Shown: piece after piece, positions 1-40,503 of the stretch
Layout: the number at the start of each line of letters is the position of its first letter
Position numbering within the stretch: the first letter of the stretch is position 1
Assembly (NCBI GenBank): GCA_947598485.1
Contig: CANQFJ010000015.1
Location: 1 to 40,503 of the forward strand
Reading direction: 5' to 3'
Length of the DNA stretch: 40,503 bases
Source of the DNA: an uncultured Bacilli bacterium
Lineage (GTDB): Bacteria; Bacillota_I; Bacilli_A; RF39; UBA660
Program-made: the position numbers and the translations under genes
The notes under the pieces: model-generated
What the model saw: only the letters and a program-made list of their open reading frames with translations
The model's database searches: none
What the model was told of the DNA's origin: nothing

Positions 1-72
1 GATTTATATTAAAATTTTCATTTTAATATCTTTTTTGTTTAGTGTGATCATTTTTCCATAAAACTTTTCACA

Positions 73-648
73 CTATCCTTTATATTTTTCAATTTCATCT
101 TCAGTCATTCCTAAAGCTGCTATGTGCTTTACTTTTTCTCTTTTATCACCATTTTGGCAAAGGGTTTTTGCTTTATCAATATTCACTTCATATACTTTTA
201 TATTACCAATATATTCTTCTTGATCATCATTTTGCAATTTATATACATCAATTAATTTATGTTTTTTTCCCATTTTGGTTGTTAAATTGATACTTATATA
301 CTTTTGTTTTTCATTATATATACCACCAATTTTATGATCAAGCAGTATTATTCCTGCAAAATATACAAAATTTCTAAACCTTATTATTTTTGAATAACTA
401 GAATTCACTTCAATATGGACTAATTCTTCTTTTATTCTAACTAATAAATCAATTATTTTAGTTTTTTCCGTCGCACTTATCTTTGGAAGCTCTCTATTTC
501 GATATTCAATAATGTTTACTTCCTTATCAAGAATATCTTTAAGTAAAATTTCAAGTAACGCTTTACCTGATTTAGTACCAAATATGGCTTTAAATATAGC
601 ATCATTTTTAGGTTTTATATTTGTTTTATCAATTGTTGTTATCGTCAT
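73..648 (-). CDS. Rpn family recombination-promoting nuclease / PD-(D/E)XK nuclease-family transposase, short form
   Basis: Translation has 'KPKNDAIFKAIFG' start and 'IDLLVRIKEELVHIEVN' typical of Rpn/PDDEXK proteins; AGGAGG RBS upstream on minus strand; shorter than typical family members. Confidence 0.75.
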   Translation of the reverse strand: MTITTIDKTNIKPKNDAIFKAIFGTKSGKALLEILLKDILDKEVNIIEYRNRELPKISATEKTKIIDLLVRIKEELVHIEVNSSYSKIIRFRNFVYFAGIILLDHKIGGIYNEKQKYISINLTTKMGKKHKLIDVYKLQNDDQEEYIGNIKVYEVNIDKAKTLCQNGDKREKVKHIAALGMTEDEIEKYKG

Positions 649-715
649 AAAAATTATTTAATTACTACTTAAATTTCCTCCTTTTCTTTAATTTTTTAAC
701 ACCTTTTTATCCCCT

Positions 716-758
716 TCTATATTTATATATACCCGATAAAAGTTCAATTTCCTTTTTT
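716..758 (-). repeat. 43-nt dispersed repeat copy A (shared with 5759-5801), upstream of Rpn-like ORF
   Basis: tctatatttatatatacccgataaaagttcaatttcctttttt vs tctatatttatatatacccgttaaaagttcgatttcctttttt, 2 mismatches. Confidence 0.8.
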
Positions 759-774
759 TTAACTTAAATTTTTT

Positions 775-801
775 AAAAAAATCTCACTTTTTGTGAGATT
801 T
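775..801 (-). terminator. Rho-independent terminator of glmS
   Basis: minus strand AATCTCACaaaaaGTGAGATTTTTTT immediately after glmS stop. Confidence 0.85.
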
Positions 802-803
802 TG

Positions 804-2567
804 CTATTCTACTGTTACACTTTTGGCTAAATTACGTGGTTTATCAATATCTAGTTTTTTTAGTAATGCAACATGATAAGCAAGCATTTGCAAAGGAATC
901 ACCATCATAATAGAGTCTACTATCTCATGAATGTGTTTAATTTCTATTACATCATCATAGAATTTATCTTTTTCTTTATCATTAGTTATGTATAAAAGAT
1001 ATGCTCCTCTTGCTTTTACTTCTTTAGCATTACTTATTGTCTTATATTTTAATTCAGGATTACTTGTTATAGCTACTACAGGGGTATTTTCTTCAATCAA
1101 AGATATCGTTCCATGTTTAAGTTCACCTGCTGGAAAAGCTGATGAGTTAATATAAGATATTTCTTTAAGCTTTAAGCTACCTTCTTCACATAACCCATAA
1201 TCTATACCACGACCGATAAAAAATGCGCTTGCGGACTTATAAAAGTGTTTAGCAATGGGTTTATAATCGAGCTCTATTAATTTCTTTATCTCTTTATCTA
1301 AGCTAGTAAAATATTTTAGCAGTTCCTCTTTACCGGCCATCTTAATAGCAATAAAACTAAGTAAACAAACTTGAGCCACAAAGGCTTTAGTGGTCGCCAC
1401 GGCTATTTCAACACCTGCTTTGATATATAAAACTTTATCAGCTTCTCTAGCAATTGATGAAGCATAAACATTAACAATTGCTAAGGTATCTACTCCATCC
1501 TCTTTAGTCTTACGAAGAGCCTCTAAAGTATCGGCCGTTTCTCCCGATTGAGAGATAAATATTACTAAAGTATTCTTATCGTAAAAGTTTTTTTGATAAC
1601 GATATTCACTAGCAAGATAACAATAAACGGGAATATTTACATATTTTTCAAATATGGTCTTAGCTATTTCTCCAGTATAATATGCACTTCCACAGCCAAC
1701 AATAAATATTTTATTGTATTTCTTAAAATTAGGCATATTATCATTAAACTTATTATTTTTGACATAATAATTTAATAACTCTCTTATTACTTTAGGCTCA
1801 TCATTTATTTCTTTAAGCATAAAATGCTTATATTCTCCTTTTTGAGCTTCCTCAGTTGTTTTATCAAATACTTCTTCTTTTTTTGCCACTTTATTTAAAT
1901 CTTTATCGTAAAATTCAATATTATTATGAGCTACAACAATATCATTATTATCCAGTAAATAATATTTTTTAGTATATTTAATTATCGCAGGCACATCGGA
2001 AGCAAAGTATATACCATCAGGTGTATGAGATACTATAAGAGGAGAATTACATCTTGTAGCATATACCTTATCAGGCTCTTTTTCATTTAATATTAATAAA
2101 GCGTAACTTCCCTTTGCTTCTTTTTGCATTATAGAAATTGTTTTAAGCATATCTTTATTTTCTTTATAAAGCATATCAATAAAAGCACATAATACTTCAC
2201 TATCAGTTTGCCCTTTAAAAGTATACTTCTTCTTTAAAAGTTTGTTTTTTAGTTCAACATAATTTTCGATAATACCATTATGTACTAACGTAATTACGCC
2301 TTGATGATGGGGATGGGCATTTTCATCACACACTCCTCCATGAGTTGCCCATCTTGTATGAGCAATTCCAATTTGGGAAGATAGATTTCTATCTATTTTC
2401 TTTTCTAAGTTAGCAACTTTGCCAACAGCTTTAATAATTTTAGTTTTATTATTTTCCAGTATAGCAATACCCGCGGAGTCATAACCACGGTATTCTAATG
2501 ATTTTAAGCCATCTAATAAAATAGGAACTACGCTATTTTTTCCTTGATAGCCAATTATTCCACACAT
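804..2567 (-). CDS. glmS: Glutamine--fructose-6-phosphate aminotransferase (isomerizing)
   Basis: MCGIIGYQGK N-terminal Cys amidotransferase, SIS domains (FISQSGETADTLEAL), C-term DKPRNLAKSVTVE. Confidence 0.98.
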   Translation of the reverse strand: MCGIIGYQGKNSVVPILLDGLKSLEYRGYDSAGIAILENNKTKIIKAVGKVANLEKKIDRNLSSQIGIAHTRWATHGGVCDENAHPHHQGVITLVHNGIIENYVELKNKLLKKKYTFKGQTDSEVLCAFIDMLYKENKDMLKTISIMQKEAKGSYALLILNEKEPDKVYATRCNSPLIVSHTPDGIYFASDVPAIIKYTKKYYLLDNNDIVVAHNNIEFYDKDLNKVAKKEEVFDKTTEEAQKGEYKHFMLKEINDEPKVIRELLNYYVKNNKFNDNMPNFKKYNKIFIVGCGSAYYTGEIAKTIFEKYVNIPVYCYLASEYRYQKNFYDKNTLVIFISQSGETADTLEALRKTKEDGVDTLAIVNVYASSIAREADKVLYIKAGVEIAVATTKAFVAQVCLLSFIAIKMAGKEELLKYFTSLDKEIKKLIELDYKPIAKHFYKSASAFFIGRGIDYGLCEEGSLKLKEISYINSSAFPAGELKHGTISLIEENTPVVAITSNPELKYKTISNAKEVKARGAYLLYITNDKEKDKFYDDVIEIKHIHEIVDSIMMVIPLQMLAYHVALLKKLDIDKPRNLAKSVTVE

Positions 2568-2592
2568 AAAATTCCTTTCATAATAATTTTAT

Positions 2593-2745
2593 GATATATT
2601 CTCTGTAATAAAATCATTTTTATCTTTTAAATATATCTTACGATTAAAATTAAACCGCTGTACTATCCGCTGATAACTCGATCATACAGTCCTCGTCACC
2701 TATAAACGGCCATGCGCCATTATTTAGCTTCCGTCCTTTCACTGC
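2593..2745 (-). ncRNA. glmS ribozyme (glucosamine-6-phosphate responsive self-cleaving riboswitch)
   Basis: Minus strand contains GUGACGAGGACUGUAUGAUCGAGUUAUCAGCGGAUAGUACAGCGGUUU...AAUCGUAAGAUAUAU...ACAGAGAAUAUAUC, colinear with B. subtilis GUUGACGAGGAUGGAGGUUAUCGAAUUUUCGGCGGAUGCCUCCCGGCUG...CAGCCGUAAGGAUUUC...ACAAAGAGAAAUC (recalled), with stems conserved by different bases; directly upstream of glmS. 5' end and cleavage site uncertain. Confidence 0.88.
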
Positions 2746-2817
2746 TATAATAATTTAGATAATCGTATCATAACTAAGTTTTTTATGCAAATATACTTTA
2801 CACCAATAAAAAACTAT

Positions 2818-3204
2818 TTATCTTTTTTCAATAAATAGTTTTCTCGTAACAAAATTAAATACCATAACAATACCAGTAGCCAATAACTTAATAAGTAAAT
2901 GATATTTTTTAAAACCTAGAATATCAATACCTATCCATAAAATAAGTTCATTAATGCCAAGGCCTACGATACTAAGACCTATAAATAATAAAGCCTCTTT
3001 AGGAGTTTGCTTTTTAGCATCAAACACCCATTTAATGGAAGCCCAATAGTTAAACGCTAGGGATATTGCAAAGGATATAATTTGTGATACAGCGTAGTGA
3101 ATGCCTACAAAGTCCGTAAGTAAAGAGTATAGCCCAACATCAATAATGGTGGCAATAACTCCTACTACACCAAACTTCAAGATTTGTTTAATTAGTTTTT
3201 TCAT
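2818..3204 (-). CDS. GtrA family membrane protein
   Basis: KQILKFGVVGVIATIIDVGLYSLL and four hydrophobic segments; overlaps upstream GT2 gene. Confidence 0.9.
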   Translation of the reverse strand: MKKLIKQILKFGVVGVIATIIDVGLYSLLTDFVGIHYAVSQIISFAISLAFNYWASIKWVFDAKKQTPKEALLFIGLSIVGLGINELILWIGIDILGFKKYHLLIKLLATGIVMVFNFVTRKLFIEKR

Positions 3205-4126
3205 TATTCCTCATCATGTTCATAAGAATTTCATATAATTGTTTATGCTTTTTAACAATAACTTGTAATATTACGCCACATATCCATAAGAGTAAAGCTA
3301 TTACTAAGAAAATACATGCAACAATAAGCGTTGGGAATCTTTCTACTAAACCAGTTTGATAAAATTCTACTACAACTGGAATGCCAAAACCTAAAGCTAA
3401 TGCCAAGAAGATAAAAGCAAAAATATTAAAGAAAGCAGATGGTTTATATTCTTTAAATAAAACAGCGATAGTTTTTAAAACTTTAATGCCATCGGTTACA
3501 GTATTAAGCTTAGATACACTACCCTCAGGACGATCACGAAAATCAATAGGAATTTCTACTAAACGATAGTTCTTATCTACCGCGTGGATTGTCATTTCTG
3601 TTTCAATTTCAAATCCTTTAGATAGAATAGGAAATCCTTTGACAAATTCATAACTAAAAGCTCTATAACCAGTCATTATATCTTTTACCTTGGTCTTAAA
3701 TAAGAAATTAATACTAAATCTTACTAGGCGATTACCAAAGTTATGGAAAGCTCTTTTATTTTCCGTAAAATAAGTAGATGACAATCTATCCCCAATAACC
3801 ATATCGGCTTTTTTCTCGAGAATCATATCGCACATTTCTCTAGCATGTTTCGCAGGATATGTATCATCTCCATCAATCATAAGGTAACATTCTGCATCGA
3901 TATTTCTAAACATATTTCTAACAACATTACCTTTGCCTTGCTTATATTCATAGCGAACTACAGCTCCTGCTTTTTTAGCTATTTCTGCCGTCTTATCGCT
4001 CGAATTATTATCATATACATAGATTGTAGCCTCAGGTAAAGCTTCCTTAAAGTCCTTTACTACCTTCTCTATGGTTTGTGCTTCATTATAACATGGTATT
4101 AATACCGCAATTTTATCCATATTCAC
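3188..4126 (-). CDS. Glycosyltransferase family 2 (polyprenyl-phosphate glycosyltransferase, GtrB/DPM-like) with C-terminal TM segments
   Basis: IAVLIPCYNEAQTIEKVV, MIDGDDTYPA, DIMTGYRAFS motifs. Confidence 0.93.
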   Translation of the reverse strand: MNMDKIAVLIPCYNEAQTIEKVVKDFKEALPEATIYVYDNNSSDKTAEIAKKAGAVVRYEYKQGKGNVVRNMFRNIDAECYLMIDGDDTYPAKHAREMCDMILEKKADMVIGDRLSSTYFTENKRAFHNFGNRLVRFSINFLFKTKVKDIMTGYRAFSYEFVKGFPILSKGFEIETEMTIHAVDKNYRLVEIPIDFRDRPEGSVSKLNTVTDGIKVLKTIAVLFKEYKPSAFFNIFAFIFLALALGFGIPVVVEFYQTGLVERFPTLIVACIFLVIALLLWICGVILQVIVKKHKQLYEILMNMMRNNEKTN

Positions 4127-4244
4127 TCCTATAGCTATAATTATAACATACCATAGATAAATAATAGCAATTATTTATCTTCTATCTGCTTTTGGTTAAT
4201 ATATTCATAATTCAAAACATTATTATTTGTTATTACTGACTCAT

Positions 4245-5267
4245 TTAATTTTTCTTTTCTAAATCGATATGTAAATTTAACTCTTCTTCAGTTGGTAATT
4301 CTTTTAAAATTTCAGGTGGTAAATATTCTGATAATTCGTATGAACTAACTCCAATAGGTTTATTTATATCTCTTAGTGCATATTCCACATTTAATTTGTC
4401 TTTATTTCTAACAAGTATAATACCTATAGATGGATTATCTAGTTCTGTTTTTAGCACATCGTCTAATGCAGATAAATAGTAATTCATTTTCCCTACATAT
4501 TCTGGTATAAACTTTTTATTTTTAAGTTCAATAGCAATATAACAATGCAATTTCGTATGATAAAACAATAAATCGATAAAATTTTCTTCATCATTAATTG
4601 TAACTCTATATTGATTAGCAATAAAACTAAATCCATTTCCTAACTCTAACAAAGTCATTTTAATTTTATCTATCATTGCTTTTTCAATATCTTTTTCTAC
4701 AAAATTCTCACGTAGAGCACCAACATCAAATATATAAGGATCTTTCATAATTTCTTTCGCTAAGCAACTTTGCGGTTGTAGTAGTGTTAATTTAAAATTA
4801 TTAGGTTTATCGCCAAGAATTTGTCTCTTATATGCATCTCGTTTTATTTGAATTTCTAAATAATCATAGCTCCAACCATTATTATAAGTTTCTTTTATAT
4901 ACCATATTTTTTGATTATTATCCTTAACCCGATCCATTATTAGTGAATTATGTGACCAAGGAATTTTATAAGAGTATTCTTTTAATTGTTCGTCATCTTT
5001 AACAGATAAATAATATTTTCTCATATTATGAAGATTTCTAGGGGAATAACCTTTAGCATTAGGAAATTTAATTTTTAATTCAACAGATAATTCATTTACA
5101 AACTTATTTCCCCATTTTACTCTGTCATCAATAACTTTTCCAATATAAAAATACAAATCCATTACATTTGCATTAGCATTTTCAAATATTGCTAATTGCG
5201 TTTCTTCGATTTTTGATACTATACCATTTATAGTGGTTTTAAATTCTTTTACTTCAGTTGCTAACAT
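4245..5267 (-). CDS. YhcG/DUF1016 family PD-(D/E)XK nuclease domain protein
   Basis: N-terminal WGxKFVNELS...F.NAKGYSPRNLHNMRKYY and C-terminal FIDLLFYHTKLHCYIAIELKNKKFIPEYVGKMNYYLSALDD. Confidence 0.92.
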   Translation of the reverse strand: MLATEVKEFKTTINGIVSKIEETQLAIFENANANVMDLYFYIGKVIDDRVKWGNKFVNELSVELKIKFPNAKGYSPRNLHNMRKYYLSVKDDEQLKEYSYKIPWSHNSLIMDRVKDNNQKIWYIKETYNNGWSYDYLEIQIKRDAYKRQILGDKPNNFKLTLLQPQSCLAKEIMKDPYIFDVGALRENFVEKDIEKAMIDKIKMTLLELGNGFSFIANQYRVTINDEENFIDLLFYHTKLHCYIAIELKNKKFIPEYVGKMNYYLSALDDVLKTELDNPSIGIILVRNKDKLNVEYALRDINKPIGVSSYELSEYLPPEILKELPTEEELNLHIDLEKKN

Positions 5268-5284
5268 TTTAGTTCCTCCTTTTT

Positions 5285-5312
5285 TAATTTTGCAGACGCG
5301 TCTGCAAAATTA
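5285..5312. promoter_or_regulatory. 28-bp perfect palindrome upstream of DUF1016 gene
   Basis: TAATTTTGCAGACGCGTCTGCAAAATTA is its own reverse complement. Confidence 0.85.
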
Positions 5313-5365
5313 TTAAACTCTTTTTATCAACTCTAATATTGGCAGTAAATATCGTAGTACGCTAC

Positions 5366-5728
5366 CTAAATGGAGTTAAAACAACTGTGCCATTCTATGC
5401 AAAACACTTCAACATTCTTACTAGGAATAGACTCAATAATTCTAAACATTTCTTCAATATCGACAACATCAGTCATACGATATTTACCATCTTGAGCTTT
5501 GAGTTTCAACTGGTCACAATTTGTGACCGTTTCATTTCCTTCTTCTTTCAGCCTTCCTTTTAGAACATTCCAATAGTGTCTTGGATTTTTACTATCGGTT
5601 AACACTGCTACAACATCTACGACACTAATAAAATATTTTTCCTCTTCCTTATCCCAGACCGTTCTAATCGTCTCATCATTAAATATTTTATTTATTAAAT
5701 ACATTTTATTTTGATTATCCATAATCAA
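5366..5728 (-). pseudogene. Truncated BRO-N domain (phage antirepressor-like) protein
   Basis: VTNCDQLKLKAQDGKYRMTDVVDIEEMFRIIESIPSKN is BRO-N-like; homology ends abruptly at EVFCIEWHSCFNSI*. Confidence 0.75.
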
Positions 5729-5758
5729 AACCTCCTTTATCAGGATATATTTACTCCC

Positions 5759-5801
5759 TCTATATTTATATATACCCGTTAAAAGTTCGATTTCCTTTTT
5801 T
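5759..5801 (-). repeat. 43-nt dispersed repeat copy B, upstream of BRO-like ORF
   Basis: See copy A at 716-758. Confidence 0.8.
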
Positions 5802-5880
5802 ATTTAGTAAATTTTTTTAAAATTCAATTAAATTAAAATAATAAAGAAATATTCTTTTACTACGCTATTAATTTTTTTAC

Positions 5881-6801
5881 TTAAGCCATTACTTGGCCAC
5901 CATTGACATGAAGAACTTGTCCTGTTACATAGCTTGAATCACTGGATGCTAAGTAAACAAAAGTTGGTGCAAGCTCATAAGGATTAGCCATTCTAGCCAT
6001 AGCACTATCACTTCCTAAAGAAGGAATAACCTCTTTTTCCCAACATGATGGTTGTAGTGGTGTCCAAAAATAGCCTGGAGCTATGGCATTTACCCTAATA
6101 CCCTTTAGAGCAAGATTTCTTGCTAAAGCTCTCGTAAAGCCTACTATTGCTCCTTTAGTAGCAACATAATCAATTAATCTTGGTTCCCCATAAAATGCCG
6201 TAACCGAAGAAAGATTAATAATGCTGCCTCCCTTTTCCATATATTTTAAAGCACTTCGAGTAAGATAAAACATACCATATATGTTGGTTTTCATAGTTTT
6301 ATCAAATTGTTCATCAGATATTTCCTCTAAAGAATCTGCTTGATATTGAACACCAGCATTATTAACTAAAATATCTATCTTGCCAAAATACTCCATAGTT
6401 TTAGAAACAACTTCTTCACAGAATTCCTTAGTTTCTAAATTACCCGAAAGAAGTAAACATTTACCGCCCATTTTTTCAATATAATCTTTAGTATATAATG
6501 CATCTTCATGTTCATCTAAGTAAGGGATTACTACACTGGCACCCTCTTTAACAAACGCTATTGCACAAGCCCTTCCAAGACCACTGTCACCGCCTGTTAT
6601 TATAGCCACCTTATCTTTTAATTTACCTGATCCTTTATAATTTGGATCATCAAATATCGGTTCTGGCCTCATTATATTTTCGATTCCTGGTTGTTTATCT
6701 TGCTCTTGAGCAGGAGCTAAGATATGATATTTAGTACTTTTTACCCCTACATCTTTAAAATATTTATAATAGTTATTTCCATATACATAATCAAAATCCA
6801 T
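5881..6801 (-). CDS. SDR family oxidoreductase (YhxC/YghA-like)
   Basis: KVAIITGGDSGLGRACAIAF, YVATKGAIVGFTRALA; SD GGAGGA supports start MDFDYVYG at 6801 rather than 6816. Confidence 0.93.
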   Translation of the reverse strand: MDFDYVYGNNYYKYFKDVGVKSTKYHILAPAQEQDKQPGIENIMRPEPIFDDPNYKGSGKLKDKVAIITGGDSGLGRACAIAFVKEGASVVIPYLDEHEDALYTKDYIEKMGGKCLLLSGNLETKEFCEEVVSKTMEYFGKIDILVNNAGVQYQADSLEEISDEQFDKTMKTNIYGMFYLTRSALKYMEKGGSIINLSSVTAFYGEPRLIDYVATKGAIVGFTRALARNLALKGIRVNAIAPGYFWTPLQPSCWEKEVIPSLGSDSAMARMANPYELAPTFVYLASSDSSYVTGQVLHVNGGQVMA

Positions 6802-6838
6802 AAAAAAATCCTCCATTTTAAATTATGGAAGATTTCTT
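6802..6838 (-). terminator. Hairpin plus T-run between LtaS-like gene and SDR gene, also containing the SDR Shine-Dalgarno
   Basis: minus strand AAATCTTCCATaatttaaaATGGAGGATTTTTTT. Confidence 0.6.
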
Positions 6839-6849
6839 AATTATGTGAA

Positions 6850-8286
6850 TTAATTAAGTAAATATTTGTCATAATATTTAGATTTTTTAGATATTTCATC
6901 AGATAACTTTTTAGGACCTAGCTGTTCTACTAAAGTTTCTTTACCCGAAAATAAATTAGTACCAAGCCCCAATCTATTACCCTCAATATCAACGCCTAAA
7001 GCTGCTAAGGTTGTAGGAAACATATCCATGGTTGTAAATAATCTATTTTTACTATATTCATCACTTAATCCAGTATTAATGAATGCATTATAAATCGTCC
7101 TGTTCTGAGGATCTGTTAAGTAATCTTTAACATTAGTTTGCATTGTTAAATGATCCCCCGATATTATAACAACGGTATTTTCATAAAATTCTTGTTCTTT
7201 AAGCCAAATTAAAAAGTCATTAAGCATAAAATCCGCGCATTTTAAAGAATTAGCATATTTATATTCGTAATCTTTTTTACACATTTCATCAGTGTAGCCA
7301 TCTACAGCATGAGTATCTATTGTAATCATTGTAAAATTAAAGGGTTCATAGTCTTCTTCCATAGTAAGAAGTAATAACTGCTCTTTAGCAATTCGATATA
7401 ATTTAGAATCTTCAAAGCCCCAATTCAATTTATAATCTGGTGCTATTCTAGCCTCTTTCTTAGCCCATTTATAATCATATATTTCATACTCACCATGATT
7501 TTCAAGTAATGACTTTGTGCCTGCGAATTTAGAGTTTGAACCCAATAAATAATAGTTATGATAACCATTTTCTTTTAAAATATCACCAAGCATAGTAGCA
7601 CCTGGTAAAAAGATATCACTTCCTAAGCCATATTTATTTCTTTTCATAGTAGATTTTAATGGTATCCCACCCATTTGGGCTACTGTACCTGCTACGGTCC
7701 ATGTTGTAAGTGGAACTCTTATTGCTCCTCCCATTCCTTCCGTATTGCTAAAATTAATATTATCATTTGCGATTTTAGTTAAATTAGGTATTACATTTAC
7801 TTCTTTATCATTTAAAGTAAAGGAATTAAAACTTGACTCCATAGATTCCATATATATGTAAATTAAATTTTTTTTCTTTTCCGGAAATGTTAGCTTAACA
7901 TCACTGGGCTTAACATAATAATCTTCGAATATCTTGGAAGTTGATACAGCATTTATACACCACTTAAAAAAACCCATAGAAACAAGCGAATATATACTCA
8001 AAAACAAAGTAATAGCCAAAGTATATATCCCCTTTTTTATCTTATTATTTTTTAAATAAATCGGTATTAATAAAACGATTACTAATACTAAAACAATAGG
8101 AATACAATAAACTACCGCATCTAATATAACGGCAAGGCTAGAACCCTTAGGCGAATACATCGTATCTATTACTTGTTCAAACTGTGGATTACCAAATCTT
8201 AAATTTAAGAAAAGACTGATAGCAAATAAAATACAAGATAATAAAATTAAAATAGTATATATAACTTTCTTTACTACTAACTTCAT
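6850..8286 (-). CDS. LTA synthase family / sulfatase-fold phosphoglycerol transferase
   Basis: KKNLIYIYMESMESS, VVIISGDHLTMQ, N-terminal TM helices. Confidence 0.88.
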   Translation of the reverse strand: MKLVVKKVIYTILILLSCILFAISLFLNLRFGNPQFEQVIDTMYSPKGSSLAVILDAVVYCIPIVLVLVIVLLIPIYLKNNKIKKGIYTLAITLFLSIYSLVSMGFFKWCINAVSTSKIFEDYYVKPSDVKLTFPEKKKNLIYIYMESMESSFNSFTLNDKEVNVIPNLTKIANDNINFSNTEGMGGAIRVPLTTWTVAGTVAQMGGIPLKSTMKRNKYGLGSDIFLPGATMLGDILKENGYHNYYLLGSNSKFAGTKSLLENHGEYEIYDYKWAKKEARIAPDYKLNWGFEDSKLYRIAKEQLLLLTMEEDYEPFNFTMITIDTHAVDGYTDEMCKKDYEYKYANSLKCADFMLNDFLIWLKEQEFYENTVVIISGDHLTMQTNVKDYLTDPQNRTIYNAFINTGLSDEYSKNRLFTTMDMFPTTLAALGVDIEGNRLGLGTNLFSGKETLVEQLGPKKLSDEISKKSKYYDKYLLN

Positions 8287-8298
8287 AACTTCCCCTAA

Positions 8299-9735
8299 TT
8301 ACATAAATACATCATAATAGAAATCGGAATATTTTGGTAGTTCCTTTATAATATAATCATAACCATATTTTTCCGTAATAGTTTTTTCTTCCGAAAATAA
8401 ATTAGTACCAAGTCCCAAACGATTATTTTCTATTTTAAATCCTAAAGAATAAAGAATAGTAGGATACATATCAAAAGGTGATATTTCTCTATTTTTACTA
8501 TTTACATTTTTAATATCGGTATTTATAAAAACATTATAAACTTCTCTATTATCGCTCTTTAAATGCTCTTTAATATCAGTTTGCATAGAAATATGATCTC
8601 CCGTGATTACTATTATTGTATCATCATAAAAATCTTGATCTTGGACCCAATTTATAAAATCATTAATTAAACTATCTTCACACAAAATACTACTTCCATA
8701 TTGATAATTTAAAACATCTTCACATTCTTTATCTAAATATCCATCAATAGGATGAGTATCTATCGTAGATATAACTAAACTAAATGGTTCCTCATCTTGT
8801 GAAATTTCTTCAAGTTTATCTTTAGCAAAACTAAATAATTTACGATCCTCTAAACCCCAAAATTCATAATAGTCCTCAGGTATTAGACCTTTTTCTTTAG
8901 CATAATTATAGTCTTCAACGGCAAATGAACCATGATTTTTAAAAAGCGTATACTCTGCGCCAAAGGCTGAATCAGATCCTGTTAAATGATAATTATTATA
9001 TCCAGCATCCTCGAGAATATCACCCAGCATAATAGCATTATTTAAAAATTTATCTTTATAACCATAATCGGTTAAATTAAGTCTTACACGAAGAGGAAGC
9101 CCTGACATTTGGGCCGTAGTTCCCGCGGCAGTCCAATTAGCAAGAGGATAGGCTTTAAAGCCACCAATACCATTATCACTACTAAAATTTATATTGTTTT
9201 CTGCTAAAGAAGTAAGATATGGTATTAAATTAACGTCTTGATCATTAAAAGTAGTTTGTTCATAACTAGCTTCTAAAGACTCCACTAAAATGTATATTAA
9301 GTTTTTCTTTTGTTCAGGATATTCTATTTTAACATCTTTAGGATTTACATAATTATCTTTTATAAAGTCACTTTTCGTTAATTCATTATAAATATAAGTA
9401 TGAATTCCGACAGTATTTACACTATAAATAAATAATATTAAAGACAAAACTATTGTATAAAATCCTTTAAAATTTATATTTTTATTTTTTATTTTTAAGT
9501 TTAAATAAAGAGGAAATAACGTTACAAAGCCTATCTTTAAAACTAGTTTAAGGCAAAAAAATAAGCCATTTAAAAACACATCTATACTAGTTCCTTTTGG
9601 TAATATAATGGTATATATTATCTGGGGCATTTGGGCTCCACCAAAAGCTTCTACAGAATATCTAGTTAATGAAAAAACAATTACATTTACAAGAATAATT
9701 ATGGTATAAAATACTTTCTTTTTTTTAGAAATCAT
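8299..9735 (-). CDS. LTA synthase family / sulfatase-fold phosphoglycerol transferase, tandem paralogue
   Basis: KKNLIYILVESLEASY, IIVITGDHISMQ; same length (478 aa) and architecture as neighbour. Confidence 0.88.
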   Translation of the reverse strand: MISKKKKVFYTIIILVNVIVFSLTRYSVEAFGGAQMPQIIYTIILPKGTSIDVFLNGLFFCLKLVLKIGFVTLFPLYLNLKIKNKNINFKGFYTIVLSLILFIYSVNTVGIHTYIYNELTKSDFIKDNYVNPKDVKIEYPEQKKNLIYILVESLEASYEQTTFNDQDVNLIPYLTSLAENNINFSSDNGIGGFKAYPLANWTAAGTTAQMSGLPLRVRLNLTDYGYKDKFLNNAIMLGDILEDAGYNNYHLTGSDSAFGAEYTLFKNHGSFAVEDYNYAKEKGLIPEDYYEFWGLEDRKLFSFAKDKLEEISQDEEPFSLVISTIDTHPIDGYLDKECEDVLNYQYGSSILCEDSLINDFINWVQDQDFYDDTIIVITGDHISMQTDIKEHLKSDNREVYNVFINTDIKNVNSKNREISPFDMYPTILYSLGFKIENNRLGLGTNLFSEEKTITEKYGYDYIIKELPKYSDFYYDVFM

Positions 9736-9860
9736 ATAAGCCTCAGTATCACTTTATAACATTCATCAATTTTTCTCTTGCTTCATTAATGAAGACTCTA
9801 CATTTCTTATCATCTTTCTTTTATACAAATTTGTCAAGTATCTTTATATTTTTTTACATT

Positions 9861-10733
9861 TTAATTATTGGCATTAGTTTGACCAGGCATTGGATTATAT
9901 AAGCTTTCAAATCGGCCTTTACGTGATATTAGCATTAACATTAAAAGGCCAAAAATAAACATAATAATTGATATTAATCTTGCTACTTTTAATTGGCCAA
10001 GCAATAAAGCATCTGTCCGTTTGCCTTCGATAATAAAGCGTACAACAGCATAATACATTAAATAAACTGCTGTACATGTACCAATTTTAATATATCTAAA
10101 ACGTCTTATAATAATTAAAATAATAAAACCAATAAAGCAAGCAATAGACTCATAGAAAAAAGTAGGTTCATAATAAATGCCTCCTATTTTCATACCATTG
10201 ATAATAAAATCTGGTAAATGTAGGCTTTGTAGATACGGTAAACTAACGGCAGCACCATGGGCTTCACCATTAAAAAAATTACCCCACCGCCCAATTGCTT
10301 GAGCTAAGATTAAGCAAGGGACAGCCATATCCGTAATTTTCAAAAATGACACTTGAGAATATCGCGTTTGATATTTTTTACAATAAAGAAACATTGTAAT
10401 GGCGCCCGCGATGATACCACCATGAATAGCCAGGCCACCTTCCCATATTTTGAAAATACTTAATAAATCATCTTTAAATAAGCTAAATTTAAAGATAACA
10501 TAATATAATCTAGCTCCTATAAAACCAAAAATAATTGTCCAAAAAGCTAAGTTAAATATAAAATCTTTATCTACTCCCGTTCTCCTTGCTTCTCTTAATA
10601 ACATAAAAATTGAAATTAAGGCTCCTAAGAGGATTAGAATAGAATACCAACGAATATTAACTCCCTTAATTTGTAAAAAATAAGGATCTCCATCAGTAAG
10701 TTCATTAACAAAAATATTCCAATATTCTTTCAT
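9861..10733 (-). CDS. lgt: Prolipoprotein diacylglyceryl transferase
   Basis: IRWYSILILLGALI, GGLAIHGGIIAG, AIGRWGNFFNGEAHG, PTFFYES. Confidence 0.97.
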   Translation of the reverse strand: MKEYWNIFVNELTDGDPYFLQIKGVNIRWYSILILLGALISIFMLLREARRTGVDKDFIFNLAFWTIIFGFIGARLYYVIFKFSLFKDDLLSIFKIWEGGLAIHGGIIAGAITMFLYCKKYQTRYSQVSFLKITDMAVPCLILAQAIGRWGNFFNGEAHGAAVSLPYLQSLHLPDFIINGMKIGGIYYEPTFFYESIACFIGFIILIIIRRFRYIKIGTCTAVYLMYYAVVRFIIEGKRTDALLLGQLKVARLISIIMFIFGLLMLMLISRKGRFESLYNPMPGQTNANN

Positions 10734-10757
10734 AATACCTACTTTCTATAATAGTCA

Positions 10758-13559
10758 TTATAACACTGTTTTAAGATATTCACCAGTATAAGATTCTTTA
10801 CACTTGCAAAGCTCTTCAGGAGTTCCTGTAGCTACTACTTCTCCCCCGAATTTTCCGCCATCTGGTCCTAAGTCAATAATATGATCCGCTACTTTTATAA
10901 CATCTAAATTATGTTCAATAACAATAACCGTATCACCATTATCAACGATTCTATTTAATATAACAAGTAATTTTTTAATATCATCTTGATGAAGACCTGT
11001 TGTAGGCTCATCTAAAATGAAAACACTTTTACCCGTAGCTTTCTTTTGTAATTCTTTAGCCAGTTTTACTCTTCCGGCTTCACCGCCAGATAAAGTTGTC
11101 GCACTTTGCCCAAGTTTAACATAAGAAAGCCCAACTTCATCCATAACTTTTAACTTATTATAAATCTTAGGAATATTCTTAAAAAATTCTAAAGCTTCAC
11201 TAACTCGCATATCAAGGACGTCAGAAATATTTTTTCCTTTATACTTAATTTCTAGTGTTTCTTTATTATATCTCTTACCCCCACAGACATCACAAGGTAC
11301 ATAAACATCAGGTAAGAAATGCATTTCTATTTTTTTAACACCATCACCATAGCAAGCTTCGCATCTTCCACCTTTTACATTGAAAGAAAATTTACTTTTA
11401 TCATAAGCCTTAATTTTAGCATCTTTGGTTTCTGCGAATAAATCTCTGATATCATCAAAGACTCCTACATAAGTTGCCGGGTTACTTCTTGGTGTTCTGC
11501 CAATAGCATCTTGAGTAATCATTACCACTTTATCAACATAACTCATGCCTTTGACTTTTTCACATTTTCCAGGAATAACCTTAGATTTATATATTTTTTG
11601 TTGTAAATTTTTATATAAGATTTCATTAACTAAAGTAGATTTTCCTGACCCTGACACGCCGGTTACGGCAATAAACTTTCCTAAAGGAAATTTAACATCT
11701 ATTTTCTTTAAGTTATTTTCTTCAGCCTTTAAAACCTCTAAAAACTTGCCATTACCTTTTCTTCTTTTCTTAGGGACCTCTATTTTAAGTCTACCGGAAA
11801 GATATCCTCCGGTTATACTATCTTTACACTTTTTCACTTCATCTGGAGTTCCACTACAAACAACATATCCACCATTTTCACCAGCTCCTGGCCCTATATC
11901 AACCAGGTAATCACTTTGGAGCATAGTATCTGTATCATGTTCTACAACAATTAAGGTATTACCTAAATCTCTCATTTGCTTTAAAGAATCTATAAGTCTT
12001 TGATTATCTTTTTGGTGAAGACCAATTGATGGTTCATCTAAAACATATAAAATACCAGATAATTTACTTCCTATTTGGGTAGCTAGTCTTATTCTTTGCG
12101 CCTCTCCACCAGACAATGTAGCAGCCGTTCTACTTAACGTTAAATAAGAAAGTCCAACATTAATTAAGAACTCTAATCTTGAAATAATTTCTTTCAATAT
12201 TAAATTACTAATACTAGCTTGCTCTTTTGTAAGCTTTAAGTTCTCCAAAAATTCTTTTAATTCCACTATATTAAGCTCAGTTAAATCGAAAATATTTTTC
12301 TTATTAATAAAAACATTTAAAACTGACTCTTGTAATCTTGTTCCATGACAAGTTTCACAAGTAGATTCCACCATATAATTTGCAAGCCATTCTCTTATCC
12401 ATGAAGAAGTCGTTTCCATATATCTTCTTTGTAAAATATTAATAATACCTTCATAGTAATCATTTACATATCTAGTATTACCATTTTTAGCTACATATTT
12501 AAAATCAATTTTTTCTTTTGTACCATAAAAGATAATATCAAGCTCTTTACGAGATAACTTTTTAACTGGAGCATCCATATCAATATTATAGTGCTCACAT
12601 ACAGTTCTTAAAGCAGTTGAATAGATATTATTCTCGGCATTAATAGGAAGGATTGCTCCCTTATTTAAGCTTCGATCTTTATCAGGCATGATTAAATCTT
12701 CACTAATTCTAAGTTTAGTTCCTATTCCTTTACAATCTTCACAAGCCCCATATGGAGAGTTAAAAGAAAAAAGTCTTGGCTCAAGTTCAGGAATCGAATA
12801 GTTACACTTTACACAAGCATAATGCTCACTCATAACTAGTTCTTCATCATTATGTAAAATGACTACTTTGCCTTCCGCTAGATTACATGAAGTTTCTAAA
12901 TCTTCAAAAATACGACTTCTTTCATCATCAGAAACAGTTAGTTTATCGACAACAACATCAATGTAGTCTTTAATATTTTTTTCAAATTTGAAATCTTCAT
13001 CGATACCTTTAAACTCGCCATTTACTCTAATTTTTGTATAACCATTTCTTTTTAACTCTTCAATTTCATCTTTATGTGTTCCTTTTTCGCCATGAATTAT
13101 GGGCGCCAAAATAGTAATTTTTTCTCCTGTAAAACTCATTATTTTGTTGGTCATTTCTTCGATACTTTGACTTTTGATAGGAATTTTATGGTTGGGACAA
13201 TAAGGAACGCCAATACGAGAAAACAAAAGACGAAGATAATCATATATCTCAGTTATAGTCCCTACTGTAGAACGAGGGTTTTTGTTCGTCGATTTTTGAT
13301 CAATAGATATGGAAGGTGAAAGACCTTCGATAGAATCTACATCAGGTTTATCCATATTGCCAATAAATTGTCTAGCATAAGCAGACAAACTTTCAACATA
13401 TCTTCTTTGACCCTCAGCAAAAATGGTATCAAAAGCAAGACTACTTTTTCCGCTTCCTGATACTCCGGTCATAACAATTAACTTATTTTTAGGAAGTTCA
13501 ATATTAATATTTTTTAAGTTATTTTCCCGAGCTCCCTTGACTATTATTTTATCCATATC
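10758..13559 (-). CDS. uvrA: Excinuclease ABC subunit A
   Basis: MDKIIVKGARENNLKNI, GVSGSGKSSLAFDT, CxxC zinc fingers, LSGGEAQRIRLA; RBS supports start near 13559. Confidence 0.98.
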   Translation of the reverse strand, partial: DMDKIIVKGARENNLKNINIELPKNKLIVMTGVSGSGKSSLAFDTIFAEGQRRYVESLSAYARQFIGNMDKPDVDSIEGLSPSISIDQKSTNKNPRSTVGTITEIYDYLRLLFSRIGVPYCPNHKIPIKSQSIEEMTNKIMSFTGEKITILAPIIHGEKGTHKDEIEELKRNGYTKIRVNGEFKGIDEDFKFEKNIKDYIDVVVDKLTVSDDERSRIFEDLETSCNLAEGKVVILHNDEELVMSEHYACVKCNYSIPELEPRLFSFNSPYGACEDCKGIGTKLRISEDLIMPDKDRSLNKGAILPINAENNIYSTALRTVCEHYNIDMDAPVKKLSRKELDIIFYGTKEKIDFKYVAKNGNTRYVNDYYEGIINILQRRYMETTSSWIREWLANYMVESTCETCHGTRLQESVLNVFINKKNIFDLTELNIVELKEFLENLKLTKEQASISNLILKEIISRLEFLINVGLSYLTLSRTAATLSGGEAQRIRLATQIGSKLSGILYVLDEPSIGLHQKDNQRLIDSLKQMRDLGNTLIVVEHDTDTMLQSDYLVDIGPGAGENGGYVVCSGTPDEVKKCKDSITGGYLSGRLKIEVPKKRRKGNGKFLEVLKAEENNLKKIDVKFPLGKFIAVTGVSGSGKSTLVNEILYKNLQQKIYKSKVIPGKCEKVKGMSYVDKVVMITQDAIGRTPRSNPATYVGVFDDIRDLFAETKDAKIKAYDKSKFSFNVKGGRCEACYGDGVKKIEMHFLPDVYVPCDVCGGKRYNKETLEIKYKGKNISDVLDMRVSEALEFFKNIPKIYNKLKVMDEVGLSYVKLGQSATTLSGGEAGRVKLAKELQKKATGKSVFILDEPTTGLHQDDIKKLLVILNRIVDNGDTVIVIEHNLDVIKVADHIIDLGPDGGKFGGEVVATGTPEELCKCKESYTGEYLKTVL

Positions 13560-13639
13560 ATACCTCTTTATTATTATGCTCACATTTTTATAAAAGTGAA
13601 CAAATATTTGCCAAAATATTATAACACAGCCAATAAAAA

Positions 13640-13665
13640 ATAACTAGATACTACTAGTTATCCTA
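13640..13665 (-). terminator. Rho-independent terminator
   Basis: minus strand AACTAGtagtatCTAGTTATTTTTTATT. Confidence 0.7.
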
Positions 13666-13678
13666 TAATGCATAATAA

Positions 13679-13704
13679 AAGAGTAATTATTCAAATTACT
13701 CCTC
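13679..13704 (-). terminator. Rho-independent terminator after the VirB2-like gene
   Basis: minus strand GAGTAATTtgaataATTACTCTTTTAT. Confidence 0.7.
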
Positions 13705-13711
13705 TAATGTT

Positions 13712-14101
13712 TTACTTTTGACTATTAGTTACAGCAGTTGAGCATGTACCTTTTCCTGGGTTAGTAATACATTTAACACAGATATCGTAATCAGGTTTAA
13801 CATCACTAAATCCATTAACAATGCTAAATAATGCTGATACGATTGTTGGAATAAAGAAGATAAATACAGCCGTAATAAACTTTTTAATTAGTGAATTAAC
13901 AGCAGTTTTGATTTCTTTATCATCATCTGCGATAACAGCCTTTCCTAAAGCTACAACACCAATAACAATTAGTATTGCAGGAATAACGATTTTTAGTACC
14001 ATTACAATATACCCAATAAATTGAAATATTACTGATGTGTTATAACAAAAACCTTTATTAGTTCCTATACTCATAATCCAAACACTCCTCTTTCTAATCA
14101 T
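13712..14101 (-). CDS. Small VirB2/TrbC-like two-TM membrane protein of the pilus/secretion cluster
   Basis: Two hydrophobic segments separated by charged DDDKEIKTAVNSLIKKF; last gene of block 2; family call by architecture only. Confidence 0.5.
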   Translation of the reverse strand: MIRKRSVWIMSIGTNKGFCYNTSVIFQFIGYIVMVLKIVIPAILIVIGVVALGKAVIADDDKEIKTAVNSLIKKFITAVFIFFIPTIVSALFSIVNGFSDVKPDYDICVKCITNPGKGTCSTAVTNSQK

Positions 14102-14145
14102 ATTGTAAGTTATTTAATTCGGGATGTCAACTAAATTGCATTTAT

Positions 14146-15147
14146 TTAACGAAAAATTCCAAAGCCACCATTATCATCGTCATCATTAAAACGCGTAAAG
14201 CCTAAAGCAAGAAGAAAATCCGAAATTTCCTTGATATTATCTTGCTTATCATCAATACATGGAATATTATAAAAGACTTTACTTCCCGATTCTTTTTCAA
14301 AATCGCTTACATCATTTGAAGTTAAAATACTTCTATTTAATACAATCTTTTTGCCTTCTAGCTTCTCAAATATACGATTGTCATCTCTTATTAATCTATT
14401 AAGCTGAATTATGCCTGGTTCAATTAAATAAATAATATCATGACAATAAGAGGCAACCTCATCATTCTCAACATCAATTAGTATTACTTCAGCATCACTA
14501 TTTCTTTTTAAATAATTATCTAATTCATATTGTTTTATTGAAGAGCATTCTTGATCATTAAAAAACTGAAAATCTCTTTTTTCTATTTCAATAGCTTTTA
14601 CTTTATATAACCTTTCAAGATGCTTTTTTAAAATATAAGTAAGAGTAGTCGATCCAGCGTGATCCGTAACATTTCTTACTCCTAATATTCTTTGGCCAAT
14701 AAATCCTTCTTTATTACCCATATTGTTATTATTTCGGTTATTTTGTCCATTTGGCTCATAACTTGCATTTAATTGATGAAACTTTGCAACATCTTTATAG
14801 GTATTTGGATTATCCATTAAGAAAGTTATTGCATCAACGTTTTTCGTAAAATTATATATACCCATTGATACTAGTTGAGATAAATAAACAGCAGAATTAA
14901 CAACGGGAGAGTCATCAAGAAGTAAAATTACTTTACTCATATCAAGAGAAACTGATAATTTTTGAATAGTATTTATTTCTTCATAATTTTCTAAAGCTGT
15001 AATATCTAATATCATTTTATTAAAGAAAAAATTTTTAAATTGAACGGCTAAATCTTCAACTGTAAAAACGCCATTAATATTTTTTATAACATCAATGTTT
15101 AAATTAGATAATAATGTTTGATATTTGTTTGATACTATAACGTTCAT
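14146..15147 (-). CDS. TadZ/CpaE-like protein with degenerate P-loop
   Basis: Receiver-like N-terminus (ILLLDDSPVVNSA), then RILGVRNVTDHAGSTTLTYILKKHLERLYKVKAIEIEKRDF resembling MinD/ParA fold with altered Walker A; context beside pilin-like genes. Confidence 0.65.
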   Translation of the reverse strand: MNVIVSNKYQTLLSNLNIDVIKNINGVFTVEDLAVQFKNFFFNKMILDITALENYEEINTIQKLSVSLDMSKVILLLDDSPVVNSAVYLSQLVSMGIYNFTKNVDAITFLMDNPNTYKDVAKFHQLNASYEPNGQNNRNNNNMGNKEGFIGQRILGVRNVTDHAGSTTLTYILKKHLERLYKVKAIEIEKRDFQFFNDQECSSIKQYELDNYLKRNSDAEVILIDVENDEVASYCHDIIYLIEPGIIQLNRLIRDDNRIFEKLEGKKIVLNRSILTSNDVSDFEKESGSKVFYNIPCIDDKQDNIKEISDFLLALGFTRFNDDDDNGGFGIFR

Positions 15148-15157
15148 AATGTCCTTT

Positions 15158-15652
15158 CTATGAATATAATGGTTTTGTTTCTCCTACGGCTTTAAAATTA
15201 AAAAGCTCATTAACTATAGGTATATCTAAACTATAAAATACAACTATTTGATAGTAATATTTAGTAACAGCCCCATTGTCGCTAGCATTTGGAATTTTAA
15301 CTATGCAAAATGATGCTTTATCATCTCTATATACTTTAGAACCATTTCTTTGATAGCCTACAACTTCAATATGACTACTGTCAAACTCAGGGCATTTTCC
15401 TACTTGACGATAAGAATGTTCGGTAAGAGAATCAACTATTTTCCTTAAAGTTTCATCTTCTCTTAAGCCACTTCCCTCAACAATTTCCGCAGTCATGTCA
15501 AAACCACCAGCTTCTTCAATTATTGAAACTACCTGGTCTTTAACGGCAAAGGCATTAGAATGATTAATTGTGAAAGCCATAATTGCTGTAAAAATCAAAA
15601 TCAAAGCTATTACTACTATAAAGAGTTGTGTTCCTCCAATACTTTCCTTCAT
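15158..15652 (-). CDS. Pilin-like / TadE-like pseudopilin
   Basis: MKESIGGTQLFIVVIALILIFTAIMAF N-terminal hydrophobic helix plus extracellular domain. Confidence 0.6.
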   Translation of the reverse strand: MKESIGGTQLFIVVIALILIFTAIMAFTINHSNAFAVKDQVVSIIEEAGGFDMTAEIVEGSGLREDETLRKIVDSLTEHSYRQVGKCPEFDSSHIEVVGYQRNGSKVYRDDKASFCIVKIPNASDNGAVTKYYYQIVVFYSLDIPIVNELFNFKAVGETKPLYS

Positions 15653-15656
15653 CTTT

Positions 15657-15893
15657 TTATCCTTTATAACTGCATTTTATAGTTTGCTCTACTCCATTTT
15701 TGTCTTTATAAACGCAATCAACCATTCCACTGTCATCTGGAGAAGCAGAGCATTTGGCCTTTTCACAAGCTGTTTGTGAAACAAAATTAAGTTTAATAAT
15801 AGGCCATACTGTAAAGTAAAAAAAAGCTACTAAAATAGCTATACAAACTGCTACAACTAAACCGCTTGATAAATCCGAAGTAGCTTCTTTCAT
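15657..15893 (-). CDS. Small Cys-containing pilin-like protein
   Basis: MKEATSDLSSGLVVAVCIAILVAFFYFTV...; tail with Cys pairs. Confidence 0.6.
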   Translation of the reverse strand: MKEATSDLSSGLVVAVCIAILVAFFYFTVWPIIKLNFVSQTACEKAKCSASPDDSGMVDCVYKDKNGVEQTIKCSYKG

Positions 15894-15904
15894 ACATCAC
15901 CTTA

Positions 15905-16162
15905 TTATTGTTCTTCTTCGCAATCACACTCAATTGTATCATCACTAACAGTAATAGTTCCGTCATCATTTTCCACATTATAATGGCATTCTCTTTTTCC
16001 ATCAACACAAGCAGTACATCCAACTGAAGATGAACAATAAGTTCTTGCTCTTAAGCTTGCCCTTAAACTTGGTAATAAAAATGCTGTGAATATAGCTAAT
16101 ACTGCAGCAATTGCTACAACAGCGATAACAGTTGTACTTAATTCACCTGTTGCTTCTTTCAT
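15905..16162 (-). CDS. Small Cys-rich pilin-like (major pilin candidate) protein
   Basis: MKEATGELSTTVIAVVAIAAVLAIFTAFLLPSLRASLRARTYCSSSVGCTAC...; first gene of block 2, strong RBS AGGAGGAG. Confidence 0.62.
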   Translation of the reverse strand: MKEATGELSTTVIAVVAIAAVLAIFTAFLLPSLRASLRARTYCSSSVGCTACVDGKRECHYNVENDDGTITVSDDTIECDCEEEQ

Positions 16163-16246
16163 TTATACATCTCCTCCTTATTATATTTTTATTATAGCAA
16201 AATCACTTATTTTTATCAATAAATATAACGTATCAATTGTAAATAT

Positions 16247-17248
16247 TTATATTTTTCGACATCTAACTTCGTCAAAAAACTCTAATTCAGGAGTTATTTT
16301 TCTTATTTTTCCTTCTTCATCATATTCAAAGGTTACAAACCAGCAGCTTCTTTCACAAGGCATATTATGAGAAAGCGCGGCCGGTAGTTCATCTATTAAA
16401 GCCGCTGTTTGAAAAATGTGGGTTGTTCCAATAGGCATATAAAGACTATGATGTATATGGCCTATTTGCAAAATATCAGGTTTAAAATCATCCTCTAGTT
16501 TATTATAAAATCTTTTTAATCTATCCTCAATACTTGGCCTTTTTTTATCATAGCCATGATACATTCGCATCTTCAAAGGTCCTAAACAAATATCAGCAAG
16601 ATCATGGCCTAAGTATACAATATCATCTCTAAGCTCTGATATTTTAGCAATAATATCTACCCCTTCGATACATAAAAAGGAAGTATCATGATTTCCGGCA
16701 ATTGTATAAAACTTAATATTATTAGATGTTGGATGAGTATTTGCTACGTAATCAATCATATCTTCGGATTTATATATTTTTGAGCAAGCGAGAAATTCTG
16801 GCCTATTGGAATAATTGCCATTAGTAAGATCTCCAGAACAGAAAATGTGATTTATCCCCCTATCTTCACATTCTCTATAAATTCTTGCCATAATATCGGG
16901 TCTATCGTAAAGTGAACCATAATGAACATCTGATAATAGACACACACTAAAGCGAGGATTTGCCTCAATCGTTAATTCTGAATTAAATTTCTCTCCTATA
17001 TTATTATGTTTTACAGCGTAGACTCCTAATGAACCACGCTTTAATTTTTGGGGTACATTATCAATAATATCATAAGCTTTTCCTTGAGCTTTCAAATAAA
17101 GTACCATTTCATATAGAGTTTTTACCTCAACCTCTAGAATTGAGCAAATTTCTTCAACAGATCTTTTCTTATTTATTAAATATCTTAGTTTATCCAAAGT
17201 TTGCTTATCCATTTTATACTCCCAAAACTTCCACTTTAATTTTAACAC
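16247..17248 (-). CDS. Metallophosphoesterase with N-terminal winged-helix-like segment
   Basis: LLSDVHYGSLYD, CSGDLTNGNY, IAGNHD, IGHIHH motifs; N-terminal KRSVEEICSILEVEVKTLYEMVLYLKAQGKAYDI. Confidence 0.88.
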   Translation of the reverse strand: MLKLKWKFWEYKMDKQTLDKLRYLINKKRSVEEICSILEVEVKTLYEMVLYLKAQGKAYDIIDNVPQKLKRGSLGVYAVKHNNIGEKFNSELTIEANPRFSVCLLSDVHYGSLYDRPDIMARIYRECEDRGINHIFCSGDLTNGNYSNRPEFLACSKIYKSEDMIDYVANTHPTSNNIKFYTIAGNHDTSFLCIEGVDIIAKISELRDDIVYLGHDLADICLGPLKMRMYHGYDKKRPSIEDRLKRFYNKLEDDFKPDILQIGHIHHSLYMPIGTTHIFQTAALIDELPAALSHNMPCERSCWFVTFEYDEEGKIRKITPELEFFDEVRCRKI

Positions 17249-17323
17249 TATATATGTATTAAATAAATATTGTTTATATTTACTAAATTGTGCTATAATG
17301 CTTTAGGAAAAACGGGTGATTTT

Positions 17324-19135
17324 ATGAAAAAGATTAAAAATGTAGCTATTATAGCTCACGTTGACCATGGAAAAACGACCCTAGTAGATGAAATATTAAA
17401 ATATACGGGAACATTTAGAGAAAATGAAAATGTTGATGCTCTTTCCATGGATTCTAACGCTATTGAAAAAGAAAGAGGCATAACAATTCTTGCTAAAACT
17501 ACGGCAGTTTTCTATAATGATTATCGTATAAATATTCTTGATACTCCAGGTCACGCTGACTTTGGTGGCGAAGTAGAAAGAATTATGAAAATGGTGGATG
17601 GCGTTTTACTTGTAGTAGATGCCTATGAGGGTCCTATGCCTCAAACTAAGTTTGTATTAAAGAAAGCCTTAGAAGCTGGCTGTAAACCAATCGTAGTAAT
17701 CAATAAAATTGATAAACCTACCTCTCGTGTTAAAGAAGTTGTTGATGAAGTTCTAGAATTATTCATGGAGCTTGGGGCAAGTGATGATCAATTAGATTTC
17801 AAAGTAGTTTATGCTTCTGCCATGAATGGTACATCATCTCTTGATCCTGATCCTAGTACCCAAGAAAAATCATTTAAAGGATTACTTGATTTAATTTTAT
17901 CCGAAATCAAAGATCCTGATGGCGATGAAAATGCACCATTTCAATTTCAACCTGCCCTACTTGATTACAACGACTATGTCGGAAGAATTGCCATTGGCCG
18001 TATTTTTAATGGTAAAGTTAAAGTTGGTCAAATGGTTAACTGTTTAAGACTAGATGGCACAGAAAAACAATTTAGAGTTCAAAAGTTATTTGGCTTTATT
18101 GGTTTAAAAAGATTAGAGATCGAAGAAGCTGAAGCTGGAGATATTGTTGCTATTGCCGGTCTTGAGGATATCGAAGTTGGTGAAACAATTACGGAAATTG
18201 GAAATCATGACCGTCTTCCTATTCTACATATTGATGAGCCAACTTTGCAAATGACATTTGGTGTTAACTCTTCCCCTTTCTCTGGTCAAGATGGTAAGAT
18301 ACTTACCTCACGTAAGATTGGTGAAAGACTTTATAAAGAAACCCAAAGAGATGTCAGTCTTAAAGTTGAACCTATTGATAGTGAAAGCTTTATGGTTTTA
18401 GGCCGTGGAGAACTACACCTTTCTATTCTAATTGAAAATATGTTACGCGAGGGCTTTGAGCTTGAAGTTTCCAAACCACGCGTTATTATTAAAGAAATCG
18501 ACGGAGTTAAATGTGAACCATATGAAGATTTACAAATAGAAATTAATGAAGAATATATGGGAGCTGTTATCGAGGAATTATCAGAAAGAGGAGCTATCCT
18601 AGATAATATGACTCATATAGGAAATACTTTAAGAATCAGTTATACGATACCTTCAAGAGGGTTAATAGGCTTTGCTACTAACTTTATGACTCTTACTAAA
18701 GGTTATGGTATTATGAACCATGTATTTAAAGAATACATGCCATGTACAGATGTAAACATTGGCGAAAGAAAACTAGGCGTTTTAGTAGCGTCAGAACAAG
18801 GTAAAGCTACAGCCTACTCTTTAGGAGCCCTTGAAGATCGTGGAGTAATGTTTGTTGAACCTAATGAAGAAGTTTACGAAGGCATGATTGTTGGAGAATG
18901 TAACAAAAATAATGATTTAGCAGTTAATGTTGTAAAGGGTAAAGAACTAACCAATACTAGATCTGCGCACGCAGATAAGACTGTAGTTCTTAAAAAAGCT
19001 AGACCTATTACTTTAGAGTATGCCTTAGATTATATAAACCAAGATGAACTTGTAGAAGCTACCCCTCATCATTTAAGAATGCGTAAAAAAATACTTAATA
19101 CTGAGGAAAGAAAGAAATTTGATGCTAGAAAATAG
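17324..19135 (+). CDS. typA: Ribosome-associated GTPase TypA/BipA
   Basis: KNVAIIAHVDHGKTTLVDE, ITILAKTTAV, SRGLIGFATNFMT; promoter TATAAT upstream; ATG at 17324 fits better than ORF-track start. Confidence 0.97.
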   Translation: MKKIKNVAIIAHVDHGKTTLVDEILKYTGTFRENENVDALSMDSNAIEKERGITILAKTTAVFYNDYRINILDTPGHADFGGEVERIMKMVDGVLLVVDAYEGPMPQTKFVLKKALEAGCKPIVVINKIDKPTSRVKEVVDEVLELFMELGASDDQLDFKVVYASAMNGTSSLDPDPSTQEKSFKGLLDLILSEIKDPDGDENAPFQFQPALLDYNDYVGRIAIGRIFNGKVKVGQMVNCLRLDGTEKQFRVQKLFGFIGLKRLEIEEAEAGDIVAIAGLEDIEVGETITEIGNHDRLPILHIDEPTLQMTFGVNSSPFSGQDGKILTSRKIGERLYKETQRDVSLKVEPIDSESFMVLGRGELHLSILIENMLREGFELEVSKPRVIIKEIDGVKCEPYEDLQIEINEEYMGAVIEELSERGAILDNMTHIGNTLRISYTIPSRGLIGFATNFMTLTKGYGIMNHVFKEYMPCTDVNIGERKLGVLVASEQGKATAYSLGALEDRGVMFVEPNEEVYEGMIVGECNKNNDLAVNVVKGKELTNTRSAHADKTVVLKKARPITLEYALDYINQDELVEATPHHLRMRKKILNTEERKKFDARK

Positions 19136-19146
19136 CATCTTTTTTA
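19121..19146 (+). terminator. typA terminator (copy 1 of duplicated hairpin)
   Basis: GATGCTAgaaaaTAGCATCTTTTTT. Confidence 0.88.
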
Positions 19147-19173
19147 ATTAATAATTATTTTATTAAAGCATAA

Positions 19174-19422
19174 AATAATAGTACCTTAAAAAAGGATGCT
19201 GAAGATTTATTCAAAAGATTAGGCCTTAACATGAGTAGTGCAATTAATGTTTTTCTAACCCAAAGTGTTAGAGAGCAAGCTATTCCTTTTGAAATTCATG
19301 AAAATAAGCCTAACAAAAAACTATTAAAAGCTTTAAAAGAAGCTGAAAAAATGAAAAAGAACCCTGAAAAATACAAATCTTATAATAACATTGAAGAATT
19401 AATGAAAGATTTGAATAAATAA
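19174..19422 (+). pseudogene. 5'-truncated RelB/DinJ-family antitoxin
   Basis: In-frame STLKKDAEDLFKRLGLNMSSAINVFLTQSVREQAIPFEIHE extends upstream of listed ATG to an in-frame stop; N-terminal strand missing. Confidence 0.75.
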
Positions 19423-19563
19423 TTGTTTGATTTAAAAAACACAAAATGTAGCATCAGGGTTACAAGCATTTTTAAAAAGGAATATAAAAAAATTATTAAA
19501 CGTGGAACAGATTCTCTTAATCTTTTATTAGTAGAAACAGGTTCTCATTCCGATTTGTTTTAA
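19423..19563 (+). pseudogene. Internally deleted YafQ-family toxin remnant
   Basis: Frame reads LFDLKNTKCSIRVTSIFKKEYKKIIKRGTDSLNLLLVETGSHSDLF*, joining YafQ N-terminus (FKKxYKKxxKRG) to its C-terminus (VRTGSHSDLF). Confidence 0.8.
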
Positions 19564-19565
19564 CG

Positions 19566-19590
19566 GATGCTAGAAAATAGCATCTTTTTT
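19566..19590 (+). terminator. Exact second copy of typA terminator hairpin
   Basis: GATGCTAGAAAATAGCATCTTTTTT identical to 19121-19145. Confidence 0.85.
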
Positions 19591-19688
19591 AAAAGAAATG
19601 AGTTTATTAAAAGATAAAGCAAATAATTATTTAAATTGTAAACTTAAACAATAAGAATATTTTTTGACTAATGGAAATACTATATAGT

Positions 19689-19855
19689 GTAGTAACAAAT
19701 TATCCAACGATGGACTTTAATTATGGGTTATGCTACAATTTAATCACTCGATGACCAAGAGTTATATGAGTCCTGGAGACGTAGCTATATATTAGTTGTG
19801 TTATCCGTTTACATTGCATTTTAAAAGTCTCTGATAATTAAGAGACTTTTTTATA
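19689..19855 (+). ncRNA. Candidate structured ncRNA, rod-like fold (6S-like), with terminator
   Basis: No ORF; TGTA-GTAACA pairs with TGTTAT-..TACA, GGACT/AGTCC and GGTTAT/ATGACC inner pairs; ends AAAAGTCTCTgataattaAGAGACTTTTTT. Confidence 0.42.
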
Positions 19856-19917
19856 TTTATTAAATGCTTTTAATGTTGAATTTTCAAAAGAATTTAAAGA
19901 GTTAATTAATTATTTAG

Positions 19918-20026
19918 ACAAAAAATAAGTGAGCTTTCCCCCGACTAGAGAATCCCACAAGTCAATGCTTGCTGGAAATGCATTAAGCAATTTCCCTCCA
20001 GTTACTCGGCGAACTACTCACCCACT
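19918..20026 (-). ncRNA. Candidate standalone structured ncRNA with long closing stem and two internal hairpins
   Basis: Minus strand GUGAG..UUCGCCG..ACUGGAG pairs with CUCUAGU-CGGGGGAA..CUCAC; GGAAA-U-UGC/GCA-UUUCC and CAAG/CUUG hairpins; promoter TTGACA-18-TAGCAT; ends in UUAUUUUUU. Confidence 0.55.
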
Positions 20027-20032
20027 GACTAA

Positions 20033-20062
20033 ATGCTATCACAATAAATAAACATTTGTCAA
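20033..20062 (-). promoter_or_regulatory. Sigma-70-type promoter for minus-strand ncRNA
   Basis: TTGACA (20062-20057) and TAGCAT (20038-20033), 18-nt spacing. Confidence 0.65.
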
Positions 20063-20095
20063 TTATAGTATATTCGAAAATTTAATTATTATGCA

Positions 20096-20124
20096 ATAAA
20101 AAACCCCCATATTTTAAGGGGATA
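20096..20124 (-). terminator. tRNA terminator
   Basis: minus strand ATCCCCTTAAAATATGGGGGTTTTTTAT. Confidence 0.8.
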
Positions 20125-20133
20125 AATACATAT

Positions 20134-20210
20134 TGGTAACCCGTAGGGGGTTCGAACCCCTGAATGCTGCGCTGAGAACGCAGTGTGTTAGGCCGCTTCA
20201 CCAACGGGCT
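20134..20210 (-). tRNA. tRNA-Glu (anticodon CUC), CCA encoded
   Basis: AGCCCGTTGGTGAAGCGGCCTAACACACTGCGTTCTCAGCGCAGCATTCAGGGGTTCGAACCCCCTACGGGTTACCA; anticodon loop TTCTCAG. Confidence 0.92.
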
Positions 20211-20266
20211 ATGCCATTAATAAAATACCATAATTGCTATTCTTTTTCAATAAAAAAGATGAATTT

Positions 20267-21079
20267 TTATAAATCCATCATTTGTAGAACAGATAAAATT
20301 AATAAGATCATAACACCAATACCCGTACAGACAAGCATTTTCATTGTCATGCCTTCCATTTTATCAAGTCTATTTTTATATCTAGTTTCTCTTGCTTTTT
20401 GTTGTAAGTTAGAAATTGATTTTGAGAATGCTAATAATTGTTCTTGTTTACGATCTTGACGACCTATACTAAGACGATATAATAACCGCATCATTCGCAT
20501 GCTATCACGTACAGGATATGTTTTAGCAAATTCCATATAAGGCGTTATAGAATCATCACCTGAATTAATGGCATTGATTAAATCTCTAAGTCCGTCTTTA
20601 AATATTTCCGGTGCATCATTTAATGATTTACCTAAAGCAACAGGCACCGTGTAATGTTGAACTAAAATTTCAATGCTTTTAAGGTAATGCGGTAACATTG
20701 CATCTATTTTACTAATATGCTTTTTATAATAACTCTTAATATCAATATAAGAAATTTTAAAAACTCCATATCCACCGGCGATAATAATAACAAGTGTCAC
20801 AGCAGACATGTTACTAATTAACATAAAGGATAAAATAATTATCGTAATTAAGCCATTTTTTATTCTTTTGTTAAAAAGAAGATCTGGATTTACACTAACG
20901 CCATATTTGGCTTTAACATAAAAGTCCCAATCGCTTTCTTTTAATTTTTTAAATAATGCTTCATTATCATTAATTAATTTTGTAAAGCTTATTTGCCCTG
21001 TTGTAAACATAATTACAAAAATAATAATGGTAATAATGGCAATTTCAATATACATACTATTCCACCCCCACATCAGCAT
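20267..21079 (-). CDS. TadC-like inner-membrane platform protein (T2SS F family)
   Basis: Architecture: TM pair, cytoplasmic helical region, C-terminal TM (GMTMKMLVCTGIGVMILLILSVL); paired with TadB-like gene next to CpaF. Confidence 0.72.
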   Translation of the reverse strand: MLMWGWNSMYIEIAIITIIIFVIMFTTGQISFTKLINDNEALFKKLKESDWDFYVKAKYGVSVNPDLLFNKRIKNGLITIIILSFMLISNMSAVTLVIIIAGGYGVFKISYIDIKSYYKKHISKIDAMLPHYLKSIEILVQHYTVPVALGKSLNDAPEIFKDGLRDLINAINSGDDSITPYMEFAKTYPVRDSMRMMRLLYRLSIGRQDRKQEQLLAFSKSISNLQQKARETRYKNRLDKMEGMTMKMLVCTGIGVMILLILSVLQMMDL

Positions 21080-21953
21080 TATAATACTTTGTTCCTTTAA
21101 TTAAGAACAAAGAATTTATAATAATAACGGCATGAAGTAGCATTTGAACATACCACATATTCAGCATTTCCAAATAGTTTTCAACTTGAAGCATGTATTG
21201 TAAAGCCAATATTAAGAAAAATAAAGCAATACCAAACTTAACAAATTTTCCATAGAAGTTTTTTCTATCCATTTGGTCTCGATAAACGCCTTCGACTAAA
21301 GCATCGATATCCATCGACATATTTTCTAATGATTCTCCAGCATCTCTTGCACCTTCTTTAGTTATTTGATAGAAAAGTTGATGCATATTTTTTACCATAT
21401 AATAAGGATATTTAGCGTTGAAATACTCTATAGACTGATCAATAGTACCATTTTGATATGATAAATCAATCATTTTTTTAATATCACTTAAAACAGGTTC
21501 TTCGATAATACCAGAGTCTCTAACACCCTCGAGAGATTTAATAAAACTTTGAGTAGTATTAAATTCCATTATGACGTTAGTGCAATATGTTTGTATTTGC
21601 TCAAAGATATATTCTGAATATATTCTTTGGCACCGCAAATAAGCCAAATAAGGAATAAACATAACAGCAACAACGGCATACACAACGGCCCAAATGATAC
21701 TGTAAAAATATAAATATGCAATTCCTCCGGCGAAAGCAGCAAACATAGTTATTTGACCTACGTATTGCCTAGTCGTATATTCTTGTCCCAATTCTTTAGC
21801 TTTTTCTCTAACTGTTTTAAATGAATATGGAGCATACTTTTCGTAAATGCCGTTAACTCGCTTTACAAAAGTGGTAATCCCTACCCTTTCTTCTGGCGAA
21901 GTACGGTAAATAATAATTACAGCACCAATTATTAAAAGTACAATTAATTCCAT
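21057..21953 (-). CDS. TadB-like inner-membrane platform protein (T2SS F family)
   Basis: TM segments, SLEGVRDSGIIEEPVLSDIKKMIDLSYQNGTIDQSIEYF; overlaps tadC-like gene. Confidence 0.72.
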   Translation of the reverse strand: MELIVLLIIGAVIIIYRTSPEERVGITTFVKRVNGIYEKYAPYSFKTVREKAKELGQEYTTRQYVGQITMFAAFAGGIAYLYFYSIIWAVVYAVVAVMFIPYLAYLRCQRIYSEYIFEQIQTYCTNVIMEFNTTQSFIKSLEGVRDSGIIEEPVLSDIKKMIDLSYQNGTIDQSIEYFNAKYPYYMVKNMHQLFYQITKEGARDAGESLENMSMDIDALVEGVYRDQMDRKNFYGKFVKFGIALFFLILALQYMLQVENYLEMLNMWYVQMLLHAVIIINSLFLIKGTKYYNADVGVE

Positions 21954-21983
21954 ACTACCCTTTATATCCTTTCTATAATGATT

Positions 21984-23147
21984 TTATAATGATTCAATTA
22001 TTTGATTATTATTTTGTAGTTCTGCTCCAATGCTTTTAGGCACAGGATTATCGTCAAATGAATCTTCTTCATTTGCATTAGAAGATTCTGAATCTTTAAC
22101 AAATAAATCATTTTTAAGCTCTTTACCTTGAGCTGCAAAATATTCTCTTAAATGTCTAGTGGGATTATTAAAAGCAAATGTTCCATCTAGATTTTTTTTA
22201 TAAATTACATTTGTTTTAGCTACGTTATTATCATCAACATAAAATTCACAAACTTCAACAATTTCTCTTTGAAATCTTTGTAATTCTGCACTCATAAAAC
22301 CTTTAACATGAATACCTATTTGAACATATCTATGAATAGAATTTAAAAATTGTTCAACATCTTGACTGCCTTCCATCAACGCATACATACGCATAGGGAT
22401 ATTTTTAGCACTATCAGAGTGAATAGTTGAAATAATGTTGTGACCTGAAGATACAGAGTTACGTGCTGCCGTAACAGCTTCAGCAGAACGAATTTCTGAT
22501 AGTAAAATCCATTTAGGGTTTTGTCTCATGCAGCTTACTAAAACATCAGTATATGATGCAATGTTATTAGTTTTAACCGCTACTATATCACGATTAGGAA
22601 AAATTTTATCCAAATGAAGTTCAAGAGTATCTTCAATTGATATAATTTTTTCATTCTCTAGTGTATTTGAAGCTAAGTATTTTACAAGTTCGGTTTTACC
22701 TGAACCAGTTTCTCCACTTACCATAACATTGCAATGAGCGTGAATACAATCGATTAAAAAGTCATGTAAATTTTCTGTTACATAGTTTTCATCAATTAGC
22801 TTACTTTTATTTAACCTTATCTTCGCAGGAGTTTTTCTTATAACACAAGCTATGCCATTAGTAGCAATAGATTCATGTATAAAGTTAAGACGAAGCTCAG
22901 CTCCTTCAGCATCTAAGAACGGATGAGCCATATTAAATGTTGTACCCATGACATTAGAACATTGAAAAGCTAATTTTTCCATCAATGCATTATTAATGTC
23001 AGGTCTTTCAACACTATAAATACCTTTGTCTAATGATTTTAACCATATTTGACCTCCGTTTGAATAAGAAACGTCGGTAATTTGATCATCCATTAAAAAT
23101 TCGTTGATAGGGCCAAAATCAAGCTGAGAAAATATAGCTTCCTTCAA
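21984..23147 (-). CDS. CpaF/TadA-family secretion ATPase
   Basis: MVSGETGSGKTELVKYLA Walker A, ISIEDTLELHL, ILLSEIRSAEAVTAARNSVSSGHNIISTIHSDSA. Confidence 0.93.
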   Translation of the reverse strand: MKEAIFSQLDFGPINEFLMDDQITDVSYSNGGQIWLKSLDKGIYSVERPDINNALMEKLAFQCSNVMGTTFNMAHPFLDAEGAELRLNFIHESIATNGIACVIRKTPAKIRLNKSKLIDENYVTENLHDFLIDCIHAHCNVMVSGETGSGKTELVKYLASNTLENEKIISIEDTLELHLDKIFPNRDIVAVKTNNIASYTDVLVSCMRQNPKWILLSEIRSAEAVTAARNSVSSGHNIISTIHSDSAKNIPMRMYALMEGSQDVEQFLNSIHRYVQIGIHVKGFMSAELQRFQREIVEVCEFYVDDNNVAKTNVIYKKNLDGTFAFNNPTRHLREYFAAQGKELKNDLFVKDSESSNANEEDSFDDNPVPKSIGAELQNNNQIIESL

Positions 23148-23155
23148 GATATCAC

Positions 23156-23923
23156 CTACTGTCCAGGGTCTGTAGACCTAGCTTCAATTAAATTTTTAAA
23201 ATATTCATAAGTTTTTAACTCGCCTTCTTTATCAGAATATGCCTTATTTCTTGGCACTGGCACTAATGTAACGCCTGGCAACATTACCGCCCTTGATAAT
23301 AAATTACCAAGTTTATCCTCTACAGAGAATACTAATACAGCAGGTGTTCTCGGAGGATTTGATTCAAATACATCTCGGCCTGATGAGTCACGAACAGCTA
23401 GAACGGTAATACCTTCAACAAATTTACCGTATACTAGTTTATTTGCCTCATCAGTAGCTTTTACAAATATATCAATCTTATCACCAGGATATATGGAATT
23501 TCCGAAAGTAGTTTCATTATTAACTGACATTTCAACTGCCATATGTCCATCTTCAATATTATCTAAGAAAGTATTTGGTAGTGAGCTCTTTTCTGTTACT
23601 TGAGCTCGATAAAATAATCCTCCCTGTGGTATTGATGTTCCAATTGTAACATACTTACCAATAAGTTCATTAGGGCTTTGAATTATATCAACAGTTGATA
23701 AGAATTTACTATTAATTTCTACATATCCTATAATATCTGAAGTAATTTCACTAGTAGCAGAAAGTGCTTGTTTAGCATAAGGAACCTTAATAGGATTAAT
23801 TGCATTTTTAACCCTATAAGTATAAAATCCCCATAAGACAACTACTCCTGCTAAAACCCCAAGAATTGTTACCGTATTCTTATTGCTAACAAATTTTTTT
23901 AAAGCATTAATTATATTTCCCAA
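23156..23923 (-). CDS. CpaB/RcpC-like SAF-domain pilus assembly protein
   Basis: Single N-terminal TM, VPYAKQAL...IGKYVTIGTSIPQGGLFY...IYPGDKIDIFV. Confidence 0.78.
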   Translation of the reverse strand: MGNIINALKKFVSNKNTVTILGVLAGVVVLWGFYTYRVKNAINPIKVPYAKQALSATSEITSDIIGYVEINSKFLSTVDIIQSPNELIGKYVTIGTSIPQGGLFYRAQVTEKSSLPNTFLDNIEDGHMAVEMSVNNETTFGNSIYPGDKIDIFVKATDEANKLVYGKFVEGITVLAVRDSSGRDVFESNPPRTPAVLVFSVEDKLGNLLSRAVMLPGVTLVPVPRNKAYSDKEGELKTYEYFKNLIEARSTDPGQ

Positions 23924-23944
23924 TTTTATTCCTCCTTTTTTGCT

Positions 23945-25648
23945 TTATATAGCTGACCAAAAACGTGCTCTATAAGGTTTTTTATTTTCATCTTTTGGTG
24001 CTGAATTAAAGCCAGCTACCACATCATCGTGGCAGTCATTGTCTTGGAAATGCCACCATTCAGATTTAAGACCAGTAAGCCCAGCTCCTGTCATTAAACT
24101 ATTAAGTTCTTTAGATAAGGCATTATCTTTTGCGGCTGCTGGACCTAAAACATGCATATTAGTAGGCATTGCCGCACCTTCAAATGTTAAATCAGCAGCG
24201 CAAGCGGTATTATGCTTAGATATACCTTTAGCTAAAAAATATCCTAAGCCAAAATCTTTGGCAGCATCTGCTAACTCTTTTTCATGTTGGGTTCCTTTTT
24301 TCTCAACATAATTATTTACATAGTCATCATACATTTCACTCATTTTTTCTGAAACAGTATAAGGACGATAAGTATCATATATTACAATTGTACGATTTGT
24401 ACCTTTGATAGCTTTTGCTAATTTTTGCGCAAATGAATATGTAGCTAAAGGTTTATGCTCATCAGTATAAAGTTTTTTACCCGTTAGCTTTTCACCGCTC
24501 ATTGTTTGAATAGGTGTCATTTCATCATCCATAGCATATATTGCAGCAGTTTTATTAGTAATATTAAACTTGTAATTTGTTACCCCTACTTTCGGGAAAT
24601 ATTCTTCTAGGTTAACAGCAACATAACTACTATAAACATACCCACATTTTTGATTATCATATTCTACTAAAAGCCACAATGGATCTTTTCTACTAGTGCC
24701 TACAATTTTAAAGGCTGTTCCTTCCTTAATTGTTCCAAGAAGATTTTGTTTTGACCCTCCACCATTGTCTCTTACATTTAAAGGAACCATACCATAGCCA
24801 TTTAAGCCGCTTATATCAATTTCTGTATATTTATCTGTACACACTGTAGTAAATTCTGGATCAGGATCATCTTTATCGCCTTGTTCCTCAAAAGGTTTGG
24901 CCAAATACAAATATAACTGGCCTATAAATGTTCCCAATTCATCATCAGTTGCATCAGCGTAAGAAATAGAAACTAAATCGGCAATAGCCTCTTTTTGATC
25001 ATCAGGAAAATCTTTCATTTTATCATACAATTCTTCAGCAAGCTTTTCAATTTCACCTGTAAATTCAGTTTCAACTGCTTCAGCAATAGCCTCTAGTTCT
25101 TTACGACTCTTTTCGTTTAAATCAATACCTAAATCTTTTAATTCTCTTTCAGCTTCGGTTGTACCACTTCCAGGTATAATAGTAACTGTACTATCTCCAT
25201 AACTTGGACTAGGATTTACGCCTGTTTCTTCACTTTCCGTATTTGATTGGCTACTTTCCAATATTGCATCTATTTTATTAACAATATCAAATGTTGTAGT
25301 ATCTCCTGCTATATTAAAGGTACTAGATTTACTAGAAACTTTTACACCAACTTTTGGAGGAGCTTCATAAACTTCAGTAAAATCAACGGTATAAGTTGTA
25401 GAAAATGAAGCTTCCTCAGCAAATCTTCTTAAAAATGATTCATAAAATTTTTCTTTATTAATTTTTATCTCGCCATATAATCGATAATATGACCAATCTA
25501 GGGCATCTTGCATAGATGCCTCTGTTATAGATTTTACTAAATAATAATCTTGAGTATTAGTAGTAGTAAAGCTTTGAACTAATAAAAGAACTACTATAAT
25601 AAATATACCAAGAATAACTAACCAATAGCCCCATAGAGCTTCTTTCAT
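23945..25648 (-). CDS. Pilin-like N-terminus fused to SH3b and M15 (VanX/VanY-like) D,D-peptidase
   Basis: MKEALWGYWLVILGIFIIVVLLLVQSF N-terminus; SH3b-like GYGMVPLNVRDN...LGTIKEGTAFKIVG..GYVYSSYV; active-site SKHNTACAADLTF and KSEWWHFQD. Confidence 0.82.
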   Translation of the reverse strand: MKEALWGYWLVILGIFIIVVLLLVQSFTTTNTQDYYLVKSITEASMQDALDWSYYRLYGEIKINKEKFYESFLRRFAEEASFSTTYTVDFTEVYEAPPKVGVKVSSKSSTFNIAGDTTTFDIVNKIDAILESSQSNTESEETGVNPSPSYGDSTVTIIPGSGTTEAERELKDLGIDLNEKSRKELEAIAEAVETEFTGEIEKLAEELYDKMKDFPDDQKEAIADLVSISYADATDDELGTFIGQLYLYLAKPFEEQGDKDDPDPEFTTVCTDKYTEIDISGLNGYGMVPLNVRDNGGGSKQNLLGTIKEGTAFKIVGTSRKDPLWLLVEYDNQKCGYVYSSYVAVNLEEYFPKVGVTNYKFNITNKTAAIYAMDDEMTPIQTMSGEKLTGKKLYTDEHKPLATYSFAQKLAKAIKGTNRTIVIYDTYRPYTVSEKMSEMYDDYVNNYVEKKGTQHEKELADAAKDFGLGYFLAKGISKHNTACAADLTFEGAAMPTNMHVLGPAAAKDNALSKELNSLMTGAGLTGLKSEWWHFQDNDCHDDVVAGFNSAPKDENKKPYRARFWSAI

Positions 25649-25663
25649 TTAATTCTTCACCTC

Positions 25664-28600
25664 CTACTTCCAAGATGGTCCTATATCAGGAACTCCATCA
25701 CCATTTATATCTAAAGTATCATATTTATAAATTGTCCAATAATCGTTTGTAATTATAGGATCTTTACCATGATTTAATAAACCAGTATATGTTTCAAAAT
25801 TACTTGAAGCATTATTCTTTGCTTCAGTTCTATGTGGAGCATCAAATTGATTTGGGAACTTTTCCTCTAGTTCATCAATGAAATTACTATAGCAGAAGAC
25901 ATTAGACATAATACATTTTCCACCTTGTCCAGATGTACCTTCTTGCCATATATAACCTTTACCTTTGCATGTTTTTTCGTCTGTTATATCGTCAAGATCA
26001 TAGTTATAACATGTTAATGACTTATTACTATAAGCTCCCTGTGATTGTTGCTCGTTATTATACTCTTTAATCCAAGTTACCATATCAGGAGTCATAACAA
26101 CATGTAAAACATAATCAGGAATATCCGCAATATTAACATTTTCATTATCTTTTCCTCCTGATCTTGCTTCAATTTCAGCTATCGTATTTGATGCCTTTTC
26201 AGCAACTAATGAATTAGAAGGATTATTACTATCCCAGTTATATCCAAGGCGTCTATCGTTAGGATTCATGTTTTGCGGAGTTACTGTTCTAAATTCAAAT
26301 TGTACTTTACCATCATTTGTCCTGTTATTTTTTAGAACATATATACACTTTCCTACACAAACGGCTCGACAGTTTGGACAGCAATTTTCATTTACAGTAG
26401 ATTTTGATAAAGCTTCTGCCCTACTACCTGCCTTTTCGCATTTATCCGCATCGTAAGATGTACTGCTACATACATAATATGCTCCTGCTTCTTTTACACA
26501 GTAGCTTTCACCTGTATCAGACGGAGGGCATATATCTTTTTTGCATTCTTCCCAGTTAGCGTGTTTGCCTCCAATATCACACTCATCTATAGTGCGAGTA
26601 TTTCCATCTTTATCTACACAACTACTTTGAGATACGGCATATGTACACGCATATTCATTAATAGCTATTTCTTTGTCGGTATCAGAAGCATCAGAGCCTA
26701 CACCAGAAGTAATTGGATATGAAGCTGAAGAACCTTGTAAATTTCTTGCGTATGTAGATAAGCTATTAGATTTTGAACTATAAATTCTTCCTAATTCTCC
26801 GCTATTATAAAAGGTTCCTACATTTTGAATGTTTAAAATATAAATATATGTTCCTTGTGGAGTATCTGCAGAAACTGGAACACCTGGAACCTGACTATAA
26901 TTTTTGTTTAGTGTTGGATCTTCAAGATACTGTATTTTTATTTCTCCCGTTCCATGCTCAGTATAATAAACTAATCTTGTATCATAATCACCAGAGCCTA
27001 CAGCAGCCTTATGAATATATTTTACTTTTGTAACGGGATGGCTTTCTGAGCCACAGTCAAATTGGGCAGTACTTTCATTATATTTGCACATAAAGAAGTC
27101 ATAATTATCATAAGTTGAATCATCTAATGTGTGAAGTTCACCTGATTTACAAGAATAATCATCATTTATTTCGCCCGTACAGTATGTATTAACATATTGT
27201 TCCTCTCCTGAAAATAAAGATTCAATCTTTCCTTCTGAACCTAAAGAAGTACATTTTACAGAGCTATCTTCGGCACAATCTTCTGCTTTAACTTCTTCAT
27301 TTTTTGCAAACATGATATCACAATTTCCATCACCACAGGATGTGTTTTGAACGTCTCCAATCCATTTATGTCTCGATGGATTAGTTGGATCAGGCTCATC
27401 ATATGAATATTTAATTTCTGGATCATATTTATAAACCATATTCCAGAAGGCACTATCTTGATAGCCTTCGGATAAGGTTTCATAATTTTTATCGCCAACA
27501 CAAGAGTTATATTGGTCAATTGTTTTTTTTAACTCTTCAACCAAATCTATAACGTCTTTTTGAGCCGCTTTTAAATAAGTTTTATAATCCTTTATTTTAG
27601 AGTTGAAATGGTCCTCTGCTTCAGTTTTCTTACATACTTCTTGATTATCACTTAATTCACAGCTAATATTATTATCACGTGATGCAGGTGCAACAGTAAA
27701 GTAGCTTATTGATCCCTGTCCTTGAACGGTTCCGCTTTCAACAGAATCGCTTTCGGCAGAAACATTAAGGTTTGTTTTAAATAATAAGCTTCCATCGCTA
27801 GAATATCCCCTTATGATGTAAGATAAACTTATTTCATCATCATTTCCTGAATTATCTAATCTATAGTTAAATCTAGTACCACTTCTTGTAATTGTTAACG
27901 ATCCACTGGTAAAACTAGTTGTATAATGAGTTCCTTCATCTTTGAAATTACATGAAACACTGCCCTCAGTTTGATCTCCCATGATTCCATATCTTAACAA
28001 TAGTTCATAATCATCTCTATCATCATTATTATATTTTTGAATAAGACTTTCAAGAGATTGGCTTGTGCTACCAATATCGCCATTTAAATTTTTATAAAAT
28101 TGAATAACATTTTTACTTATTACATCATATTGTATAACTTTCCATGCATCCTCAGTTGATGTGTAAGAACCTTTAGTACATCCTGATGCAGTAAGGTTAA
28201 CAGTACAACTTGCTTTATTACAATATAGTACATTACTTGCTTGAAGATCAGTATCAAAATCAAGATTTGCTAATACATTAAATACATTAAATTTATTAAT
28301 AGCTTCAATTATTTTGTTTTCCGTTTCTTCTACTTTTTCATTAAATAGTGCATCATCAAATCTTGTTGAATAACAGTCTTGTTGCCCTTTCATAGAAAGA
28401 GTTATTTTAAAATATCTTCCTTCTTCAACTGTTTGTTTATATGGCACTCTTATTGAATATTGTTCCCTACATAAAATTGAACAATACGGATTATCGGCAA
28501 CTGCATTAGCGTTTTTTTCATCTATTAATTTGTATGAATTATTTGCTGCATCGGCTTGCGCTCCAAGCAGGCATTTTTTTATATTAAACCCTTCACCTTC

Positions 28601-30016
28601 AATATAGCCTTCAAGAAATTTGTATTCTACTAGCCCATCTTTATCAGGGGTTAAACCATCTTTACAAATTTGTGGCAAAGTTGAATCAGGATAGCATATG
28701 TCACCCTCACATACTATAGGTGAGCAGGTATTTGAACACATTTTTGTGCAATTTTTCATAGGAATTTCAATATTTCCACTGTTTTCTCTTTGTGTCTTAG
28801 AAGCAACTAAAAATCTTTGATAATTGCCACTTTTTTTGCCACTATGCATTAACTCAGCACCAATTAAAGCAGAAGGATCTCTGTATACGTAGCTTAACAT
28901 AGCTTTAACATCTTCACACTCGTCGCATTCTTCTTCCTCAGAAGCAGATTCAATTATAATAGTTCCTTTTATTTCAATAGCAATATATAAAGTTAAATTT
29001 TTTTTGCCATTTGAATCGGTAGTTACAGCATCACTAAATGTTTCAAAAACATTAGTGCCATAAGTAATAGGCGTTGAATAGTCATCAAAATTATTACTTG
29101 ATTCTGTAGATATTCCAACTATAGTCGAAGTATAATTGCCAAAATTTGAATTATCAAATGAATTAAAAATAAAACTTCCCTCACTGGCGTCAAAATTAGT
29201 TAATTTTAGTGTAACTATCTTTTTTTGAATTACGTTCTTAGTAATTTGGTCAGGTTCATCAGATGGATTTTCTGGTGTAGATTGATTTAGATAAAATGGA
29301 TCACCTGTGCCTTCTTCCGTAGCTCCTAAAACGTCAACAACTGATGTTTCAACATGAGCAAGCATATCATCCGTATACGATTCTTCTGCCTTTAAACCTA
29401 TACGGTATAATATAGCAGCATCATGAATAACTTTTTCAGCATCAGCTTTTGCACTATCAGACAAGTTACTATGTGGAATTATATGATTCGGATCCGCATA
29501 AACGCCATCTTTTGCAAAGGATTCCGCCAATGCACTAAGAGCATTCATTGCAATATCTCTTTTAGATTTATATGCCCTATTAGTATGACCATCCCAAAAG
29601 ATTCTTAAAGCAAACCCTTTAGCATACGAAAATAAGTCGCCAGTAGTTTGAAATTCACTATCATCAGATGGCATGGTTGTAATAATTTTGGCAAGACCAT
29701 ACTCTTCATTAGCTTTACTTGTATCCTCCATGAAAACAGAATTTACAATAAAGTTATCACCATCTCCATGTGCATATCCTGGATCCATACAATAAATATC
29801 ATAGCTTTGGTGGTCTATCGTATATTCTGCAGTATAAATACTACTTGAATATGACCACCTTTCACCATTGTCAATAAAATATAAATTAACACTTGCGTTC
29901 TTTTTTCCCGTACGCTTAAATACTTCGTCTTTTGCAAAGGCATTAGCGTCAATGATTCCTATGCATAAGGTTAATAATGTTAAAGAAAGTAAAAGTATTT
30001 TTTTTAATATTTTCAT
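25664..30016 (-). CDS. Giant (1450 aa) secreted Cys-rich surface protein, uncharacterised
   Basis: Signal peptide MKILKKILLLSLTLLTLCIGIIDANA; many CxxC/CxC motifs; no C-terminal TM or LPXTG; C-term DINGDGVPDIGPSWK. Confidence 0.85.
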   Translation of the reverse strand: MKILKKILLLSLTLLTLCIGIIDANAFAKDEVFKRTGKKNASVNLYFIDNGERWSYSSSIYTAEYTIDHQSYDIYCMDPGYAHGDGDNFIVNSVFMEDTSKANEEYGLAKIITTMPSDDSEFQTTGDLFSYAKGFALRIFWDGHTNRAYKSKRDIAMNALSALAESFAKDGVYADPNHIIPHSNLSDSAKADAEKVIHDAAILYRIGLKAEESYTDDMLAHVETSVVDVLGATEEGTGDPFYLNQSTPENPSDEPDQITKNVIQKKIVTLKLTNFDASEGSFIFNSFDNSNFGNYTSTIVGISTESSNNFDDYSTPITYGTNVFETFSDAVTTDSNGKKNLTLYIAIEIKGTIIIESASEEEECDECEDVKAMLSYVYRDPSALIGAELMHSGKKSGNYQRFLVASKTQRENSGNIEIPMKNCTKMCSNTCSPIVCEGDICYPDSTLPQICKDGLTPDKDGLVEYKFLEGYIEGEGFNIKKCLLGAQADAANNSYKLIDEKNANAVADNPYCSILCREQYSIRVPYKQTVEEGRYFKITLSMKGQQDCYSTRFDDALFNEKVEETENKIIEAINKFNVFNVLANLDFDTDLQASNVLYCNKASCTVNLTASGCTKGSYTSTEDAWKVIQYDVISKNVIQFYKNLNGDIGSTSQSLESLIQKYNNDDRDDYELLLRYGIMGDQTEGSVSCNFKDEGTHYTTSFTSGSLTITRSGTRFNYRLDNSGNDDEISLSYIIRGYSSDGSLLFKTNLNVSAESDSVESGTVQGQGSISYFTVAPASRDNNISCELSDNQEVCKKTEAEDHFNSKIKDYKTYLKAAQKDVIDLVEELKKTIDQYNSCVGDKNYETLSEGYQDSAFWNMVYKYDPEIKYSYDEPDPTNPSRHKWIGDVQNTSCGDGNCDIMFAKNEEVKAEDCAEDSSVKCTSLGSEGKIESLFSGEEQYVNTYCTGEINDDYSCKSGELHTLDDSTYDNYDFFMCKYNESTAQFDCGSESHPVTKVKYIHKAAVGSGDYDTRLVYYTEHGTGEIKIQYLEDPTLNKNYSQVPGVPVSADTPQGTYIYILNIQNVGTFYNSGELGRIYSSKSNSLSTYARNLQGSSASYPITSGVGSDASDTDKEIAINEYACTYAVSQSSCVDKDGNTRTIDECDIGGKHANWEECKKDICPPSDTGESYCVKEAGAYYVCSSTSYDADKCEKAGSRAEALSKSTVNENCCPNCRAVCVGKCIYVLKNNRTNDGKVQFEFRTVTPQNMNPNDRRLGYNWDSNNPSNSLVAEKASNTIAEIEARSGGKDNENVNIADIPDYVLHVVMTPDMVTWIKEYNNEQQSQGAYSNKSLTCYNYDLDDITDEKTCKGKGYIWQEGTSGQGGKCIMSNVFCYSNFIDELEEKFPNQFDAPHRTEAKNNASSNFETYTGLLNHGKDPIITNDYWTIYKYDTLDINGDGVPDIGPSWK

Positions 30017-30747
30017 AGTTTCCTCTTTTTTCTAATTATAATAATAGTTCCTATTACTAAAATAATTATTATTGCCATGCTCGCTATAATCACAAGTTTA
30101 TATTTACCAATAAATTCAAGTAGTTTATCGAAGAAACTCTTTTGTTCGCTTTTTTTCTTTTCTTCTTGCTTTTTTATTTCGTTTTCTACTTTCTCAATAA
30201 ATTCTCCGTAGGTAAAATCTTGGCTAAAAGTCACATATTCCTGACAAAGATAATAATCCGGGATTTCACTGCATATTGCATAATGTGAATATTCATTTAC
30301 TCTCGGAGTTGTAATGTGAAAAGTTCTCACTTTTGTTCCCTCACATGATGTTTTATCTGAAGCATAAGCAGTAATAGTAAAATTATTTATTTGACTTACA
30401 TCATCCCATCTTATTTTAAGAATGCCATCTTCACCAACTTCAGAAAAATAATATTTTTGACTCTTTTTAGTCACGCTATCTTTAACGTCGATATAAAAAT
30501 TTTCACTAAGGTTTAAAACATTTACATTGATAAAAAGATCATAGATAGGATCGCACTCTTCGTCACCATCACAAGAATTTGGTTCTTGTTCGATAATTTC
30601 TTTATCAGACTCATATTTTACATTTATATTTTTAGCTTCCTTATTAAGGGCTGCTTGTTCTGCATAACTACATTTAGCATTAACGGAAGAAACTCCCAAA
30701 AATAAGGTAAGCATTGCTACTGTGCAAGATAATATTTTCTTATTCAT
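30013..30747 (-). CDS. Secreted type-I membrane protein, translationally coupled to the 1450-aa gene
   Basis: Signal peptide, C-terminal TM IIASMAIIIILVIGTIIIIRKKRKL, 4-nt overlap with next gene. Confidence 0.8.
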   Translation of the reverse strand: MNKKILSCTVAMLTLFLGVSSVNAKCSYAEQAALNKEAKNINVKYESDKEIIEQEPNSCDGDEECDPIYDLFINVNVLNLSENFYIDVKDSVTKKSQKYYFSEVGEDGILKIRWDDVSQINNFTITAYASDKTSCEGTKVRTFHITTPRVNEYSHYAICSEIPDYYLCQEYVTFSQDFTYGEFIEKVENEIKKQEEKKKSEQKSFFDKLLEFIGKYKLVIIASMAIIIILVIGTIIIIRKKRKL

Positions 30748-30882
30748 TTTTATACCTTCTCTACTATCTTAAATTTTAACATAATGCAATCTTCTTTTCA
30801 ATGATAAAGCGTAAAAAAGGTTAAACAAATTGCAAGAGTTTTTCCTTTATGTTATTATAAATATAATATAGAGGTTGAGCAC

Positions 30883-31677
30883 ATGAAAAGGTTTTTTATA
30901 TTTCTGATTTTAGCTATCTTCTTTTTATTTATATATGCGTATTTTATCGATACTTCAGGAGTTAAAGTAAAAGAATATAAATATGAAAGCACATCACTAC
31001 CAAAAGGATTTAATGATTTCAAAATAGTTCATTTTTCGGATTTTTTATATGAAAAACCAGATGATTTAAAGCACTTAGAACAAGTTATTAAAAAAATCAA
31101 TGAATATACACCTGATATTGTTGTGTTCACTGGAGATCTTTTAAAAAGCAAAATAAATGATAAAGATAAGAATGATCTAATTAATCTATTAAAGGGTTTA
31201 AAGCCAGAATTATTTAAGTATGCCATTTCGGGTGATAATGATCCAGATGATATAAAGGATATTTATGATGCCGCGGGTTTTAAATACTTAGATAATAATG
31301 CTGAATATATCTTTAATGAAGATGTAGAGCCTATTGTTATTGCCACACAAGATTTATCTCAAGAAGCCATGCAAAATATTAATGAACTTGAATATAAATT
31401 TGCTATAACACTTATTCACAAGCCTGATGACTATGATAATTTGGCTTTATTGGGTGCAGATAATTTAATTTTGGCTGGCCATAGTCTTGGAGGCCAAATA
31501 AGAATTCCTTTCTGGGGTGCTTTAATAAAGAAAAATGGAGCTACCAAGTACTCTGATGATTATTATCAAGCTGATAATAAGACTATGTATGTATCATATG
31601 GAATCGGTACAGAAAAAACCCCTTTTAGATTATTTAATAAACCCTCTATTAATGTTTATCGTTTATATAGCAAATAA
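30883..31677 (+). CDS. Membrane-anchored metallophosphoesterase (YkuE-like)
   Basis: N-terminal TM, KIVHFSDF, VFTGDLL, ISGDNDPDD, LAGHSLGGQIRIPF. Confidence 0.85.
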   Translation: MKRFFIFLILAIFFLFIYAYFIDTSGVKVKEYKYESTSLPKGFNDFKIVHFSDFLYEKPDDLKHLEQVIKKINEYTPDIVVFTGDLLKSKINDKDKNDLINLLKGLKPELFKYAISGDNDPDDIKDIYDAAGFKYLDNNAEYIFNEDVEPIVIATQDLSQEAMQNINELEYKFAITLIHKPDDYDNLALLGADNLILAGHSLGGQIRIPFWGALIKKNGATKYSDDYYQADNKTMYVSYGIGTEKTPFRLFNKPSINVYRLYSK

Positions 31678-31712
31678 AAACATAGTATTATAAAAATTCT
31701 ACTATGTTTATA
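31678..31712. terminator. Bidirectional terminator hairpin between convergent genes
   Basis: AACATAGTA...TACTATGTT, overlaps 3' end of minus-strand CDS. Confidence 0.65.
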
Positions 31713-31975
31713 TTTTTCTTTAATTTTTCAATTAAATCTTCTTTTTCATATTTCATAAAAATATCTTTGAAATTACTATTATCCATTAAGAAAATATCAT
31801 AATATTTTATAAATATTGCTTGATAATTAGTTACTCCTAGTTCTTTTAAATAATTAATATTTTCTGAAACTAATTTTTTTTGACTTTTAATTATTTCTAA
31901 TAATTTTTCGGGAGTATTGTCGATAATTTCATCAATATCATCTTTGCTAAAATTTAACTTTTCTAAAAACTTCAT
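31688..31975 (-). CDS. Uncharacterised helical-repeat (mTERF-like) protein
   Basis: FSKDDIDEIIDNTPEKLLEII...ENINYLKELGVTNYQAIFIKYYDIFLMD periodic pattern. Confidence 0.6.
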   Translation of the reverse strand: MKFLEKLNFSKDDIDEIIDNTPEKLLEIIKSQKKLVSENINYLKELGVTNYQAIFIKYYDIFLMDNSNFKDIFMKYEKEDLIEKLKKNINIVEFL

Positions 31976-33036
31976 GCTGCCCTCCGTTGATTATCAGTAT
32001 CTAAATCAAATATTTTTATATATTCTAACTCTTCTTCAATAGCCCCTCTTAATTGAGCATCTTCTTCTTCAGAAATATTCTTTCCATAAGTAATTGCATA
32101 ATATAATATATCGCTATCTGAAGGTACTTCAGCAACAATAAGTTTAACTAAATTATCAGAAATACTTTCTGAAACTTCCGTTATATTATAAACAGTTGTT
32201 AAAATACGACGAATAGAACTTGCTAAATTTTCGAATCTTTCAAAAGTTTCATCAGTTAAAGCTGTTAATTGAGGACTGCCTAATATTTCATCATATGGTC
32301 CATTTGCGGTACTAGCCTTTTTCTTGTTATTACCATCTTTTTTACCATTGAATGAAGCTGTAAGATTGTCTAAATCTAAAACTCCTGTATATTCCATGGA
32401 CTCATCTTTATTAATTGCAACTTCATCAGTTGCTTGTTTAGCATCACTGTCACTTTTAGGTGATGAGCCTTTCTTTTTATCTTTACCTTTATTTCCTTCA
32501 GAGTTTTTGCCAGTCTTTTCAGCTTGGTTTTTTGGCTTCTCTTCTTTAGCATCTTTTATAGCGGTATTTTTTGGCTCAGCAGCATTAACTTCTTTGGCTT
32601 TTTCTGAAGTAAAATCTATTACCCCAAACTCAGCTTCAAAAGCTCTTTTACTATATGCAAATTTGGCATATTTTCCCTCAGGGGATTTATATTCTTTGCC
32701 AGCTTTTCTTAAATATAATATTCTATTAACATTGTCTTTAGGAATCATTCTTGTTGGATCATCAACGTACATTTTTAGTTCGCCGATTTTTTCCATTTCT
32801 TCAACAGCATTTTTGATATATGAAAAACCCATAGCTAGAACTTTTAAATGAGTAGGTCTTAAGCTAATGCCTTTTTCTTTTAAATATTTTACCGTTTGGA
32901 TTATTTCTTCTTCAGAAACTAAATCTTCTCCTGTAGTAGGATCTTTAGCTACCAAAGTAGCCAAAAACTTAGGAAGAGTAGTCATCATCTCTTCCGTATA
33001 ATCCAAAGCTTTAATTTTTCGTGCTATGTTTTCCAT
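31972..33036 (-). CDS. Uncharacterised protein, helical N-terminus, charged low-complexity linker, helical C-terminus
   Basis: Coupled (ATGA-type overlap) to downstream 95-aa gene; linker KEEKPKNQAEKTGKNSEGNKGKDKKKGSSPKSDSD. Confidence 0.7.
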   Translation of the reverse strand: MENIARKIKALDYTEEMMTTLPKFLATLVAKDPTTGEDLVSEEEIIQTVKYLKEKGISLRPTHLKVLAMGFSYIKNAVEEMEKIGELKMYVDDPTRMIPKDNVNRILYLRKAGKEYKSPEGKYAKFAYSKRAFEAEFGVIDFTSEKAKEVNAAEPKNTAIKDAKEEKPKNQAEKTGKNSEGNKGKDKKKGSSPKSDSDAKQATDEVAINKDESMEYTGVLDLDNLTASFNGKKDGNNKKKASTANGPYDEILGSPQLTALTDETFERFENLASSIRRILTTVYNITEVSESISDNLVKLIVAEVPSDSDILYYAITYGKNISEEEDAQLRGAIEEELEYIKIFDLDTDNQRRAA

Positions 33037-33048
33037 ATAACAACCTTT

Positions 33049-34245
33049 CTAATATGCCATTAAAGGAACGTTTTTAGGATCTAATCCACTATCTTTCAAC
33101 ATTTTTATTGTAGTATTTAATTCTTCTAATGAATATTTTACTAATACATTAGGATTTAAATAAATATCTTGAGGTTGTTTTCCTACCTCTATTAAGGTAT
33201 CTATCTTGGCTTTTAATGATTCATCATATAAAAGTTCAATATTATCGATAAATACATCTTTATTAATTCCTTTTGCTTCCATAACTTTAACGTTGTCCCT
33301 AAATAATTTGGCATTAAAATGTTCTTTTAATTTATTAAAATCATTATTCGAAAAATCTAAATAATCAAAGCCAATTTCGGTTAAAATATTTACTAAATCT
33401 TCTTTAGCATTATTTTTGTCATCAGCAGTTTCACCTTCTGGTTTAGTCTCGCCTTTTTCAGGAGCTTCACTAGTAGCATTAGCTTCATTTTTAGATTCTT
33501 TGCTAGCATCAATTATGATATCTTCAATAAGTGGTTTATCTTCTTTTTCATCAGTAAGTAAAGTTTCAGGTTCTTCGTCAGAATCTAACTCACTGCCACT
33601 TATAGGTCGACCATTAAATGCTTTGTCATACAAAAATAGTCCATCTTCGGGAAACATCATTAGTTTAGCAGCTTCTCTTTGTTCTTCATCAGTAAACTTA
33701 AATTCAGAAAGGAGTGAAGTTATTTCATCTCTAGTTATATTAATGTTGGAACTTAAAGCTAATTCAAAGTATTTATTAAGTTTTTCTTGATTAGCTAAAG
33801 CTTCATCACGACGAATACCTAATTCTTCAATTTTAGCTATAGCTTCATTCATTTCATCTTCAACTTTGACTAATTCTTCACCAGCTTTTTTCTTTTCGGC
33901 AGCGACTTTTTCTAAAGTAAGAGGTAATGTATTTTCAACTTTTCTTTTAATTGCTTCAGGATCAAATTCAATATGTAAGTGATCAATAACTGTTGAAAAT
34001 TCACTTTTCTTAATAGTAGCTAAAGCATTTTTTAATTTTTCGCCTTCGTCCGCTAAAACAGTTTCCTCAGCAGTTAATTCTCCTATTTTTTCTTGTAATT
34101 CTGCTTTAAGAGCACTAGTCTTATCACGTGTATGTTCTGCGCTTTCCCTCTCTCTATCCATGGAAACAAGTACCACGCTATCCTCACCACGTAAGTTATA
34201 TAGCTTATCTAATAATCTAGTCGTATCTGAACTTAACATTTTCAT
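33049..34245 (-). CDS. Uncharacterised coiled-coil protein with C-terminal mTERF-like repeats
   Basis: N-terminal coiled coil; C-term DVFIDNIELLYDESLKAKIDTLIEVGKQPQDIYLNPNVLVKYSLEELNTTIKMLKDSGLDP. Confidence 0.7.
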   Translation of the reverse strand: MKMLSSDTTRLLDKLYNLRGEDSVVLVSMDRERESAEHTRDKTSALKAELQEKIGELTAEETVLADEGEKLKNALATIKKSEFSTVIDHLHIEFDPEAIKRKVENTLPLTLEKVAAEKKKAGEELVKVEDEMNEAIAKIEELGIRRDEALANQEKLNKYFELALSSNINITRDEITSLLSEFKFTDEEQREAAKLMMFPEDGLFLYDKAFNGRPISGSELDSDEEPETLLTDEKEDKPLIEDIIIDASKESKNEANATSEAPEKGETKPEGETADDKNNAKEDLVNILTEIGFDYLDFSNNDFNKLKEHFNAKLFRDNVKVMEAKGINKDVFIDNIELLYDESLKAKIDTLIEVGKQPQDIYLNPNVLVKYSLEELNTTIKMLKDSGLDPKNVPLMAY

Positions 34246-34401
34246 ATAACTACTCCCTCTATTCTATGTCATTATAACACATTTAAAATTGGATTGTAAA
34301 TATTATTTTACAAAATAAAAGGCTTCGAATAAAAAGCTAGGTTATAACCCTTAGCAAAATAAATCTATCAGAATATATTACTTTTAGAAGAGGTGAATTT
34401 T

Positions 34402-35019
34402 TTGAAAAAGAAATATAGTGTTCTTATGATATTGGGACTTGCTATTATTGCTATTATAGCTCTTGGTTTTAGGCTAATTAATAATAAAAATAAGGATGAT
34501 GATAAAAATAAGATTACTTTAGGAGAAGTAACTCACTCGGTATTTTATGCTCCCCTTTATGTTGCTATTGAGGAAGGATATTTTGCTGATGAAAATATCG
34601 ATTTAGAGCTTGTACTTACGAGTGGTGCTGATAAAGTTAGTGCTGCGGTATTATCTGGTGATGTTCAAATTGGTTTTGCCGGAGCTGAAAGTGCCATCTA
34701 CGTCTATGACAAAGGTGAAAAGGATTACTTACAAATATTTTCAGGTTTAACTAAAAGAGATGGTCAATTCATTTTAGGAAGAAAAAATATTAAAGATTTT
34801 ACTTTAGAGGACTTAAAAGGCAAAGAGATTCTTGTGGGAAGAGCATCAGGAATGCCAGCATTAAACTTTTTAAATGCTTTAAAAAAAGCCAATATAAATC
34901 CAAATGATATTAACATAAATTACTCTGTTGATTTTGCAGCACTATCTGGAAGCTTCATTGGTGGCGAAGGAGACTTCGTTAACCTATTTGAAGATAGTGC
35001 AATGATAATCACTGTCTAA
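34402..35019 (+). pseudogene. Truncated ABC-transporter substrate-binding protein (NMT1/SsuA/ThiY-like)
   Basis: ITLGEVTHSVFYAPLYVAIEEGYFADENIDLEL; family homology stops at GGEGDFVNLFED then SAMIITV*; TTG start with AGAGGTG RBS likely. Confidence 0.75.
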
Positions 35020-35095
35020 CTCCATATATAAATTTACAAATTTCATATATACTACTGCCAAACGTTCATTACTGGCTATAATTTCATTTATTTCA

Positions 35096-35286
35096 TCAAA
35101 CAATATCTTTTTCTAAAATATTAGTTATGTATTCTAATGAATCAAATAAACTATCAAAAGGTATATCACTAGAATATGGAGCGGTAATTTGATAATTTTT
35201 CCATAATTTAATAAGTGATTCATTAGATTATTATTTCCTTTTGCTTTTTTTGAAATAATTGTTTTTAATTTAGCTTTGTTCACCAT
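35096..35286 (-). pseudogene. Internally deleted AbiEii-family toxin remnant
   Basis: ATG overlapping abiEi stop gives MVNKAKLKTIISKKAKGNNN; another frame gives NESLIKLWKNYQITAPYSSDIPFDSLFDSLEYITNILEKDIV* like an AbiEii C-terminus. Confidence 0.7.
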
Positions 35287-35873
35287 AATAAAATCTCCAT
35301 ATATTCACTTACTTTCTTTTCAATTTTCATAATCTTGGCATATCTTGTAAGCTTACTCAAATTTTTGCTTTTACTTCTAGCATAATCTTTAAGTGCTTTT
35401 GCAAATATTTCACCATCAATTTTGTTTTTATTTTTGATAATATCACAAATAGTTCTTTCAACATCATAGGCTTTAATTTTCATACCAAAAGGAGATGTAA
35501 TTTCTACTACTCCTAAATCTAAAATTTTTCTATTTACAAAATTAATAATTACACTCTTATCTTTTTGTAAAACTCCATTATAATCATTAGGCAAGGTAAT
35601 GTTATATAAAAGAGGTGTGCGATCTGATAAATTATGCAGATATAAAGCAGTAGCCATTGAAAATCTAGCATTTTTACTTTTAGAAGCAATTTTATAATAT
35701 TCATCTTCTATATAATTTGGAAGTCCATAATAACCTTTTGAGATTCTTACCAAAATTCCCTTCTTTACCATATTTGTTAAAAATTTTTTATCAATGCCAT
35801 TATTTACAGCTTCCTTTGTTGTGATATAACCATTATTTTTTTCAACAATTTTTAAAATTTTATCATAATTCAT
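35280..35873 (-). CDS. AbiEi-family type IV antitoxin
   Basis: ITTKEAVNNGIDKKFLTNMVKKGILVRISKGYYGLP wHTH and FGMKIKAYDVERTICDII. Confidence 0.9.
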   Translation of the reverse strand: MNYDKILKIVEKNNGYITTKEAVNNGIDKKFLTNMVKKGILVRISKGYYGLPNYIEDEYYKIASKSKNARFSMATALYLHNLSDRTPLLYNITLPNDYNGVLQKDKSVIINFVNRKILDLGVVEITSPFGMKIKAYDVERTICDIIKNKNKIDGEIFAKALKDYARSKSKNLSKLTRYAKIMKIEKKVSEYMEILLW

Positions 35874-35883
35874 AATTTTATAT

Positions 35884-35933
35884 CATTCACTTTCCAACTG
35901 AAATTTTATCATTTTTCAGTTCAAAAGTGAATG
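35884..35933. promoter_or_regulatory. Inverted repeat overlapping predicted abiEi promoter (operator candidate)
   Basis: CATTCACTTTCCAACTGAAA / TTTCAGTTCAAAAGTGAATG (18/20 complementary); minus strand TTCACT-17-TAAAAT lies inside. Confidence 0.65.
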
Positions 35934-36002
35934 CCTTTTTTATTTTTTTATAATAACTTTAATTATTAGGATTGGAAAAAATATTTATGAAGTTCCCCTG
36001 TT

Positions 36003-36034
36003 TTATCGTTTTGTCAGTGCCGCCAAAACGATAA
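36003..36034. repeat. Perfect 11-bp-stem inverted repeat
   Basis: TTATCGTTTTG tcagtgccgc CAAAACGATAA. Confidence 0.75.
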
Positions 36035-36072
36035 TTTATACTTTTATTACCTTAAAATAATTAAATAACAAA

Positions 36073-36099
36073 AAAAGAGGAATTAATCCTCCTATGACT
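36073..36099 (-). terminator. Terminator after DinJ-like gene
   Basis: minus strand AGGAGGATTAATTCCTCTTTTTTTG. Confidence 0.75.
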
Positions 36100-36373
36100 T
36101 TAAGCCCTTTAACATTTCGTACATATTATTATAACTTTTAGCTTTTACCTTTCCACTTAATATATTTTCTCCCTCTTGAATAGCCTCTAATAATTCTCTA
36201 CTTGGTTTAGGATTAACTACTTCGAAAGGTACACCATCTTTGTTAATTAATTGTTTAATTGCCATATTTATATATGTACTCATATCTAAGCCTAATTTAC
36301 TTAAAATAGCAGTTGCTAGCTCTTTGTCATTTCTGTCAATTTGAACACTTATTGTAGTTGTTAGACTTTCCAT
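36092..36373 (-). CDS. RelB/DinJ-family antitoxin, no adjacent toxin
   Basis: ISVQIDRNDKELATAILSKLGLDMSTYINMAIKQLINKDGVPFEV. Confidence 0.88.
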   Translation of the reverse strand: MESLTTTISVQIDRNDKELATAILSKLGLDMSTYINMAIKQLINKDGVPFEVVNPKPSRELLEAIQEGENILSGKVKAKSYNNMYEMLKGLKS

Positions 36374-36435
36374 ATAACACCTCTTTCACACTAAAATGAT
36401 AACACTTTTTATACTATACATATTCTAAATTTTAA

Positions 36436-37713
36436 TCATTTTTGTAATTTATAAACAATGTCTCTCGATTTTCCTTCTTTAATAAGTAAATCTTTTGCAA
36501 CCATTACATTTAATAAATCAATAGATGCATTTTTCTTAATATTTAATAAATTTTCTACTTTTTCTCTGGTTATAGTATTATTTTCCTTTAAATAATCAAA
36601 TATTTTTTGATAATCAGAATTTACTGACATCTTTGGCAATATTACTAAAAAACTATTAGGAGCTACTCGAAATTCTGGCATTTTATCGGCATTTTTATAT
36701 AATTCTAATATTCTGGGAATACCACTACCATAGGCTTCAACTAAACCTAATCGATGGAAAACACTAATAAGTTTAGGATTTCTTGAAGATGAAGAACCTA
36801 GTTTTATGTCATCAATCGTTAATCCTTTAACAAGACCTCCTAGGCTTAGTATTTCAATTCGATCAGTAAAAATATGAACTAAAGTACTACCGGGAATTTC
36901 ATAATCACGATGGCCAATAGAATTAAGTAAACATTCTCTAATGCTTTCTATTGGATAATCATAATTTTCAATTCTTTCCATGCCCTCAATTTTACCGCTT
37001 ACTTTATTATTCAATTTCAAATAATTTTCAGCTTCTTCTAATTGTTGTAAGACACTGCCTTTAGCAGTTTCTTTCATATCTAAAAATTCTTTTTTAGTAT
37101 TATCGGTATAAACAGCCATCTTTATTGTGTATGGACACTGATCAGATAATAATAAGCCTAGATTAGTATATTTACCTTTATCATTTATGATATTAAGAAT
37201 TCTCTTTTCTTTATCGCCAAAGGCAATTTTCTTTTCATCAAATATTCTTTGAGTATATAAAAAAGTTAAATCTTGATTTATGCTTATATTTTTTTCAAAA
37301 GTTATTCCCGAAGATTCAATAATCATTTGTCTTATGCTTTCATTTGTTGCATGTTGCGTAGTAGCACCTAATCTAACATATACACCCTCTGGAGTCATTC
37401 CTTTATTTTTAAGATAATATGGTTTACTCGTTCCTTGCAGTACTTCTACAATAATAATATCTTTGCCTTCTTGCTTTTCAATTCGGGGAGATACTAAAAA
37501 ACTAATATCAGGTTCAATACTATCATGAAGTTTACTACTAACTTTATCTAATTCTTTTCGAACATTTTCTACACCATAAACACTGCCATCATCATTATAA
37601 CCAATGACAATAGTTCCACCACTTGAATTACAAAAAGCTATAACTTCTTTTACTAGGGAATCATTAACTTCTCTTTTAAATTCTAACTTATCACTTTCGT
37701 TCATTTGTTTCAC
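36436..37713 (-). CDS. AlbA_2/Schlafen-type DNA-binding domain ATP-binding protein
   Basis: ESDKLEFKREVNDSLVKEVIAFCNSSGGTIVIGYNDDGSVYGV; RECLLNSIGHRDYEIPGSTLVHIF; C-terminal wHTH. Confidence 0.9.
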   Translation of the reverse strand: MKQMNESDKLEFKREVNDSLVKEVIAFCNSSGGTIVIGYNDDGSVYGVENVRKELDKVSSKLHDSIEPDISFLVSPRIEKQEGKDIIIVEVLQGTSKPYYLKNKGMTPEGVYVRLGATTQHATNESIRQMIIESSGITFEKNISINQDLTFLYTQRIFDEKKIAFGDKEKRILNIINDKGKYTNLGLLLSDQCPYTIKMAVYTDNTKKEFLDMKETAKGSVLQQLEEAENYLKLNNKVSGKIEGMERIENYDYPIESIRECLLNSIGHRDYEIPGSTLVHIFTDRIEILSLGGLVKGLTIDDIKLGSSSSRNPKLISVFHRLGLVEAYGSGIPRILELYKNADKMPEFRVAPNSFLVILPKMSVNSDYQKIFDYLKENNTITREKVENLLNIKKNASIDLLNVMVAKDLLIKEGKSRDIVYKLQK

Positions 37714-37754
37714 CTACTAATAGTATATTACCTTTTTAAAAATCCTTCAATATT

Positions 37755-37837
37755 TTCGTTTAAATTCGTTTATGAATTGTTAAACGAATCAGAGAAAAGT
37801 CCAATTTTTAGGGCTTTTATTCGTTTAAATTCGTTTA
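37755..37837. repeat. Direct and inverted repeats of ATTCGTTTAA / TTCGTTTAAATTCGTTTA
   Basis: TTCGTTTAAATTCGTTTA at 37755-37772 and 37820-37837; inverted TTAAACGAAT at 37780-37789. Confidence 0.75.
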
Positions 37838-37887
37838 TTTATAGCCGATAGTGAAATGATTTTCCCAGATAAATAATGGTTGGCATA

Positions 37888-39633
37888 TTATATGCAAATA
37901 TAGCAATTTACTTGATATTTCACTATGTATCTTCTTGTTCCCGTAGTATTATAGCCTCTTTTAAACTCATAATTTTTGCTTATAAAATTTTTGTAATTTT
38001 CCATGCCAGGAATGACAGCATGTTGCACTTCATTTTCTAAAAAATCATTTGAAAAATTTAAAAAGAATTTTAATTCCAAGTTTTCTTTATTACTATTTCT
38101 CTTGGAAACAATTATTTTATCTAATAATAATTCCATTATCTTATTTTTTGTATCCTGCTCATTTATTTTTTGTTTTATTATTTTCTCTAGCTTTTTGTTT
38201 TTGTCGCTTATATCATCATAGTTTTGTTTTGTTCTCTCTAAAAGAGCAATATCCTGCTCAATACTAGTCAGTTCTTTATTACATTCACTATTTCTAAGAT
38301 TAAACTCACTATTTGATAAATTACCTTCAATATTAAGTTCTAGTAATTTATCTTTTTTAGAGAGTATTTTATCCATTTTCTTTTTTAGTTCATTCATTTT
38401 GTTATCAACATCAGCATTCTTTTTATTGTTTTCATATAATTCCCGTAAAATATCATTAACATTAGAAAGCTCTATTTTAAGATCTCTTATAATGTCATCA
38501 AAAATAGCATATATTTCACTTTCTCTAATATTAGGCAAATCACATGCTTTCTTGCCCTCTCTTAAATGTTTAGCACAAATCCAAGTAACATCTTCACTTA
38601 CTGTACATTGTCTTCTTCTATGAAATACTTCATTATGTTCAGCACAATATATTTTGGCAGATAATGGATACCTATTTTGATACATAATTTTATCTTTTTT
38701 ATAATCTTGACCAAATCTTTTATTTCTGCGTTCTAATCTTTCATTAGCTCGCTCCCATAAATTATCATCTATAATGGGAGGTATCCTAATTTTATCTTCA
38801 TATATTATCCAATCTTTGGTAGGAAGAAGTTTTACCTTTTTAGTCATATAATCAATAATTTCTGATTTCTTTCCGCAATAATATCCTTTATACTTAGGAT
38901 TTCTTAACATTCTTGCAAGAGTTGAAGCACCCCACTTTTTATTCTGACAGGTTCTTAAGCCTTCATTATTAAATTGTTTTGCTATTTTAGTAAGTGATAC
39001 TCTATCAACAGCATATAAACTATATAATCTTTTAACGAGATTTGATTCCTCAGGAATAATATATAAATTTCCTGTAACTTTATCCTTTTTATAGCCATAT
39101 AACATATCATTTCCTAATATAATTCCATTTTTAATAGATCTATTCATACCAAATTTAACTCTTTCGGATAATCTTCTAATTTCATCTTGGGCCATAGAAG
39201 CCATTATCGTAAGTCTAAGTTCGGAATCTGGTAAAGCAGTATTAATGTTATCATTAACAAATAATACTGCTACACCATAAGAAAGTAGCTCTCTTGTATA
39301 CTTAATACTATCTAAAGTATTTCTTGAAAATCTTGATATTTCTTTTGTAACAATTAAATCAAACTTTCCACTTCTAGCATCATCTATCATTTTCATAAAG
39401 TTATCTCTTTTATAATCAGTAGTACCACTTACACCATCATCTATATATCCAGGTACATAAGTCCAATTTTCATTGTTTTTAATCATTTCGTCAAAATGTT
39501 CTACTTGATTTCTTAAAGAACTTTGTTGTTCTAGATGATCTGTTGATACTCTTGAATAATCAGTAACTCGGAGTTTCATTGCTGTTAAAGAAACTCCCAT
39601 ATTTAATTGTTGTCTAACAGTATATAAATCCAT
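37888..39633 (-). CDS. Large serine recombinase (site-specific integrase/resolvase)
   Basis: DYSRVSTDHLEQQSSLRNQ, VTKEISRFSRNTLDSIKYTRELL, zinc ribbon and C-terminal coiled coil. Confidence 0.95.
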   Translation of the reverse strand: MDLYTVRQQLNMGVSLTAMKLRVTDYSRVSTDHLEQQSSLRNQVEHFDEMIKNNENWTYVPGYIDDGVSGTTDYKRDNFMKMIDDARSGKFDLIVTKEISRFSRNTLDSIKYTRELLSYGVAVLFVNDNINTALPDSELRLTIMASMAQDEIRRLSERVKFGMNRSIKNGIILGNDMLYGYKKDKVTGNLYIIPEESNLVKRLYSLYAVDRVSLTKIAKQFNNEGLRTCQNKKWGASTLARMLRNPKYKGYYCGKKSEIIDYMTKKVKLLPTKDWIIYEDKIRIPPIIDDNLWERANERLERRNKRFGQDYKKDKIMYQNRYPLSAKIYCAEHNEVFHRRRQCTVSEDVTWICAKHLREGKKACDLPNIRESEIYAIFDDIIRDLKIELSNVNDILRELYENNKKNADVDNKMNELKKKMDKILSKKDKLLELNIEGNLSNSEFNLRNSECNKELTSIEQDIALLERTKQNYDDISDKNKKLEKIIKQKINEQDTKNKIMELLLDKIIVSKRNSNKENLELKFFLNFSNDFLENEVQHAVIPGMENYKNFISKNYEFKRGYNTTGTRRYIVKYQVNCYICI

Positions 39634-39705
39634 TTAACATGCCTCCTATTCAGCAAGAGAGTATCACCTTAATTTTTTAATGTTAAATGTATGAATCTTA
39701 TGATA

Positions 39706-39870
39706 TTTTTGATGTTGCAGACTTGACTTTTTCTAATAATTTTTCTTCTGTTAATTTAAAGATATGATAAGGTATTTTTTGGTCATTATACATACTTTTA
39801 TTTACAATTAAAGCAATTTCTAGGTATAATTCATATTTACTATCTAAAAGCTTATGAATAATAATCAGCC
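39706..39870 (-). pseudogene. C-terminal remnant of an unidentified ORF upstream of the recombinase
   Basis: Open frame LIIIHKLLDSKYELYLEIALIVNKSMYNDQKIPYHIFKLTEEKLLEKVKSATSKIS* without start. Confidence 0.5.
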
Positions 39871-39984
39871 CCTTAATTAAAAATATGCACTAAACTTTTG
39901 TTAATAACTATTTGATATCTTTTGGTTTTTAAATTTCCAATTGATAAAGAAAGGCCCTCGACAGTGCAAAATTTAGACAAATAA

Positions 39985-40031
39985 AAAACCGAGTATCAAC
40001 CCTAAGGTTGGATGCTCAGCCAAAAAAAATA
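39985..40031. terminator. Bidirectional terminator
   Basis: AAAAAACCGAGTATCAACCctaaGGTTGGATGCTCAGCCAAAAAAAA. Confidence 0.75.
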
Positions 40032-40252
40032 TTAAAATAGTAATTTTCCGAGTTTTATTTTTATTTTTAAGATTTTCTTTATACATTTTTAAAGAAATAT
40101 TTTGAATGTTAATATTATAGCACGCCAAAGGAAAAAGCAAACGCTCATACTTCTAAAACTTTGAATTATCTTTTTTCTTCATATACAGAAATCTTGTTTT
40201 TTACTTGAGAAATTCTATAATAACAAGACGCCCAAAATACATTATACTAAAA

Positions 40253-40503
40253 TCAAATAAGTTCTATGTTAACAGCTCCTATTTGAGTAGGGTTGGAATC
40301 CAAGACAAGGCCATTAAATGTAATTCTAACTTTATTTCCAACTATATAGAAATCATTCGTTCCATCTGTTGGTCTTGTCACTTTCATAGTAACCTTATCA
40401 TCTTTCTTTAAAGAATTACTATCTTTTAAAACTTCTACTGTAATATAATCTTTTTCTGCAACAATAATTTTTGCTTCAAATACATCTTTTGACTCATTAA
40501 ATT
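40253..40503 (-). CDS. C-terminal part of a DUF3221-like protein (runs off window edge)
   Basis: Minus strand frame FNESKDVFEAKIIVAEKDYITVEVLKDSNSLKKDDKVTMKVTRPTDGTNDFYIVGNKVRITFNGLVLDSNPTQIGAVNIELI*; not in ORF track because start is outside. Confidence 0.65.
   Translation of the reverse strand, partial: FNESKDVFEAKIIVAEKDYITVEVLKDSNSLKKDDKVTMKVTRPTDGTNDFYIVGNKVRITFNGLVLDSNPTQIGAVNIELI

Follow-up and report, generated by a model that had tools for sequence, protein, structure and literature searches.

The window, by which we mean the whole 40,503-nucleotide stretch of DNA that was analysed, contains a single open reading frame that fills positions 23945..25648 on the minus strand, a strand left unnamed in an earlier sequence-only reading of this DNA. 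From an ATG start it encodes 567 residues, whose N-terminus, MKEALWGYWLVILGIFIIVVLLLVQSF, matches the one quoted in that reading. The protein is composed as follows:

23945..25648, minus strand: modular pilin-like protein, DUF5411 - linker - SH3b - M15 peptidase (open reading frame, Pfam, fusion in other species)
25250..25648, minus strand: DUF5411 (PF17424), residues 1-133, with MKEA box, transmembrane helix, long helix and three-stranded sheet; pilin-like carrier (Pfam, AlphaFold, N-terminal box)
24845..25249, minus strand: linker, residues 134-268, differing in length and composition between species (alignment of seven fusions)
24620..24781, minus strand: SH3b (SH3_3), residues 290-343, probable wall-binding module (Pfam, model, Foldseek)
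24035..24490, minus strand: M15 metallopeptidase, VanX-like, residues 387-538 (Pfam, profile, fold)

As profile matches, all three domain assignments far exceed chance. DUF5411 is found with an E-value of 7e-53 and 178.6 bits against a curated cut-off of 30, covering model positions 1-133 of 134, while SH3_3 (E 1.4e-6) and Peptidase_M15 (E 4.8e-11) both score above their curated cut-offs. The SH3b domain that had been proposed to follow the N-terminal part is thus confirmed, as are the proposed M15 active-site motifs SKHNTACAAD (477-486) and EWWH (530-533) within the Peptidase_M15 match. Linkers among the seven aligned fusions vary in length and are frequently rich in Pro/Thr or Asn/Gly. For the SH3b domain of lysostaphin, binding to peptidoglycan has been described (PMC6461655).

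The gene is part of a pilus locus. Read along the minus strand, P244 (from 30747) is followed by a 1450-residue surface protein, the fusion gene, CpaB/RcpC, CpaF, a TadB-like and a TadC-like gene (to 20267). Since the genes from P244 to TadC overlap or lie 8-30 bases apart, the arrangement fits a single operon. A promoter-like site lies just 5' of P244 and a terminator-like site beyond TadC, both being consensus matches and as such weak evidence. Past the TadC-like gene, the same strand carries two short pilins, a 164-residue minor pilin and a CpaE-like gene:

30013..30747, minus strand: P244, which opens the operon and encodes a membrane protein with a signal peptide (synteny in relatives)
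25664..30016, minus strand: large Cys-rich surface protein of 1450 residues, directly upstream of the fusion gene
23156..23923, minus strand: CpaB/RcpC (Pfam RcpC 1.6e-7; NCBIfam CpaB 1.5e-9, under its curated cut-off)
21984..23147, minus strand: CpaF/TadA-type ATPase (Pfam T2SSE 2e-28)
21057..21953, minus strand: TadB-like platform protein, by position; no Pfam match, kept directly after CpaF in relatives
20267..21079, minus strand: TadC-like platform protein, by position; no Pfam match, kept directly after TadB in relatives
15905..16162, minus strand: short pilin pil85, MKEATGEL... (kept after TadC in relatives, N-terminal box in 33/39)
15657..15893, minus strand: short pilin pil78 (relatives, N-terminal box)
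15158..15652, minus strand: minor pilin pil164, whose homologues in L040, L042, L045 and G064 bear SH3b-M15
14146..15147, minus strand: CpaE/TadZ-like protein, by position and conserved in relatives; no Pfam or NCBIfam support

Among the parts of the Tad system, CpaF and RcpC are identified by Pfam, and TadB, TadC and CpaE are assigned by gene order and conservation in relatives. The order of the whole locus recurs in many genomes. Across the genus, the gene for the 1450-residue Cys-rich secreted protein adjoins that for DUF5411; the protein gave zero Pfam matches at E<=1, and its DIYCMDPGY motif we take to recall thioester-domain adhesins. After the CpaE-like gene lies a 129-residue membrane protein (13712-14101, minus strand) that matches T4SS_pilin (PF18895) just below the cut-off and frequently occurs in two copies in relatives.

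The host, a small gut bacterium, belongs to a family that is an uncultured group of Bacilli, with Candidatus Onthocola among its named relatives. Its genome of 1.26 Mb encodes three filament ATPases. One, on contig C1, adjoins a canonical TadE-type Tad locus; another, on C25, has a much stronger T2SSE match and is perhaps PilB/ComGA-like; the third, on C15, is that of the divergent locus in the window. A prepilin peptidase gene is located away from the locus, on contig C7, and may serve other systems. Five matches to penicillin-binding transpeptidases and a D-Ala-D-Ala ligase indicate peptidoglycan synthesis, which makes the host's own wall a possible target of a peptidase and rules out a wall-less host. 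An origin from a phage or plasmid was likewise rejected, there being no PHROG or phage-record match and DUF5411 occurring on no plasmid; the M15 part has one weak relative on a virus contig. Elsewhere in the window, tandem 478-residue sulfatase-type membrane proteins (6850-8286 and 8299-9735, minus strand) are possibly lipoteichoic-acid synthases, and two short proteins (19231-19422, plus strand; 36092-36373, minus strand) resemble RelB/DinJ-type antitoxins.

What kind of protein is DUF5411? The family was found in 162 of the 196 sampled genomes of the bacterial family, in most cases as a protein of some 135 residues that stands alone beside cpaB and cpaF. That residues 1-133 belong to a named domain family had escaped the sequence-only reading. 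CpaB/RcpC lies directly downstream in 73/82 distinct copies with enough downstream sequence, several of the exceptions being additional DUF5411 copies; in 28/33, CpaF is no more than 3 kb away. Linkage to cpaF in homologous loci, on which the sequence-only reading had made its proposal depend, is therefore the rule.

The same neighbourhood speaks for a pilus component rather than a generic anchor, as DUF5411 is conserved on its own before cpaB, shares an N-terminal box with the pilins of the locus, and is joined to a module also borne by pil164. This box, M[KR][ED][AS], is present in 45/84 DUF5411 proteins, in 32/39 members of the pil164 family and in 33/39 short pilins. It occurs in 0/846 other open reading frames with an N-terminal transmembrane segment from the same loci, a rough control in which many are mechanical open reading frames. 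An AlphaFold model of DUF5411 (pLDDT 77.9, pTM 0.63) shows a 47-residue helix (2-48) and three antiparallel strands (86-94, 99-113 and 116-129), a predicted lollipop-like outline with the general shape of a type 4 pilin. A weak hhalign match (E 0.0018, probability 15%) pairs DUF5411 with the minor pilin pil164 in register, beginning at residue 1.

Direct comparison with solved pilins gave no match. A structural check of the N-terminal region, suggested along with the first proposal, was run on the DUF5411 model and returned nothing below E 0.15 against the PDB, with no solved pilin matched; searching PDB sequences with a DUF5411 profile also found none. The proposed TadE-like start was not borne out: DUF5411 has no Pfam match to TadE (PF07811), hhalign against the TadE set gives E 0.19, and the genome's own Pfam TadE match lies in the separate Tad locus. 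The Glu at +5 of the canonical class III signal is absent from the DUF5411 N-terminus. In a distant branch of the family (L064-L067; L064:8211-8639) the proteins start MSKGMTLVGIIILG or similar, which is near the classical K-G-x-T-L pilin start but has Gly at the place of Glu5. We therefore use 'pilin-like' for DUF5411 on the basis of the N-terminal box, the modelled outline and the locus, rather than of proven homology.

These results leave room for a different role, in which DUF5411 would be a stationary component of the membrane assembly, like TadG or PilN/PilO, instead of a fibre subunit, with the enzyme clearing the wall at the base of the pilus. Its position directly before CpaB and not among the short pilins would suit such a part, as would the missing fold match to pilins and the missing Glu at +5. 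We nevertheless regard this role as unlikely, given that the box is common to DUF5411 and the short pilins, that SH3b-M15 is also borne by the pilin-like pil164, whose gene lies in the pilin block, and that a varied and often absent cargo is typical of tip subunits and not of core machinery.

Turning to the enzyme, the M15 motifs read Y427-R-P, S477-K-H479-N-T-A482-C-A-A-D486 and E530-W-W-H533, with H479, D486 and H533 as zinc ligands, E530 as catalytic residue and R428, so that the H-x6-D...ExxH pattern is present. With H-x6-D...H as its ligand pattern, the domain agrees with zinc peptidases of the LAS group (PMC4087270). The SH3b-M15 model is of high confidence (pLDDT 94.9, pTM 0.92). Its top Foldseek match in the PDB is VanX (1r44, E 1.9e-6, probability 1.00), followed by VanXYc and then by clostridial endolysin/SH3 entries, and a profile search separately gives VanX 1r44 (E 4.7e-12) with the motifs aligned. 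The nearest NCBIfam models for the M15 part are D-Ala-D-Ala dipeptidases, with scores far under their cut-offs. Judged by motifs and profiles, the domain is VanX-type and complete in its catalytic residues.

Conservation bears on whether it still works as an enzyme. A check of the metal ligands, which had been recommended at the outset, shows that the zinc ligands, the catalytic Glu and the Arg are invariant in 40 homologues, as are all of R, P, S, H, A, D, E, W, W and H of the motifs. The replacement of Gly by Ala in SxHxxGxAxD, pointed out in the sequence-only reading, is real, but the position is not fixed in the family and holds either residue: among close fusions it is Gly in L116 (HNTGCAVD) and Ala in L117 (HNTACAVD). 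Because this position varies while the catalytic residues are invariant, the Ala is no mark of decay. One could take the Ala in the first motif as a hint that the domain is a non-catalytic, peptidoglycan-binding adhesin; the invariance of ligands, Glu and Arg makes this quite improbable.

VanX-type enzymes normally cleave D-Ala-D-Ala, not cross-links. By analogy, the domain is expected to strip D-Ala from D-Ala-D-Ala ends, and such removal alone loosens the wall little.

A view across species shows that the enzyme is one of several things attached to DUF5411. Longer members of the family carry C-terminal extensions that differ by species: SH3b-M15, C39, dockerin or InlB-type repeat, and in some cases an extra part with no known domain. 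SH3b-M15 is found on DUF5411 in 11 species of 8 genera (this genome, G009/L034, G020, G289, G121, G130, G402, G198, G391, G307 and G336/L055), in G289 in two tandem copies. Type I dockerin repeats occur in G225/L131 (L131:1091-2080) and an InlB-type repeat in L046. A C39-type cysteine peptidase, a second and unrelated peptidase, sits in the same place in G008/L005 (L005:1501-2634) and G180/L119 (L119:1029-2207). The dockerin might tie the pilus to cohesin-bearing surfaces.

The M15 enzyme itself is missing in most relatives. The closest sister (G007/L035, 85% identity over DUF5411) has the same operon and no cargo, and G402 holds a 137-residue DUF5411 copy beside a nearly identical one that bears M15. 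About 7 to 10 changes are needed to explain the distribution of M15 on the DUF5411 tree, which is poorly resolved. Two things follow from its absence in most relatives, the closest sister included: the machine works without the enzyme, and an obligate role in extrusion is argued against, which makes an outward target possible. As far as these sequences tell, the C-terminus of DUF5411 is a cargo slot whose contents are exchanged between species, and the family, of hitherto unknown function, is probably a carrier of exchangeable tips.

SH3b-M15 is also found on other carriers. In L040, L042, L045 and G064 it is fused to a pil164-type minor pilin, with DUF5411 standing alone, and in G072 it forms the N-terminal part of a 1539-residue protein of the 1450-residue family, in a second DUF5411 locus. 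Eleven further SH3b-M15 proteins of the bacterial family are unfused; the surroundings examined, some of which are short, showed none of the motor genes of this pilus locus. In an enzyme tree that omitted the two long-branched fusions of G336 and G064, the pilin-borne M15 domains (11 on DUF5411, 3 on the minor pilin) form one clade with support 100/97, which excludes the unfused domains and that of G072. In a larger tree the G336 domain was placed elsewhere, weakly. On whether the DUF5411-borne domains form a clade of their own, apart from the pil164-borne ones, the tree decides neither way (p-AU 0.288). That a single enzyme lineage is attached to two pilins from the same locus appears to us the strongest sign that the enzyme works with the pilus.

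This bears on another reading, namely an ordinary membrane-anchored wall enzyme with no more than a signal anchor in its N-terminal helix and an incidental place in the operon. Enzymes of related kind do exist outside the locus: the genome encodes two M15 proteins of the VanY type at other places, and relatives have unfused, secreted SH3b-M15 proteins. Yet DUF5411 alone is conserved beside cpaB/cpaF, and fusions to DUF5411 or to another pilin of the locus are seen in 8 genera, so we consider a plain anchor very improbable.

Our preferred reading, to which we assign a probability of roughly 0.7, places the protein in a divergent type 4 filament of the Tad type, as a modular minor pilin or a pilin-like subunit of the tip, and has it display a peptidoglycan-trimming enzyme. 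The N-terminal helix of DUF5411 would sit in the membrane with the remainder outside, and the subunit would be taken up by the CpaF/TadB/TadC motor. Linker, SH3b and M15 would then face outward and move with the fibre, probably at its tip, where, with SH3b as a tether to peptidoglycan, the VanX-like zinc peptidase could trim D-Ala-terminated stem peptides at the point where pilus meets wall. A broader proposal, for the bacterial family as a whole, is of a Tad-type pilus with an exchangeable effector slot, in which a pilin-riding peptidase lineage moved between two pilins of one locus, giving a wall-cutting tip for the cell's own exit or for another cell's wall; we offer it tentatively, at odds just short of even.

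Whose wall would be trimmed? The original suggestion that the enzyme opens the thick wall for passage of the fibre is possible but unproven, since sister species build the machine without it and a VanX-type enzyme normally cuts D-Ala-D-Ala, not cross-links. The enzyme may instead be aimed outward, at the walls of neighbouring bacteria or at loose muropeptides and wall fragments, for attack, scavenging or wall adhesion. This is the preferred reading with another target, so that their probabilities overlap, and we see it as a possibility below even odds. The swapping of the cargo for C39, dockerin or InlB-type repeats is as expected of a tip that meets varied targets, most relatives keep the locus without the enzyme, and Tad tips are known to serve in predation (PMC12075869); on the other side, no immunity gene or toxin domain was seen, and a VanX-type peptidase by itself would be a poor weapon.

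On how type 4 filaments pass through the thick monoderm wall, a recent lead is LytF of Streptococcus sanguinis, a wall hydrolase that aids pilus extrusion across this wall (PMC13192262). The study's authors raise the possibility of a hydrolase that associates with the pilus. In their system the hydrolase is secreted on its own, as a CHAP enzyme serving the competence pilus; physical fusion to a pilin-like subunit, as found here, would be a direct case of a pilus-associated hydrolase. Nature also provides controls, in a sister species that has the same operon without the enzyme and in one species where copies with and without it lie in tandem, and DUF5411 gains a testable role as exchangeable tip carrier. 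In the literature searched, we met no description of a peptidoglycan peptidase joined to a pilin; one may still exist.

Several known systems resemble parts of this arrangement. A language-model analysis predicted a DUF5411 operon to be secretion-related (PMC9523054); as described there, the operon unites CpaF, DUF5411, a PilC/GspF-like protein and a further one with a region resembling internalin B, as here, and that description assigns DUF5411 no role and reports neither cargo domains nor pilin character. VanX and VanXYc (PDB 1r44, 4mut) share the M15 fold, the H-x6-D...ExxH pattern and the YRP arginine, but are stand-alone resistance enzymes; the domain described here has SH3b and a pilin-like anchor as fusion partners and a predicted outward orientation. 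The Kil Tad tips of Myxococcus and TadG-type minor pilins (PMC12075869) have Tad-type motor genes and variable C-terminal domains in common with our locus, which differs in its Bacilli host, its enzymatic cargo and in that no sequence relation to TadE was found. The closest parallel in kind are the modular pilins, such as PilB and PilC of Streptococcus sanguinis, in which a functional module is attached C-terminally to a pilin module and a tip location has been proposed (PMC8179133). Both consist of a carrier and an exchangeable effector that is probably exposed at the tip. The modular pilins use an N-methyl-type module (IPR012902) and present mostly adhesive domains, besides predicted S74 and M26 peptidases; here a DUF5411 carrier encoded in a Tad-type locus bears SH3b and an M15 peptidase of the peptidoglycan type. 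The modular-pilin kind is known, and what appears to be new here is the combination of a DUF5411 carrier with a peptidoglycan peptidase as its cargo.
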